Part shown: in pieces, positions 1 to 64,000 of the stretch
Layout: each line of letters starts with the position of its first letter
How positions within the stretch are numbered: position 1 is the first letter of the stretch
NCBI RefSeq assembly: GCF_016925495.1
Contig: NZ_CP070491.1
Coordinates: 2,170,001 to 2,234,000 of the forward strand
From: Methylococcus sp. EFPC2
GTDB lineage: Bacteria > Pseudomonadota > Gammaproteobacteria > Methylococcales > Methylococcaceae
Length of the DNA: 64,000 nucleotides
Direction of reading: 5' to 3'
Position numbers and translations under genes: made by a program
The notes under the pieces: model-generated
Seen by the model: the letters and a program-made list of their open reading frames with translations, nothing else
Told to the model about the DNA's origin: nothing
Database searches by the model: none

Positions 1-60
1 GATTGGACCATGGAGGCGAGCGGGCATTATCCCCGAAGCGGCACGCCGGTGTTCATATGA
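1..60 (+). CDS. possible 3' end of an unidentified gene
   Basis: Frame 1 is open from the window edge to a TGA at 58-60, giving 19 residues that end in SGTPVFI. Other frames also close within 90 bases, so the choice of frame is weak. I cannot assign a family from so short a tail. Confidence 0.2.
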   Translation, partial: DWTMEASGHYPRSGTPVFI

Positions 61-90
61 AGCGAGCCTAAGGCCTCGCACTGCGTAATA

Positions 91-1089
91 ATGACGATCC
101 GGCCTTCGGAGTTTCAGTCCTTGCGTATCTACCTCGCCCCCATGGAGGGCCTGCTCGACCACATCCTGCGCGACGTGTTGACCCGCCTCGGCGGCGTCGA
201 CATCTGCGTGACGGAGTTCCTGCGCGTGTCGGGCAGCCTGCAACCGCCGCGCAGCTTCCTGCGCATTGCGCCCGAGCTGGAAAACGGCAGCCTGACGCAC
301 AGCGGAGTCCCGGTGCGGGTGCAACTGCTCGGCTCGGATCCGCATTTCATGGCCCAGAACGCGGCCCGGCTGGCGACGCTGAAGCCGACCGGCATCGATC
401 TGAATTTCGGCTGCCCGGCGAAAACGGTGAACCGGCACCAGGGCGGCGCCATCCTCCTGCGCGAACCCGAGCGGCTCTACGCCGTGGTTTCCGCCGTCCG
501 CGCCGCCATCCCGCCGGATATGCTGCTCAGCGCCAAGATGCGCCTGGGCTACGACGATCCGCATCGGGCCGTGGACTGCGCCCGGGCCATCAGGGCCGGC
601 GGAGCGGGAGAACTGGTGGTGCATGCACGCACCAAGGAAGACGGTTATCGTCCGCCGGCTTACTGGGAGCGGATCGCGCCGATCAAGGCGGCGGTCAACA
701 TCCCGGTCGTCGCCAACGGCGAGATCTGGACCGCCGAGGATTATCAGCGCTGCCGGGACATTTCGGGCGTGGACGATGCGATGCTGGGCCGGGGTGCGGT
801 GGCCAACCCCGGATTGGCCCGGACGATCAAGCACGGCCAGGATGCCAGGGTGTCCTGGTCGGAACTGCAACCGCTGCTGCTGGAGTTTTGGCGTCTGGTT
901 GGCCGGCATGTGCAAGTCAAATACCGTTGCGGGCGCATGAAGCAATGGTTGAATTATCTGCGCCGCACCTATCCCGAAGCGGAGCGTGCCTATCAAAACC
1001 TGCGCACGGTGGTCGATCCGCTCGACCTGGAGCGCAAGCTGTTCGGCGCCTGCCTTCCGCGCTTGGAAATAGCGGTCGACCCCGTTTGA
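91..1089 (+). CDS. dusC: tRNA-dihydrouridine synthase (DusC-like)
   Basis: FMN-dependent enzyme that reduces specific uridines of tRNA to dihydrouridine in the cytoplasm. The 332-residue protein has the Dus TIM-barrel landmarks: an N-terminal YLAPMEGLLD, the active-site segment DLNFGCPAKTVNRHQGG with the catalytic cysteine, the VHARTKEDGY segment and a VVANGEIW / LGRGAVANP phosphate-binding end. Length and the C-terminal helical extension fit the DusC branch of gammaproteobacteria (U16-specific in E. coli), although DusA/B/C cannot be separated with certainty by eye. The start is an ATG at 91. The sigma54 activator follows only 7 bases downstream, so the two may be cotranscribed. Confidence 0.9.
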   Translation: MTIRPSEFQSLRIYLAPMEGLLDHILRDVLTRLGGVDICVTEFLRVSGSLQPPRSFLRIAPELENGSLTHSGVPVRVQLLGSDPHFMAQNAARLATLKPTGIDLNFGCPAKTVNRHQGGAILLREPERLYAVVSAVRAAIPPDMLLSAKMRLGYDDPHRAVDCARAIRAGGAGELVVHARTKEDGYRPPAYWERIAPIKAAVNIPVVANGEIWTAEDYQRCRDISGVDDAMLGRGAVANPGLARTIKHGQDARVSWSELQPLLLEFWRLVGRHVQVKYRCGRMKQWLNYLRRTYPEAERAYQNLRTVVDPLDLERKLFGACLPRLEIAVDPV

Positions 1090-1096
1090 GCTCCCG

Positions 1097-2902
1097 ATGG
1101 AAAGACTGACTCGAGACAGCCTCGCCGAGCATCTGCTGCAACACATGCCGGTTGCCGCCTTCGTGCTGGATGCCCGGCATCGCGTGGTGATCTGGAACAA
1201 AGCCTGCGAACAACTGACGGGCATCGCGGCCGCGGAAATGTTGGGCACGAATGGCCACTGGCGGGGCTTTTACACCGAGGAGCGGCCTTGCCTCGCCGAT
1301 CTCTTGCTCGACGACAGCCTGGGGGACGCCGCCGGCCTCTATGAATTGAGCCGGGATGGCATCGCCGGCAGCGCCACCCGTCACACGGAAAACTGGTGCC
1401 TGATGCCCGACGGGCGCAAGCTTTATCTGGTTATCGACGCCGGCGCCATCACCGACGAGCGGGGCGAAATCATCGCGGTCGTGGAGACCCAGCGCGACCG
1501 GACGGAACAAAGACTGGCGATGCAGGCCTTGAGCGACAGCGAGCGGCGCATCTCCTCCATCCTGGATTCCGCGATGGATGCCATCGTGACCATAGACCGG
1601 GATCATAAAATCACCCTGTTCAATGCCGCCGCAGCCCGCATATTCCGCTGTGCGGCCGATTTCGCCCTCGGCCAGCCCATAGATCGCTTCATCGCCGCGC
1701 ACTGCCGCGCGCTGTTCGAACAGTTCGTCGACTTCGACACCTCGTCACGCAAATCCTGGGCCCCCGAAGGACTCACCGCGCGCCGCGCCGACGGGGAGGA
1801 ATTCCCCATCGAGGCGACTTTTTCGCCGCTGGAAGCGGGGGGGCAAAAACTCTACACCCTCATCCTGCGCGACGTGAACGACCGACGGCTGGCCGAGGAA
1901 AGACTGGACAAGCTACAGCGGGAAAAAGGCTATCTGCAGGAAGTGCTCAACGACGAGCACAATCCGGACGATTTCGTCAGCGGTTCCCGGGAGATGCGGG
2001 CCGTGATGGAACAGGCGCGCATGGTGGCCCGCACCGACACCCCCGTCCTGTTGCTGGGTGAAACCGGCACCGGGAAGGAATTGCTCGCCCGCGCCATCCA
2101 CGAATACAGCGAACGCCGCGGCGCGCTGCTGGTCAAGGTGAATTGTGCGGCCCTGCCGGGCGAGCTGATCGAAAGCGAGTTATTCGGCCACGAGAAAGGC
2201 GCCTTTACCGGCGCAACCCAGCAGCGTAAGGGACGTTTCGAATTGGCGGATCGCGGCTCGCTGATGCTGGACGAGGTGGGTGAACTTCCGCCCTCGGCGC
2301 AGGCCAAGTTGTTGCGCGTGTTGCAGGAGCAGGAATTCGAACGCGTGGGCGGCAGCGAGACGCTCAAGGTGGATGTGAGGGTGATCGCCGCGACCAACCG
2401 CAACCTGGCCGAAGAAGTCGCCTTGGGGCGCTTCCGCTCCGACTTGTATTACCGGCTCAACGTGTTTCCCATCGAGGTACCCGCCCTGCGTCGGCGGGTT
2501 TCGGACATCCCGCTACTGGCCCGCTTTTTTCTCGACAAATATGCGCGGAAATTCGGCAAGCGCATCACCGACATCGAAACCCTGTCGCTGGAACGGCTGC
2601 TGCATTATTCATGGCCAGGCAATGTGCGCGAGCTGCAAAACGTAATCGAACGCGCGGTCATCCTCAGTCCGGGCACGAAGCTGGAAATCCCGCCCCTGGT
2701 CGATCCCCGCCCCGCCCCCGTCAGCTCGGTGGGGCGCGTGGAATCCCTGCAAGCGGTGGAACGCGAGCACATCCTGCGAGCCCTGCGCGACACCGGCTGG
2801 GTCATCTCCGGCCCCAAGGGCGCCGCAGCGATGCTGGACTTGAACCCCAACACCCTGCGTTCGCGCATGCAGAAGCTCGGCATTTTCAGGAATACCGGCT
2901 AA
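1097..2902 (+). CDS. sigma54-dependent PAS-domain transcriptional activator
   Basis: Bacterial enhancer-binding protein of 601 residues. Order of domains: a PAS domain (about 10-130), a second PAS domain (about 145-260), a short coiled linker, an AAA+ central domain (about 290-530) and a Fis-type helix-turn-helix at the C terminus, with GAAAMLDLNPNTLRSRMQK as recognition helix region. The AAA+ domain has Walker A GETGTGKE, the sigma54-contact loop GAFTGA and Walker B-like LMLDEVGELPP, so it should be able to remodel RNA polymerase-sigma54. There is no receiver domain, so input is probably a ligand or redox signal sensed by the PAS domains. Its target is unknown. It directly follows dusC. Confidence 0.9.
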   Translation: MERLTRDSLAEHLLQHMPVAAFVLDARHRVVIWNKACEQLTGIAAAEMLGTNGHWRGFYTEERPCLADLLLDDSLGDAAGLYELSRDGIAGSATRHTENWCLMPDGRKLYLVIDAGAITDERGEIIAVVETQRDRTEQRLAMQALSDSERRISSILDSAMDAIVTIDRDHKITLFNAAAARIFRCAADFALGQPIDRFIAAHCRALFEQFVDFDTSSRKSWAPEGLTARRADGEEFPIEATFSPLEAGGQKLYTLILRDVNDRRLAEERLDKLQREKGYLQEVLNDEHNPDDFVSGSREMRAVMEQARMVARTDTPVLLLGETGTGKELLARAIHEYSERRGALLVKVNCAALPGELIESELFGHEKGAFTGATQQRKGRFELADRGSLMLDEVGELPPSAQAKLLRVLQEQEFERVGGSETLKVDVRVIAATNRNLAEEVALGRFRSDLYYRLNVFPIEVPALRRRVSDIPLLARFFLDKYARKFGKRITDIETLSLERLLHYSWPGNVRELQNVIERAVILSPGTKLEIPPLVDPRPAPVSSVGRVESLQAVEREHILRALRDTGWVISGPKGAAAMLDLNPNTLRSRMQKLGIFRNTG

Positions 2903-2985
2903 GGCCTGCGCGATACGAACGGGATTGCAGACCTGCCGCAGCCATGCGGCGAGCGGGATTCGATCACCACCCTCCCCGACCGAAG

Positions 2986-5301
2986 CTATTTCTTCAACAC
3001 CCGGGCGAAAGCCTCCGCCATCGCACCCTGGACCTGCGGCTGAGGTTCGCGACGCTCGCGCCGGCCGCCGCGCTCGCCCTCTTTCGGGTTCGAACCGCGA
3101 GACGCTCCGGCGGCGGGCTTGCCGTCTCTGGCCGCCGGCTCGGCCTCCTTTTTCATGCTCAAGGCGATGCGCTGACGCGCCACGTCCACTTCCAGCACTT
3201 TCACCCTGACCATGTCGCCGGTCTTGACCACTTCGCGCGGGTCCTTGACGAAACGATCGGCCAGATGCGATATGTGCACCAGACCGTCCTGATGCACGCC
3301 GATGTCGACGAAAGCCCCGAAGTTGGCGACATTGGTGACCACGCCCTCCAGCGTCATGCCGGGTTTGAGATCGGTGATCTTCTCAACTCCTTCCAGAAAT
3401 TTGACGCTCTTGAACTCCGGGCGCGGATCGCGACCCGGCTTTTCCAGCTCTTTCAGAATGTCGGTCACGGTCGGCAGGCCGAAACGCTCGTCCACGTAAT
3501 TCTCGGCATTGACGCCACGCAGGAAGGCGGCGTTGCCGATCAGCTCGCGAATGTCCTTGCCGGTCTGCCCGACGATCTTGCGCACCATGGGGTAGGCTTC
3601 CGGGTGCACGGCGGAAGCATCGAGCGGGTTATCGCCGTCCATGACGCGCAGGAAACCGGCGGCCTGTTCGAAAGTCTTCTCGCCGAGGCGGGCGACCTTC
3701 TTCAATTCATCGCGGTTTCTGAACGGGCCGTTCTGGTTGCGGTATTCGACGATGTTCTGCCCTATGGTTTGCGACAGGCCGGAGACATAGCGCAGCAGCG
3801 AGACCGAGGCGGTATTCACGTCCACACCCACGGCGTTGACACAATCTTCCACCACCGCGTCCAGACTGCGGGCCAAATGAGACTGGTTGACGTCGTGTTG
3901 GTACTGGCCGACGCCGATGGACTTGGGGTCGATCTTGACCAATTCGGCCAACGGGTCCTGCAAGCGGCGTGCGATGGACACAGCCCCGCGCAACGACACA
4001 TCGAGATCAGGAAACTCCTTCGCCGCCAGTTCGGAAGCCGAATACACCGAGGCGCCGGCTTCCGATACCGTGATCTTGGTGATCCCCAACTCCGGATGGC
4101 GCTTCATCAAATCGGCCGTGAGTTGGTCGGTCTCCCGGGAAGCCGTGCCGTTGCCGATGCTGACCAGCTGTACACCGTGTTGCTTGATCAGATGGGCCAG
4201 GATGGCGATGGACTGATCCCACTGGTTTTTCGGCTGATGCGGATAGATGGTCGCCGTATCCAGCACTTTGCCGGTGGCGTCCACCACGGCCACCTTGACC
4301 CCCGTGCGCAGGCCGGGATCCAGGCCCATCGTCGCCTTGGGACCCGCGGGAGCGGCCAGCAGCAGATCCTTCAGGTTGTGGGCGAACACCCTTATGGCTT
4401 CTTCTTCGGCGGTTTCGCGCAATTGCTGCATCAGATCCAGCTCGATGCGGGTGAGTATCTTCACCTTCCAGGCGAAATGAACGGCGTCCTGCAACCAGCG
4501 ATCCGCCGGCCGTCCCTTATCGGCAATACCAAAAGCCTGCGCGACCAGGGTTGCACAGGTCGCATGGCTCGCATCCTCGTCCTTGCCTACCCGCAAATTC
4601 AGGTTCAGCACATCCTCGTTGCGCCCGCGAAACAGCGCGAGCGCCCGGTGCGACGGGACTTTGGCGATCGGCTCGGCGAAATCGAAGTAGTCGCGGAATT
4701 TGGCGCCTTCGGTTTCCTTGCCGGTTGCCAAGGTCGAGGCCAAGATACCTTCCGCCCAGATTTTGTCGCGCAAAGCGGCCAGCAGACCGGCATTTTCGGC
4801 AAAACGCTCCATCAAGATTTGTTTGGCGCCTTCCAGGGCCGCCGCCACATCCGTCACGCCTTTTTCCTCGCTCACATAGTTCGCCGCTTCCGTTTGCGGC
4901 GACAGGCCGGGGTCAGCCAGCAAGGCATCCGCCAGTGGTTCGAGGCCGGCCTCGCGGGCAATCTGCGCCTTGGTTCTGCGTTTCGGCTTGTAGGGGAGAT
5001 AAAGGTCTTCCAGCAAAGTCTTGGTATCGACCGCCAGGATCGCCTGCTCCAATTCGGGCGTCAGCTTGCCCTGGTCGCGAATGCTGGCGAGGACGACTTC
5101 ACGGCGCGCATTCAATTCGCGGAGATAAACGAGCCGCGCCTCCAGCGTTCTGAGCTGGGTATCGTCGAGACTGCCCGTCGCTTCTTTGCGATACCGGGCG
5201 ATGAAAGGCACCGTCGCACCTTCGTCCAACAAATCGACCGCCGCCTGAACCTGGCGCAGACCGACGGCAAGCTCTTCGGCTATACGCGCGATGACATTCA
5301 T
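2986..5301 (-). CDS. tex: Tex family RNA-binding transcription accessory protein
   Basis: Cytoplasmic nucleic-acid-binding protein of 771 residues, the usual Tex length. The N-terminal helical Tex core is followed by a YqgF/RNase H-like domain ([18 protein letters not shown]), a helix-hairpin-helix segment ([12 protein letters not shown] and following) and a C-terminal S1 domain ([18 protein letters not shown], with [13 protein letters not shown]). A basic low-complexity region rich in K, R, G and E separates S1 from the C terminus. The gene is convergent with the sigma54 activator. A long open frame on the opposite strand is a GC-rich shadow. Confidence 0.95.
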
Positions 5302-5443
5302 AAAAATCCTTACAATCGAGTATTTCGGCTGGCCATTTTAACAGTATCGCCGATTACATCCCCGAAATACCGGCTTAGCGCGGCCCCGAGCGAACCGGGC
5401 GGGTACTCTTACACGGCGCTCGGCGCAAGCGCTGCGATTCGGG

Positions 5444-5472
5444 CAAAAAAAACCCCGCTCGGAAGCGGGGTT
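5444..5472 (-). terminator. rho-independent terminator of the VPLPA-CTERM gene
   Basis: Read on the minus strand, AACCCCGC / GCGGGGTT forms an 8-bp stem with a TTCCGA loop, followed by a run of eight T. It lies 25 bases after the stop of the gene at 5497-6180. Confidence 0.85.
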
Positions 5473-5496
5473 CTCCGTGTTACCAAGCCTGACGCA

Positions 5497-6180
5497 TCAA
5501 GCAGCGCTATTACGACGCCCGATGGTGAACAAACCGGCCAAGGCGGATGCCAAGAGCCAGAAAGCCGCCGGTACCGGTACCGCGGTGGTATCGATGCCGA
5601 TGGAAACCAGCGTCTTGTTGATGGAGGCGTAATCGGCCGGCGACGAACTCCATGCCAGCAAGACGTTGGTGATCTTCACCGTTGCGGATTCTGCAGAATC
5701 CAAGCCCGCGCTTTGTGTCGCCCACCAATCGGTAGGCGCCGTGTCCGCGGCGGCCTCGGCCCAAGTCTTCACATCGTCGAGCGATCCTGCGCTGAACGGA
5801 TTGGACAGGTTGTTCACGTAGAAATTGCCGCCCGCGCCGACAACCGTCGTGTCGCCAGCCGTGTTACCCCAGCGCTCATATCCGCCCTGCTCGAACAGGT
5901 TGGCGCCCGTCAGGGTATAACCGGACTTCGCGGTGACCGTGATCAGAGGAGTGGTCGATTGGGTGATCACCGGCAGTCCCGTACCCGGCGCGGTCGCTTC
6001 GAAAGCCACCGGCGAGAAAGACAACTCGTCCCCTACTACAGAATAAGTTCCAAACAGACCATTCAGCAGCGACTCATCGAAAGAAAAGTCTACGGTCGCG
6101 CCGTGTAGTGTCACCGCACTCGCACTCGATGCGGCAAACGCCAAGCCGGCTGCAACCAAAGCTTGTTTCAGTTTATTCAT
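5497..6180 (-). CDS. secreted protein with VPLPA/PEP-CTERM sorting signal
   Basis: A 227-residue protein with an N-terminal signal peptide (MNKLKQALVAAGLAFAASSA SA) and a C-terminal sorting signal made of VPVPAAFWLLASALAGLF followed by GRR. This tripartite tail (short motif, membrane helix, arginines) is the substrate signature of exosortases, and the VPVPA motif is closest to the VPLPA class. The mature region is Thr/Ser/Gly-rich with no family I recognise. It is a monocistronic gene with its own terminator. The likely processing enzyme is the exosortase-EpsI fusion at 21278-22942, which is an inference from motif class. Confidence 0.8.
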   Translation of the reverse strand: MNKLKQALVAAGLAFAASSASAVTLHGATVDFSFDESLLNGLFGTYSVVGDELSFSPVAFEATAPGTGLPVITQSTTPLITVTAKSGYTLTGANLFEQGGYERWGNTAGDTTVVGAGGNFYVNNLSNPFSAGSLDDVKTWAEAAADTAPTDWWATQSAGLDSAESATVKITNVLLAWSSSPADYASINKTLVSIGIDTTAVPVPAAFWLLASALAGLFTIGRRNSAA

Positions 6181-6860
6181 AACAGGTCCTCTAAAAAATG
6201 AAAATTTCCGTACCTACAGTCTCATCCCTGGGTGCAAAACAACTCCCACTTACGCTTCGGACGTGATACGCCAGAGACACTGCAGCACATGCGAACGACC
6301 GATGCAAACTGGCCTAAGTCACTGCATCTGCCCACGGATAACTATTGCAAAAAATGAGCCACAATTTCAAACCTTTGTTTTATAAAGCCTCCGGCGCCAC
6401 TCGAAACTTCATGCCCCGAGATTTGATCGGGTGTTGTAAAAAATTCGGACACCCCGGTGCTTATTTGTGCTGTCCAATCAACAATAACCATGCTCTGAAA
6501 GCGGCGGTATACCGAGTCAGCACTATCCAGAAGCGGCCTTACCCCTGCCATTAAGGGCTTTTCGTGATCGAAGCCAGTGGTTGTCGCCTGTCGACGTCAA
6601 CCTGATTACCGGGGGATATCGTGTCGAATGACGTGTAAAATTGCACTGCGTATTATCCGTATAGAATTTACCACCATCCACCCGCCCGGAAATCATTAGG
6701 CACGCCTTGCCGAAGGCAAAATATTACCTACCCATTTCTGCTATCAACCCGGCCAGAATACGATTAATCAATCATAACTGACTGATCTACATTAATCTTG
6801 AGCCAATCCATATTAAGCGCCCGGTTAATAACGGTAGACATAACCTTACCTCCATACCCT
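6181..6860. other. 680-bp intergenic stretch, no gene recognised
   Basis: This gap separates the VPLPA-CTERM gene from the DUF2288 gene. The only long open frames (69 residues on both strands near 6342-6554) have no signal, RBS or family resemblance. It should contain the promoters of both divergent genes, but I see no strong -35/-10 pair. Confidence 0.5.
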
Positions 6861-7175
6861 ATGAAACAAACACTATCGGAGTTGAATGCCAAGTTAAACC
6901 AAGAGACCGGTCGGTTGACCTGGTCCGAACTCGAACGCCATTTCGCGCGCGGAGCGCTTATATGGGTGAGCGGCCAACTCGATCTGGTGGAGGTCGCCGC
7001 GGCCATGGCCGCGGACGACAAAGCGGTGGTTCAGCAATGGTTAACGGAACACCTGCTCGGAAAAGCGGGTATCGAAGAGGCCCGTCGCTGGCATGAGACA
7101 CAACCCGAATTCTGGGCCGTGGTTACCGCGCCTTGGGTGTTGATTCAGGAAATTTCCGCGGGGCGATCAGGCTAA
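6861..7175 (+). CDS. DUF2288 family protein
   Basis: Small acidic cytoplasmic protein of 104 residues. The pattern LTWSELERHFARGALIWV, DLVEVA and the tail FWAVVTAPWVLIQE match my memory of DUF2288, a family of unknown function in proteobacteria and cyanobacteria. An upstream ATG at 6798 would add 21 residues, but those do not resemble the family, so the ATG at 6861 is preferred. There is no clear Shine-Dalgarno sequence. It converges on the sulfurtransferase gene. Confidence 0.75.
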   Translation: MKQTLSELNAKLNQETGRLTWSELERHFARGALIWVSGQLDLVEVAAAMAADDKAVVQQWLTEHLLGKAGIEEARRWHETQPEFWAVVTAPWVLIQEISAGRSG

Positions 7176-7193
7176 GTGCAGTGAAGATTCCAC

Positions 7194-8048
7194 TCAGCCG
7201 GTAGCAACCGGGGTATCGTCAAGCCCTCCCCATTCGGTCCAGGAACCGTCATAGACAGCGATATCCTGGTAGCCGAGGCGGTAGAGCCCCAGCGCCAGGA
7301 TCGCAGCCGTGACGCCAGTACCGCAAGTGGCCACGATGCGTCGCTCGTCGGCGACAACCGGCGCGAAAAGCGTCGCCAGCGCCTCCAAGGGCCGCAGGCA
7401 CCGCGTGTGATCGTCAATCAGATCCTTGAAAAAAAGGTTCCGGCTGCCGGGGATATGCCCCGAGCGCAGCCCCGGCCGGGGCTCCGGCTCGGTGCCGGCA
7501 AATCGTCCCGGTGACCGGGCATCCACGATCTGCGCGCTTCCTTCGCCGCTCAACCTCCTCATAGCGGCCAAATCACACACCAGATCGCGACGGACGGAGG
7601 GGATGGGGTAATGGATTTCGGCCGGGGAAGATTCGTCTCTTGTCACCGGATACCCCGATGCACGCCAACGCTCCAACCCGCCGTCCAGCACGGAAACCCG
7701 CTCATGGCCAAAAACCCGAAAAGTCCACCACAAACGGGCCGACGCCATAAAAAAATTGCTGTCGTAAACGACCACCCGTGTTTGCGCGTCTATACCCAGT
7801 CGGCCCAGTGCAGCGGCAAAGTGCTCCGGACTCGGCAGCATATGCGGCAAACCGCTGCTTCGATCAGCGACCTCGTCGATATCGAAAAACAGCGCGCCGG
7901 GAATATGCGCCTGCTGATACTCCGCGCGAGCGTGCCGTTGCTGGTTCGGTAAGAAGAAACTGGCGTCGATTATTCTTAGGTCTGCATCGCCCAACTTGGC
8001 CGCGAGCCATTCGCAATCCACGAGCGCGTTATTTTCTTGTGTCGTCAT
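7194..8048 (-). CDS. sseA: thiosulfate/3-mercaptopyruvate sulfurtransferase
   Basis: Two-domain rhodanese of 284 residues that transfers sulfane sulfur from thiosulfate or mercaptopyruvate to a thiophilic acceptor. The N-terminal inactive rhodanese domain has the HIPGALFFDIDEVAD segment. The C-terminal domain has DARSPGRFAGTEPEPRPGLR, the GHIPGSRN segment and the active-site loop CGTGVTA with the catalytic cysteine. CG[ST]GVTA is the loop type usually linked to mercaptopyruvate specificity. The gene lies 15 bases downstream of the PilZ-domain gene and may be cotranscribed. Confidence 0.9.
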   Translation of the reverse strand: MTTQENNALVDCEWLAAKLGDADLRIIDASFFLPNQQRHARAEYQQAHIPGALFFDIDEVADRSSGLPHMLPSPEHFAAALGRLGIDAQTRVVVYDSNFFMASARLWWTFRVFGHERVSVLDGGLERWRASGYPVTRDESSPAEIHYPIPSVRRDLVCDLAAMRRLSGEGSAQIVDARSPGRFAGTEPEPRPGLRSGHIPGSRNLFFKDLIDDHTRCLRPLEALATLFAPVVADERRIVATCGTGVTAAILALGLYRLGYQDIAVYDGSWTEWGGLDDTPVATG

Positions 8049-8063
8049 ATCCAGAACCCAGAA

Positions 8064-8819
8064 TCAGGGAGAGTGAACACCGGTACTAATTGATTGATCC
8101 ATCTTCTTCTTGTGCATTTCCAAGTCGTAGAGCAGCTTCTGGATTTGCACTTGAAAGCCACGGCTCCGACTCGACATCGAACATCCCAGGCGGAAGGCGG
8201 GCCGATGGCCTACGGTGGTCGCCAATTTGCTTCGGATTTCGATCGTCGCCGGTTCACCCGCCAGACGCGGCAGTAGCAAGCAGTTTTCGAAACGCTGACC
8301 GACTTCCGGTTCGGCGGAAAATTGCTCGCTAAATCCCGACAAGCCGAGGCCATCGAGACTGATGTCCAACACCTCCAATTCGGCCGGCTCTCTCCCGGCT
8401 AGGGGAATATGGCAGGTCACCCGCATGGCCTGCGGCACATAGGCACGGTAGCATCTGCGGCGCTGAAGCCAATACAGGCGATCGGGCAGCGGCACGGCAA
8501 ACACGTCCTGCCCATTGATACTGGCCTCTTTGACTCGACCAACGGAAAATCGGGCTTCGATTCCATCCACGCGACAAGCAAAACTGACTTCTTCTGCGTC
8601 CACCAATGACCGGTTCAGACCTTCATTGGCACTGGTATCGACCGCCATCAAGCCTTTTTCCGGCAGGATTTTCACGATGAGGGTGAGAAATCCGGTATTG
8701 CTGCCGGCGACACTCGAACTCAACAATATCCGCCGCGTCTCGATGATACGCAGCTTTTCAAGTATCTCCCCCTTGCCGAAGAGAGTGTAACCCTTGATTA
8801 AATCCGACGGTGGCATCAT
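8064..8819 (-). CDS. YcgR-like PilZ domain protein (c-di-GMP receptor)
   Basis: A 251-residue protein with an N-terminal YcgR-type domain (about 1-110) and a C-terminal PilZ domain (about 115-235). The c-di-GMP binding signature is visible: the arginine motif QRRRCYRAYVP at the start of PilZ and LDISLDGLGLSG as the D/N-x-S-x-x-G motif. In enterobacteria YcgR brakes flagellar rotation when c-di-GMP is high. No flagellar gene is in view here, so the role could be in surface attachment or polysaccharide control. Confidence 0.8.
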   Translation of the reverse strand: MMPPSDLIKGYTLFGKGEILEKLRIIETRRILLSSSVAGSNTGFLTLIVKILPEKGLMAVDTSANEGLNRSLVDAEEVSFACRVDGIEARFSVGRVKEASINGQDVFAVPLPDRLYWLQRRRCYRAYVPQAMRVTCHIPLAGREPAELEVLDISLDGLGLSGFSEQFSAEPEVGQRFENCLLLPRLAGEPATIEIRSKLATTVGHRPAFRLGCSMSSRSRGFQVQIQKLLYDLEMHKKKMDQSISTGVHSP

Positions 8820-8915
8820 GGCGCGCCACGTTCAAGTTCTAACGATAGGCTGCATAGCGGAGATGCCATAACGCCTGGATCACTGCCGACCCTGCCATCG
8901 GCGTTGTGAACCAGA

Positions 8916-9305
8916 CTACCAGCTTCCCGCTTGTATGAATTCGATCTTGTAAGCATCCGGATCTTCGACGAAAGCGATCACGGTATTTCCGTGTTTCATG
9001 GGCCCCGGTTCGCGCGTGACCTTGCCCCCCCATAGCCGGACGCGATCGCACGCGGCATCGATATCGTCGACCTCCACCGCGATGTGTCCGAAACCGGTGC
9101 CCGACTCGTAACGGTCCACGCCCCAGTTATAGGTGAGCTCCAGCACGCTGGCATCTCGTTCGTCCTGGAACCCCACGAAAGCCAGGGTGAAATGTCCGTC
9201 CGGGTACTCATGCCTACGCAACAGCTTCATGCCCAGCGCCTCGGTATAAAAAGCGATGGATCGCTCCAGATCGCCCACTCTCAACATGGTGTGCAATATT
9301 CTCAT
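8916..9305 (-). CDS. gloA: lactoylglutathione lyase (glyoxalase I)
   Basis: Metal-dependent enzyme that converts the methylglyoxal-glutathione hemithioacetal to S-lactoylglutathione. The 129-residue protein follows the GloA pattern: [20 protein letters not shown] with the first metal ligand His, [19 protein letters not shown] with another His, and [14 protein letters not shown] with Glu. The start at 9305 is preferred over two upstream in-frame ATGs because AGGAG lies 7 bases before it. The gene begins 26 bases after the glmM stop and is probably read through from glmM. Confidence 0.92.
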
Positions 9306-9331
9306 CGACATGCTCCTGCCTACCCTCAAAC

Positions 9332-10675
9332 TCAGGCGGCCAACGCGGCGCTTACCGAATCGACGAGCCGCTCGGCCAGGCTCTCCACCTGCGCCTCGTC
9401 GCGGCCTTCTACCATGACGCGGATCAGAGGCTCGGTACCGGAAGCGCGTATGAGCAAACGCCCGGCGGTACCCAGCTCCTTCTCGACCTCGGCCTTGACC
9501 CTCTGTACCGACTCTATGGTGTCGAGGTTGACCCGCTCGCGTATCTTCACGTTGCGCAATACCTGAGGGTATTTATGCATCCGGCTCTTGAGTTCGTGCA
9601 GGCTTTTGCCGGACGACCATAACTCCGCCATGACTTGTAGCGCGGACACTACGCCGTCCCCGGTGGTCGTTCGGTCTCGGCAAATGATATGCCCGGAACC
9701 TTCGCCGCCCAGCAGGCTTTCGAGCTCCAGCATCATCTCCATGACATAGCGGTCGCCGACGGCAGCACGCTTGAGCACAACGCCCAGATCGGCCAGGGCG
9801 TGCTCCATGCCCAGGTTCGTCATCAAGGTACCCACCACGGCACCGCGCAGTGTACCGGCATCCAAACGCGATTTGGCGATGATGAAGAGCAGTTCGTCGC
9901 CATCTACGATTTCGCCCAGGTGATCGACCATGATCAAGCGATCGCCGTCGCCGTCCAGCGCGATTCCGAAGTCCGCCTTCTCGGCCAGCACCGTTTCCCG
10001 TAATTTCTCCGGCTTGGTGGCGCCGACGCCTTCATTGATGTTCAGCCCGTCGGGCTGAACGCCTATGCGTATCACCTTGGCGCCGATTTCCTCGAACACC
10101 GGCGGCGCGACGTGATAAGTCGAGCCATGGGCGCAGTCCACCACGATCTTCGTGCCGGAAAAATCCATGCGTGACGGAATGGTACCCTTGCAAAATTCGA
10201 TATAACGGCCGGCCGCGTCACTGATACGCGACGCTTTCCCTAGGCGGATGGAATCCACCGTGCTCATGGGTTGTTGGAGCTGCTCCTCTATCTGGAGCTC
10301 GATCTCATCGGGCAGCTTCATACCGTCGGACGAGAAAAACTTGATCCCATTGTCGTAATGCGGATTGTGGGAGGCGCTGATCACGATGCCGGCCTGGGCC
10401 CTGAAGGCGCGCGTGAGATATGCCACCGCCGGGGTTGGCATGGGACCGAGCAACTGGGTGTTGACCCCGGCAGCCGACAAACCGGCTTCCAGAGCCGATT
10501 CGAACATATATCCGGATATACGGGTGTCTTTGCCGATCAACACATTGTTATGCGCGCCTTCGCGGGCAAAAACCCGACCCGCCGCCCAACCCAGCTTGAG
10601 CATGAAATCGGGCGTGATGGGGCTAACACCGACTTTCCCGCGTATGCCATCCGTACCGAAATATAATTTTTTCAC
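9332..10675 (-). CDS. glmM: phosphoglucosamine mutase
   Basis: Converts glucosamine-6-phosphate to glucosamine-1-phosphate for peptidoglycan and LPS precursors. The 447-residue protein is full length, with N-terminal YFGTDGIRG, the phosphoserine loop [15 protein letters not shown] (about residue 95-110), the metal-binding DGDGDR, the sugar-binding GGEGSGH and a C-terminal [12 protein letters not shown]. In many gammaproteobacteria folP lies between ftsH and glmM. Here folP is absent and the gap holds a repeat and a terminator. Confidence 0.97.
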
Positions 10676-11110
10676 GCTATGACGTCCTCAATTGTGTTCC
10701 GAGTAAGGCAGTTGTAATGATTGACAGGTCAGGGAACGGGCCTTCAGGCCGCGATATTTCGCGGGCTGAAGACTGCCCCCACAAATAGATGATCCGGGCC
10801 ACCTTAATCACTCAACTGCTCCAAAGCCAAGAAGGCATAGGCCCAACTGCGCACCCTGCGAGCCGCTCGCTCATACTCGATAAGCGAACTAAGTGAGCGC
10901 TCCCGTTCCGAGCCTTGTATAGGGCCTGAAAAGCCCCTCGAATTCTAGCAAATTCCATCCCGTTCACTCGGCTCAGAATTCCGTCCGGCCAGAAGGCAAT
11001 CCGCCATCGACATGGCGACGGAACAAGCGGGGCCCCCCACCGAAACCGGAAATGCAACGGCGGCCAAAAAGCCGTGGCCGCAAGGGACTGGAAAATCCTG
11101 CTCAGGGCTC
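10676..11110. other. intergenic region with one dispersed palindromic repeat
   Basis: About 430 bases between glmM and the ftsH terminator. It contains a copy of the dispersed ~50-bp inverted repeat (about 10733-10781) that is also seen at 14.6 and 34.3-34.9 kb. A minus-strand frame near 10809-10935 ends in RSWAYAFLALEQLSD and could be the remnant of a gene, but I recognise no family. Confidence 0.45.
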
Positions 11111-11141
11111 CAAAAACAAAGCCCCCGCTCAAGGCGGGGGC
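11111..11141 (-). terminator. rho-independent terminator of ftsH
   Basis: On the minus strand GCCCCCGC pairs with GCGGGGGC around a short CTTGA loop, followed by TTTGTTTTT. It lies 27 bases after the ftsH stop and separates ftsH from glmM. Confidence 0.85.
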
Positions 11142-11167
11142 CGGTATGGAGCTTTATAGATTCAGGA

Positions 11168-13093
11168 TCAATGCTGCGCGGCCGGTTTCCCACCCAGGCT
11201 TCCGGTGTCGTCCAACACGCCCGTCGCGCCCGCTCCCCGGTCGTCCTTATTGGCCGGCGGGGTGACATCGTCCCAACTCTGTGGCGGACGAGGAGTACGG
11301 CCTTCCATGATGTCGTCTATCTGCAGGCGATCGATGGTTTCGTACTTGATCAAGGCGTCGGCCATGACGTGCATCTTTTCGAGGTTTTCGCGCAGTATCT
11401 GCTCAGACCGCTCGTAGTTGCGGTCGATCACCGAGCGGATTTCCTCATCGATTAGATGCGCGGTTTCTTCCGACACCGACTTATGCTTGGTCACGGAGCG
11501 GCCGAGGAATACCTCGCCCTCCTCCTCGCTGTAAGCCAAGGGACCCAAACGCTCGGACAATCCCCACCGGGTGACCATGTTGCGGGCCAACTGGGTGGCG
11601 CGTTCGATGTCATTGGAAGCGCCCGTGGTAACCCGCTCCTTGCCGAAGATCAACTCTTCCGCGATGCGCCCGCCGAACAAACTGGATATCTGGCTTTCCA
11701 GCTTCTGCTTGCTGGCGCTGTACTGGTCGCGCTCCGGCAGGAACATCGTGATGCCCAGCGCACGGCCGCGCGGCATGATGCTGACCTTGTATACCGGGTC
11801 GTGTTCCGGCACCAGGCGGCCGACGATGGCGTGACCGGCCTCGTGGTAAGCGGTGAGTTTCTTTTCCTCGTCGCTCATGACCATGGAACGGCGCTCGGCA
11901 CCCATCAGGATCTTGTCCTTGGCTTTTTCGAAGTCGTCCATCTCGACCACCCGCTTGTTCTTGCGGGCGGCGAACAGGGCGGCTTCGTTCACCAGATTGG
12001 CCAGATCGGCCCCGGAGAATCCCGGCGTACCGCGAGCGAGCCACTTGATTTCCACGTCGTCCGCGCAAGGCACGCGCTTGGCATGCACCTTAAGGATATG
12101 CTCGCGGCCTTTCACGTCCGGCAATCCCACCACGATCTGGCGGTCGAAACGGCCAGGGCGCAGCAGTGCCGGGTCGAGCACGTCGGGACGGTTGGTGGCG
12201 GCGATCACGATGATACCTTCGTTGCCCTCGAATCCGTCCATCTCGACCAGCAACTGGTTCAGCGTCTGCTCGCGCTCGTCGTGTCCGCCGCCCAGGCCCG
12301 CACCACGATGACGGCCCACGGCATCGATTTCATCGATGAAGATGATGCAAGGCGCATGTTTCTTCGCCTGTTCGAACATGTCGCGGACACGGGACGCGCC
12401 CACGCCGACGAACATTTCCACGAAGTCGGAGCCCGAGATAGTGAAGAACGGAACCTTGGCTTCGCCCGCGATGGCGCGCGCCAGCAAGGTCTTGCCGGTA
12501 CCCGGAGGCCCCACCATCAAAGCACCGCGCGGTATCTTGCCGCCCAGCTTCTGGAACTTGCTGGGGTCTTTGAGGAAATCGACCATTTCGGTGACGTCTT
12601 CCTTCGCCTCGTCGCAACCGGCGACGTCCGCGAAGGTCACCTTGACCTGGTCCTCTTCAAGCAAGCGAGCCTTGCTCTTGCCGAAGGACATCGCCCCACG
12701 GCCGGCTCCGCCGCCTTGCATCTGGCGCATGAAGAACACCCACACGCCGATCAACAACAGCATGGGGAACCAGGAGATGAAGATCTGCATCAGCAGCGAT
12801 TGCTGTTCCGGCGGCTGCGCCTTGATCTCGACGTGGTTCTTCAACAAATCGTCGACCAGATGCGGATCCTGGGGGGTGTAGGTGCTGAATTTCTCCCCGG
12901 TACCCAGCATGCCGCGCAGGGTCTGACCGTCGATGGTCACCTGTTTCACCTGACCTTCGTTCACCGCTGCGATGAACTGGGAGTAGGACATCGAGGAATC
13001 GACCGACTTGCGGGTTCCGAAGTTATTAAACACGGACATCAGCACGACGGCGATGACCACCCACAGCAATATATTTTTTAGCATATCGTTCAC
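11168..13093 (-). CDS. ftsH: ATP-dependent zinc metalloprotease FtsH
   Basis: Inner-membrane AAA+ protease that degrades misfolded membrane proteins and regulators such as LpxC. The 641-residue protein has a first membrane helix at about 5-23, a periplasmic segment, a second helix at about 103-121, Walker A GPPGTGKT, Walker [10 protein letters not shown], the second region of homology ending in RPGRFDRQ, and the zinc motif HEAGH. The C terminus ([14 protein letters not shown] and on) is a flexible tail. It lies downstream of rlmE on the same strand, the usual gammaproteobacterial order. Confidence 0.97.
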
Positions 13094-13251
13094 TTGTCTC
13101 TCCCTTCTCGGATGAAGGCCCGATTGGATGGCTCAATACTATCAGGAATCCAAGGTCGCGTCGGCATCTACGGCCGACTCAACGAGCGAAGCGTGGAACC
13201 GCCCTGCTCGATAGGACACGACCGCTCGGCCTTGGTTCCCGACGAGTTTAC

Positions 13252-13875
13252 TCAAGTTTTCTTCAAGCCCTTAGCCACCATGTAGCTCTCGGCGCTGCGG
13301 TCGCGCGATGCCTTGGGCTTGCGATTGGAAATACTGGCGAATGAAGCGCGCGCAAGTCGCTGATATTCATCGAACCCGGCGCCATGAAAAAGCTTGACGA
13401 CGAACACGCCACCCGGTTTCAGTATCTTGCAGGTGGTGTCCAAAGCCAGCTCCGCGAGGTACATGGCACGGGGCTGATCAACCGCGCGCGCACCGGTCAT
13501 GTTCGGCGCCATATCGGACAGAACCAGGTCGACCGGCCGCCCCTCCAGCGCCTCCATGAGACGATCCAGAACCTCGTCCTCCTGGAAATCGCCCTGGATG
13601 AAGGTCACGCCGGGCAGCGCTTCCATGGGCAGGATGTCCAAGGCTATAATCCGCCCGCTTTTTCCGACCCGTTGCGCCGCGTATTGCGACCAGCCGCCGG
13701 GCGCCGCGCCCAGATCGACCACGCTCATAGCGGGCTTGAACAGGCGGTCGCGCGCATCCAACTCTTCCAGCTTGAACACGGCACGCGAGCGAAACCCGCG
13801 TTCCTGCGCCATCTTCACGTATTCGTCGGAAAAATGTTCTGCCAGCCAACGCTGGCTACTGCGGCTACGCGCCAT
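13252..13875 (-). CDS. rlmE: 23S rRNA (uridine-2'-O)-methyltransferase
   Basis: Methylates U2552 of 23S rRNA (FtsJ/RrmJ). The 207-residue protein shows the family start [20 protein letters not shown], the SAM-binding [15 protein letters not shown] and the catalytic K-D-K-E tetrad region ([40 protein letters not shown]). It is divergent from yhbY with only 32 bases between the starts, so both promoters overlap in that gap. ftsH lies downstream. Confidence 0.95.
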
Positions 13876-13907
13876 AAGCTGTCACACCCTCTATCCGGGA
13901 GTATCGT

Positions 13908-14180
13908 TTGAAATCGGACCAGAAAAAACTATTGCGCGCCCAAGCGCATGCCCTCAAACCTGTCGTGATTACCGGACAGGCCGGCCTCAGCGAGGCCGTC
14001 CTTAACGAAATCAATCTGGCGCTCGAGCACCACGAACTGATCAAGGTACGCCTAAACGCCGCGGACAGGGAAGCCCGCAAGGAAATGAGCGATCGGATCT
14101 GCACCGAACTAAAAGCGGAGTTGGTCCAGACGCTAGGACACATCGCCGTGATTTACCGCCTGAACCCCGAGAAACATTAG
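13908..14180 (+). CDS. yhbY: YhbY/CRS1-domain RNA-binding protein
   Basis: Small 90-residue protein of the CRM domain family that associates with pre-50S ribosomal particles. The pattern LRAQAHALKPVVITGQAGLSEAV, the HHELIKVRL segment and the GHIAVIYRLNPEK end are typical. The start is a TTG codon at 13908, supported by GGGAG six bases upstream. The rlmE/yhbY divergent pair is conserved in gammaproteobacteria. Confidence 0.93.
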   Translation: MKSDQKKLLRAQAHALKPVVITGQAGLSEAVLNEINLALEHHELIKVRLNAADREARKEMSDRICTELKAELVQTLGHIAVIYRLNPEKH

Positions 14181-14204
14181 AAAAGTTCCGGCTGCGCCGA
14201 TCGC

Positions 14205-14700
14205 TACGCGACCACGCCCTCACCCCGTCCCTCTTCCAGAGGGCATAGGTATCTACACAAATCCCTACCCAGGAACCGGCGACCGAAGGTCGCTCCTTAT
14301 CCCCTTCTCCCTCTGGGAGAAGGTGGCCCGAAGGGCCGAATGAGGGAAGAGACCACTCGGTTCCTGGGCTACAATCCGCGGGCCATGGGGCCGAGCGGTC
14401 TCTCCCTTTGGGAGAGGGATTTAGGGTGAGGGCAAAGCTCCGAATTTTCAACGACTTTTCCGTAAGCATCGAGCGCCCAGGCCCTCACCCCTGCCCCTCT
14501 CCCAAAAGGAGAGGGGTGAAAATCAATGCGTTGAGAAGATGTATGGATTACCTGGCCCAGAAGGAGAAGGAGATCAAAGTGGCCGCTTCGCGACTTTCAT
14601 GGCCACCCAGCCCAGAGGTCATGGTGGGAGCACGGTCTTCAGGCTGCGATCTTCGCGGGCTAAAGCCCGCTCCCACAAACGACCTGGGATAGTTCGGGCC
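14205..14700. repeat. cluster of palindromic repeats, including a second copy of a miniature element
   Basis: This gene-free stretch contains several hairpins of the CCCTCTCCCT..GGGAGAGGG type with GGGTGAGGG tails. Bases 14243-14560 form a diverged, inverted copy of the element seen at 37561-37926: it starts with the same 16-base end CATAGGTATCTACACA and ends in a degraded version of it. Inside that copy a further ~100-bp segment (about 14268-14366) is bounded by CCCAGGAACCG / CGGTTCCTGGG. A separate ~50-bp inverted repeat lies at 14624-14676. Confidence 0.7.
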
Positions 14701-14777
14701 ACCGAATAACTAAATGGAATGGCCCTCTGGGGGACACCGATGTGCGTTCTCACACACCGGTTAGTTGCCCGTAGGCA

Positions 14778-15254
14778 TTAGATGTAGCTGATCTTGCGGA
14801 TTTCAAGCTCCTTCACACCCCCCGGCGTCTGCACCGTCACCACATCTTCCTCGCGTTTGCCGATCAAGGCCCGCGCGATGGGCGACGTGTTGGAGATGCG
14901 GCCCGCCTTGATGTCCGCCTCATCCTCTCCGACGATCTGATAGGTCACGACCTGCTCCGTATCCAGGTCTTCGATCTCGACGGTCGAACCGAAAACCACC
15001 TTGCCGTCGGCATGCAACTGGGTCACGTCGATGATCTGGCAATTGCTCAGTTTGGCCTCGATCTCCTTGATCCGGCCTTCGGTGAAGCTTTGCTGTTCGC
15101 GCGCCGCGTGGTATTCGGCGTTTTCCTTCAAGTCGCCGTGCGCGCGGGCTTCGGAAATGGCCTGGATGATGCGCGGCCGCACCACGGACTTCAGATTGCT
15201 CAGCTCTTCTCGCAGACGCTCGGCGCCGCGGACGGTAATGGGGACTTTATTCAT
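14778..15254 (-). CDS. greA: transcription elongation factor GreA
   Basis: Binds the RNA polymerase secondary channel and stimulates cleavage of backtracked transcripts. The 158-residue protein is full length, with the N-terminal coiled coil ([33 protein letters not shown], including the acidic tip D and E) and the C-terminal FKBP-like domain ([20 protein letters not shown]). It is last in a minus-strand carA-carB-greA cluster, 15 bases after carB, an arrangement common in proteobacteria. Confidence 0.97.
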
Positions 15255-15269
15255 GCTCGTGCAATTCCG

Positions 15270-18200
15270 TTATTGAAAACTCTGGTGTAAATCCTGCAGA
15301 CGGTTGACGTCCTTGGCGTGTAACTCGTCCAACGCATGGCACGTGGCCCAGGCACCCGACAGCGTGGTGGTGTAGGTCACCTGCTGCTGCAAAGCCTGGC
15401 GGCGGATGGTAAACGAATCGGCGATGGCCTTCTTGCCCTCGGTGGTGTTGATGATGAACTGGACTTCGCCGTTCTTGATCATGTCCACGATGTGCGGGCG
15501 ACCTTCGTTGACCTTGAACACCCGCTTGCACTCGACACCCGCGTCGTTGATGACTTGCGCCGTGCCGCCGGTGGCGAGCAACTGGAAGCCGAGCTGGGCC
15601 AACTTGCGGGCAACCGGAGCGATCTTGGACTTGTCGGCGTCGCGTATGCTGATGAAGGCCACGCCGCTGCGCGGCAATTTGACGCTCGCCGCGCGCTGGG
15701 CCTTGGCATAGGCCTCGCCGAAAGTCTCGCCCACGCCCATCACTTCGCCGGTCGACTTCATCTCCGGCCCCAGCAACGGATCGACGCCGGGGAACTTGAT
15801 GAAGGGGAAAACCGCTTCCTTGACCGAATAATAAGACGGTATGCGCTCGGCGATCACGCCCTGCTCGTCCAGGGTCTTGCCGACCATGCAACGCGCCGCG
15901 ATCTTAGCCAGCGGATAGCCGGTGGCCTTGGACACGAAAGGCGCGGTGCGCGAGGCGCGTGGATTGACCTCCAGAATATAGATTTCATCACCCTTGATGG
16001 CGAACTGGGTGTTCATCAATCCCACCACGCCCAAGGCTTCGGCCAACAACTTCACCTGTTCGCGGATGTTGGCCTGGATCTCCTGCGACAAGTCATAAGG
16101 CGGAATGGAGCAGGCCGAATCGCCCGAATGCACGCCGGCCTGTTCGATATGCTGCATGAGCCCGCCGATCAGCACTCTTTGACCGTCACAGATCGCGTCG
16201 ACATCCATCTCGATGGCATCGTCGAGGAAGCGGTCCAGCAGCACCGGCGATTCGTTCGACACGCTCACGGCTTCGCGCATGTAGCGTTTCAGCTCTTCGT
16301 CGTTGAAGACGATCTCCATGGCGCGCCCGCCCAAGACGTAAGACGGCCGCACCACCAGCGGATAACCCACTTCGTTGGCGCCGATCAGGGCTTCTTCCTG
16401 GGAACGCGCCGTGCGGTTGGGCGGCTGCTTCAGCTCCAGACGGTCGACCAGCTTCTGGAAGCGTTCGCGGTCTTCGGCCAGGTCAATCGAATCCGGCGAG
16501 GTGCCGACGATGGGCGCACCGGCGGCTTCCAGGGCACGCGCCAGTTTCAGCGGCGTCTGACCGCCGTACTGCACGATGATGCCGGTCGGCTTCTCCAGGT
16601 GGACGATTTCCAGCACGTCTTCCAGGGTCAGCGGCTCGAAATACAAGCGGTCCGAGGTATCGAAGTCGGTCGACACGGTTTCCGGATTGCAATTGATCAT
16701 GATGGTTTCGTAGCCATCCTCGCGCAATGCCATGGCCGCATGGACGCAGCAATAGTCGAATTCGATGCCCTGGCCGATGCGGTTGGGACCGCCGCCCAAG
16801 ACGATGATTTTCTTCCGCTCGGTCGGCAGGGCCTCGCACTCTTCTTCATAGGTCGAATAAAGATAAGCCGTGCTGGAAGCGAACTCCGCCGCGCAGGAAT
16901 CGATGCGCTTGTAGACGGGGCGGACGCCGAACTTGTGCCGATGCGCCCTTACTTCCGCCTCGCTACTGTCCAGCAACTTGGCCAGGCGCGAATCGGAGAA
17001 GCCCTTGCGCTTGAGGCCGTAGATATCCTCGGCACTCAGCGTGGCCAGGATGCGTTTGGCTAGGGATTTTTCTTCCTGGATCAAATCCTCGATCTGCGCC
17101 AGGAACCAGGGATCGATGCTGCTGCATTCCTGCACCTCCTGCAACGACCAGCCTGCACGGAACGCATCGGCCACGTAATAGATGCGCTCGGGCCCGGGAT
17201 GGCGAAGCTCGGTCTGCAGATTCTCGCGCGCGTCTTCGGCGTTCAAATCCTGTTTCGGGCTCAGCCCGTCGACACCGGTTTCCAGGCTGCGCAAGGCCTT
17301 CTGCAGCGATTCCTGGAAAGTCCGCCCTATGGCCATGGCCTCGCCCACGGACTTCATCTGCGTGGTCAAGCGACTATCGGCCTGCGGGAACTTTTCGAAG
17401 GCGAAGCGCGGAATCTTGGTGACGACGTAATCGATGGAAGGCTCGAAGGAAGCGGGGGTCGCGCCGCCGGTGATCTCGTTGCGCAGTTCGTCCAGGGTAT
17501 AGCCCACCGCCAGCTTGGCCGCGACCTTGGCGATGGGAAAACCGGTGGCCTTGGAAGCCAGCGCCGAAGAGCGCGAGACGCGCGGATTCATCTCGATCAC
17601 GATCAATCGGCCGTCGCGCGGATTGAGCGAAAACTGCACGTTCGATCCGCCGGTATCCACGCCGATTTCCCGCAGTACGGCGATGGAGGCGTCGCGCAGT
17701 ATCTGGTATTCCTTGTCGGTCAGGGTCTGGGCCGGCGCCACGGTAATGGAGTCACCCGTGTGCACGCCCATCGGATCGAAGTTCTCGATCGAGCAAATGA
17801 TGATGCAATTGTCCTTGCGGTCGCGCACCACCTCCATCTCGAACTCTTTCCAGCCCAGTAGCGATTCCTCGATCAGCAATTCGTGAGTGGGCGAAAGCTC
17901 GAGACCGCGCTCGCAGATTTCGACGAACTCCTGCCGGTTGTAGGCGATGCCGCCGCCGCTGCCGCCCAGGGTGAAGGACGGACGAATGATGGCCGGATAA
18001 CCCACGCGGTCGAGCACCGCCAAGGCTTCCTCGATGGTGTGGGCGATGCCGGAGCGGGCCGAGCCGAGGCCGATCTTGTCCATCGCCTCCTTGAACTTCT
18101 GCCGGTCCTCCGCCTTCTCGATGGCATCCTTGTTGGCGCCTATCAGTTCCACGCCGTACTTCGCCAGCACGCCCTCGCGGTCGAGATCCAGCGCGCAGTT

Positions 18201-18488
18201 CAGCGCGGTCTGGCCCCCCATGGTCGGCAGCAGCGCATCCGGGCGCTCTTTCTCGATGATGGCGGCCACGGTCTGCCAGTCGATGGGCTCGATGTAGGTC
18301 GCATCGGCCATCTCTGGATCGGTCATGATGGTGGCCGGATTGGAGTTGACCAGGATGACGCGATAGCCTTCCTCACGCAGCGCCTTGCAAGCCTGTGCGC
18401 CCGAATAGTCGAATTCGCAGGCCTGGCCGATGACGATGGGCCCGGCGCCCAGCAGGAGGATGGATTGGATGTCGGTTCTTTTTGGCAT
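15270..18488 (-). CDS. carB: carbamoyl-phosphate synthase large subunit
   Basis: ATP- and ammonia-dependent subunit that makes carbamoyl phosphate for pyrimidines and arginine. The 1072-residue protein has two homologous halves, each with a preATP-grasp and ATP-grasp module ([17 protein letters not shown] near the start, [17 protein letters not shown] near residue 560), an oligomerisation region between them and a C-terminal MGS-like regulatory domain ([19 protein letters not shown]) where UMP and ornithine bind in E. coli. It starts 21 bases after carA. Confidence 0.98.
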
Positions 18489-18509
18489 CTTACCGTCGGT
18501 GATTCGTAT

Positions 18510-19637
18510 TTAATGGCTGGAGTGCATGATGTCGACGAAACGGTCGAACAAGGGCGCCAGATCGTGAGGACCGGGGCTTGCCTCCGGATGTCCCTGAAAG
18601 CTGAACGCCTTGCAATCCGTGCGCTCTATGCCCTGCAAGCTGCCATCGAAGAGGGAGCGGTGGGTCGGCTTGAGATTGTTCGGCAGCGAGGCTTCGTCCA
18701 CCGTGAAGCCGTGATTCTGGCTGGTGATGGCCACGCGCCCGGTCGCGATTTCCTGCACCGGATGATTGCCGCCATGATGACCGAACTTCATCTTCACCGT
18801 GCGCGCGCCGCTGGCCAGCGCCAGCAACTGATGCCCCAGACAGATACCGAAGACCGGCGTGCCTGCCGCCAGAATCTCGCGGATGGCGGTGATCGCGTAA
18901 TCGCAAGGCTCCGGATCGCCGGGGCCGTTGGACAGGAACACCCCGTGCGGCTGCATGGCCAGCACGTCATGCGCCGGCGTTTGCGCCGGAACCACGGTGA
19001 GGCGGCATCCCCGCTCGGCCAGCATGCGCAAGATATTGCGCTTGATGCCGAAGTCGTAAGCCACCACGTTGAAGCGCGCCGAAGACGTCGAACGATAACC
19101 GCTTTCCAGGCGCCATTCGCCCTCGTTCCAATGATAAGCCTGCCTGGCGCTGACCTCCTTCGCCAGGTCCATGCCTTGCAAGCCCGGAAACGCCCGCGCC
19201 CTGGCCAAGGCCTCCTCGACATCCAGCGACGCCCCCGCCGCGATGCAGCCCCGCTGCGCGCCCTTGTCGCGCAGGATGCGAGTCAGCTTGCGGGTGTCCA
19301 GACCGGCGATGCCGACCACGCCGCGTTCTTTCAGATAATCCGGCAGGCTCTGCCGGGCGCGCCAGTTGCTGGTCAACAGCGGCACGTCGCGCACGACCAG
19401 GCCGCTCGCGTAGATGCCGTCCGACTCGACATCCTCGGGATTGACCCCGACGTTGCCGATATGCGGATAGGTCAGCGTGACGATCTGACGTGCATAGGAA
19501 GGATCGGTGAGGATTTCCTGATAGCCGGTGATGGAGGTGTTGAACACCACCTCGCCAACCGACAGACCGTCGGCACCGATGGCGATGCCCCGAAAGACGG
19601 TACCGTCTTCGAGTGCGAGCAGAGCGGGCGTTTTCAA
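18510..19637 (-). CDS. carA: carbamoyl-phosphate synthase small subunit
   Basis: Glutamine amidotransferase subunit that supplies ammonia to CarB. The 375-residue protein has the CarA N-terminal domain ([36 protein letters not shown]) and a class I GATase domain with the nucleophile elbow [12 protein letters not shown] and the catalytic [12 protein letters not shown]. First gene of carA-carB-greA. The downstream half of the cluster is tightly spaced, so a single promoter in the 200 bases before 19637 is likely. Confidence 0.97.
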
Positions 19638-19849
19638 AATTCGCTTACCTTCAGATGTGCAAAACGGGAGGAGCCCCAGGCCCTTCCCGTCGTTGTCTTT
19701 TGATTTTGCTAGGAGAATTTTACGGGAAAGCCGCCCTGGCTGTCCATGAACAGTCGGACCGCATGCCCAGCGTCCGTCTCGCCCCAGGCGTCCGAACCGA
19801 TCCGAACAGCTCTATAAAGGGCTATGCCTACGCTAAAAGTTGAAAACCA

Positions 19850-20277
19850 CTCCCCCTCGCCAGCCGGGATCACCCATCTTTCTGCTCCCCCGCCTATCTC
19901 CACAACCGCGACCATCCATCTTTCTGCTACCCCGCCTCTCTCCAGCGGGGACCATCCATCTTTCCCCTCCCCCTCTCAGGGGGAGGGCAGGGTGGGGGTT
20001 GAGCCTTGATCTGTGCGCTGAACTTCGACCTTGCTTCTTCGCCCGAACATCCCACCTCCATCCCAGTCTCCCAATCGCAAACGTCGCTTCAGTCGCGACC
20101 TTCCCCCTCTTAGGGGGAAGGGGCAATAGAGACTATTCTTTCCCCTCCCCCTTCCAGGGGGAGGGCCAGGGTGGGGGTTGAGCCGTGATCTATGCGCTGA
20201 ACTTCGACCTTGCTTCTTCGCCCGAACATCCCACCTCCATCCCAGTCTTCCAATCGCAAACGTCGCTTCAGTCGCGA
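19850..20277. repeat. palindromic repeat field with a ~179-bp direct duplication
   Basis: After carA the sequence becomes a chain of CCCTCCCCCT..AGGGGGAGGG hairpins with GGTTGGGATGGGGGT or GGCAGGGTGGGGGTT tails. A segment beginning GATCTGTGCGCTGAACTTCG recurs 179 bases later with few changes, and again near 41265. Each copy ends in a small hairpin followed by a conserved GTTTGCGATTGG (read on the minus strand). Confidence 0.8.
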
Positions 20278-21190
20278 CCTTCCCCCTGCAAGGGGGAAGG
20301 TTGGGATGGGGGTTTTGCGCCTGTAGAAGTCTTCGCACCCCAGGACTTGATGTACGTATCGGGTGCTCTACCCCCTCCCTGACCCTCCCCCTGCAAGGGA
20401 GAGGGAGTGAAGACTTTTCAACTTTGCTAAACCCCTTCCCCTGCAAGGGGGAAGGTTGAGATGGGGGTTTTGTGCCTGTAGCAGTCTTCGCACCCCAGGA
20501 CTTGATGTAAGTATCGAGTGCTCTACCCCCTCCCTACCCTCCCCCTGCGAGGGAGAGGGACTGAAGACTTTTCAACTTTGCTAAACCCCTTCCCCCTGCA
20601 AGGGGGAAGGTTGGGATGGGGGTTTTGCGCCTGTAGCAGTCTTCGCACCCCAGGACGTGAGTAAGTATCGAGTGCTCTACCCCCTCCCTACCCTCCCCCT
20701 GCAAGGGAGAGGGAGTGAAGACTTTTCAACTTTGCTAAACCCCTTCCCCCTGCAAGGGGGAAGGTTGGGATGGGGGTTTTGCGCCTGTAGCGGTCTTCGC
20801 ACCTCAGGACTTGATGTAAGTATCGAGTGCTCTACCCCCTCCCTACCCTCCCCCTGCAAGGGAGAGGGAGTGAAGACTTTTCAACTTTGCTAAACCCCTT
20901 CCCCCTGCAAGGGGGAAGGTTGGGATGGGGGTTTTGCGCCTGTAGCGGCCTTCGCACCCCAGGACGTGAGTAAGTATCGAGTGCTCTACCCCCTCCCTAC
21001 CCTCCCCCTGCAAGGGAGAGGGAGTGAAGACTTTTCAACTTTGCTAAACCCCTTCCCCTGCAAGGGAGAAGGTTGGGATGGGGGTTTTGCGCCTGTAGCG
21101 GTCTTCGCACCTCAGGATTTGACGCCAAGTGTTGAGCGCTCTAGCCCCTCCCTCCCCCCCCTGCAAAAGGGAGAGGGAGTGAAAACTTTT
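20278..21190. repeat. tandem array of six ~154-bp units
   Basis: Units begin near 20278, 20433, 20588, 20742, 20896 and 21051, so the period is 154 +/- 1. Each unit carries the palindrome CCTTCCCCCT-GCA-AGGGGGAAGG, a TTGGGATGGGGGTTTTGCGC segment, a unique ~60-base spacer, and a second palindrome of the CCCTCCCCCTGCAAGGGAGAGGG type, then AAGACTTTTCAACTTTGC. Copies differ at a few positions (for example GTAGCAG/GTAGCGG). Short open frames across it are repeat translation. Confidence 0.9.
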
Positions 21191-21277
21191 CGTCTTCCAG
21201 CGCAGACATAGCCCCATTCAGATGCCCCGACACCCACAACATAACGCCCTACCCGCCGACGCCACAGCCGCCGAACG

Positions 21278-22942
21278 TTAACGGGGGATGTACTTATCCA
21301 ATTCCGGCGAAGAGGCTTTCAAGAACGATATCAAACGTCGGTCCGCTGCGGCCAAATCTTCCCCTTTCGGCGCATAGGTCGTCAGCCTGACCAGGGCGCC
21401 ATCGGTCCGATTCATGGTCAACGCATCCCAGAACAAATACCACTTGATGACGTATTCATTGGTCAACAGACGGCCGCGTTGCTGGAACCAGTAATACACC
21501 AACTGCCTATCCTCACCCTTCTGTATGAGCAGACGATTCACCTTGAATGGCTGTCCTGCCCAGTCCAGCCCATCCAAAGGCACAACCTCATGAGAACCGA
21601 TCTCCCAACCGCCGCCGGGGATGCACGAACGTGGCGAATGTATGGATTCGCCCTTGCGCTGCGAGGCGTAATAAGCCGAGTAAAAATTGACGATAGACCC
21701 TGCCTTGATCCCTTCCCCCACAGGGAGAACGCCTTTATTTATCCCCTCTCCCTCTGGGAGAGGGCCGGGGTGAGGGCTCTTCTCCGGCGCATAAACATAA
21801 TCCGCCAGAATATAGTCCTCGAACTTCAGCTGATCGATATATTGCTGCTCCAGGCTCCCACGCCGGCCGTGCCAATCATCCAGTTTCAAGGGAAATTCGG
21901 CGAAAACCGAACGCGAAGAAACGATTTCCTCACGCCGCTCAAGCGAAAACGAGCCGACCAAAGCGACAATCAGCAAACCCAGTACGGCCCAATATTGTTT
22001 TGGCAATTCGCGATCGCGAAACTGTGTTCCCTCCGGCAAAGGCTCTGGAAACGTCAGCCCGAACACATCCATCAAAGGCCTTTTTTGACCGCCTATCTGC
22101 GCCAAGACCCACATTTCGGCGATCAATACGCCTGTGCACACCATGAAAATGAACCAGCCTTCAAAGTCATGCAGAAACCCTTCGGCCATATCCTTGCCCC
22201 AATACTCCACGGTGACTCCTATTATGCCGATACGAAGGCTATTCATTATCACCGTGACGGGTATACTAGACAGAAAAACCAGCACGCGCTTCCACATTGC
22301 AACTTTAAAAAAATACGCGCATATAAAAGCCAAGCTCATTAACGGAAACAAGTAACGAAGACCACTACAAGCTTCGACTACCTGCAATTGCATCGAGCCC
22401 AAATCAATAACATTACCTTCAAGATAAACACTAATATCAAACAAACGAATAAAAACAACGCCCAACTTGGACGATAAAAGCTGTAATTTAGAAGATAAAT
22501 TATTGTAAATAAAATTAGGGAGCGGAATGGAGAAAAAAAGAATCGATATTGGCAACCAAACGCAATTAAATACAGCCTTACCAAACGTAAAGAGAGTTAT
22601 ACCAAACAAAACAATCAGAAAGGCATATTGGACAATTATATACAGCGCGGCAAGCTCCCCTAAAAAAAACAACAGCAACCCACCGAATATAACGGGTATC
22701 CCGAACCAAGATGATGTAAAGCGCATCGCAATCAACTCATTCTTGCGTTGCCAAATCAAAAAGAGCGATATAATTGGAATCAAAACGCCATGACTATATT
22801 CTTCATAACTAAGCCACTGATCCACAAGATAAAAAATGCCACCCCGAAAAATAAGCCCAACAATACCTAACAACGATATAAATAACATCACTTGGGATGC
22901 TGTCAACTTATAAAACACGCCCAAGGATCGCATAGCCGACAT
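21278..22942 (-). CDS. exosortase fused to an EpsI (DUF3485) domain, probably VPLPA-specific
   Basis: Integral membrane transpeptidase-like protein of 554 residues. The N-terminal ~290 residues have about eight membrane helices and the exosortase triad: Cys in EACSGLRYLFPL, Arg in MNSLRIGIIGV and His in GFLHDFEGW. The C-terminal part is an EpsI domain (WHGRRGSL, YYASQRKGESIHSPRSCIPG, GGWEIGS). The fused form fits my memory of exosortase D, whose substrates end in VPLPA-type tails, and two such proteins are in this window. Two oddities: a palindromic repeat is translated in frame inside the EpsI part as HPGPLPEGEG, and base composition shifts from AT-rich (exosortase half) to GC-rich (EpsI half) near 22300. 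Confidence 0.85.
   Translation of the reverse strand: MSAMRSLGVFYKLTASQVMLFISLLGIVGLIFRGGIFYLVDQWLSYEEYSHGVLIPIISLFLIWQRKNELIAMRFTSSWFGIPVIFGGLLLFFLGELAALYIIVQYAFLIVLFGITLFTFGKAVFNCVWLPISILFFSIPLPNFIYNNLSSKLQLLSSKLGVVFIRLFDISVYLEGNVIDLGSMQLQVVEACSGLRYLFPLMSLAFICAYFFKVAMWKRVLVFLSSIPVTVIMNSLRIGIIGVTVEYWGKDMAEGFLHDFEGWFIFMVCTGVLIAEMWVLAQIGGQKRPLMDVFGLTFPEPLPEGTQFRDRELPKQYWAVLGLLIVALVGSFSLERREEIVSSRSVFAEFPLKLDDWHGRRGSLEQQYIDQLKFEDYILADYVYAPEKSPHPGPLPEGEGINKGVLPVGEGIKAGSIVNFYSAYYASQRKGESIHSPRSCIPGGGWEIGSHEVVPLDGLDWAGQPFKVNRLLIQKGEDRQLVYYWFQQRGRLLTNEYVIKWYLFWDALTMNRTDGALVRLTTYAPKGEDLAAADRRLISFLKASSPELDKYIPR
21705..21785. repeat. REP-like palindrome inside the EpsI coding region
   Basis: Two hairpins, CCCTTCCCCCACAGGGAGAA-type and CCCCTCTCCCTCTGGGAGAG-type with a CGGGGTGAGGG tail, sit in the coding sequence. 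They are the same family as the intergenic repeats. Read on the minus strand they give SPHPGPLPEGEG and VLPVGEG without breaking the frame. Confidence 0.85.
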
Positions 22943-23157
22943 AATAATTTACGCCATAAGTATATTAAAAACAAGAAATTCCGATTATCTAACACTGACT
23001 TCAACAATGAATTGCAAGTCCAGAGCAATATCTAATATTGTAGCTGACAGCCGCTTATTCCAGCTACATATTGTGTGAAAGCAAAGTTTTTCACTACTCC
23101 GTTAGTCGATACCCTACATTCCACCAGAACGTCTTACTCCATCTTAGCACTAAGCAC
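22943..23157. other. 215-bp gap inside the polysaccharide cluster
   Basis: AT-rich spacer between the DUF218 gene and the exosortase gene. I see no gene and no clear terminator. It may carry a promoter for the exosortase. Confidence 0.4.
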
Positions 23158-23760
23158 TTACACCCCGTATTCGAATTTATAATAAATCATCTTGATAAGC
23201 TCTTGGAGAGCAAACGAAACCGCATCTGAGTTTTTCCACCAATAATGTGGAATCCACCACGCCGGAGATGAAGAAATCAATGTGAAACTCATATCCCCAT
23301 TAACAATTGCTTCGTAAATCCAAGATAGCCTACGTAAGTGCGGTGGATCACTAACAACTAATACATGAGACCAGCCATTGTCTTTCATTAAGCGTCTAAC
23401 CAAGCGAGCTTCCTGCCAACTCGAAGTAGACGAAAAATCCGTAATTATACTTTTTCCCTCAACACCGTAGCGCTTTAAATATCTTAATCGCCAATCTTCA
23501 GATGGAGGATTAGGTTCGCTAAATCCTGTTACCAATATTTTTTCGCCCCAGCCTTCACGATATAACTCGGCGCCCCTTTTTAATCGATCAAACATCATAT
23601 TACCGCCAAGTACAACAATTAACTCAGACTTCCGTGGAATACCTGCTGGACCGGAAAAAAAAAACTCGCCATATAGCGACAAAAAGCCTACAGAGACTAT
23701 TTGGGTTATAATAATCGACATTGGCAAACCGCAAATAATAAATTTACGCACGGTTTTCAC
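23158..23760 (-). CDS. DUF218 / YdcF-ElyC family membrane protein
   Basis: A 200-residue protein with one N-terminal membrane helix (IICGLPMSIIITQIVSVGFL) and a periplasmic DUF218 domain. Landmarks are LIVVLGGNMMFDRLKRGAELY, ILVTGFSEPNPPSE, SSTSSWQEARLVRRLM and the VLVVSDPPHLRRL end. Relatives (ElyC, SanA, YdcF) act in envelope assembly, and members often sit in polysaccharide loci with exosortases. The exact reaction is unknown. The GTG start at 23760 overlaps the end of the preceding glycosyltransferase gene by 17 bases, which suggests translational coupling. Confidence 0.8.
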   Translation of the reverse strand: MKTVRKFIICGLPMSIIITQIVSVGFLSLYGEFFFSGPAGIPRKSELIVVLGGNMMFDRLKRGAELYREGWGEKILVTGFSEPNPPSEDWRLRYLKRYGVEGKSIITDFSSTSSWQEARLVRRLMKDNGWSHVLVVSDPPHLRRLSWIYEAIVNGDMSFTLISSSPAWWIPHYWWKNSDAVSFALQELIKMIYYKFEYGV

Positions 23761-24511
23761 AATCTAATATGTGACGTTTTACAACCAGTGAAATAAAGTG
23801 GGGGGTTGAAATAAAATTTCGTCGCCACATTCGCTTCGGCTCTTTCAGCAACCGATATACAAACTCTATACCTAGTTGGCACATCCAATCGGGCGCTCTT
23901 GGATAGGTACCAGCAAAAAAATCAAAAACCGCACCAATTGAACCGATCACTGAAGCGCTAAGTTTCGTGCGATTTGCTTCAACCCATTTCTCTTGTTTAG
24001 GCGCCGTCATGCCAACCCAAAGCACATCGGGTTTAGCCGCGTTAATTTGTTCAATCATTCTCTGATTCTCATCTTCGGACCACAAACCAAATGGAGGAGA
24101 TAGAACTCCGCATAACTCCAACGATGGGAACGTTTTTACAAACCGCTGTGAGATAAGATCAAGGACATGCTGAGAAGACCCAAAAAAGAAGACCCTACCA
24201 CCTCCACTCTCGTTAAGCGACGTCATCAATGAAAAAAAATAATCTGCCCCGGTAATTCGTGGACCAATAGAAATATTCGAAATTCGTGCCATCACGGTAA
24301 CCCCAACACCATCAGCCACTATTAAATCTGCACACTTCAATGCCCGAAAGAAATCCAAATCCTTCTGTGCTTCAACAAGAGAGTGAGGGTTTGCGCAAAC
24401 AAATGTTAGAGGCTCAGATCCTGCTGCTATAGCACCAACGCTCTTTTCAGTAATTTCTTGCAAAGATGCCAGGGGTATGGATATACCTAAAAGGGAAGCT
24501 CTCACATCCAT
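23744..24511 (-). CDS. WecB/TagA/CpsF family glycosyltransferase
   Basis: GT26-type enzyme of 255 residues that adds a sugar, often ManNAcA or a similar residue, to a lipid-linked acceptor on the cytoplasmic face of the membrane. Motifs visible are FVCANPHSLVEAQKD, DLIVADGVGVTVMAR, RITGADYFFSL, VFFFGSSQHVLDL, DVLWVGMTAPKQEKWV and IGSIGAVFDFFAGTYPRAP WM. It lies 7 bases after the GT4 gene and overlaps the DUF218 gene. With wecB at 35.3 kb providing UDP-ManNAc, a ManNAc-type donor is plausible, but that is inference. Confidence 0.88.
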   Translation of the reverse strand: MDVRASLLGISIPLASLQEITEKSVGAIAAGSEPLTFVCANPHSLVEAQKDLDFFRALKCADLIVADGVGVTVMARISNISIGPRITGADYFFSLMTSLNESGGGRVFFFGSSQHVLDLISQRFVKTFPSLELCGVLSPPFGLWSEDENQRMIEQINAAKPDVLWVGMTAPKQEKWVEANRTKLSASVIGSIGAVFDFFAGTYPRAPDWMCQLGIEFVYRLLKEPKRMWRRNFISTPHFISLVVKRHILDCENRA

Positions 24512-24518
24512 AATCTAC

Positions 24519-25712
24519 CTACAGCTTAGATGAATTATAAAGACTCATACACTTATTATAAATCATTAAAATATCTTCAATATTTTTTTCCGCCGTGTAT
24601 TTTTCCTCGAATACTGCTAAGGTAGATTTACGTAAGTTAACCAAACCTCCCCGATTATTTAATAAGGAGATAAGTTTTTCTGCTAAATCCTTGGGGTTTC
24701 CCGGCTCAAACTTTAATCCGGTAATACCATCCTCTACTACTTCGTTTAATCCACCAATAGCAGAAGCAAGTACTGGCGTACCGACTGAAAAAGATTCAAT
24801 AGCTACCATGCCAAATGTTTCGTACCATATAGAAGGCATTACCATAACTAACGCATGTCCAAGTAGTTCTAGGACTTCATCGTGGCTTCTCAAACCTAAA
24901 AACTCAATATTATCTGACACTGACGCCGCCAACGATTGTAACTCTTGCATCAATGCCCCATCCCCAACAATCTTAAGTGAGACGTCACGAACATACTTCC
25001 ACGCTTCAATTAATATTCTGACACCCTTTTCCTCAGATAACCGCCCAATAAATAAAACATAATTACCATCACCGGCCCCCTTAATAGACGGACGCGATAC
25101 AAAATTACCCTTAATTTCGATACGATCTCGTGGAAGTCCACCTTCAATGAGAATTTCAGCCGCAAAATTAGTAAGCGCTATATATCGATCGACGCCGGAC
25201 ACATAAGCTCCCCGCCAGCGATTGCTTTGAATTGTCATTACCTGAGCCGCTGTCGCAGCAAAAGAGCCTCTATAACAGCGGTGTATTAGTGCAGGCACCA
25301 GATTACCATTAACGCAATCGAGACACGGTTTGCCATCTCTCAGTAATAATGCATTAGCGCAAATAGATCGAAAATTATGTAACGTTTGGACTACAGGTAC
25401 CCCATTGTCATGACAAGCTGCATATACACTTCCGGATAATTGAGGGAATGTATTATGAAAATGTGCGATATCCGGCTTTTTCGCCACGATCAGTTTAGTC
25501 AATTCATCATAAATATGTTTAGACCAAACACTATCTATGGCTATACGAACTTTACTTGATAATGTTCGATCATCTATATCATCATTAAACTTTTCAAACG
25601 GGATTACTTCCGCATAACGTTCAAGTAATTTTTTTTCACTGCGATAAACAGAATCTTCCCCGCTTGGAGCTGTAGATCGATAAAAATTGTGAGCCAATAG
25701 AACTTTCACCAA
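24519..25712 (-). CDS. GT4 family glycosyltransferase
   Basis: A 397-residue GT-B retaining transferase. The N-terminal domain has AHFHNTFPQLSGSVYAACHD and VQTLHNFRSICANALLLRDG, including a Cys-containing insert (GKPCLDCVNGN) typical of one GT4 subgroup. The C-terminal nucleotide-sugar domain has LFIGRLSEEKGVRILIEAW, LGLRSHDEVLELL and the E-x7-E region MPSIWYETFGMVAIESFSVG. Start is TTG at 25712 or GTG at 25709. AAGGA lies 6 bases before the TTG. It probably adds one sugar of the exopolysaccharide repeat. Confidence 0.88.
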   Translation of the reverse strand: MVKVLLAHNFYRSTAPSGEDSVYRSEKKLLERYAEVIPFEKFNDDIDDRTLSSKVRIAIDSVWSKHIYDELTKLIVAKKPDIAHFHNTFPQLSGSVYAACHDNGVPVVQTLHNFRSICANALLLRDGKPCLDCVNGNLVPALIHRCYRGSFAATAAQVMTIQSNRWRGAYVSGVDRYIALTNFAAEILIEGGLPRDRIEIKGNFVSRPSIKGAGDGNYVLFIGRLSEEKGVRILIEAWKYVRDVSLKIVGDGALMQELQSLAASVSDNIEFLGLRSHDEVLELLGHALVMVMPSIWYETFGMVAIESFSVGTPVLASAIGGLNEVVEDGITGLKFEPGNPKDLAEKLISLLNNRGGLVNLRKSTLAVFEEKYTAEKNIEDILMIYNKCMSLYNSSKL

Positions 25713-25747
25713 TAAATTCCTTTACGAAAAACCTACTAAATCAGCTC

Positions 25748-26884
25748 TTATAAATATGCATTCCCAAACGCCATAATTCCTTTGGCATATCTAGCTATCA
25801 TATTCTCTAAGGTATATCGCTGTTTAGCTACGGAACAGCCATCTCTAAGTCTGTTCAATAAAATATCAGAATTCATAATTTCAGCGACTCGACGAACGTA
25901 ATCGCTTACATGATTATCTGAAATAACTCCGTTGATACCAGATTCTAAATAACCAATCTCAGGACTATGATATGGTATATTAGTAGTAACCAAAGGGGTG
26001 CCAAGCGCAAACGAATCTAAAACGCCTAATCCAACCAATCCTGGCATCAAAGCTAACTTAGACAACAAAAAATAAGGAATGATGTCGGTACCAAATTTGG
26101 GACCTACATAATGAATCCATGGCCATTGCATTGCGGCCCGTTCAACTAGGTTTTGTTGAGGCCCATCTCCGATCAATATAAGATGAAAATCCGGGATTTT
26201 TGTGCGAAGTTGTGCCGCGGCATCCATTAAAAACTCTATGCGCTTACCTTCGTACATACCCCCACAATATATACCTACCTGTGAAGAATTAATATTTAGC
26301 TTCCGCCGGAGAATTGATAGTTCATCTGGGCTAACTAAACCAGCGCCTCTCACTAACCTTTCTGTATCGATTGCATTATCGACAATTGTAATTTTCTCCC
26401 GAGGAACGCCAAGTGAATTGACATAAGCTCCAGTTTCCTCTGTATACGCAAACCACCAATCAATTTGCGAAATAAGTAAAGCCTTTATATTTTCCGAGTA
26501 ATTATCATCTTTAGTTGCTTGATGATTTTTACCATGCCCCCAATACGCAATTCTGGGTCGACTTCTAACCGTCCTTAATGCAAGTAAACAATAATTAATT
26601 AGCAACCTATTAGCTTGTTCTATAATAACAAGATCACTAGAAATGGTCTTATTTAGACAATGCTGCCAAACTAGTTCATATCTACCCACATCGAAATAAG
26701 TGTTTTCAACCCATTGCAACCATTGATAATCTACATTCACAGAACGAGGAACGGTTCCCGGCTTCTCTCTGCCTGCCAATAACGTGAGCCGAACCCCCTT
26801 TTTTTCCAATTCAGAATTGAGTCCTTCAAAAAAAGGAACTCTATAATGTGGAAGCACTCGTTGAATAATCGTCAAAGAAATCAT
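25748..26884 (-). CDS. GT4 family glycosyltransferase
   Basis: A 378-residue GT-B fold enzyme. Visible are the N-terminal QRVLPHYRVPFFEGLNSEL, the phosphate-binding region IYCGGMYEGKRIEFLMDAA, LIGDGPQQNLVE and the acidic pair region MPGLVGLGVLDSFALGTPLV. Here the usual E-x7-E first Glu is replaced by VLDS, so the acceptor or donor is not predictable. It lies between the second GT4 gene (36 bases) and the ligase/polymerase gene (19 bases), in the same minus-strand run. Confidence 0.82.
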   Translation of the reverse strand: MISLTIIQRVLPHYRVPFFEGLNSELEKKGVRLTLLAGREKPGTVPRSVNVDYQWLQWVENTYFDVGRYELVWQHCLNKTISSDLVIIEQANRLLINYCLLALRTVRSRPRIAYWGHGKNHQATKDDNYSENIKALLISQIDWWFAYTEETGAYVNSLGVPREKITIVDNAIDTERLVRGAGLVSPDELSILRRKLNINSSQVGIYCGGMYEGKRIEFLMDAAAQLRTKIPDFHLILIGDGPQQNLVERAAMQWPWIHYVGPKFGTDIIPYFLLSKLALMPGLVGLGVLDSFALGTPLVTTNIPYHSPEIGYLESGINGVISDNHVSDYVRRVAEIMNSDILLNRLRDGCSVAKQRYTLENMIARYAKGIMAFGNAYL

Positions 26885-26902
26885 TATGATAAGACGGCTA
26901 AA

Positions 26903-28150
26903 TTAAGTTGGGATACTAATTTTACTATTGCTCATCAACAGCGAGGCCCTAGCCTTATTGGTAACATAATTCTTACTCGCACTAAAAGTCGCGACCATCA
27001 TGAAAAGCACGCTATTATAGACAGTAACTGCATAGATAACATTTTCAGCCAAATTAGAAATGGACAGAAATATCAGAATGAAAAATTCCAGTGACAAATT
27101 TCTATAACTATCGTTCAAATATAATTTAGCAATAGCTTGTAAAACGATGGCGCAATAAAAAAAAGTACCAACAACACCCACATCTAACAAGGACTGAATA
27201 TATCCGTTATGCATTGTTGTAGAGCCTATATTTCTTCCAACATTGAGATCATCCTTATCATTTAGCATAATGGACGACTGATCCTTATTTAAGGCCGCCG
27301 CCCCGGCCGTAATGCCAACACCTAGCCAAGGATTCTTCTTAAATGCTTCAAAAGCATTTTCCCAAATTGAAACGCGCCCTGTTAAATTGGAGATTGTTTC
27401 AATTCGCATAAATTTTTCTATGGAGACGCTTCTCACATTAATATCTAGCGAGTTAATTGAAACTACCATAGAAACCAATAAAAATAAGCCAATATAAATA
27501 AGCTTCCTTAACTTTCTATAATATATAAATACAGTTACTACTACCGCCACTAGGAAAGCAACCATAAATGTCCTAGATTGAGTAATAATTAAACAAGGAA
27601 ATCCAACTCCAAAAGCCAGTAATCTCATTAAAAGTGGAAGTTTATGAAAACATCCAATTCCTATTAATACGCCGGCACTGGCACCAATCATGCCCGATTT
27701 TGGCAAAATTCCGCGAAACCTTAACTCGCCACCATAAAGAGTTTCGTATACCAAGCTTGGGCTAACTATAAGTAACAATAGACTAATAAACAAAATAGCG
27801 ACGTAGCACCAAAAAGTCGCAGTAAATAGGGATGAATTTATATTTTCCGGTGCGCTTCTTTCATAATAAGAAATTGAGAACAAAATAACTACCGATATCG
27901 AAATTGCCTGAAATGCAACATACCCTACTTCGACTGCACCGATAATTGATATTAGAACCGACACAATATAACCAAACTGAGCCCAATATCTACCCAGCCT
28001 TAAAACCGAACGACTTGTTAGAAGCCCATATATTCCAAAGAAAGCCACCAATAACAAAGCTATCGCTCTTGGTATATCTAGTAGTGCCGGCGAATAAAGC
28101 GTATTTCTAGCAATTAACGACACACATAGAAACAAGGCAGCTAACTTCAT
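26903..28150 (-). CDS. O-antigen ligase/polymerase-like membrane protein (Wzy_C family)
   Basis: Polytopic membrane protein of 415 residues with about 10-12 helices and a large periplasmic loop. The loop holds NPWLGVGITAGAAALNKD and STTMHNGYIQSLLDVGVVG, the usual site of the conserved Arg/His residues of Wzy and WaaL proteins. Within this cluster the role is most likely polymerisation of the repeat unit after flipping, not LPS ligation, but the two cannot be told apart by sequence. Strongly AT-rich. Confidence 0.85.
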   Translation of the reverse strand: MKLAALFLCVSLIARNTLYSPALLDIPRAIALLLVAFFGIYGLLTSRSVLRLGRYWAQFGYIVSVLISIIGAVEVGYVAFQAISISVVILFSISYYERSAPENINSSLFTATFWCYVAILFISLLLLIVSPSLVYETLYGGELRFRGILPKSGMIGASAGVLIGIGCFHKLPLLMRLLAFGVGFPCLIITQSRTFMVAFLVAVVVTVFIYYRKLRKLIYIGLFLLVSMVVSINSLDINVRSVSIEKFMRIETISNLTGRVSIWENAFEAFKKNPWLGVGITAGAAALNKDQSSIMLNDKDDLNVGRNIGSTTMHNGYIQSLLDVGVVGTFFYCAIVLQAIAKLYLNDSYRNLSLEFFILIFLSISNLAENVIYAVTVYNSVLFMMVATFSASKNYVTNKARASLLMSNSKISIPT

Positions 28151-28189
28151 AAGGTTTTATAATTCAATAATATTAAGAAATCACAAACA

Positions 28190-30220
28190 TCATTTAAACC
28201 AGACATTTAAATTGTCGATAGACTGCCAATCTGGTATGCGCGCCTTAAACTGAGACCAATCACTTACACTGAAATCGTTTGCGCCAGGGTTCCTGAGCCC
28301 AAGGTTATCACGAGTTATTAAATTACTTTTAAAATCGCCATATTGTATCGCAAGCTGATCTATAAGCATTTTTCCTGACTCATAAATATAATTTCCCTTT
28401 ACACTATTTCCTTTAGGTGTAGCAGGATCGTCATATAATATATTTGTTAAAGAAGGATATTGCTTGGACCAAACTGACGATCTATATGGCATTAATGCGA
28501 GCTTTTTCTGTAGATCGCTGCCTGGCGAAATAGCCGCTTTAGCCCAGGTAGTTCCTCTTGCATCCAATGACAATGAAACTTGATTAAACGCGAAAATGTT
28601 ATTTGTAATTAGATTATCCCGCCCACCCCCTATTAATACTCCTCTATATATATTGCTTAGAATATTTTTCTCGATCTTTATGCCACTTGAAAAGTCATCT
28701 AAATAAATCCCGGAGACATCACCTTTTCCAGGCAGTCCGGCGATCTCATGTATGTAGTTATTACTAATTACCGTACCTCTTGCACTCCAGTCCCGCCCTA
28801 TATATATAGCCCCTGAATCAGACGTATCCAAGCATACACGATATATATTGTTTTTATCTACTAAATGATTATTTCCGTCCACCCATATTGCAACGTGTGG
28901 AGCATTATGTATTATATTTCCACTAATAGCGATTCCAACTCCACGGGCATCTATCCCAGCTCGGTACGTAGAAATATTTCGGCTGTAATCATGTATATGA
29001 TTATTGGAAATCGTAAAGCTGGCTGGTGATAGATTAACTCGCTCGCCACCATTGGCATATATGCCACCCGTACCAGTCGCATATATTTCATTACCTTTTA
29101 TTTCATGATTTTTACCGCCTTGAATAACTATCCCAGTTTTTCCAATATTTCTTACAATGCCATCAAATACTGAAATATGATCACCACCAATGATCTCGAC
29201 TCCATTCCCGCGACCGCCCTCGAACAAAATTCCTTTAAATATTATATTCGAAGCTTCATGTGTGGCAACAATTGGCGCAGAGAGTTTTGTTACCGTTAAC
29301 GTTGTATCTGAGTTTACTTCTTCATCAGGTATAAAATACGCTTTTCTTGTACTTCTATCTATATAATATTCACCCGGCGCATCCAATTCTGATATATTAT
29401 TCAATACATAGTAGCGTGCCCCAGCAACAATGCCATATTCAGGCGTGTCTTTGAGTCTAACTGTGTGATCAACGGTATTTACAAAAGACACCTGAATCGC
29501 CTCATCATACCAATCTTTTCCCCAGTAACCCTTAAGCCAGGTATTCGGACGCCGCCAGTTTATAACCCGGTTTTCCATCTCATTAGAATATGGTATTTTA
29601 GGTGTCTTAATAAAAACGCTATTCTGCGTATACGCCCACTCTCCATTAGGCCATCTGGCGACCTGCATAGGTCTTTGATTCAAAAAAAGCTCTTCCGGTG
29701 CTAACGGATCCTTTTCAGGGGAATTTATTTCCGATCTCGCCCAGCTAGAAGCCGGTGCTGCAGCTATTCCGGCGGCACGAAGATCAACGACCTGAAATTT
29801 TTTACTATTTGCTGTATTTACCCCCGAGATCTGAATATTTCCTAAAGGCTTAATCTGAGAAGCTGGCACGTTTAACCCACCTGAAAAGACTACTTTTTCA
29901 AGTCCATACGCCTGATACGTTATCGGGGCATTTATTGTGCCGGAATCTATATTTAGCAAATTGAGTGTTTCATTGAAATAATATATACCTTGTCGGAAAT
30001 ATACGGTTACGGGAACTAAAGAATCAATTGTTTTATACGCCCTCACAGCGCTTTGAGCTCTTTTAGCTGTCGCAAACGGACTATTAATACTACCCGCATT
30101 TCTATCATTGCCGTTAGGTGATACATAAAACGCTTTTTCGACTGCTGCATCCGTTTCAGAACTTATTGTTAATAACAAACTAATAAGCGCTGCCACTCCC
30201 GCTTTATCCATTTTACTCAT
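28190..30220 (-). CDS. secreted right-handed parallel beta-helix protein
   Basis: A 676-residue exported protein. It starts with a signal peptide (AALISLLLTISSETDA) and then YVSPNGNDRNAGSINSPFAT, the typical N terminus of pectate-lyase-like beta-helix proteins. Repeated rungs follow (for example IEIIGG, GIVIQGG, HEIKGNEIYATGTGGIYANGG, ISGNIIHNAPH, ISNNYIHEIAG). It may cleave, epimerise or bind the polysaccharide in the periplasm. A catalytic residue set cannot be named. A clear GAGGAG Shine-Dalgarno sequence precedes the ATG. Confidence 0.85.
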   Translation of the reverse strand: MSKMDKAGVAALISLLLTISSETDAAVEKAFYVSPNGNDRNAGSINSPFATAKRAQSAVRAYKTIDSLVPVTVYFRQGIYYFNETLNLLNIDSGTINAPITYQAYGLEKVVFSGGLNVPASQIKPLGNIQISGVNTANSKKFQVVDLRAAGIAAAPASSWARSEINSPEKDPLAPEELFLNQRPMQVARWPNGEWAYTQNSVFIKTPKIPYSNEMENRVINWRRPNTWLKGYWGKDWYDEAIQVSFVNTVDHTVRLKDTPEYGIVAGARYYVLNNISELDAPGEYYIDRSTRKAYFIPDEEVNSDTTLTVTKLSAPIVATHEASNIIFKGILFEGGRGNGVEIIGGDHISVFDGIVRNIGKTGIVIQGGKNHEIKGNEIYATGTGGIYANGGERVNLSPASFTISNNHIHDYSRNISTYRAGIDARGVGIAISGNIIHNAPHVAIWVDGNNHLVDKNNIYRVCLDTSDSGAIYIGRDWSARGTVISNNYIHEIAGLPGKGDVSGIYLDDFSSGIKIEKNILSNIYRGVLIGGGRDNLITNNIFAFNQVSLSLDARGTTWAKAAISPGSDLQKKLALMPYRSSVWSKQYPSLTNILYDDPATPKGNSVKGNYIYESGKMLIDQLAIQYGDFKSNLITRDNLGLRNPGANDFSVSDWSQFKARIPDWQSIDNLNVWFK

Positions 30221-30264
30221 AAAAATCTCCTCATAAAATATATTCTATAAGTCGGAAATAACTA

Positions 30265-31521
30265 CTAAGAAGTACTTGAATATAATTGGCGCGGCCCCAC
30301 TCTTTCCTTTAGCGAATATACATAAACTAAAAGCCAACATAATTGCGTTACAATCATTCCTATTGCGGCGCCGGCCACATTCAAGCTCATTATTAAAGGA
30401 TGGGCTATCACCAATGTAAGCACTGCGGAAATAAGCTTGGCAGCAAATCCTGCTTGTGGCAATTCGGCGGTACGCAGTGCGGCGCTCATGACTGTCGTTA
30501 GGCTCGTAAGTACCATGGCGCATGCCAAGATCGGTACGATATAAGCATATTGGCTAAATGTAGGCTGAAACAACATTGACAATAGGCGGACAGCAAATAT
30601 TGAAATTAAAATACACGCCGTAAAATTAATTATAAATATTACACTTCCGATTAATCGCCACCACTGTTTCCATGCCGCCTGTCCGTTCTCGAGCAAGCGT
30701 TTTCTTGCTACTGGAACTGCGTAATTTACCAAACCCAGCATTACGACATTTAACATATTCAACAGGACTTGCGCCGCTCCAAACGCGCCTGCTGATTCAA
30801 TATCCACCCAAGACGCTATCAGGTAAAAATATACTTGTGTGGAAACAGTATAAACTGCACTTTCAAACATCAACCACTTTCCAAACCGCCAATTTTCAAA
30901 CCATGATTTCCTTACATTCTTGAACTCTAGAATAAATCGAGCCTTGCCGGTCGAACCAATTAATGATCCTACGGCATACCCTAGTGAGCATATCAATATT
31001 GCCGATACAACATCTAAAGCCCCCCCCCATACCATCGCTGCCAATAATGCGACCCTAGTCGTCACACTTAATATATCCGAGACAAAGAGAGTCATCCATT
31101 TAAAATGGCTTGCATTACATGCCCTACCAAACTCTTGTAACTGCCCTAATATCGAATAAACTATATATGTCAGCAGAAGACTATTGTCGTGAGTATATTC
31201 AACATAAAGAAATGCTATACCGGCAGCCGCAAGCAAGCTTGTTATTATGAATTGGAATATAATGCGATGACTAACATATAAATCAAGCCGCTTACCTGCT
31301 AATCCCACCCCCAACACTCTTAATGGCATAATTACCAAGGCTGCAGCAAGCCCATTAGTAACAAGCATAGTAGTGTTGATTAAAGTATATACTCCGAAAT
31401 CTGATGGAGTTAGAGATTTAGCCAGCATCATTGCAGTCAAAAAGTTACCTAGAGACGATACCGCTTGATCCATCAAGGAAATCGCGCCGCCACTTTTTAT
31501 CCATTTTATAACTTTTGACAT
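30265..31521 (-). CDS. Wzx-like oligosaccharide flippase
   Basis: A 418-residue MATE/polysaccharide-transport superfamily protein with about 12 membrane helices. The first helices carry ISLMDQAVSSLGNFLTAMM and LTPSDFGVYTLINT, the standard start of PST/Wzx proteins. It should flip the lipid-linked repeat unit across the inner membrane before polymerisation by the product of 26903-28150. It is followed 44 bases later by the beta-helix gene. Confidence 0.87.
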   Translation of the reverse strand: MSKVIKWIKSGGAISLMDQAVSSLGNFLTAMMLAKSLTPSDFGVYTLINTTMLVTNGLAAALVIMPLRVLGVGLAGKRLDLYVSHRIIFQFIITSLLAAAGIAFLYVEYTHDNSLLLTYIVYSILGQLQEFGRACNASHFKWMTLFVSDILSVTTRVALLAAMVWGGALDVVSAILICSLGYAVGSLIGSTGKARFILEFKNVRKSWFENWRFGKWLMFESAVYTVSTQVYFYLIASWVDIESAGAFGAAQVLLNMLNVVMLGLVNYAVPVARKRLLENGQAAWKQWWRLIGSVIFIINFTACILISIFAVRLLSMLFQPTFSQYAYIVPILACAMVLTSLTTVMSAALRTAELPQAGFAAKLISAVLTLVIAHPLIMSLNVAGAAIGMIVTQLCWLLVYVYSLKERVGPRQLYSSTS

Positions 31522-31640
31522 TTACAAGCGTATTTAGTTATTAGATTCAGAAGATTACTTTCCATAGCTTATATTTATAAAAGCCCGCTACGGATTATCG
31601 GAGTAAAAATCAGAAAGCTCTCGATAGTTGATATCCAAAT

Positions 31641-32429
31641 TTATTTTCTGAAGTTCAGCGGGATAGCGCAATTAGTTAAAAAGCGACCCCAAAATGTCGT
31701 TAACAACCCAAAAATAAGAAGCACTCCACTTCCAGGCAACGGGATTGGCTTTAAGGTATTTGCGGTCGTGCCTCCTAATAAATTAAAATAAAACTTATCG
31801 CCATCAATTACAGGTACAGTTATTTTTAAAGTTCCGCCGCCTTGATGGACGCCTATATCTGACGGAAACATTGCTAACAATTGTATATTTATACCATCAT
31901 GAGCGGCACGATTTTCGCGACGTTCGTATCTGGTTTCGGCCTGAAAGTTTGAATATATGTCGACGAAACTTTGATCTTTTGCTCCCGAAACATTCGATAA
32001 CAAAGTAGCTTCCCACATATAATTCACTGACAGCTCAATATTTCCAGTTCCCTCTACAGAAAATTCTCCGCCACGCGATACCCAGTGCCCAGCTGCCGTA
32101 TCTTCTTGACTTATATCTTTTGCATACGCATATAGCGTTGTAACATTCGCTGTTGACTCTGAAATTATACCCGTATTTCCAGTATGTGCCGCAATCGGAG
32201 ATGTCCAATTAGCCATATAAACTTCTTGCGAAGTATATGCATTGACTGCAGAATATAAATTTTCCCATGTTATTCTAGGGGTTGTAATTTGGCCATCGGG
32301 AACCGGGGTTACGACAAACGAGCTCCAGTCGATATTTAGCTCTGCTTTACCTAATGTCGCACCGTATGCCGCACTAGATAAAAGTATTACAGCAGATATG
32401 ATAGCGACGAATCTAAGTATTGCGCACAT
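31641..32429 (-). CDS. secreted protein with IPLPG-type C-terminal sorting signal
   Basis: A 262-residue protein with an N-terminal signal peptide (VAIISAVILLSSAAYGATLG) and a C-terminal tail IPLPGSGVLLIFGLLTTFWG followed by Arg, resembling a PEP/VPLPA-CTERM signal. Unusually, about 14 more residues follow the arginine. The mature part has no family I recognise and contains aromatic beta-type segments. It is the first gene of the minus-strand cluster, with TAGGAGA as ribosome binding site, so it is probably a substrate of the exosortase encoded at the other end of the cluster. Confidence 0.75.
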   Translation of the reverse strand: MCAILRFVAIISAVILLSSAAYGATLGKAELNIDWSSFVVTPVPDGQITTPRITWENLYSAVNAYTSQEVYMANWTSPIAAHTGNTGIISESTANVTTLYAYAKDISQEDTAAGHWVSRGGEFSVEGTGNIELSVNYMWEATLLSNVSGAKDQSFVDIYSNFQAETRYERRENRAAHDGINIQLLAMFPSDIGVHQGGGTLKITVPVIDGDKFYFNLLGGTTANTLKPIPLPGSGVLLIFGLLTTFWGRFLTNCAIPLNFRK

Positions 32430-32605
32430 ACTTAATCTCCTAATAATCTACTTATAGATGTCCTGGTATAACCCTGTAGAATTATTGCGCTCCTATAATT
32501 CACGCGACGTAGGAAGTGTCCCACTTGTCAACTATGGCCGCTATATGGGCTTGCTTGTTGATTTATAGCCCGTGACGCTACGAGCATTCCTTATCGAGAA
32601 CGTGA

Positions 32606-32621
32606 TGTGAACGGGTTCACA
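32606..32621. promoter_or_regulatory. consensus CRP/FNR-family binding site
   Basis: TGTGAACGGGTTCACA is a perfect TGTGA-N6-TCACA palindrome, the core consensus of CRP/Vfr. Its centre is 109 bases before the ATG at 32723 and 184 bases before the start of the divergent gene at 32429. A -10-like AATGTT at 32643-32648 would place a start site near 32655, giving a class II (-41.5) arrangement for the plus-strand gene. Confidence 0.6.
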
Positions 32622-32655
32622 CTTTTATGCCGCACTCCGTGCAATGTTTGGCCCG

Positions 32656-32694
32656 ACCGATAAAGACACGCGGTTTTATCGGTTGCTTTAGCAA
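32656..32694 (+). promoter_or_regulatory. two leader hairpins before the orphan gene
   Basis: ACCGATAAA (32656-32664) pairs with TTTATCGGT (32675-32683), a perfect 9-bp inverted repeat with a 10-base loop, and TTGC-TTTA-GCAA follows at once. No long T-run follows the first stem. They could be an RNA leader structure, a weak terminator or an operator. Confidence 0.45.
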
Positions 32695-32722
32695 TCTTGT
32701 AATCACGGAAAAGGAAACGCTC

Positions 32723-33211
32723 ATGAACGCGAATCGTATCAATGCGAGCCTGACTCAGGAAAATATCGACGCTGCCTTGGCGCTGGTCAACTCCCTGCTG
32801 CAGCAATTGCCCTTCCTGATCGATCTGAGCCCTGATGAACGGAAAGGAATGGTGAAATTCGGCGAGAAAAACCGCTCGTTCGTGGTAAAAGCCGGTGCGC
32901 TCGCGGCACAGCATCCGGAAATCCTGCCCGGCGGATTCAGCCTGGAAGACATGAAGCGCCATGTCAATCTGGTGGAGACGCTTTATCCCATCCAGTTGGC
33001 TTTGGCCAATTTGCTCGGCAAGGTGGAAGACACCTACTATGCCGCCGGCAGCCAGGCTTATACCGCTGCACTGCATGTCTACACCTATACCAAGGCGGCA
33101 CATGTCGCTAATGGGGCATTGGAAGATGCCCTCGACGATCTCGGCCGCCGCTTCATTCGTCGCTCCCGCACGACAGACAAGTCGACTGCCGGGCAAGCCG
33201 TTCCGGCCTGA
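32723..33211 (+). CDS. orphan alpha-helical protein of unknown function
   Basis: A 162-residue cytoplasmic protein with no signal peptide or membrane helix. It is predicted mostly helical, with a central LSPDERKGMVKFGEKNRSFV segment and later VEDTYYAAGSQAYTAALHVY, AYxAAL-like, followed by a polar basic tail. Proteins with an LTPEER-KxGDKSxxFV pattern occur as unnamed families in several phyla, as I recall, but no function is known to me. The ATG at 32723 is chosen because AAAAGGAAA precedes it. It has its own CRP-like site and leader hairpins, and is followed by a 21-bp tandem array and a terminator. Confidence 0.75.
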   Translation: MNANRINASLTQENIDAALALVNSLLQQLPFLIDLSPDERKGMVKFGEKNRSFVVKAGALAAQHPEILPGGFSLEDMKRHVNLVETLYPIQLALANLLGKVEDTYYAAGSQAYTAALHVYTYTKAAHVANGALEDALDDLGRRFIRRSRTTDKSTAGQAVPA

Positions 33212-33377
33212 TGCTGTGTTGGCATAGTGCTTCTTCCATGTCGTTCGACAGGACCGGGATAAACAGTAGACGGTCCGTCTCGTTCGTCCCGGACTCGTCG
33301 AACGATGCCTTTCACACGCTCCACCCGCTTCATCCATCGCTCCCATAGATCGTCGCTCATCGGCCTATCGGCCATCC

Positions 33378-33776
33378 ATCTTTTCAATCGAAGCGCGGAT
33401 CGACGCGATAGTTCTTTCCACTCCTGCCATCGATCCGTCCATGTTTTCAAGTCATCGATCCATGTAAAGCAGGGATCGTTCCATGTTTGTGATAGAACGA
33501 TGCATCTTTTTCACGCATCGATCCATGTTGAATATGGATCGATGCATGAATTCGGTACGTCACTCTATGTTCGACATACATCGTTGCATCATTTTGGTAC
33601 GTCGTTCCATCCCGCGCATGGACGCATGTATCATTTTTATACACCCGTCTATGGCGAAGATGGAACGATGCATCTTTTTGATACAGCGTTCCATGAAGTT
33701 CATGCAACGATGTATGCCGCCCATGGATCGTTCCATGACTATCATAGACGGTTGCCTCATCCCTATGTCCAACTGC
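33378..33776 (+). repeat. 21-bp tandem array (42-bp higher-order period)
   Basis: The motif A-W-C-G-W-T-S-C-A-T-S-N6-A-T-R-S repeats every 21 bases, with the CAT anchored (first base of the following codon) at 33441, 33462, 33483 and so on to 33735 without a single slip. Less perfect units reach back to about 33378. From 33483 to 33756 the base two before the anchor alternates strictly C, G, C, G, so the true period is 42. Because 21 is a multiple of 3, several frames on both strands stay open. Confidence 0.9.
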
Positions 33777-33785
33777 GGCAATTGA
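33483..33785 (+). CDS. heptad-repeat peptide encoded by the 21-bp array
   Basis: Fourteen consecutive heptads of the form [M/I]-x-x-[M/I/V]-polar-R-[C/S], for example MLNMDRC and MKFMQRC, with Cys and Ser alternating. Hydrophobic residues at positions 1 and 4 suggest a coiled coil. Of the open frames through the array this one is best supported: differences between units fall at third codon positions (CGA/CGT, TGC/TGT, TCC/TCT, ATA/ATG). AGGG lies about 8 bases before the ATG. A TAA at 33465 closes the frame one unit upstream, so earlier heptads would be outside the gene. Alternatives are a 188-residue frame at 33305-33871, or no protein at all. Confidence 0.4.
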   Translation: MFVIERCIFFTHRSMLNMDRCMNSVRHSMFDIHRCIILVRRSIPRMDACIIFIHPSMAKMERCIFLIQRSMKFMQRCMPPMDRSMTIIDGCLIPMSNCGN

Positions 33786-33890
33786 CACAATGGTGCGTCG
33801 CGTTTGCGCCGATTGCTCCGTTTTTTCGGCTTTTCACCGTCAGCTTTGACCGTGAAGCGCCGGGGAGTTAATTTAGGCCATGTCTGAATT

Positions 33891-33910
33891 AGCCGGTGAA
33901 CCGGCTTTTT
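33891..33910 (+). terminator. rho-independent terminator after the repeat array
   Basis: AGCCGG-TGAA-CCGGCT is a 6-bp stem with a tetraloop, followed by TTTTT. It is the first clear terminator after 32723 on the plus strand, so the orphan gene and the array are probably on one transcript. Confidence 0.75.
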
Positions 33911-34009
33911 CGTCTTGCGCCGTATCAAAAGCCGGGGATTTCATCTGAAGCCATCCCATGCGGCATTATGCCAACTGTATCTCTCTTGGTCGCAATCTCA
34001 ACAAGCTTT

Positions 34010-35075
34010 GCAATTGGAGGTTTGGGATAGGGTTTTGTGCTTGAAACGGCTTTCTAATCTCGGGACTTGACGTAAAAAGCATCGAACGTTCTACCCCCAC
34101 CCTGCCCTCCCCCTGCAAGGGGGAGGGGATTGAAGACATTTCAACTGTTCGCGCAGACGCATCCTGCCTTCGCCCTGCAAGGGAGAGGGGTTGAAGACTT
34201 TTCAACTGTTAGCGAAGACGTAGCCTTTATTAAGTCAATCCGAGACCCTGGTCGGTTGTTTGTGGGAGCGGGCTTTAGCCTGCGAAGATCGCGGCCTGAA
34301 GGCCGCTCCCATCCTGAGCTATTTAGGTCGCGTTGCCATGAAAGTTGTTAAGGGAACACTTTGATTGTAAGCATCGAGCGTTCTACCCCCACCCTGCCCT
34401 CCCCCTTCCAGGGGGAGGGGATTGAAGATACTTCAACCATTAGCGCAGATGCATCCTGCCTTCGCCCTGCGAGGGAGAGGGGATTGAAGACTTTTTAACT
34501 GTTAGCGAAGACGTAGCCTTTATTAAGTCAATCCGAGACTCTGGTCGGTTGTTTGTGGGAGCGGGCTTTAGCCTGCGAAGATCGCGGCCTGGAGGCCGCT
34601 CCCACCCTGAGCTATTTAGGTCGCGTTGCCATGAAAGTTGTTAAGCGAACACCTTGATCGTAAATATCGAGGGTTCTACCCCCACCCTGCCCTCCCCCTG
34701 CAAGGGGGAGGGGATTGAAGATACTTCAACCATTAGCGCAGACGCATCCTGCCCTCGCCCTGCAAGGGGGAGGGGTTGAAGACTTTTTAACTGTTAGCGA
34801 AGACGTAGCCTTTATTAAGATGGCCCGAGACCCTGATCAGTAATTTGTGGGAGCAGGCTTGAGCCAGCGAAGATCGCGGCCTGGAGGCCGCTCCCACCAT
34901 GAGCTATTTAGGTCGCGTTGCCATGAAAGTTGTTAAGCGAACACCTTGATCGTAAATATCGAGGGTTCTACCCCCACCCTGCCCCCCTGCAAGGGGGAGG
35001 GGATTGAAGATACTTCAACCATTAGCGCAGATGCATCCTGCCCTCGCCCTGCAAGGGGAGGGGATGACACGGCGT
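34010..35075. repeat. tandem array of ~292-bp units
   Basis: The landmark GTTCTACCCCCACCCTGCC recurs near 34088, 34380, 34672 and 34964, a period of 292 bases, with the last unit partial. Each unit holds two CCCTCCCCCT-GCA-AGGGGGAGGG palindromes, a TTGAAGA..TTCAAC spacer, GCGAAGACGTAGCCTTTATTAAG, and a ~50-bp inverted repeat beginning GTGGGAGC and ending GCTCCCAC (34262-34312, 34555-34604, 34847-34896). Part of the unit is homologous to the 154-bp array at 20.3-21.2 kb, in the same orientation. Confidence 0.9.
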
Positions 35076-35333
35076 ATTCGTGGATTATTGCAATCGTGTG
35101 TTGCATGGTGATGTCCATTTCGTCTTGCGGATCATGTCCATGTGCGGTGGAAGGGCGTAGCGTAACCCGTCATAGGCGTCTGACCGCTAAACCGCGGCAG
35201 CGAATTCCGGCTAGCGGCGTCATTCGCTGGAATTCCCTTCGTTCATTCCAGCCTACGCGGAAAATAGCCGTTTGGGCCATGGTCGCGCTAGCTCACGGCA
35301 GTGCGCCCATGGAATCGGCGGTCTGCTTTGCGC
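35076..35333. other. 258-bp spacer, nothing recognised
   Basis: Unique sequence between the 292-bp array and the stop of wecB. It contains a short CATTCGCTGGAATTCCC / CATTCCAGC inverted segment, but no gene or terminator with a T-run that I can see. Confidence 0.4.
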
Positions 35334-36437
35334 TCATCCATTCAAGTGCGCGGCCAAGACGTCGGCGATACGTTCGGCCGCGGCGCCGTCCCATAGTTCA
35401 GGGCGCCGGCCGGCCTTGCCTAAGCCGGCCAGTATCTTCTCCGCCTCGGCCACGATGCGCGCAGGGTCCGTGCCGACAACGACATTGGTGCCTTCTTCGG
35501 CGGTGATGGGCCGTTCGGTGTTTTCCCGCAAGGTCAGGCAGGGTACGCCCAGGGCGGTGGTTTCTTCCTGCAAGCCGCCGCTGTCGGTGAGGGCGAGACG
35601 GGCGTCCTTGAACAGGTTGAGAAAGTCCATGTAGGGCTGCGGCTTGATGGTGTGGATGGCCTCCGGCAAGGCAATGCCGAAGCGTTCGAGATTGGCCTGC
35701 GTTCGGGGATGGATGGGGAAGATGATGGGCAACTTGGCGGCGATTTGGCCGATGGCTGCGATCAGGCTTTGCAAGGTTTCCTGGCTGTCCACGTTGGACG
35801 GCCGATGCAGGGTCATGACGCCATAGGCGGAAAAGCGTGCCTTGATCGCTTCGCTGGCCAGGGTGCCGGCCGGCAGGCGCTTGAGTTTGTCGACCTGATG
35901 GAACAGGTTGTCGATCATGACGTGACCGACGAAATGGATAGCTTCGCGCGGCTTGCCTTCGTGCAGCAGATTTTCCACACCGCTTTTTTCGGTGACGAAG
36001 AAATAGTCGCTGATGGCGTCGGTCACCATGCGGTTGATCTCTTCCGGCATGGCCAGATCGCGGCTGCGCAGCCCGGCTTCGACATGGGCCAGCTTGATGT
36101 TGGCCTTCTTGGCGACGATGGAACAGGCCAAGGTGGAGTTGATGTCGCCGACGACGATCACCAAATCCGGTTTTTCCTCTTCGCAAACCTTCTCGAAGCG
36201 GGTCATGACCTTGGCGGTCTGTTCGGCATGCGAGCCGCTGCCTACATCGAGGTAGTGGTCGGGCTTGGGGATTTCCAGTTCCTCGAAAAATACATCGGAC
36301 ATTTCCTTGTCGTAGTGCTGGCCGGTATGCACCAGCCGGTATTCGAATACGTCGCTCCGTTTCTGCAACGCCCGGATGATGGGCGCGATTTTCATGAAGT
36401 TGGGACGCGCGCCGGCAACCAGCAGAATTTTTATCAT
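35334..36437 (-). CDS. wecB: UDP-N-acetylglucosamine 2-epimerase (non-hydrolysing)
   Basis: Interconverts UDP-GlcNAc and UDP-ManNAc in the cytoplasm. The 367-residue protein shows LLVAGARPNFMKIAPIIRAL, VHTGQHYDKEMSDVFFEEL, VVGDINSTLACSIVAKK, HVEAGLRSRD, MPEEINRMVTD and TDSGGLQEETTALGVPCLTLR, all characteristic. The product would supply ManNAc or ManNAcA residues for the polysaccharide cluster to its left. It stands alone on the minus strand, in GC-rich sequence unlike the AT-rich cluster. Confidence 0.95.
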   Translation of the reverse strand: MIKILLVAGARPNFMKIAPIIRALQKRSDVFEYRLVHTGQHYDKEMSDVFFEELEIPKPDHYLDVGSGSHAEQTAKVMTRFEKVCEEEKPDLVIVVGDINSTLACSIVAKKANIKLAHVEAGLRSRDLAMPEEINRMVTDAISDYFFVTEKSGVENLLHEGKPREAIHFVGHVMIDNLFHQVDKLKRLPAGTLASEAIKARFSAYGVMTLHRPSNVDSQETLQSLIAAIGQIAAKLPIIFPIHPRTQANLERFGIALPEAIHTIKPQPYMDFLNLFKDARLALTDSGGLQEETTALGVPCLTLRENTERPITAEEGTNVVVGTDPARIVAEAEKILAGLGKAGRRPELWDGAAAERIADVLAAHLNG

Positions 36438-36543
36438 GAGAACGAAAATAGAATGAGCCCAGAATGGCGCAATTGTAGGTTATTAATAGGCCTATAGGCT
36501 CGCACTATCGGAGTGCGGCCATTCATGTTGGAGGCAAAACCTT

Positions 36544-37194
36544 TCATACCAGCATGTAAACGATTTCTTCGAGGCGGCTCAGTCCTTTTTCCCGGAAACG
36601 GGGTTCCCGCTCCAGGAGGTCGACACTGTGCAGTCGCTGCACTTTCCGGTGAGTGCCGTAAAGCGCGCAGATCTCAGGCTCCTGCACGCTGAAAGGTGGC
36701 CCTTCCATCTCGTGCTGTGGATATGCGAAGGCAATCAACAATATCGGTATTCCGGGCGCCAGCAACTGCAGCATGTGATGCGCGTAGTCCGCACGCATGT
36801 CCGGCGGCAGCGCCACCAGGGATGCGCGGTCAAACACCGCGGTCACGCCCGCTAAATCGTTCTGCATCAGGGCAAAGAAATCGCCGCAGTACAGCGACAA
36901 GCCCGCCGTTCGATAGACGCTAAAAGAATCCAAATGGTCTACCGTGGGCTGCAAGTCGTTCTCCGCAAAAAATGCCTCCACGGCCACGGGACTCAGTTCC
37001 ACACCGATCACTTCGTAGCCTTGATCGCATAACCAAAGCATGTCTCGGCTCTTGCCGCACAAAGGCACGAACACCCGGCTACCCTTGGGCAGTTCCAAGG
37101 CCGGCCAGAACCGGCGTAAATGGGGATTGATCTCAGACTGGTGAAAGCCGATCTGGCCGGTGGCCCAGCGTTCGTGCCAAAAGACGGTTTCCAT
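36544..37194 (-). CDS. tpm: thiopurine S-methyltransferase
   Basis: SAM-dependent methyltransferase of 216 residues, linked in bacteria to thiopurine, tellurite or selenium methylation. It begins METVFWHERWATGQIGFHQ, the family N terminus, followed by VFVPLCGKSRDMLWL, YEVIGVELSPVAVEAFF and VFDRASLVALPPDMRADYA. The open frame extends to 37563, but that extension is translated repeat sequence, so the ATG at 37194 is preferred (an ATG at 37209 is possible). Confidence 0.92.
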   Translation of the reverse strand: METVFWHERWATGQIGFHQSEINPHLRRFWPALELPKGSRVFVPLCGKSRDMLWLCDQGYEVIGVELSPVAVEAFFAENDLQPTVDHLDSFSVYRTAGLSLYCGDFFALMQNDLAGVTAVFDRASLVALPPDMRADYAHHMLQLLAPGIPILLIAFAYPQHEMEGPPFSVQEPEICALYGTHRKVQRLHSVDLLEREPRFREKGLSRLEEIVYMLV

Positions 37195-37260
37195 GGACGG
37201 ATATCTCATACCATTCAACAATGGGAGATAGTGTACCGGACTCACACCCGTCCAGCCGCG

Positions 37261-37560
37261 ATCCCTATTGCTCCTTCCCCCTGATAGGGGGAAGGCTGGG
37301 ATGGGGGTAGTACTGCCGGATGTCCAAGCGGCAAACTGATCGTGTGCCTGCAGGGGCTTTACCCCCACCCTGCCCTCCCCCTGGAAGGGGGAGGGAATCA
37401 AATAAAAGGACGGATTTACATGTATCAGCCGTGACCCTATTGCTCCTTCCCCCCTCATAGGGGGAAGGCTGGGATGGGGGTAGTACTGCCGGATGTCCAA
37501 GCGGCAAACTGATCGTGTGCCTGCAGGGGCTTTACCCCCACCCTGCCCTCCCCCTGAAAG
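37261..37560. repeat. ~172-bp tandem duplication of palindromic repeats
   Basis: CTATTGCTCCTTCCCCC begins at 37265 and again at 37437. Each unit has a CCTTCCCCCT..AGGGGGAAGG palindrome with a GGGATGGGGGTAGTACTGCC tail, a unique spacer with GCGGCAAACTGATCGTGTGC, and a CCCTCCCCCTGGAAGGGGGAGGG palindrome followed by AATCAAATAAAAGGACGGATT. A third occurrence of the last palindrome is split by the inserted elements that follow and resumes at 38103. Confidence 0.85.
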
Positions 37561-37926
37561 CATAGGTATCTACACATCTTCTCAACGCATTGATTTTCAC
37601 CCCTCTCCTTTTGGGCAATGCCGTTTAGTTAAGAGGCACATCGTCACCCCGGCAGGGAAGGGTTGCGGTTAAAGCAACCGTTTGCGATTGGGATGCCGGG
37701 GTCCAAAGGCCACGGATGGCTGAGGCGTTTTACATCCATGTAACCTGGATTCCGGCAGTCCATGCCGGAATGACGGCTTAACTTAACGGCATTGTCCTTT
37801 TGTGAGAGGGGCAGGGGTGAGGGCCTGAGCGCTCAACGCTTACGAACAAGTCTTTGAAAATCAGGCGCTTTGCCCTCACCCTAACTCCCTCTCCCAAAGG
37901 GAGAGGGCGTTGTGTAGATACCTATG
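37561..37926. mobile_element. miniature element C with 16-bp terminal inverted repeats
   Basis: CATAGGTATCTACACA at 37561-37576 is matched exactly by its reverse complement at 37911-37926. The 9-base CCCTGAAAG flanks both ends (37552-37560 and 37927-37935), as expected of a target site duplication. No coding capacity. The interior carries CCCTCTCCC..GGGAGAGGG palindromes and is itself interrupted by element A. A diverged copy lies at 14243-14560. Confidence 0.8.
37616..37794. mobile_element. miniature element A nested inside element C
   Basis: A 179-bp element whose ends, CAATGCCGTTTAGTTAAG and CTTAACTTAACGGCATTG, are 18-bp inverted repeats with one mismatch. It is flanked by TCCTTTTGGG (37606-37615) and TCCTTTTGTG (37795-37804), a 10-bp duplication with one change. 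Removing the element and one duplicate restores a sequence matching the intact copy near 14500. The ends resemble the IS4 terminus as I remember it. No transposase is encoded. Confidence 0.8.
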
Positions 37927-37936
37927 CCCTGAAAGG

Positions 37937-38102
37937 CAATGCCGTTAAGTTAAGGGATTTAGTCCCCTCTCCCACTGGGAGAGGGCTAGGGTGAGGGCGA
38001 AGTGCCCAATTGTTTCAATAGGGTCATCGCAAGCATTTCGCGCTTTAGGCCCTCATCCCAACCTTCTCCCAGAGGGAGAAGGGGCTTAACTTAATGGCAT
38101 TG
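37937..38102. mobile_element. miniature element B beside element C
   Basis: A 166-bp element with the same 18-bp ends as element A (CAATGCCGTTAAGTTAAG / CTTAACTTAATGGCATTG). It is flanked by a perfect 10-bp duplication, CCCTGAAAGG (37927-37936 and 38103-38112). The interior consists of CCCCTCTCCCACTGGGAGAGGG and CTTCTCCCAGAGGGAGAAGG palindromes. It inserted into the right-hand target duplication of element C, so CCCTGAAAG now occurs three times. Confidence 0.85.
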
Positions 38103-38191
38103 CCCTGAAAGGGGGAGGGAATCAAATAAAAGGACGGATTCTGTGCCGGCCGCGATCTTTGCAGGCTGAAGCCAGATCCGCAGATAGCCGG

Positions 38192-39181
38192 CTAGGTCCG
38201 GAAATCCGCCTGATGCTGCAGGAACCAGTCGTAGGTCGAACGTATGCCTTCCGCCAGGGGAATGCTGGCTTTCCAGCCCAGGCCGTGCAGCCGCGTCACG
38301 TCGAGCAGCTTGCGCGGCGTTCCGTCGGGCTTGGTGGTGTCGAACTCCAGCTCACCGGTAAAGCCAACCGCATCGCGCACCAGCTCCGCCAACTCGCGGA
38401 TGCTGACGTCCTCGCCCACGCCGACGTTGACGATCTCGCTGTCCGAGTAATTGGCCGCCAGGAATACCGTCGCCGCGGCCATATCGTCCACGTGCAGGAA
38501 CTCCCTGCGCGGCGTGCCGGTACCCCAGACCGTGACGGCTGACGCGCCGGCCAGCTTGGCCTCGTGGAATTTGCGGATCAAGGCGGGCAATACGTGCGAG
38601 CTTTCCAGATTGAAATTGTCGCCCGGCCCGTAGAGATTGGTGGGCATGAGCGAAATGGCATCGAAGCCGTGCTGCTTGCGGTAAGCTTGGCACATCTTGA
38701 TGCCCGCTATCTTGGCTATGGCGTACCATTCGTTGGTAGGCTCCAGCGGACCGGTGAGCAAGTGCTCCTCCTTCATCGGCTGGGGCGCATGCTTGGGATA
38801 GATGCAGGACGAGCCCAGGAATACGAGTTTCCTGGCTCCGAAGCGCCAGGCGTTGTCGATCAGATTATTCTGAACGAACAGGTTGTCGCGGATGAAATCC
38901 GCCGGGTAAGTGTTGTTGGCATGTATGCCGCCGACCCGGGCGGCCGCGTCGATGACGACCTCGGGCCGCTCCCGCTCGAAGAACGCTGCCACGGCGGCAT
39001 AATCGAGCAGATCCAGCTCCTTGCGGGTTCTGAGCACGAGATTCGTATATCCCTCGGCCCTCAATCGACGCTCCACGGCCGAGCCCACCAGGCCGCGATG
39101 ACCGGCGACGAAGATTTTGGCTGTCGCGGTTAGGGGTGAGGCGTGAGGGGTAAGAGGCTCGTAGCCTATCGGGGTATTCAT
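38192..39181 (-). CDS. fcl: GDP-L-fucose synthase
   Basis: NADPH-dependent epimerase/reductase that converts GDP-4-keto-6-deoxymannose to GDP-L-fucose. The 329-residue SDR protein has the nucleotide-binding [51 protein letters not shown], the catalytic Y-x3-K in [12 protein letters not shown], and [11 protein letters not shown]. It carries about 20 extra N-terminal residues ([19 protein letters not shown]) that are repeat-like. The start ATG overlaps the stop of the broken S23 gene. Acts after Gmd at 39484-40572. Confidence 0.94.
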
Positions 39182-39396
39182 AAGTTCCTTGGTTTTTTCA
39201 ATGATTGTATGAGGCCGCCCAACAGGGAAAAAACTTCTTCCAGCTCTCGACTCAATTAAAACTCATTTTCCAGGTAGCCCAACTCGTCGGCGATTACGAT
39301 CTGCGTTTCCAATTCACTGAGAGAGCCGCGAGCAATGGAGAGGAAATGCAAAAACTCCTTGGTGCTTTCCCTAGCCGCTCCTTCTGCAATGTTGGA
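39180..39396 (-). pseudogene. remnant of an S23 / four-helix-bundle protein gene
   Basis: The frame from 39396 reads SNIAEGAARESTKEFLHF and SLSELETQIVIADELGY, the core of the four-helix-bundle family related to the 23S rRNA intervening-sequence protein. It is broken twice: an in-frame TAA at 39256-39258 precedes the expected C terminus ([18 protein letters not shown], still readable to a TGA overlapping the fcl start), and the N-terminal half is missing where a palindromic element begins at 39402. Genes of this family are often found among nucleotide-sugar genes. Confidence 0.8.
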
Positions 39397-39401
39397 AGTC
39401 T

Positions 39402-39479
39402 GTAGGATGGGCAAAGGGCGTAAGCCCGTGCCCATCGGCACGGCATTGATGGGCACGCCTGCGGCTTTGCCCATCCTAC
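39402..39479. repeat. 78-bp palindromic element
   Basis: Begins GTAGGATGGGCAAAG and ends with the exact reverse complement, CTTTGCCCATCCTAC. Inner segments GCCCGTGCCCATC and GATGGGCACGCC also pair. It fills the space between gmd and the S23 remnant and has replaced the 5' half of the latter. Only one copy is in the window. Confidence 0.8.
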
Positions 39480-39483
39480 TTTG

Positions 39484-40572
39484 TCATTCGTGATAATCGA
39501 ACGCCTTGTAGCCTTCGCGCTTGCAGAGGGCGTCGCGTTCGGCGGCGATGAGGTCTTCGCGCACCATCTCGCGCACCAGTTCGTCGAAAGTGGTCTTGGG
39601 TGTCCAGCCCAGCTTTTCCTTGGCCTTGGTCGGATCGCCCAGCAGGGTTTCCACTTCGGTGGGACGGAAATAGCGCGGGTCGACCGCGACGATGAGTTTG
39701 CCGGTGGCGGTGTCGTAACCTTTCTCGTCCACACCCTGGCCTTCCCAGCGTATGGAAATGCCGACTTCATGGGCCGCGGTCTCGACGAACTTCCGGACGC
39801 TGTATTGCACACCGGTGGCGATGACGAAATCTTCCGGATGATCCTGCTGCAACATCAACCACTGCATTTCCACGTAGTCGCGGGCATGACCCCAGTCGCG
39901 CAAGGCGTCCAGGTTGCCCAGGTAGAGCGTGTCCTGCAACTGCAGCTTGATGCGGGCGATGGCGCGGGTGATCTTGCGGGTGACGAAGGTCTCGCCGCGC
40001 AAGGGCGATTCGTGGTTGAACAGGATGCCGTTGCAGCCGTAGATGCCATAAGCCTCGCGGTAGTTCACCGTGATCCAGTAGGCGTACATCTTGGCGACCG
40101 CATAAGGCGAGCGCGGATAGAAAGGTGTGGTTTCCTTCTGCGGGATTTCACGCACGTCGCCGTAAAGCTCCGAGGTGGATGCCTGATAGAAGCGGGTCTT
40201 CTTCGTCAGCCCCAGGATGCGGATGGCTTCCAGCAGCCGCAGCGTGCCGAGACCGTCGGCGTCCGCCGTGTATTCCGGCGTCTCGAATGAAACCTGCACG
40301 TGGCTCTGCGCCGCCAGGTTATAGATTTCGTCGGGCTGGGTCTGCTGGACGATGCGGATGAGGTTGGTGGAATCGGTCAGGTCTCCATAATGCAGCACCA
40401 ACCGGCGGTCCTGGACATGCGGGTCCTGGTAGAGATGATCGATGCGATCCGTGTTGAACAGCGAGGCGCGGCGCTTGATGCCGTGTACTTCATAGCCCTT
40501 GCTCAACAGCAACTCCGCCAGATAGGCGCCGTCTTGTCCTGTGATGCCGGTAATCAGTGCAACTTTGGTCAT
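39484..40572 (-). CDS. gmd: GDP-mannose 4,6-dehydratase
   Basis: First step of GDP-L-fucose (or GDP-rhamnose) synthesis, making GDP-4-keto-6-deoxymannose. The 362-residue SDR protein has [52 protein letters not shown], the catalytic [10 protein letters not shown] and [17 protein letters not shown]. It lies upstream of fcl on the same strand and the two would have been adjacent without the S23 remnant and palindrome. Confidence 0.96.
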
Positions 40573-41214
40573 GGATACTCCTTAAGAGATATTCGATTTT
40601 TTGTTTATGCTCGGTCGCTGTCGGCACGATGCTTTAGGTTTTACCTAAAGGCCTCTTCGGGATGTGCCCAGCGTGATTTTAGCGTCGGTTGCCTCATCGG
40701 AATCTTCATCGCCGCTCATAGGTCTGGATGACGCGTGAGGCGCCGCCCTTCCAAGGTGAACGCGGTCGATAAACACCCGCAACGATAGACGATGATGCTC
40801 CGCTTCCGGAAGTGAGGGCATCCTTGAAGATAGGTAAAATCCATATCGGAGAGCGGATAACGATTTGTCCTTAACTTGGGATAGAACCGGTGGTCCGGCT
40901 TGGGCTGCGCGCCAGGGCGAAACGTAAGGTTGGGCAACACACGCGTCCGGCGGCGGCAAGGCCTTCGTCAACATCGACTGGCCGCTGCCCTTGGTCCAAT
41001 AGTTTGCCTCGTCGAGGCCCATGCGGACAAGCCCGACGGTCACATGACGCCATTTTTTATCGATTGCGCACGGCCGGCCGGGCGTACATATTCACAGTGC
41101 GCCGTTTCGGTAAAACATACCCGACGGAAATGGCCTACCTGGGGAAAACGAGCAGAAACAAAAGACTATGTCTGTGGTAACAGTTGAAACGGGCTCTGTG
41201 CGAATAGCGCATGG
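40573..41214. other. intergenic stretch, no gene supported
   Basis: About 640 bases between gmd and the next repeat cluster. Several overlapping open frames of 60-130 codons exist on both strands, but none shows a family pattern or a convincing ribosome binding site. The region may hold a decayed gene. Confidence 0.4.
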
Positions 41215-41405
41215 TCTACGCGCCCCTCCCCCACGAAGGGGGAGGGCCAGGGTGGGGGTTGAGCCTTGATCTATGCGCTGAACTTCGACGTTGCTTCTTC
41301 GCCCGAGTATCCCACCCCCATCCCAACCTTCCAATCGCAAACGTCGCTTGAATCGCGACCTTCCCCCTTGCAGGGGGAAGGAGCGAAGGCGTCAGACGGC
41401 AAAGC
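41215..41405. repeat. palindromic repeat cluster related to 20.0-20.3 kb
   Basis: A CCCCTCCCCC..GGGGGAGGGCC hairpin with the GGGTGGGGGTTGAGCCTTGATC tail, then CGCTGAACTTCGAC and following, closely matching the duplicated segment at 20.0-20.3 kb, then the small hairpin with CCAATCGCAAAC and a final CCTTCCCCCTTGCAGGGGGAAGG palindrome. Confidence 0.8.
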
Positions 41406-41618
41406 ATTATTGAAGCCGCTGCGGCGTGAAAGTCCGGTAACAGACTCACGGTATGCCGAAAAGTCATTTCAACGCTTAATGCACGCATAGCCAAACAAAA
41501 CCCTGCATAAGGGAGCGGGTCCATAGTAAATCCGGCTAATGACAAAGCCGTGAATGGCGGACCGAAATCGATAGAGGCGGGAACAGTATTTGAACGCATA
41601 AATACTCATGCGCGCAAA

Positions 41619-42710
41619 ATGCCATTAAAATCGACGCTTTTTATACCGGACCGTCTCTTGAGCAACCCACTCCATTTTCCGCCCGAATGGGCACCCCAGT
41701 CCGCCGTGTTGATTGCCTGGCCTTACGACAAGGGCGATTTCCAACGCTGGCTGGCCGAAGTCGAAGACACCTATGCCCTGATCGGCAGTGCCGTCAGCCT
41801 GAGGCAGACGCTGATCGTGGCGGTACAGAATAATCAGCACCGGCTCCATGTATTGGAATGCCTGACGAAACAGGGCGCCGACCTCACCCGCGTCATTCCC
41901 GTGGAGTTACCGTACAACGATGTCTGGGTACGCGACACCGCTCCCCTCACCGTCGATACGCCGGCGGGCGCCAAGCTGCTGGACTTCCGCTTCAACGGCT
42001 GGGGCGGCAAATACGAGTGCGCAGACGACGCCCGGTTGGCGCGCCGGCTGCACGAGTCCGGCGTATTCGGCGCAACGCCGCTGGAAGCGGTCGATTTCGT
42101 GCTGGAAGGCGGCAGTCTGGAGACCGATGGCGAGGGTACGCTGCTGACCACCGCGCGCTGTTTGCTCAATCCCAATCGCAATCCGAGCTTCGACCAGTCC
42201 GGAATCGAACGGCAACTGCAAGAGGCCTTCGGCTTGCAGCGCGTGCTCTGGCTGCATCATGGCTATGCCGAAGGCGACGACACCGACGCCCATGTCGACA
42301 CACTGGCCCGATTCTGTGCGGTGGATACCATCGCTTACACCGCCTGCGACGACCCGGAAGATGATTTGTACGGCGATCTCAAGGCCATGGAAGATGAGCT
42401 GAAACGACTCGTCGCTACGAGCGGCGGGCCTTATCGGCTGGTTCCCCTGCCCGTCCCCAAGCCCATTTACAGCGAGGAAGGCGACCGATTACCGGCCACC
42501 TATGCCAACTTCCTCATCATCAACGGTGCGGTGCTGGTGCCGGTCTACGGCGATCCGGCCGACGATATCGCCTTGACCAGACTGAAGGAATGTTTCCCCG
42601 ACCGCGAATTGGTGTCCATCCCGTCCACGCCCTTGATCCGCCAATATGGCAGCATCCATTGCATGACCATGCAGTTTCCCGTCACCGTTTCCATTTCGGG
42701 CCAGCCATGA
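41619..42710 (+). CDS. aguA: agmatine deiminase
   Basis: Hydrolyses agmatine to N-carbamoylputrescine and ammonia. The 363-residue protein of the peptidyl-arginine deiminase fold has HFPPEWAPQSAVLIAWP, the substrate-binding NDVWVRDTAPL, FNGWGGKY, LEGGSLETDGEGTLLTT, DTDAHVDTLARF and the catalytic cysteine in YGSIHCMTMQFP. The ATG at 41619 is used. A TTG at 41658 just before the conserved region is an alternative. Its stop overlaps the aguB start by four bases (ATGA), so the two are translationally coupled. Confidence 0.94.
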   Translation: MPLKSTLFIPDRLLSNPLHFPPEWAPQSAVLIAWPYDKGDFQRWLAEVEDTYALIGSAVSLRQTLIVAVQNNQHRLHVLECLTKQGADLTRVIPVELPYNDVWVRDTAPLTVDTPAGAKLLDFRFNGWGGKYECADDARLARRLHESGVFGATPLEAVDFVLEGGSLETDGEGTLLTTARCLLNPNRNPSFDQSGIERQLQEAFGLQRVLWLHHGYAEGDDTDAHVDTLARFCAVDTIAYTACDDPEDDLYGDLKAMEDELKRLVATSGGPYRLVPLPVPKPIYSEEGDRLPATYANFLIINGAVLVPVYGDPADDIALTRLKECFPDRELVSIPSTPLIRQYGSIHCMTMQFPVTVSISGQP

Positions 42711-43594
42711 AAAAAACGCTCACCGTCGCCCTCGTTCAACAGGCCTGCGGTTCGACCCGGGAAGCCAATCTGGCCGAGTCCTTCGCGGGCATACGCGAAG
42801 CCGCGGCCGCCGGCGCGGAACTGGTGTTGCTGCCCGAGCTTCATTTGGGGCCTTATTTCTGCCAGGTGGAAGACACGAACTATTTCGACCTGGCCGAACC
42901 CATACCGGGGCCGACCACCGACGAATTGGGTCGCTTGGCCAGGGAACTGGGCGTGGTTGTCGTGGCCTCGCTGTTCGAGCGGCGCGCGCCGGGGCTGTAC
43001 CACAACACCGCCGTGGTGCTGGAAAAAGACGGCACCTTGATCGGCAAATACCGCAAGATGCATATCCCGGACGATCCCGGCTATTACGAGAAATTTTATT
43101 TCACACCGGGCGACATCGGCTTCAAGCCGATAGACAGTTCGGTGGGTCGGTTAGGCATACTGGTGTGCTGGGATCAGTGGTATCCGGAGGCGGCGCGATT
43201 GATGGCCCTGGCCGGCGCCGACCTGCTGCTCTACCCCACCGCCATAGGCTGGAATCCGGACGATGAAATCGAGGAACAGCAGCGCCAGTTGAACGCCTGG
43301 ATCACCATCCAGCGCGGCCACGCGGTGGCCAACGGCTTGCCGGTATTGTCATGCAACCGTATCGGCCATGAACCCGATCCCAGCCCGAACAGCCGAGGCA
43401 TCCAGTTCTGGGGCAACAGCTTCGTCGCCGGCCCGCAAGGGGAGTTTCTGGATCACGCGGACGACAAGGAAAGACGCGTGCTGATCGTGGAGATCGACCG
43501 CCAGCGTTCCGAAGACGTCCGCCGCATCTGGCCCTTCCTGCGCGACCGCCGCATCGACGAATACGGCGGACTGGTGAAACGGTTTTTGGACTAA
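42707..43594 (+). CDS. aguB: N-carbamoylputrescine amidase
   Basis: Nitrilase-superfamily enzyme that converts N-carbamoylputrescine to putrescine, CO2 and ammonia. The 295-residue protein has the Glu-Lys-Cys triad in LVLLPELHLGPYF, KYRKMHIPDDPGYYEKFYF and GILVCWDQWYPEAARL. Together with AguA it forms the arginine decarboxylase route to putrescine. An in-frame start far upstream at 42590 lies inside aguA and is rejected. Confidence 0.96.
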   Translation: MKKTLTVALVQQACGSTREANLAESFAGIREAAAAGAELVLLPELHLGPYFCQVEDTNYFDLAEPIPGPTTDELGRLARELGVVVVASLFERRAPGLYHNTAVVLEKDGTLIGKYRKMHIPDDPGYYEKFYFTPGDIGFKPIDSSVGRLGILVCWDQWYPEAARLMALAGADLLLYPTAIGWNPDDEIEEQQRQLNAWITIQRGHAVANGLPVLSCNRIGHEPDPSPNSRGIQFWGNSFVAGPQGEFLDHADDKERRVLIVEIDRQRSEDVRRIWPFLRDRRIDEYGGLVKRFLD

Positions 43595-43604
43595 ACCCGC
43601 CCTG

Positions 43605-43720
43605 CCTCTCAGTCCCCTCCCCCTTCCAGGGGGAGGGTTAGGGTGGGGGTATAGCAGTTGCCGACGCTGACAGCGGCGTTTCCTTCCCTCTTCCAATGGG
43701 AGGGGGGAAGGGAATGCGGA
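43605..43720. repeat. palindromic repeats after aguB
   Basis: CCCTCCCCCTTCCAGGGGGAGGG with a TTAGGGTGGGGGTATAGCAG tail and a weaker CCCTCTTCCAATGGGAGGG hairpin fill the gap between two convergent genes. They might also act as a bidirectional terminator. Confidence 0.6.
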
Positions 43721-43722
43721 GG

Positions 43723-44085
43723 TCACTGAACCATGCCCAAAGCTTGAGTTATCGACGTCAGAACACCGTCCAATGAACACAAGACTTCATGGTTCCAAAA
43801 ACGAATCAAGCGATACCCTTGCTTACCCAACCACGCCGTACGCACGTCATCATAGCGGGCTCGCTCGGCATGCTGACTTCCATCGAGCTCGATGATCAGA
43901 CGGGCTTCGAGACAAACGAAGTCGACGATATAAGCGCCCAAGACGTGCTGGCGGCGGAAACGGAAGCCGCCAATTTGCTGACCGCGTAGCGCACGCCAAA
44001 GTTTGCGTTCGGCGTCGGTCATATCTTTGCGAAGCATCCGCGCTCGACTTAAAGCGACCGGATCGATGCGTGTTCCTCGCGACAT
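43723..44085 (-). CDS. DUF559 family protein (Vsr/PD-D/ExK nuclease-like)
   Basis: A 120-residue protein with the DUF559 pattern: RARMLRKDMTDAERKLWRAL, FRFRRQHVLGAYIVDFVC and LIIELDGSQHAER, followed by DDVRTAWLGKQGYRLIRFWN. The D-x-ELDG-Q arrangement is the PD-(D/E)xK nuclease core related to very-short-patch repair endonucleases. Cellular role is unknown. The ATG at 44085 is chosen because GGAGG lies 9 bases upstream. The gene sits between two repeat clusters. Confidence 0.85.
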   Translation of the reverse strand: MSRGTRIDPVALSRARMLRKDMTDAERKLWRALRGQQIGGFRFRRQHVLGAYIVDFVCLEARLIIELDGSQHAERARYDDVRTAWLGKQGYRLIRFWNHEVLCSLDGVLTSITQALGMVQ

Positions 44086-44109
44086 GGCCCTACACCTCCA
44101 TTCAGCCAT

Positions 44110-44531
44110 TCCCAGTCCAGACTACCCCTTGCGCCTTCTAGGGGGAAGGTCGCGACTGAAGCGACGCTTGCGATTGGAAGGTCGCGATTCAAGCGACGTT
44201 TACGATTGGGAAGGTTGGGATGGGGATGGAGACCGAGGATTGATCTGGACGCAGATTGCTCGGGATTATGCTGGGTTATGACCCCCACCCTGCCCTCCCC
44301 CTGGAAGGGGGAGGGAACCGAAGACCCGGGCTTCCCCTTCCCCCTCTCGGGGGGAAGGTTGGGATGGGGGTGGAGACTGAGGATTAATCTGGACGCAGAT
44401 TGCTCGGGATTATGCTGGGTTATGACCCCCACCCTGCCCTCCCCCTGGAAGGGGGAGGGAACCGAAGACCCGGACTTCCCCTTCCCCCTCTCAGGGGGAA
44501 GGTTGGGATGGGGGTGGAGCTTATCGGGCGG
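44110..44531. repeat. ~144-bp direct repeats with palindromes
   Basis: ACCCCCACCCTGCCCTCCCCC starts at 44281 and again at 44425. The unit also includes CTTCCCCCTCTCGGGGGGAAGG with its TTGGGATGGGGGTGGAG tail and a spacer with CTGGACGCAGATTGCTCGGG. Before it, at 44148-44209, two small hairpins each followed by a GATTGG-ended tail lie back to back. Confidence 0.85.
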
Positions 44532-45659
44532 TTATTGCACCAGCGCCAGCAAGACGCCGGCGGCGACGGCGGAGCCGATGACTCCGGCGACATTGGGCCC
44601 CATGGCGTGCATCAGCAGGAAGTTGTGGGGATTGCTCTCCTGGCCGACCTTGTTGGCGACGCGGGCCGACATGGGCACCGCCGACACACCGGCCGCGCCG
44701 ATCAGCGGATTGACCTTGTGTTCGCTGAAGCGGTTCATGATCTTGGCCATGATCACGCCGGAAGCGGTACCGAAGCTGAATGCGATGGCGCCCAGCAGCA
44801 GGATACCCAAGGTTTCCGGACGCAGGAAGGCGTGGGCACTGAGCTTGGATCCCACCGCGAGGCCCAGGAAGATCGTCACGACGTTGATCAGCTCATTCTG
44901 CGAGGTCTTGCTCAAACGCTCGACCACGCCGCTCTCCCGCATCAGGTTGCCCAGGCAAAACATGCCGATCAGCGGAGCAGCGGAAGGCAGCAAGGCGGCG
45001 GTGAGGATCAGCAGGACCACGGGGAAGATGACCTTCTCCTGCTTGCTGACATGGCGCAACTGGGCCATCTCGATCAGGCGTTCCTCCGGCGTGGTCAGCG
45101 CGCGCATGATGGGCGGCTGTATCAGCGGCACCAGGGCCATGTAGGAATAGGCCGCGACTGCGATGGCGCCCAGCAGGTCCGGAGCCAGCCGGGAAGCCAC
45201 ATAGATGGCCGTCGGGCCGTCCGCTCCGCCTATGATGGCGATGGCCGCGGCATCCTTGAAGTTGAAGCTCAGGCCCGGTATCACGTTCAAGGCCAATGCA
45301 CCGAGCAAGGTGCCGAAGATGCCGAACTGCGCGGCCGCACCGAGCAGCAAGGTTTTGGGATTGGCCAGCATGGGGCCGAAATCGGTCATCGCCCCCACGC
45401 CCATGAAGATCAGCAGCGGAAAGATGCCGGCCTTAATGCCTAGGTAAAGATAGGAGAGCAGGCCTCCCTCTTCCGCGATTCCGGCCACCGGGATGTTCGA
45501 AAGCACCGCGCCGAAGCCTATGGGCAACAACAGCAAGGGTTCGAAGCCCTTGCGTACGGCGAGATAGATGAGCAGGAAGCCCACCGACATCATGACCGCC
45601 TGCCCCCACTGGAAGTTGGACAGGCCGGTGCTCAGCCACAATTCGTTGAAACCACCCAT
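44532..45659 (-). CDS. oadB: sodium-pumping decarboxylase beta subunit
   Basis: Membrane subunit of oxaloacetate decarboxylase that couples decarboxylation of carboxybiotin to Na+ export. The 375-residue protein has about 9-11 helices and the conserved [29 protein letters not shown], the Asp-containing [18 protein letters not shown] and [17 protein letters not shown] regions. It is the last gene of oadG-oadA-oadB on the minus strand, 7 bases after oadA. Confidence 0.95.
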
Positions 45660-45666
45660 CGCGACC

Positions 45667-47448
45667 TCAGCCTACCGTGACCAGCACGTCGTTCGGACTC
45701 ACCGTATCGGTCACCTTGACTCGCACCGATCGCACCAAGCCGGCATTGCGGACGCGCACTTCGGTTTCCATCTTCATGGCCTCCATGACCACCACGACCT
45801 GACCCGCCTCGACCACTTGGCCCTCCCTGACGTTGATGCGCAGGATGTGTCCGGCCATCGGCGCCTTGACTTCCTCACCGCCACTCAGCGGCGCCGGCAC
45901 GACCGGACTGCCGGAAGCCTGGGTCAACGAGGTGATCGCTCCGCCCGGCGCAACTTCGACCTGATAACTGCGGCCGTTGACGTTGACGGTATAAGCCTTG
46001 GCGCCGCCCGGCCCCGCCGATTCGGCCGTGACCACGGCGGCCGGCGCCGCTGCCGCATCCGGGCAGGGCGCGGGCTCGAAGGCGGCGGAATTGCCGCGGT
46101 TCTGCAAAAACTTCCAGCCGACCTGGGGGAACATCGCATAGGTCAGCACGTCGTCGACCAGACTGGTGGACAGCTTGACGCCGGTATCCGCCGCCTGCTT
46201 CTTCAATTCTTCGGTGAGGCGGTCCAGTTCCGGCTCCAGCTTATCGGCGGGACGGCCGGTGATGGGCTCGGCGCCTTCCAGCACGCGCTGCTGCAAAGCC
46301 GGATCGACCGGCGCCGGCGTCGCGCCGTATTCGCCCTTGAGCACGCCGGCGGTTTCCTTGGTGATGGTCTTGTAGCGCTCGCCTGCCAGCACATTGATGA
46401 CCGCCTGGGTGCCGACGATTTGCGAGGTCGGTGTCACCAGCGGGATGTAGCCCAGGTCCGCACGCACGCGGGGGATCTCCAGCAAAACCTCGTCCACCCG
46501 GTCGAGTGCGCCCTGCTCCTTCAACTGGCTCTCCATGTTGGTGAGCATGCCGCCCGGCACCTGGGCCACCAGGATACGGCTGTCCACTCCGCGCAACGAA
46601 CCTTCGAATTTCGCGTATTTCTTGCGCACATCGCGGAAATACTCGGCGATCTCTTCCAGCAGGAGGATATCGAGCCCGGTGTCATGCTCGGTACCCTGGA
46701 AGATGGAGACGACGGACTCGGTCGGACTGTGCCCGTAGGTCATGCTCATCGAGGAGATGGCGGTATCGACGTTGTCGATGCCGGCTTCCACCGCCTTGAC
46801 GATGGTGGAGGTGCTCAGGCCGGTGGTGGCATGGCATTGCATGTGCACGGGCACGCCCAAGGTCTGCTTGAGACGGCTGACCAGCTCATAGGCGACATAA
46901 GGCTTGAGCAAGCCCGCCATGTCCTTGATGGCGATGGAATGCGCGCCCATGTCTTCCAGGCGCCTGGCCAGATCGACCCAGATATCGACGGTATGCACCG
47001 GGCTGACGGTGTAGGAAATCGCCGCCTGGGCATGCTTGCCGGTGGCGATGGTGGCGCGGATGGCGCGCTCGAAATTGCGGGTGTCGTTGAGGGCGTCGAA
47101 GATGCGGAACACATCCACGCCGTTTTCCGCCGCACGCTCGACAAACTTGTCGACCAGATCGTCGGCATAATGGCGGTAACCCAGCAGATTCTGGCCCCGC
47201 AGCAGCATCTGCTGCGGGGTGTTGGGCATGGCCTTCTTGAGCAGGCGCAAGCGCTCCCAGGGGTCTTCGCCCAGATAGCGGATGCAGGAATCGAAAGTGG
47301 CGCCGCCCCAGGTTTCCAGGGACCAGAATCCGACCCGGTCCAGTTTGCCGCAAATCGGCAGCATGTCCTCGATGCGCAGGCGGGTGGCCAGCAACGATTG
47401 ATGAGCGTCGCGCAATACGACGTCGGTGATGCCTAGCGGTTTAGCCAT
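45667..47448 (-). CDS. oadA: oxaloacetate decarboxylase alpha subunit
   Basis: Biotin-dependent carboxyltransferase subunit of 593 residues. The N-terminal TIM barrel has [57 protein letters not shown] and the metal-binding [22 protein letters not shown] Pro/Ala-rich linker leads to a biotinyl domain with [14 protein letters not shown], where the Lys carries biotin. The complex converts oxaloacetate to pyruvate and pumps Na+. Confidence 0.96.
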
Positions 47449-47477
47449 AAAACGACTCCTGGAGAATTCTATTGGAC

Positions 47478-47741
47478 TTATGAGTTCTGATGCCGATGTA
47501 TTGCCGCGCTGATGACAGCCACGAGTTCGGCGTCATCCGCTTCGCTTTCGGCGCGAGTCGAGGTGGTAATGGGGGCATGGAAGGCAAAATGCGGCTGCGG
47601 TTCCGGCGCATAGCGCTGGATCAAACGGGAATTTGTGCGGATGATCCAAACGAGCAGGGCCAGGAACAAAAATACGATGGTCATGCCGATCGCCATGAGT
47701 TTGATGCCGGAGAATAAGAGTTCGCCGATTGTTGGTTCCAT
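47478..47741 (-). CDS. oadG: oxaloacetate decarboxylase gamma subunit
   Basis: Small membrane subunit that links alpha and beta. The 87-residue protein starts METPIGELL-like ([19 protein letters not shown]), has one membrane helix ([15 protein letters not shown]), and a polar tail ending [16 protein letters not shown], the usual OadG C terminus including zinc-binding His residues. A TTG start at 47768 would add nine residues. First gene of the oad cluster, 29 bases before oadA. Confidence 0.85.
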
Positions 47742-47840
47742 GTCGATCGTATGCTTGTTGAGTGACAAAACGGTCGAATGATAAAACGCACGGGGGCGAA
47801 AGTCGACCGGAGGGCCGGCACGGCGGGCCCGGCACGGCCT

Positions 47841-48956
47841 TCAGATGCGCCAGCTTTTATAAGGTTTTCCGGCTTCTTCGCGCACCAGGCGCGGCACCAG
47901 ATAGCCCGGAAGACGTCGGCGCAATCCCTCGTGCAAGGCCAGCGCATCGGCCTCGGGAACGTCGAAGTGTGCCGTCCCCCGGGCCTTGTCCAGCAGGTGC
48001 AGGTAGTAGGGCAAAACGCGGTGGGCGAACAGGGTCTCGCTCAGTTCCGCCAGCGTTTCCACGTCGTCGTTGACCGCGCGCAGCAACACCGCCTGGTTCA
48101 GCAGGGTGACGCCCGCCGCGTGCAGATCCGCCAGGGCGTTTCCCACCGACGCATCGAACTCCTGCGCATGATTGGCGTGTATCACCACGACGGTCTGCAA
48201 ACGGCCGTCGCGCAGCAAGTCGCAAAGTTCCGGCGTGACCCGCTGCGGCAATACGATGGGCAAGCGGGTGTGGATGCGCAGGCGCTTGATGTGGGGAACG
48301 GCGTCCAGTTCGGCTATCAGCTCGGCCAGCCTCCGGTCGCTCAAGACCAAAGGATCGCCGCCGCTGAGGATCACCTCACTCACGCTCTCGTCCGCCGCCA
48401 GATAGGCCAGGGCCTCGGTCTGGCGCTGCCGGTTCACCTGTCCGTCGCCGTAAGGAAACTCGCGGCGGAAGCAATAGCGGCAGTGGATGGCGCAGGCGCC
48501 GGTGGTGACGAGCAGCGCCCGGCCGCGGTATTTGTGCAACACGCCGGGGGTCGCGACCGCGGCCAGATCGCCCACCGGGTCGGCCAGATAACCGGGCGAG
48601 TCTATCGTTTCGTCGGCCAGCGGCAGCACCTGCCGGAGCAGCGGATCGGCGGCATCGCCCTTGCGCATGCGCGCGGCGTACTGGCGCGTGACCCGGAAAG
48701 GAAAGCCGGTGCGGTCCTGCAGGCCGAACGCAGGATCCTCGGCGGACAGCCCGAGATCGACAAGCAAATCTTCCAAACGGGTGTAGGAATCCGCCAGGGA
48801 GGTTCGCCAGTCCGGCGGAGCGGTCGATAGCGCGGGAGGCAACGAAGGGACGGTATGCAACAGAGATCGTTCAATGGCTAGGATGGGCAAGGCCGGCGGC
48901 CTGCCCATCGAATGCGCCCGGGCTGACGAGAGCGGGCTGGAAAATTTTCGCGACAT
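47841..48956 (-). CDS. epmB: EF-P lysine 2,3-aminomutase
   Basis: Radical SAM, PLP-dependent enzyme that makes (R)-beta-lysine for modification of elongation factor P. The 371-residue protein has VPGVLHKYRGRALL-like VATPGVLHKYRGRALLVTT, the cluster motif CAIHCRYC with FRREFPYGD, ILSGGDPLVLSD, HIKRLRIHTRLPIVLP and PYYLHLLDKARG-AHFDV. The first ~17 codons may not be translated (an ATG follows at residue 17). efp and epmA are 7 kb to the right in this window. Confidence 0.93.
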   Translation of the reverse strand: MSRKFSSPLSSARAHSMGRPPALPILAIERSLLHTVPSLPPALSTAPPDWRTSLADSYTRLEDLLVDLGLSAEDPAFGLQDRTGFPFRVTRQYAARMRKGDAADPLLRQVLPLADETIDSPGYLADPVGDLAAVATPGVLHKYRGRALLVTTGACAIHCRYCFRREFPYGDGQVNRQRQTEALAYLAADESVSEVILSGGDPLVLSDRRLAELIAELDAVPHIKRLRIHTRLPIVLPQRVTPELCDLLRDGRLQTVVVIHANHAQEFDASVGNALADLHAAGVTLLNQAVLLRAVNDDVETLAELSETLFAHRVLPYYLHLLDKARGTAHFDVPEADALALHEGLRRRLPGYLVPRLVREEAGKPYKSWRI

Positions 48957-49108
48957 TGTGCCGCATCCGCCGCGAGCGGCGATAGTGGGGCCGGCAGGAA
49001 TGGCGCACTGGCCACATCCCTCCTATCGGTCATAATGAAGATCACGGCTAAGGCCCGTATCCCGCCCCACATCGCTCCGACGAACCCATCCAAGTCCGCG
49101 CAGCCGCC

Positions 49109-50524
49109 ATGTCCGAACCCAAAACCACGGTATTCACCGCCAAGGGCATGCACTGTGGCCATTGCGAAGCCGTGGTCGAAAAAGCCATCAAGCAATTGCC
49201 GGGGGTCCGCGACGCCAAGGCGGATTACGGCGCCGAAACGGTGGAAGTGCGCTTCGATCCCGATCAGACCGACTTGTTTCGCATCTTCCGGGCCGTGGAG
49301 CTGAAGGGCTACGACTGCTCGCTCATACGGCCGTCCGCACGACGGCACGAGGCCTGGGTCAAGCTGGCCGAAATCGCGCTCGGCCTCGCCGGCATCGGGC
49401 TGATTTTCTATATCGGTCTCTGGCTGGAGGAAGGGGAAGACTTGCCGCTGCTCGGCCAACACTTGAGTCACGGCATGATATTTCTCGTCGGACTGCTGAC
49501 CGGTTTTCACTGCGTCGGCATGTGCGGCGGCCTGGTTATCGGATATACCGTCCGCACCACGCGCGATCACGGACACCATGCGATGTCCCACCTGGCCTAC
49601 GCCCTGGGCAAGACGATCTCCTACACGCTGTTGGGCGCCGTTTTCGGCTATCTGGGTTCGCTCGTCACCTTCACGCCCCAGATCAGGAGCATCACCGCCG
49701 TCGTGGCCGGCATCTTCCTGCTGTTGTTCGGTTTGAACATGCTGCATCTGTTTCCGCATATCCGGCTGTTCGGCATCCGGCCACCGGGTTTCCTGAGCCG
49801 CTACCTCCGTGACGAATTCAAGAAACACAATAGTCCCCTGATCGTGGGCATGCTCAACGGCCTCATGATCGCCTGCGGCCCTCTGCAGGCCATGTACGTC
49901 ATGGCGGCGGGCACCGGAAGTCTGGTGGAGGGTGCGACCATCCTGTTCCTGTTCGGCATCGGAACCCTGCCCTTGCTGATCGGCTTCGGCTTCCTGGCCA
50001 GCCTCGTTTCGCGCCAGGCGACCGGCCGCTTCCTTCAGGCATCCGGCGTGCTGGTTGTCGCGCTGGGACTGATCATGCTCAACCGGGGGCTCGTGCTCGG
50101 CGGCTCGGGATACGACTTCCGCTCCCTGAGCCTGATCGCTTCGGCCAAACTCGGACAATGGTCCGAAATCTACCTCCCGAGCCGGCACAGCGAAATCGGC
50201 GAAGCCGGCTATCAGATCATCCGCATGGAAGTCGACGCCCGGGGCTACCGGCCCGACCGTTTTCTGCTGAAGCGGGGACAACCCGTGCGCTGGATCATCC
50301 ACGTCGCCGAACTGACCGAATGCAATCGCGGCATCGTGGTGCCCAAGCTGGGGCTGACGATAGATCTCCGCGAGGGCGAGCAGGTGATCGAATTCACCCC
50401 GCGCGAGGCCGGCGTCATCCCCTGGAGTTGCTGGATGGGCATGATCCCCGGATCGTTCGTCGTCGAGAGCGGGCCGGACGACAGGGGCAATGCGGAACAT
50501 GCGCCCAAGCTGCCGCCCGACTAA
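49109..50524 (+). CDS. HMA - SafE/DsbD-like membrane - cupredoxin-like fusion protein
   Basis: A 471-residue protein with three parts. Residues 5-70 are a heavy-metal-associated domain with GMHCGHCEA. Residues about 85-340 form a sulfite exporter TauE/SafE-type (CcdA-like) membrane domain with GLLTGFHCVGMCGGLVIGY and the mirrored segment MLNGLMIACGPLQAMYVM. Residues about 365-455 look like a cupredoxin-type domain with LTECNRGIVVPKLG and PWSCWMGMIPGSFVV. Such fusions are probably copper-handling proteins in the inner membrane. The specific cargo and direction are unknown. The gene is divergent from epmB. Confidence 0.85.
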   Translation: MSEPKTTVFTAKGMHCGHCEAVVEKAIKQLPGVRDAKADYGAETVEVRFDPDQTDLFRIFRAVELKGYDCSLIRPSARRHEAWVKLAEIALGLAGIGLIFYIGLWLEEGEDLPLLGQHLSHGMIFLVGLLTGFHCVGMCGGLVIGYTVRTTRDHGHHAMSHLAYALGKTISYTLLGAVFGYLGSLVTFTPQIRSITAVVAGIFLLLFGLNMLHLFPHIRLFGIRPPGFLSRYLRDEFKKHNSPLIVGMLNGLMIACGPLQAMYVMAAGTGSLVEGATILFLFGIGTLPLLIGFGFLASLVSRQATGRFLQASGVLVVALGLIMLNRGLVLGGSGYDFRSLSLIASAKLGQWSEIYLPSRHSEIGEAGYQIIRMEVDARGYRPDRFLLKRGQPVRWIIHVAELTECNRGIVVPKLGLTIDLREGEQVIEFTPREAGVIPWSCWMGMIPGSFVVESGPDDRGNAEHAPKLPPD

Positions 50525-50679
50525 ATCGTCGGCTACTCGCAGGAACGGCGGGTGAAGCCCGGTCAGGCCCGATCGGATACCGCCGTTCCGGAGCCCGCGG
50601 CATTTGCCTGGCGAAATTCCCACACTCGGCGAGCCATCCTTGCTCGACCAGCGGCCATCAGGCCTTCAGCGCCCTCGGT

Positions 50680-53619
50680 TCAGTAGAACTGGCTACTGAC
50701 CGTCAAGCCGACCCAGCGGGGCGCGCCGGGTATGTACAAGTTCCACACGGGCTGGTAGCCGTAGTCGACGTCGAACAGGTTCTTGGCCAGCAGGCTGACT
50801 TCAAACTTCCGATCCTGCGTGCCTATGCCTATCGAGGCGTCTGTCAAACCGTAAGCGTCCACCCGGCTGTAGCGCGACAAGGAAGGATCGGTGAGATAGC
50901 CGCTGGTGTAGTTGTAATTGGCGTTGGCGAAGAAGTTGAAACTGCCGAATACCGGCCAGACATGTTCCGCGAACACGTTGAAAGTAAGCGGACCGACACC
51001 GGGCAGGCGCCGGCCACTCACGTCGTAGTACGGCACCGAGGTGCCGCCCAGTTCCAGCGGCTTGGCGTGGAATTTCTCGTCCTCGTAGCGGGCGTCGTTG
51101 TAGGCGCCTGAGAAGCGGAAGCTGGTGTTCTTGACGGAATAGGAAATATCCAGTTCCACACCCTTGGACGATACCTCCGGTATGTTGCCGACACCCGAAA
51201 TGTAGGCCAGCAGGCCGTCGTTATTGGCGATGGTCTGCGCCTCGTCGTAGAAATACAGGTTGGCGATGTAGTCCTTGACACTCTGGTAAAACAGGGTCGT
51301 GTTGACCGCCAGCGACCCACCGAAAAACTGCGAACGCAGGCCGATCTCGTAAGAGAAATTCTTTTCCGGTTTGGTCGAGCGGGAGGTTCCTCCCTTGCGC
51401 GTGGCACCGACTATCTGGGATACGCCGGCCTTTTCGCCGTACTGGAAGGAGAAATAGCCGGTGTGGTTGTCGGTGATCTTGTAGGTCGGGCTGAAGTTGG
51501 CGGTGTACAAGACCTTGTCGAAAGCTTCCGCCTTGACGTTATCGTACAGGCCCGCCAGGCGCGCCGCGCGTATCGCCTTGGCGTCCGCGATCTGGCGCTT
51601 CTGGCTGTCGCTGAGCGCGCTGTAGGTCGCCTTGCCGAAATATTTTTGCGCGGTGAAATTGGCCAGGGCCAACTGGGCGGCGTTGTTGGTCGTCAGGTTG
51701 CCGCTGGTCGCATTGCTGTTGAATCCGCCCAACGCCACGTTGTTGACGGCGACCGGATTCAGCTCGGCCGCGTTGCCCTGGTCGTAAACCTTGTTGTAGC
51801 TGACGTCCGACGTCCTTTCCTCGTGCGAGATGCGCAGCCCGGTATTCAGGGCCAGCTTGTCGGTGATGTTCCATTTCAGGCTGCCGTAAAAGGCCAGGGT
51901 GTTGTCGTCCTTCTCGTTGTAGCTGTTGGATTTCAGCCCGTTGAGCGAATTGGCCATGAGATAGCGGCCGTTGCCGTCGACATCCAGCCGGTTGTATTGC
52001 GGCAGCGTGGCGAAATAGGCCCCGGAATCGGAGCCGAATTTGTTGCCCCGCCCTTCTCCGCCGTTGCTGCGGAACACGTCGGCATAGAACACGCCGGCCT
52101 GGTAGTCGAACAGCCCGCCGGTCGGCGAGGTGATGCGCAGCTCGCCCGTGCTCTGGCGGAAATAGCCCAGACCGGAGGACGGCCCGCGCAAGATGTCGAA
52201 AGGCGTGGGATTGCTGAAGTTCGGGCTGCCGAAGTCGAAATGGTAGTCGCGCCAGGCGGTGATCGCGGTAAGGTCGTAACCGTTTACCTTCCAGTTTAGG
52301 TTCGCGGACAGTCCCTTGGTCTCGTTGGCGATGGGGTAATGCTCGGCGCGGTTGGACTCGCGCAGATAATTGCCGCCGTAAGTCCAGTTCGCGTTCTGGG
52401 TGAACCAGCGCCGCGTCAGCTTGCCGGTGTCCTGGTTCGCCTGATTGACGGCGATGCGGTTGCCGTTGGCGTCGAGGGAATCGAAGAAATCGGGGACGGC
52501 TTTGGGATAGATGCCGCCGTTGGACGAGATGCCGTATTCCTTGCTGTTAGGCGTGTAATCGAAGCTGAAGCGCGCCTTGAAGTCTTCGGTGGGCGTCAGC
52601 AGAAATTGAAGCCGCCCGTAGGTGCGGTCGATGTTGCCGTATTTGACTTCGTTGCCGCCGTTGCTCTTGCTGCGGTAGTAGTCGTTGTCGAAATAGCCTT
52701 CCTGTTGTTCACGGTAAAAAGTGCCGCGCCAGGCCAGCAAGTCGGGCACGATGCCGCCGCCGGCATAGCCTCGTGCGAGCAGCGTGTTGTAGGCGCCGTA
52801 CGTGATCGAAGCGCCGGCTTCCGGATTGAAGCTCGGCCCCTTGGACGCGAAGCTGATCTTGCCCAGGCTGGCGCTATATCCGCCCGAGGTGCCTTGCGGC
52901 CCACGGGCGACGTCCACGGTATCCAAGTCATAATAACTGTTGAATACCGCCATGTTCGAGATGATGTAGGGAACGCCGTCGACCGTGGTGTTGACGCTGG
53001 AGTCGATGCCCAGCGCGCCGCCCGTTCCCAGATATCCCACGCCGCGCAGGGTGAGCGCGGTCGTCGTCGGGTTGGTGCTCGACCCGCCCCATTTCACGTT
53101 GCCGACTTTTTTCAGCACGTCGCGGAAATTGGTCGTCTGCTGTCTTTCCAGTTCCTGGCCCGAAACGACGGAAATGGATTGCGGCACGTCCTTCAACTTC
53201 TCGAGCGGGGCCTTGCGCCGGCCCTGCACCACCACGCCTTCCAGGGTTTTCGCGCCGTCTTTTTCCGCGTCGGCGACCGCCGGTTCCGCAGGAGCCTCGA
53301 CCGGCGCATTGGATGCCGGCGCGGTCGATGCCGCAGCGGCAGGAGGCTGCGATTGCTTGAGCGCCTCGATCATCTGCAGCAGCCGCGCGTTTTCGGCATT
53401 CAGGCGGGCATTTTCGGCTTCCAGTTCGGCATTGGTCTTGGGCGCATCCGCGGCCTGCGACGGGAAGGATGACAGGATTGCGATGCCCGCCACCACGGCC
53501 TTCACCAGGGAATTAACGACAAAGGGAGGATGAGGAGGTGCGGAAAGCCGATATCGATGCCCGCAGGGGGCGACGCCGTGGCGCATGGGATGTTCCCGGT
53601 AAGGTTGTGAAAAATTCAC
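50680..53619 (-). CDS. TonB-dependent outer membrane receptor with N-terminal coiled coil
   Basis: A 979-residue outer-membrane active transporter. After a probable signal peptide (VKAVVAGIAILSSFPSQAADA) comes a coiled coil of repeated AELEAENARLNAENARLL, an Ala/Pro linker, the plug domain (LEGVVVQGRRKAPLEKLKDV, PQSISVVSGQELERQQTTNF, GGALGIDSSVNTTVDGVPYI) and a beta-barrel ending in aromatic Tyr-type VSSQFY. The N-terminal coiled coil is unusual for this class. The frame's first start is GTG at 53619, with ATG at 53586 likely. Substrate unknown (siderophore-like architecture). Confidence 0.9.
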   Translation of the reverse strand: MNFSQPYREHPMRHGVAPCGHRYRLSAPPHPPFVVNSLVKAVVAGIAILSSFPSQAADAPKTNAELEAENARLNAENARLLQMIEALKQSQPPAAAASTAPASNAPVEAPAEPAVADAEKDGAKTLEGVVVQGRRKAPLEKLKDVPQSISVVSGQELERQQTTNFRDVLKKVGNVKWGGSSTNPTTTALTLRGVGYLGTGGALGIDSSVNTTVDGVPYIISNMAVFNSYYDLDTVDVARGPQGTSGGYSASLGKISFASKGPSFNPEAGASITYGAYNTLLARGYAGGGIVPDLLAWRGTFYREQQEGYFDNDYYRSKSNGGNEVKYGNIDRTYGRLQFLLTPTEDFKARFSFDYTPNSKEYGISSNGGIYPKAVPDFFDSLDANGNRIAVNQANQDTGKLTRRWFTQNANWTYGGNYLRESNRAEHYPIANETKGLSANLNWKVNGYDLTAITAWRDYHFDFGSPNFSNPTPFDILRGPSSGLGYFRQSTGELRITSPTGGLFDYQAGVFYADVFRSNGGEGRGNKFGSDSGAYFATLPQYNRLDVDGNGRYLMANSLNGLKSNSYNEKDDNTLAFYGSLKWNITDKLALNTGLRISHEERTSDVSYNKVYDQGNAAELNPVAVNNVALGGFNSNATSGNLTTNNAAQLALANFTAQKYFGKATYSALSDSQKRQIADAKAIRAARLAGLYDNVKAEAFDKVLYTANFSPTYKITDNHTGYFSFQYGEKAGVSQIVGATRKGGTSRSTKPEKNFSYEIGLRSQFFGGSLAVNTTLFYQSVKDYIANLYFYDEAQTIANNDGLLAYISGVGNIPEVSSKGVELDISYSVKNTSFRFSGAYNDARYEDEKFHAKPLELGGTSVPYYDVSGRRLPGVGPLTFNVFAEHVWPVFGSFNFFANANYNYTSGYLTDPSLSRYSRVDAYGLTDASIGIGTQDRKFEVSLLAKNLFDVDYGYQPVWNLYIPGAPRWVGLTVSSQFY

Positions 53620-53832
53620 ACCTCAAGCGCAACCGCCGTGCCAACGGGAACGACACATCTCGGCGGGGCTTATCCGCGTCCGCAAACGCGCGGGATGCGC
53701 GGCTTCGCAGCGGACCTTCCAGGCAAGCGCCCGAACCGCCGGAGGGTCGAAACCGGCCATGCCGGGTGGTGCCCCGCTAGCAGTTAGGTGCCGCCCTGCT
53801 GCAAATCGGTCAATCGGACCCTGCCGGATCGC

Positions 53833-55170
53833 TCACCGTGCGAGTCCCGCAGCCGGGCCGATGGCCACGGACGGCAAAACGATCACCGGAGCGAAGCCTC
53901 CGCCCGGCGTGCGGAAATTGGTGGTCTGGCCCTGGTAAAGCCGGGCGGCGACCAACTGTACCCGGCCCTGATAGACATACAGACGGATATCGAGCTTGAA
54001 GCCGGACTCCCGGTCGTCCACGTTCAGATAGCGCTCGCTGGGCAGCACCAGCGCCTGGGCGACGAAATCGCCGCGCCCGAGGATTTCTTCGAACACGCGG
54101 CGCGTCAGCTTGTCGCCCCGATAGGCGGCCTTGCTGCCGTATCCGCTCGCGGGCTTGAAAAAAAGATGCTTGCGGGCTGCCCACAACGCCCCACCATCTT
54201 CCGCCCGCACGGCGGTCGTGCGCGCCACCCCGGCCAGCAGTATCTCGCGGGTTTCCTCGTCCACGCCCAGGTCGCGCAAGACGCCCTCATCCGTGAGCAA
54301 GACCAGATTCCGCTTGTCGGCATAAAGCGCATGGGCATGCGGATGCGGGCTGACGACCACCGCCCCGGCCAGATAGGCCGCGCGCAGATCGGAACAGGCG
54401 GAGGCTGCCAGGCCGAAGTCGGTCAAACGGTTGTAGACGAAATCGATGCGGCGCTCCCCGCGCCAATGCGCCCCGTCGCGAAACCTCAGTTCGGACGGAT
54501 CGCAGATGACCGCGTCGATGCCGTTACGTCGGAACAAATTCCTGAACAACAGAAACTCCGGCAACAAGAACTGGCTCTCCGGGGCGTCGTCGACGATGGC
54601 CAGGGTGGACAGCGGAGCATCGCCCCGTTCGAGCCGCCATTCGTCCCTGAACATGGCCAGAAAGCCTTGCTCCGCATCCGCTTCGTCTTCGGCGGGTCGG
54701 CCCGGCGCGAGCCGCCCGGATTCGCCGCAGGCACGCTGGACGCGCCGCAACAAGGCATTGAGCAGAGCGCCGCCGGCGTTGGTATTGATCTCGATCAGGC
54801 GCGGCCCTGCGGCGCTCAGGTGAAAATCGTAGCCGAGGAAGACGCCGCGGGCTCGCGGCGCAAACCGGGCCGCGGCCGGAGCGTGGGCCAGCGCGCGCTC
54901 CCGGTAGGCCGGCAAGGCGACCACCCGCTCCACGGCGGCGACGATTTGCGCCTGACGCCGGATACAGCCTTCCGGCACGAATACCGGCGAAGCGGCGAAC
55001 AGATGAGGACGCTCCTCCAGGAGCATGCGACAGAGCTCGGCGCCTTCCGGCTGGCGCATCAGTTCGGCCCGCATGACTTCCTTGTCGAGCGTGACGCAAC
55101 GGCATTCGCGGTTGTAGCGCTCGGCCCCAGGATCGCTCACGGACGATCCGTCGGACATGGGAACATTCAT
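53833..55170 (-). CDS. ATP-grasp-like protein of unknown function
   Basis: A 445-residue cytoplasmic protein. The middle has GYDFHLSAAGPRLIEINTNA GG, and the C-terminal half has FFKPASGYGSKAAYRGDKL and LDIRLYVYQGRVQLVAARLY. The KPxxGYGSK and E-x-N-like pattern suggest an ATP-grasp fold, possibly circularly permuted. This is inference. It precedes the TonB receptor gene on the same strand by 213 bases, so both may act in uptake or synthesis of one compound. Divergent from efp. Confidence 0.55.
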   Translation of the reverse strand: MNVPMSDGSSVSDPGAERYNRECRCVTLDKEVMRAELMRQPEGAELCRMLLEERPHLFAASPVFVPEGCIRRQAQIVAAVERVVALPAYRERALAHAPAAARFAPRARGVFLGYDFHLSAAGPRLIEINTNAGGALLNALLRRVQRACGESGRLAPGRPAEDEADAEQGFLAMFRDEWRLERGDAPLSTLAIVDDAPESQFLLPEFLLFRNLFRRNGIDAVICDPSELRFRDGAHWRGERRIDFVYNRLTDFGLAASACSDLRAAYLAGAVVVSPHPHAHALYADKRNLVLLTDEGVLRDLGVDEETREILLAGVARTTAVRAEDGGALWAARKHLFFKPASGYGSKAAYRGDKLTRRVFEEILGRGDFVAQALVLPSERYLNVDDRESGFKLDIRLYVYQGRVQLVAARLYQGQTTNFRTPGGGFAPVIVLPSVAIGPAAGLAR

Positions 55171-55281
55171 GGTGCAATCTGTGGTGCTGGTGGACAGGCG
55201 ATACGCCTACCCGGATCGAGGGCGGCGCAGACTATCACGGAGTGCGAAGCACACAAAGTTTATAACGTCCCGGCGCTCCTC

Positions 55282-55287
55282 TATAAT
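55282..55287 (+). promoter_or_regulatory. -10 element of the efp promoter
   Basis: A consensus TATAAT lies 45 bases before the efp ATG. The expected -35 position (about 55259-55264, TTTATA) is weak. Confidence 0.45.
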
Positions 55288-55331
55288 GCCGATCATTTTT
55301 TCACCCGCTAACCCCTATCGACGAGGACAGA

Positions 55332-55901
55332 ATGGCATATTTCAGCACCAACGAATTCAAGGGCGGCCTCAAGGTCATGCTCGACGGCGACCCCTGCTCG
55401 ATCCTGGAGAACGAATTCGTCAAGCCCGGCAAGGGCCAGGCTTTCAACCGCGTCAAGCTGCGCAACCTCAAGACCGGCCGCGTCATCGAACGCACCTTCA
55501 AGTCCGGCGAAACCCTGGAAGGCGCCGACGTGGTCGACGTGGAAATGCAGTATCTGTACAACGACGGCGAAGTGTTCCACTTCATGCAGCCCGAGTCTTT
55601 CGAGCAATACGCCGCGGACAACAACGCCGTGGCCGACGCCAAGAAGTGGCTGAAGGAGCAGGACGTTTGCATCGTCACCCTGTATAACGGCCAGCCGCTG
55701 TCCGTGCAGCCGCCCAACTTCGTCATCCTCAAGATCGTGGAAACCGACCCCGGCGTGCGCGGCGACACCTCCGGCGGCGGCGGCAAGCCGGCCACCCTGG
55801 AAACCGGCGCGGTCGTGCGCGTGCCGCTGTTCATCCAGATCGGCGAAGTCATCAAGGTCGACACCCGTACCGGCGAATACCTCTCGCGTGTCAAGGAATA
55901 A
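55332..55901 (+). CDS. efp: elongation factor P
   Basis: Binds stalled ribosomes and speeds peptide bond formation at polyproline stretches. The 189-residue protein is full length, with three beta-barrel domains ([39 protein letters not shown], and the last with [16 protein letters not shown]). The tip loop [10 protein letters not shown] has Lys34 in the context that EpmA beta-lysylates. GAGG lies before the ATG at 55332. The stop overlaps the epmA start. Confidence 0.97.
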
Positions 55902-56886
55902 GGCCGACACCGACTGGCGCCCGACCTGCGATTCAACCACCCTGCTTGCCCGGGCCGCGCTGCTCCGAGCCGTACGCCGCTACTTCGACGAACGCGGCGT
56001 ACTGGAAGTGGAAACCCCGCTGCTCTGCCGGGCGACGGGGACCGATCCTCACCTCCAGCCTTTCGCCACCCGATTTCAGCTACCGGGTGTATCTGCGGGC
56101 ATGACGCTCCATCTGCAGACCTCGCCCGAGTTCGCCATGAAGCGCCTGCTCGCGGGGGGATCCGGCTCCATCTATCAAATCTGCAAAGCCTTCCGCAACG
56201 AAGAATCCGGCCGCTGGCACAATCCGGAGTTCAGCCTGCTCGAATGGTATCGGGTCGGTTACAGCCTGGCGCAACTGATGGACGAGATCGACGGATTGCT
56301 GGGCCTGCTGTTCTCCGAGCTGAACCTGGGTACTTCGATACGCATCGCCTATCGGGACCTGTTCGCCGAATATGCCGGCATCGACCCCTTGAACCCGGAC
56401 CTGGCGGGACTGGCCCGCTGCGCCGAACGACACGGTCTGCCCGAGGCCGCGGCACTGTGCGGCGAAGACCGAAGCCTGTGGCTGGACCTACTGTTCAGCC
56501 ACATCGTGCAACCGGCCATGGAAGCGGGCCGGCTTTATTTCGTCCGCGACTATCCGGCGTTCCTGCCTTCCCTGGCCCGGCGCAAGCCGGACGAGCCCGA
56601 GGTGGTCGAGCGGGTCGAGGTCTTTTTGAACGGCGTGGAACTGGGCAATGGATTCCACGAACTGGCCGACGCCGATGAACAGGAACGCCGTTTCGACGAG
56701 GACCTGGCGCAGCGCCGCAAACTTAGCCTGCCTGAGCCCGAAAAAGATCACCGGCTGCTTTCGGCCCTGGAAGCCGGGCTACCGGACTGCTCGGGCGTGG
56801 CCCTGGGGCTGGACCGCATCCTGATGCTGATGACGGGCCGCCAACACATCGCCGAGGTGCTGGCCTTCCCGGTGGCTCGGGCATGA
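55888..56886 (+). CDS. epmA: EF-P beta-lysine ligase
   Basis: Class II lysyl-tRNA synthetase paralogue that attaches (R)-beta-lysine to Lys34 of EF-P. The 332-residue protein lacks an anticodon-binding domain and has the three class II motifs: [20 protein letters not shown], the [19 protein letters not shown] segment with LEWYRVGY, and [15 protein letters not shown]. The start is GTG at 55888, overlapping efp by 14 bases, which implies coupled synthesis of enzyme and substrate. Confidence 0.95.
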
Positions 56887-58394
56887 TCGTCCTCGCCACC
56901 CTCAACGCCCGCTATATCCATGCGTCGCTGGGATTGCGCTACCTGTTCGCCAACATGGGCGAGTTGGAAGCCGATACGGATATCATGGAATTCATCATCG
57001 GCGACCGGCCGGCGGACATCGTCGAGAAACTGCTGGCGAAATCACCTCGTATCATCGGGCTGGGCGTTTACATCTGGAACGCCGAAGAAACCCTCAAGGT
57101 CGTCGAACTGCTCAAGCAGGTGGCGCCGGAAATCAAGGTGGTGCTGGGCGGCCCGGAAGTCAGCCATGAATGCGAGGAACAAGCCATCGTGGCGCTGGCC
57201 GACCACGTGATCTGCGGCCCCGGCGACCTGGCCTTCGCCGCCTTGTGCCGGGATATTTTGAAGGGCGAAGCAGCGCCGCGCATCATCCGCCCCGAAATGC
57301 CGGACCTGAAGGACATCGCCCTGCCCTACCGGCTCTACACCGATCACGACATTGCCCACCGGCTGATCTACGTGGAAGCCTCGCGCGGTTGTCCGTTCAA
57401 GTGCGAGTTCTGTCTATCGGCGCTGGACAAGACCGCCTGGCCTTACGAGTTGGAACGCTTCCTGGCCGAAATGGACGCGCTGTACCGGCGCGGCGCCCGG
57501 CATTTCAAATTCGTCGACCGCACGTTCAACCTGAACGTGAAGGCCAGCCTGCGCATCCTGGAGTTTTTCCTGGAGCGGCTGGACGAAACCTTGTTCCTGC
57601 ATTTCGAGGTGATCCCGGATCATCTGCCCGACCCGCTGAAAGAGGCCCTGGCCCGCTTTCCCGAGGGCTCGCTGCAACTGGAGATCGGCGTGCAGACCTT
57701 CGATCCCGAGGTCCAGTCCCTCATCAGCCGGCGTCAGGACAACGACAAAACGGCCGCCAATCTGCGCTGGCTGCGCGAACACACCGGAGCACACATCCAC
57801 GCGGACCTCATCGCAGGGCTGCCGGGCGAAGACCTGACCAGCTTCGCACTAGGCTTCGACCGGCTGGTGAAGCTGGACCCGCAGGAAATCCAGGTCGGCA
57901 TCCTCAAGCGCCTGCGCGGCGCGCCCATTGCCCGTCACACCGTGACGGCAGACATGCACTACAGCCCGCATCCGCCTTACACCGTGGTGCGCACCGGCCG
58001 CCTGGATTTCGCCACCCTGCAGCGCATCAACCGCTACGCCCGCTACTGGGATCTGGTCGGCAATTCCGGCCGCTTCTCCGTTACCCGCCCGCTACTGCTC
58101 AGCGATACGCCATTCGAGCGCTTCATGGCCTTCAGCGACTGGCTTTACGCCACCACCGGCAAGACACACCAATTGGCCTTGGACCGGCTGTACGACTGGG
58201 TCTACCGCTGGCTGACCGAGCAGGGCGGCGTACCGGCCGAAGCCGCCCATGAGGCCGTCGCCGCCGATTTCCACGCCAGCGGCACACGCAGCATTCCGCC
58301 GTTCCTGCAGGCCACCACCGCCCCCATCCCGCCGCGGATTAAGAGCGACCCCGGCCACGCGCCCAAACGGCAGGCACGGCACTTGGCCGATTAA
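56883..58394 (+). CDS. B12-binding radical SAM protein (DUF4080-like C terminus)
   Basis: A 503-residue protein. The N-terminal ~130 residues form a cobalamin-binding-type Rossmann domain (GLGVYIWNAEETLKVVELL, VVLGGPEVS). The radical SAM core follows with ASRGCPFKCEFCLSAL, giving the C-x3-C-x2-C cluster motif, and LEIGVQTFDPEVQSLISRRQ. The C-terminal domain matches my memory of DUF4080. Substrate unknown. The ATG overlaps the epmA stop by four bases. Its last six codons have been duplicated downstream (see 58376-58670). Confidence 0.88.
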   Translation: MIVLATLNARYIHASLGLRYLFANMGELEADTDIMEFIIGDRPADIVEKLLAKSPRIIGLGVYIWNAEETLKVVELLKQVAPEIKVVLGGPEVSHECEEQAIVALADHVICGPGDLAFAALCRDILKGEAAPRIIRPEMPDLKDIALPYRLYTDHDIAHRLIYVEASRGCPFKCEFCLSALDKTAWPYELERFLAEMDALYRRGARHFKFVDRTFNLNVKASLRILEFFLERLDETLFLHFEVIPDHLPDPLKEALARFPEGSLQLEIGVQTFDPEVQSLISRRQDNDKTAANLRWLREHTGAHIHADLIAGLPGEDLTSFALGFDRLVKLDPQEIQVGILKRLRGAPIARHTVTADMHYSPHPPYTVVRTGRLDFATLQRINRYARYWDLVGNSGRFSVTRPLLLSDTPFERFMAFSDWLYATTGKTHQLALDRLYDWVYRWLTEQGGVPAEAAHEAVAADFHASGTRSIPPFLQATTAPIPPRIKSDPGHAPKRQARHLAD

Positions 58395-58670
58395 ACCCGC
58401 GAACCCGTTCAGGCTTCGTCGTCTTCCAGTTCCGGCAAACCCAGTTCCTCGGGCCAGACCTGGCTGGCCTCCTCCGCCGGCAAGGACTCCACCTTGACCA
58501 GTTGGCGGCCAATCTGGCGAGTACGAACCTCGGCCTGGTCGATGGTGTTGCGCGCCTCGTCCAGCTTCTTGCGGGTCTTGGCCAGCACGTCGCCGAACTT
58601 CCCGAATTCGGTCTTGACCGCCCCCAACACCTTCCACACCTCGCTGGAGCGCTTCTCGATAGCCAGGGTA
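58376..58670 (-). pseudogene. duplicated 3' fragment of rmuC
   Basis: The minus-strand frame ending at 58409 gives 76 residues from VWKVLGAVKTEFG to LPELEDDEA, nearly identical to the RmuC C terminus encoded 294 bases away. The duplicated block also includes the last codons of the radical SAM gene (HLAD-stop), visible at 58382 and again at 58676. Changes such as PAEEASQVW versus PVDDARQVW show the duplication is not recent. No start or promoter of its own. Confidence 0.9.
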
Positions 58671-58702
58671 CGGCATTTGGCCGATTAAGCCCGCGAACCC
58701 GT

Positions 58703-59989
58703 TCAGGCTTCGTCGTCTTCCAGTTCCGGCAAGGCCAGGTCTTCTGGCCAGACCTGGCGGGCATCATCGACCGGTAGAGACTCCACCTTGACCAGTTGGC
58801 GGCCGATCTGGCGGGTGCGGACCTCGGCCTGGTCGATGGTGTTGCGCGCCTCGTCCAGCTTCTTGCGGGTCTTGGCCAGCACGTCGCCGAACTTGCCGAA
58901 TTCGGTCTTCACCGCCCCCAACACCTTCCACACCTCGCTGGAGCGCTTCTCGATAGCCAGGGTGCGGAAGCCCATCTGCAAGCTGTTGAGGATGGCCGAC
59001 AGCGTGGTCGGCCCGGTGACGGTGACGCGGAAGTCGCGCTGCAACTGGTCGAACAGGCCCGGCCTGCGTATCACCTCGGCATACAAGCCCTCGACGGGCA
59101 GGAACAGCAGGCCGAAATCGGTAGTGTGCGGCGGCTCCAGGTATTTGTCGCGGATGGACTTCGCCTCGTTGCGGATGCGCGTTTCCAGCGCCTTGCCCAA
59201 TTCCTCCATGGCCTGCACCTCGCCGACTTCGCGGGCGTCGACCAGTTTCTGGTAGTCCTCCAGCGGGAACTTGGCATCGATAGGCAACCAGACCGTGCTG
59301 CCCTGCTCGTCGCGGCCGGGCAGGCGGATGGCGAACTCCACCCGCTCGTTGCTGCCCGGCCGGGTGGCCACGTTGCGGGCGTACTGGTCGACGGTGAGCA
59401 TTTGTTCCAGCAGGTTTTCCAGTTGAACTTCGCCCCAGGTGCCGCGCACCTTGACGTTGGTGAGTACCTTTTTCAGATCGCCCACCCCGCTGGCCAGGCT
59501 CTGCATTTCGCCCAGCCCCTTGTGCACCTGCTCCAGGCGCTCGCTGACCAGCTTGAATGACTCGCCCAGACGCTGCTCCAGGGTATTGTGCAGCTTCTCG
59601 TCCACGGTCTGGCGCATCTGTTCCAGCTTCTGGTTGTTATCGACCTGGATGGCGGTCAGGCGCTGCTCCACGCTTAGGCGCAAGGTTTCGATGCTCTCCG
59701 CATTGCGCTGGCTGTGGCTGCTCAACTGCTGGCCCAGTTGCTCGCCCAAGCGGTGCAGTCCCGCAGCCAGTTCCTCGCGGTTCAGCGCCAGCGTCTGGTT
59801 GAGTTCCTGGCGATTGCCGACTATCTCCTCCCGCAGCCCGCGTTCCAAGCGCTCGATCTGGTCGCGCGCGGCATCCAGGCGCGCAAGCAATGCGGCGTTG
59901 CGGGCGGCGAGCCAGAACAGCAAGCCGAAGCTGATGAGAAAGCCCCCCGCCGGGACGCCCAATAACAGGTAGATCAATAAATCCGACAT
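58703..59989 (-). CDS. rmuC: DNA recombination protein RmuC
   Basis: A 428-residue protein linked to limiting DNA inversions and rearrangement in E. coli. It has one N-terminal membrane helix (IYLLLGVPAGGFLISFGLLF), a long coiled coil (about 35-175) and the RmuC nuclease-like domain (VKVRGTWGEVQLENLLEQML, VEFAIRLPGRDEQGSTVWLP IDAKFPLEDYQ, FLPVEGLYAEVIRRPGL). Its 3' end is the intact copy of the tandem duplication at the junction with the radical SAM gene. Confidence 0.94.
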   Translation of the reverse strand: MSDLLIYLLLGVPAGGFLISFGLLFWLAARNAALLARLDAARDQIERLERGLREEIVGNRQELNQTLALNREELAAGLHRLGEQLGQQLSSHSQRNAESIETLRLSVEQRLTAIQVDNNQKLEQMRQTVDEKLHNTLEQRLGESFKLVSERLEQVHKGLGEMQSLASGVGDLKKVLTNVKVRGTWGEVQLENLLEQMLTVDQYARNVATRPGSNERVEFAIRLPGRDEQGSTVWLPIDAKFPLEDYQKLVDAREVGEVQAMEELGKALETRIRNEAKSIRDKYLEPPHTTDFGLLFLPVEGLYAEVIRRPGLFDQLQRDFRVTVTGPTTLSAILNSLQMGFRTLAIEKRSSEVWKVLGAVKTEFGKFGDVLAKTRKKLDEARNTIDQAEVRTRQIGRQLVKVESLPVDDARQVWPEDLALPELEDDEA

Positions 59990-59998
59990 AGAAATACG

Positions 59999-60325
59999 GT
60001 GAAGATTCGTGGGTGGGAACGGCCGGGCGTGAGCATTTGCGCCTTAGATTACGAAACTGTTACGATCGCGCGCCTTTTTCATATTCTCCCATGGGAAACC
60101 GCGCTGAACACACGCTCCGCCAAATTACTGGGCTGGCTCAAGGTCATCATCGGCGGCCCGCTCGGGCTGTTGGCCTGGGGCATCTCCGGCGCGAGCGCAG
60201 TGGCGGTCATCATCTGGGGCTTAAAAACCGTCGCCCTGCCCTTGCTCATGCTGAAGACCGCCTCCTGGAGCATCTGGGGGTTCGGCGTATTTCGCGAGTC
60301 CAAGGCAAAGCTCAAGTCCAAATGA
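59999..60325 (+). CDS. small membrane protein, unknown
   Basis: An open frame of up to 108 residues whose latter two thirds contain two hydrophobic segments (VIIGGPLGLLAWGISGASA and VAVIIWGLKTVALPLLMLK) and a basic C terminus (KAKLKSK). The first ~35 residues do not look like part of it, so the start is probably internal and could be a non-ATG codon. Divergent from rmuC. Confidence 0.45.
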   Translation: MKIRGWERPGVSICALDYETVTIARLFHILPWETALNTRSAKLLGWLKVIIGGPLGLLAWGISGASAVAVIIWGLKTVALPLLMLKTASWSIWGFGVFRESKAKLKSK

Positions 60326-60343
60326 ACGGCGCCGGGCTGTCAC

Positions 60344-60934
60344 GTGCCGATGCAGAGCTACCTCGTTTCCCCTGCTGAATCACGCGCACCGCGCGATCCC
60401 GGCCGGCACGGCGGGCTGACGATCGAACTGATATCGCTACCGGGCGCCGGTAAAACCACCCTGATAGAGGCGACCATTGCCCGGCTGAATTCGCGTGTCC
60501 GCGTCGGCGTCATCGGCAATGAGCTGGCGGCGTCTGATGCCGGCCGAGAAACGAGCGAGCCAAAACCGGAGAATCCGGACCTCACTCTTATCGAGAGCCG
60601 AGGTGATCCAAACGACACGAGCGGTATCGATCCGGGCAAGCGCCGCACCGTCGTCCTGTTGTCCGTAACCGACGGCGACGATCGGCCGGACCATCATCTC
60701 AAGATGGTCGCCACCGCCGACGTGGTCATCGTCAGCAAGGCCGAACTGCTGCGTTCGCTTCCCGGCTTCTCGTTGGATAGCCTGGAACGGCGGCTGCGTG
60801 GGCTCGGCTGCAAGGCGATGATCATGCCCTTGTCAGCGAAAAGTGGCTTGCACCTGGATGAATGGCTGAACTGGCTGGAAACGGAGCTGGCCGTGTACCG
60901 CCAGAGCCCAGCCGATAGCCGTCGCGATTTCTGA
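60344..60934 (+). CDS. HypB-like P-loop GTPase, short form
   Basis: A 196-residue protein with P-loop LISLPGAGKTTLIEATIARL, RVGVIGNELAASDAG, IESRGDPNDTSG, VVLLSVTDGDDRPDHHLKM, and the guanine-type VIVSKAELL, all in the order found in HypB nickel-insertion GTPases. The metal-binding histidine/cysteine segments of the usual HypB are missing, and no hydrogenase or urease gene is nearby. It may be a divergent metallochaperone or a decayed gene. Start is GTG 60344 or ATG 60350. Confidence 0.65.
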   Translation: MPMQSYLVSPAESRAPRDPGRHGGLTIELISLPGAGKTTLIEATIARLNSRVRVGVIGNELAASDAGRETSEPKPENPDLTLIESRGDPNDTSGIDPGKRRTVVLLSVTDGDDRPDHHLKMVATADVVIVSKAELLRSLPGFSLDSLERRLRGLGCKAMIMPLSAKSGLHLDEWLNWLETELAVYRQSPADSRRDF

Positions 60935-60958
60935 CCGCTATTCCAGCCACTGCCGGCA

Positions 60959-61882
60959 TCAAAGCCTCGGCAAAGGCTTTAAGTCCAAGTCCTTCAGCAC
61001 CCGCGCCGTCAAATCCGGCTCTTCGCTCAGATAATGCAAGGCGTCCGCCTCGCGGCGCAGCCAGGTGTATTGCCGCTTGGCGAACTGCCGGGTGGCGATC
61101 ACGGCGCGTTCCACCATCGCGTCATAGTCCAGTTCGCCTTCCATGTAAGCCCACACCTGCCGGTAGCCCACCGCGCGGATGGACGGCAGGCTGGGGTCCA
61201 GATCGCCCCGTTGGTATAGCGCCCGCACCTCCTCCACCAAGCCTTGCTCCAGCATGAGTTGAAAACGGGCGCGAATGCGCTGGCCCAGCAATTCCCGGTT
61301 GGCGGGCGAGACGACCAGGCGTATCAAATCAAACGGTAAGGGCTCGCCCTCGGCCTTCGCGCATAATTCGGTCAGGCTGACGCCGGCGATGCGGTAAACC
61401 TCCAGCGCCCGCTGGATGCGCTGCGGATCGTTGGGATGGATGCGTGCCGCCGCCACCGGATCGATACGCGCCAGTTCCTCGTGCAAGGCGAGCCAGCCCC
61501 GTGTCGCCGCTTCCTCGTCGATGGCCGCGCGTATCTCCGCATCCGCCGCCGGCAGTTCGGCCAGCCCGTGCCTCAGCGCATTGAAATAAAGCATCGTCCC
61601 GCCGGCCAGGATCGGCAGTCGACCGCGCGCCGTGATGTCGTGCATCAAGGCGATGGCCTGCTCGCGGAACTGACCCGTGGAAAAAGCTTCTTTAGGATCC
61701 AGGATATCGATCAAATGATGGGGCACACCGCGACGCTCTTCCAGGCTCGGCTTGGCCGTGCCGATATCCATGCCGCGATAAACCAGCCCGGAATCGACGC
61801 TGATCACCTCGCCGTCCAATTCCAGGGCCAATTCGATGGCCAGCCGCGTCTTGCCCGAAGCGGTCGGTCCCATCAGGACCAA
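60959..61882 (-). CDS. miaA: tRNA dimethylallyltransferase
   Basis: Adds a dimethylallyl group to A37 of tRNAs that read UNN codons. Landmarks are [73 protein letters not shown] and [13 protein letters not shown]. The 5' end is odd. No ATG lies in the short stretch expected before [12 protein letters not shown] at 61882 would give a minimal N terminus, and the open frame runs on to 62092 through a translated palindromic repeat. The true start needs experiment. Confidence 0.88.
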
Positions 61883-61894
61883 GGCGGGCGGGTG

Positions 61895-61972
61895 TTCCGA
61901 TTCCCCCCTCTCCCCCTGGGAAGGGTTGCGACTAAGCAACCGTTTGCGATTGGAGAGGTCAGGGTGAGGGAT
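61895..61972. repeat. palindromic repeat at the 5' end of miaA
   Basis: CCCCCCTCTCCCCCTGGGAAGGG, then the small hairpin GGTTGC..GCAACC with the conserved GTTTGCGATTGG (61924-61953), then GAGAGGTCAGGGTGAGGG. The same modules occur in the intergenic repeat clusters. It lies where the first codons of miaA are expected. Confidence 0.75.
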
Positions 61973-62039
61973 ATTTGAATTAGCCAATGGGGTCCGCTGA
62001 CAAAGGGATAAACGTCCGAATTCTACGCCCTTCGCAAAA

Positions 62040-63053
62040 TCAAATCCGGTCCAGCGGGCTGACCACACCCTTACCGCCGCGATTGAGCACATGGGTATAT
62101 ATCATCGTGGTGCTCACGTCCTTGTGGCCCAGCAGTTCCTAAACCGTACGGATATCGTAACCGGATTGCAGCAAGTGCGTAGCGAAGGAATGGCGCAACG
62201 TATGGGTCGAAGCCGGTTTTGCGATGCCGGCCATACGGATGGCGCTCTTGATCGCGCGCTGTAACGCCTGCTCGTGCGTGTGATGCCGCCGTTCGACACC
62301 GGAACGCGGATCGGTACTCAAGGATGCGGATGGAAATACCCAAAACCAGCCCCACTCCTTGCCCGCATTAGCATATTTCCGATCCAGCGCATCCGGCAGG
62401 TAAACCCCAGGCAAATCGCGTTGACGATCCCGCTCCCACGTCAGGCGCACCTGCTGGAGATGAATTTTCAACTCGTCCAGCAAAGATGCAGGCAACATGG
62501 TGACCCTGTCCTTGCCGCCTTTGCCATCCCGAATCAGGATTTCATGCCGCTCGAAGTCCATGTCCTTGACGCGCAGTCGGACACACTCCATCAACCGCAT
62601 ACCGGTGCCGTAGAGCATCCGAGCCATCAACAGGTGCACCCCTTCCAAATGTGTCAGCAATCTGCCGACCTCGGCCTGCGCCAATACTGTCGGCAGGCGT
62701 ATGGATTTCTTCGGACGCGTTAGGTTATCAAGCCAGGGCAATTCGACGGCCAAAACCTCCTTATACAAAAACAAAAGCGCCGATAAAGCCTGCTGGTGAG
62801 TACTTGCCGACACCCGACCGGCATTGGCGAGATGGCTCAAAAACCCCTCGACTTCCACAGCCCCCATATCCTTCGGATGGCGTTTGCCGTGGAACAGGAT
62901 GTAGCGCTTCGCCCACTGTACGTAGGCTTGTTCGGTGCGCAGGCTGAAATGTTTGGCACGAATGCGCTCGCGCATAATGTCCAAAAGCTTGGGGCTATTA
63001 CCTGCCGCGTTTGTCGACGGATATTCTGAAGACTTGTCGTTCATGCGTGCCAT
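62040..63053 (-). pseudogene. intI: integron integrase, interrupted by one amber codon
   Basis: Tyrosine recombinase of the IntI class. The frame has RAKHFSLRTEQAYVQWAKRY, LLYGTGMRL-like MLYGTGMRLMECVRLRVKD, the IntI-specific insert PDALDRKYANAGKEWGWFWV with STDPRSGVERRHH, and HTLRHSFATHLLQSGYDIRT. A TAG at 62139-62141 then replaces the expected Gln codon. After it the same frame continues [20 protein letters not shown] to a TGA at 62040, including the catalytic Tyr. As written the product lacks the nucleophile. Start is ATG 63053 or 63044. Confidence 0.9.
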
Positions 63054-63104
63054 GTAAGCAGCCGTGTCGGCTACAAAGTATAGGCCATTCCAATTGACAG
63101 CCAT

Positions 63105-63204
63105 TATTACACGGCGTAGCGTTCGGGCTTAGACGGCGCTTTGCCCGATCACTTAGAATTTCTTATACGGCAGATTGCCGTCTACTTTACGTTATGTTTA
63201 AATC
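63105..63204. promoter_or_regulatory. putative attI region and cassette promoter
   Basis: The stretch between the divergent integrase and the first cassette contains ACGTTATG at 63190-63197, a core-like G/TT junction (63191/63192) that marks the start of the first cassette. ACGGCAGATTGCCGT (about 63165-63179) is a small inverted repeat that may belong to the attI binding sites. Confidence 0.55.
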
Positions 63205-63807
63205 ATGTCTGAACTGAAACAGCTCATTGAAGAGTACGGTGGAATCCAACCGCCTCATTTGGCCTTTTATATGGAATCGATCCGTTTTAGCAGTGAAGCT
63301 GCAATGAATTCCATCGATTATCTGGCGGACTTCATTAAAATGACTAATGAAACCAAAGGCCAATATGAAATGACTAGAGAACTCCAAACGATTATTTTGG
63401 ATCATCTCCAAAACATTTTGACGCATGCTGCCGCTTTATCTCGGTATTTCTGGCCTTCTAAACCGGGTAAAGATAGTCTTCATCAGAAACGAGCTGAAAC
63501 ATTAATGGCTGAGTTTGATTTAAACGATGACAGCCCATTAAAAAACAGAAGTCTTCGGAATCAGCTTGAGCACTTCGATGAAAATCTGGATAAGTATTTG
63601 TGGTCGAAGCCGTTAGTTGGATACGTTTTACCAGCTTATGTTGGAGGTGTTTTTGATAATGATGGTGTGCCCACGCATCTATTTCGTGCATTCTATATTG
63701 ATGTTGGCATATTCGAAACACTAGGTCAGCGATATGAAGTTCAACCCATTGTTGATGAGCTTTGTAAAATTCATGAGAAGTTTAACAGTGCTAACAATCA
63801 CACATAA
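63205..63807 (+). CDS. integron cassette protein, possible HEPN-fold
   Basis: A 200-residue cytoplasmic protein of unknown function in the first cassette (63192-63864). It is helical in the N-terminal two thirds and holds SLRNQLEHFDENLDKYL, where RNQLEH fits the R-x4-H motif with Asn after Arg found in HEPN-domain RNases. This family link is an inference from one motif. The codon use is AT-rich relative to the core genes. The gene is followed immediately by an attC site and faces away from intI. Confidence 0.7.
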   Translation: MSELKQLIEEYGGIQPPHLAFYMESIRFSSEAAMNSIDYLADFIKMTNETKGQYEMTRELQTIILDHLQNILTHAAALSRYFWPSKPGKDSLHQKRAETLMAEFDLNDDSPLKNRSLRNQLEHFDENLDKYLWSKPLVGYVLPAYVGGVFDNDGVPTHLFRAFYIDVGIFETLGQRYEVQPIVDELCKIHEKFNSANNHT

Positions 63808-63870
63808 CATGGCGCTCAAGCCGACCCGCTTCCGCTACGCTCCAGCGGTCGGCTTAGCTTCACGTTAGGC
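63802..63870 (+). other. integron attC recombination site
   Basis: ACATAACATGG on the left and CACGTTAGGC on the right give the outer boxes. Between them AAGCCGACCCGCT pairs with AGCGGTCGGCTT, a 12-bp stem with one bulged C and a TCCGCTACGCTCC loop. The cleavage point would be G/TTAGGC at 63864/63865. The ORF stop overlaps its left edge, as is usual for cassettes. Confidence 0.88.
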
Positions 63871-63924
63871 ATTCAATTCTGTCTTGAAGCCGTTCTAATT
63901 TCTTAAGCTCCAAAGGAGAAAAAC

Positions 63925-64000
63925 ATGCGACCTTCTTCCATTATTGTTGGGTCTATGTTAGCCACAATATATTCAACCACAGCCCAAAGCTCTTATGTTT
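63925..64000 (+). CDS. start of a second cassette gene, exported protein
   Basis: Runs off the window. AAAGGAGAA lies 5 bases before the ATG, a strong ribosome binding site. The 25 visible residues (SIIVGSMLATIYSTTAQSS in part) look like a signal peptide. It follows the attC of cassette 1, so it is the second cassette ORF. Confidence 0.65.
   Translation, partial: MRPSSIIVGSMLATIYSTTAQSSYV

Follow-up and report, generated by a model that had tools for sequence, protein, structure and literature searches.

A gene for a small helical protein and a non-coding array of 21-bp repeats form a two-part unit that recurs in distant bacteria, with repeats that are unrelated in sequence. One copy lies in the window, the whole stretch of 64,000 nucleotides analysed here, which belongs to a host genome of 4.56 Mb. 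The arrays accompany the gene, hold a strict period and a two-fold symmetry, do not code for protein and lack base-pair covariation, and gene and array are duplicated jointly. An earlier note on this DNA knew of no described system with such a layout, and none was found for 21-bp tandem arrays in open-licence full texts. Searches by sequence, fold and RNA family failed as well, and on this basis the gene-plus-tract cassettes apparently represent an undescribed class. We infer that the tract functions in the form of DNA and is bound by the protein encoded beside it, here termed family A. The preferred mechanism, which is quite possible but short of probable, is that this protein, or one of its partners, assembles cooperatively on a symmetric tract with a 21-bp pitch.

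Organization of the locus in the window

The locus contains the following features, in order of position.

32606–32621, no strand assigned: CRP-like dyad TGTGAACGGGTTCACA, an exact match, probably outside the conserved unit
32656–32683, plus strand: leader inverted repeat, ACCGATAAA (32656–32664) with TTTATCGGT (32675–32683), read directly
32723–33211, plus strand: family A gene, encoding a 162-aa all-helical protein, based on an ORF with a ribosome-binding site, homologues and an AlphaFold2 model
33241–33305, plus strand: large inverted repeat between the family A gene and the array, read directly
33344–33427, no strand assigned: four weak array units, in phase, with profile scores 1.9–3.3 sd over background
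33428–33763, no strand assigned: sixteen clear 21-bp units, non-coding, with a symmetric core about ATGNANCGNTNCAT and profile scores 3.8–5.9 sd over background
33891–33906, plus strand: terminator-like stem AGCCGGTGAACCGGCT followed by TTTT, past the array, near chance expectation

A good ribosome-binding site, GGAAAAGGAAACGCTC, precedes the 162-codon ORF. The earlier note had described the product as an orphan protein; the ORF stands, but homologues in several lineages show that the protein is not an orphan. The note had also assigned a CRP-like site, leader hairpins and a rho-independent terminator to the same unit. The CRP-like dyad is exact and is the sole match in the window, where 0.93 would be expected by chance with up to one mismatch. 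It is absent from the leaders of the two relatives that were aligned (L002 and L003), and its membership of the unit is therefore not upheld. The leader inverted repeats are visible in the sequence itself. The stem and T-run of the proposed terminator are present, but the number of terminator-like sites in the stretch (three, versus 1.7 expected) is close to chance.

Within the gene–array gap, the large inverted repeat pairs TCGTTCGAC (33241–33249) with GTCGAACGA (33297–33305), and CCGGGA (33254–33259) with TCCCGG (33287–33292). No T-run follows it, and there is no terminator in the window's gap. It has no clear counterpart in L002, the gap of which aligns poorly.

The 21-bp array, also reported in the earlier note, is far above chance in the 64 kb. 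Nowhere else in the window does any period of 12–39 exceed the threshold of 0.45, and the array's score at period 21 is 8.9 sd above that of the remainder. Only about half of the positions are identical between units (0.449 at lag 21 and 0.533 at lag 42), and for this reason the array is missed by TRF with default scoring. Other arrays in the window, unrelated to the 21-bp array, are arranged around the palindrome CCCTCCCCCTGCAAGGGGGAGGG with much longer periods, at 34081–35067 (292 bp), 19959–21191 (155–309 bp) and 44208–44519 (144 bp). A tandem duplication of 294 bp, consisting of two copies of GC-rich sequence that match at 92%, is situated at 58376–58967.

Distribution of the genes and arrays

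The family A protein has no credible relative in Pfam, NCBIfam, PHROG, PDB sequences or PDB folds. Its AlphaFold2 model is all-helical (mean pLDDT 88.5) and includes a 57-residue helix at residues 74–130. The gene is single-copy in the window's own genome. A first scan of named genomes, with the window protein alone as query, found nothing. The homologues now identified are 26–70% identical to the window protein and have a patchy distribution, with multiple copies and many truncated copies. They are present in 11 of 38 genomes of the window's own family, the Methylococcaceae, in 20 of 101 genomes of another gammaproteobacterial group and in 13 of 244 cyanobacterial genomes, while Accumulibacter and Rhodocyclaceae carry up to nine matches per genome. 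In L018, L019, L021, L038 and L040, the reading frame is lost at approximately residue 73–75; in L019 a long array remains, with about 25 units. A phage or plasmid origin was considered and rejected, as phages and viral contigs (IMG/VR) yielded no match and plasmids a single one, a homologue carried by a Thiodictyon plasmid. A role as a defence system was also rejected, since PADLOC gave one weak match, to one member only. The link to polysaccharide genes suggested by the position of the locus was not seen in the one annotated relative, the Thiodictyon homologue, which lies among metabolic genes.

The earlier note had proposed a search for arrays next to homologues of the protein, and such arrays are indeed found: an array whose period is exactly 21 lies within 1.5 kb downstream of 48 of the 76 near-complete family A homologues. 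This count uses a stricter length filter than a first survey, in which period 21 was the top period downstream of 51 of the 87 homologues with enough sequence, and upstream of seven. When the proteins are clustered at 70% identity, 25 of 38 clusters have a downstream array. By lineage, the counts are 10/15, 12/27, 6/8 and 20/25, with the Thiodictyon copy lacking a downstream array. As a control, the same criterion was applied to five samples of random 1.5-kb segments, and was passed by 12, 16, 2, 2 and 31 per 400 (0.5–8%), the last of these values reflecting repeats inside ORFs. The array usually lies no more than about 330 bp from the stop codon, and begins at the stop codon itself in L135 and L139; in some family A copies it is upstream of the gene. 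Many of the cyanobacterial copies (L115–L140) share an element resembling GGGAATNCTA, placed some 60 bp ahead of the start codon and close to the left-hand boundary of the homologous block. This element is perhaps a promoter.

A second family of genes, B, was found via background sampling of a cyanobacterium. It comprises small helical proteins of 131–146 aa with the motif KYGKDSxEYEMAGG (L163:6934–7371, L177:7394–7786 and L223–L252), and there are 6–13 copies in each of six cyanobacterial genomes. None was found in the proteobacterial carriers of family A. The array is upstream in 27 of the 30 copies read and downstream in none; in the cyanobacterium of the background sampling it sits about 200 bp upstream of the genes. 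Family B belongs to no Pfam family and has no match among solved structures. The models of the two families are each built round one helix of 54–57 residues. Homology between A and B was nevertheless rejected, as profile comparison shows no similarity, and to judge from their sequences the two families are apparently unrelated.

Strict spacing, symmetry and a sub-period are common to the arrays of both families. Units are spaced at exactly 21 bp in 472 of 521 steps for family A and in 194 of 207 for family B. Autocorrelation peaks sharply at 21, 42 and 63, and in family A is higher at lag 42 than at lag 21. The consensus has two-fold symmetry, with a mean z of 3.2 for A and 1.65 for B and values above 2 in 42 of 51 arrays for family A, and a 7-bp sub-period is evident (z 7.4 and 4.5, respectively). 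Array motifs are common to most pairs of proteins with more than 80% identity, to a minority of those at 50–80% and rarely to pairs below this. Non-coding arrays of period 14, composed of near-heptamers such as ATTAGTC/ATTGGTC, were observed in the cyanobacterium G684 (L168:3529, L171:7478, L171:14840 and L171:15791); these may have a connection with the 7-bp sub-period seen in the 21-bp arrays.

In one cyanobacterium, two family A copies about 560 kb apart encode proteins that are 99% identical. Their common block of about 0.95 kb starts 77 bp ahead of the ATG and ends shortly past the array, and the flanks are unrelated except for one short dispersed repeat. Since the block spans both gene and array, the two are duplicated as one cassette, the edges of which show no evident terminal repeats. 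Sampling of this cyanobacterium gave 14 non-coding period-21 arrays per 800 kb, and that of the window's genome one per 400 kb; none was present in 231 kb of the Accumulibacter carrier G462, or in some 660 kb from genomes where family A was not found. Within the sampled sequence, non-coding period-21 arrays occur only in genomes carrying family A. No other gene family recurs beside the solitary arrays. A second 21-bp array in the window's own genome (G000:C1, at about 3,502,700; L159:2673–2870), non-coding, similar in style to that of the window and with the core CCACGGCCGTGG, lies between ordinary genes, without family A or B.

Coding, RNA and other explanations of the array

The earlier note had suggested that each unit might encode seven codons of a peptide, or that the array might be an RNA carried on the transcript of the gene. 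A heptad-repeat peptide, encoded on either strand, would be in keeping with a period that is a multiple of 3 and with the several frames open in the window. This is contradicted by the arrays as a whole, in which stop-free frames number 33 of 42, versus 31.3 expected from column-permuted arrays, and codon-position (period-3) variability has no pattern (mean z −0.2). In addition, the array of L002, the closest relative (protein 70% identical), has stops in all six frames, and the 3-bp harmonic is depleted in family A arrays, although somewhat raised in those of family B. A coding function is thus very improbable. Transcription of the array, alone or by read-through, could otherwise generate a string of RNA hairpins, acting as the scaffold of a protein-bound RNP or as a regulator or antitoxin. 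Many arrays fold far better than column-permuted ones, including that of the window (6.4–6.6 sd below, on both strands), and covariation of the arms reaches a z of about 3 in L007 and L026. However, folding is improved equally on both strands and the signal is weak in family B, an unbiased test found no overall covariation of the arms (combined z −0.1 for A and 0.0 for B), G–T pairs are not favoured over A–C pairs, both being as expected, and a search of Rfam gave chance-level matches only. A hairpin RNA with compensatory changes had appeared attractive in L007 and in a chosen-axis test (mean z 0.86), and was rejected on the unbiased test. A strand-specific folding was likewise discarded, as the asymmetry arose from the use of one null for both strands and was lost when each strand had its own null. 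A strong intrinsic terminator separates gene from array in 11 of the 51 loci, and follows an array in one, which speaks against the array being, as a rule, the tail of the gene's transcript. The lack of a terminator in the window's gap, together with the weak one past the array, makes co-transcription possible there, and an independently transcribed array RNA is possible in some loci. In general, an RNA function is unlikely; the equal folding of the strands, the lack of covariation and of G–T preference, and the terminators ahead of the array favour symmetric double-stranded sites.

Another possibility is a small selfish mobile cassette, of which the array would be a by-product or a functional end; its palindromic units would be generated and copied along with the gene, by a logic like that of REP sequences and their transposases, and the solitary arrays would be non-autonomous copies. 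This would agree with the duplicated block of gene and array, the patchy distribution, the multiple and truncated copies and the solitary arrays. On the other hand, the family A protein has no transposase-like fold and no catalytic motif, the edges of the cassette lack evident terminal repeats, and slippage or copying alone leaves unexplained why period 21 is found in every lineage and beside a second family. A selfish cassette is considered improbable, to much the same degree as an RNA. More doubtful again is a role for the array as a cis element acting locally on the neighbouring gene, such as a 3′ mRNA stabiliser, a termination zone or an operator array. The short distance between most arrays and the stop codon is consistent with such an element, whereas the solitary arrays beside unrelated genes, and the upstream arrays of family B and of some family A copies, are not. 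Moreover, 10–25 repeats exceed the normal need of local cis elements.

Proposed assembly on DNA and comparison with known systems

Assembly of a protein on the tract as DNA is the explanation preferred here. The locus would then be one copy of a cassette composed of a helical protein gene and a non-coding tract of symmetric DNA sites, the exact 21-bp spacing of which would correspond to two helical turns. The protein, or a partner, may bind the tract cooperatively as double-stranded DNA, generating a regular nucleoprotein stretch that could be comparable to the protein assemblies seen on iterons or centromeres. The sequence of the sites might diverge rapidly, while the spacing and two-fold symmetry needed by the assembly would be kept. 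Gene and tract would be copied together, and solitary tracts could be further sites or remnants. This reading is supported by the association across two phyla, the arrays of family B, the strict spacing, the symmetry, the block duplication and the confinement of the sampled arrays to family A genomes. Several observations count against it. Downstream of about 37% of family A homologues no array can be detected, the protein could not be matched to a DNA-binding fold or a known relative, and the 10.5-bp harmonic, expected for recognition of one face, is not enriched. Furthermore, no conserved recognition sequence was seen, as motifs are common to close relatives only, and most of the arrays sampled in the cyanobacterium adjoin neither family A nor family B.

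Arrays beside two gene families and in two phyla have the same geometry, although their individual bases vary almost without constraint. This suggests that recognition of the tracts depends more on pitch and symmetry than on their sequence. A broader proposal, which is offered with slightly more reserve than the mechanism itself, is that of a widespread class in which at least two apparently unrelated helical families form a nucleoprotein fibre on sequence-variable, two-fold-symmetric tracts with a 21-bp pitch and a 7-bp sub-period, gene and tract moving as a cassette. If this is true, binding or fibre formation is predicted on any array of 21-bp pitch, and the repeat tracts in one cyanobacterium, which by extrapolation number more than 100 per genome, would be accounted for.

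In iterons and plasmid centromeres (Rep/iterons, ParR/parC and TubR/tubC), a small protein gene lies beside evenly spaced DNA sites, and iterons of about 19–22 bp keep helical phase. Even helical phasing is also a feature of the present arrays, with exactly 21 bp in more than 90% of steps. However, iteron and centromere units are near-identical and usually upstream, whereas the units described here are strongly diverged, symmetric and mostly downstream, and no similarity to Rep, ParR or TubR was found by Pfam, NCBIfam or fold search. Type III toxin–antitoxin systems (ToxN/ToxI) again consist of one protein gene and a tandem array. ToxI differs in its upstream position, its repeats of about 36 nt and its RNA pseudoknot from the present arrays, which are mostly downstream, with period 21 and no covariation; Pfam and PADLOC gave no ToxN match for the family A protein.

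REP/BIME sequences and REP-associated tyrosine transposases combine a protein gene with palindromic repeats, and solitary repeats are found elsewhere (PMC2817692, PMC8266576). All three elements have a parallel here. REPs are dispersed units without the strict 21-bp tandem period of the present arrays, and the family A protein, with its all-helical model, has no match to Y1 (HUH) transposases. Heptamer repeats (TAACTGA arrays) in Beggiatoaceae and cyanobacteria form intergenic arrays (PMC4679880). These resemble the present arrays, which have a 7-bp sub-period, in being intergenic and in occurring in both cyanobacteria and gammaproteobacteria (sulfur-oxidising in the case of TAACTGA). They consist, however, of one fixed heptamer and are often located just before start codons, while the arrays described here have period 21, a sequence that varies with lineage and an adjacent gene family.
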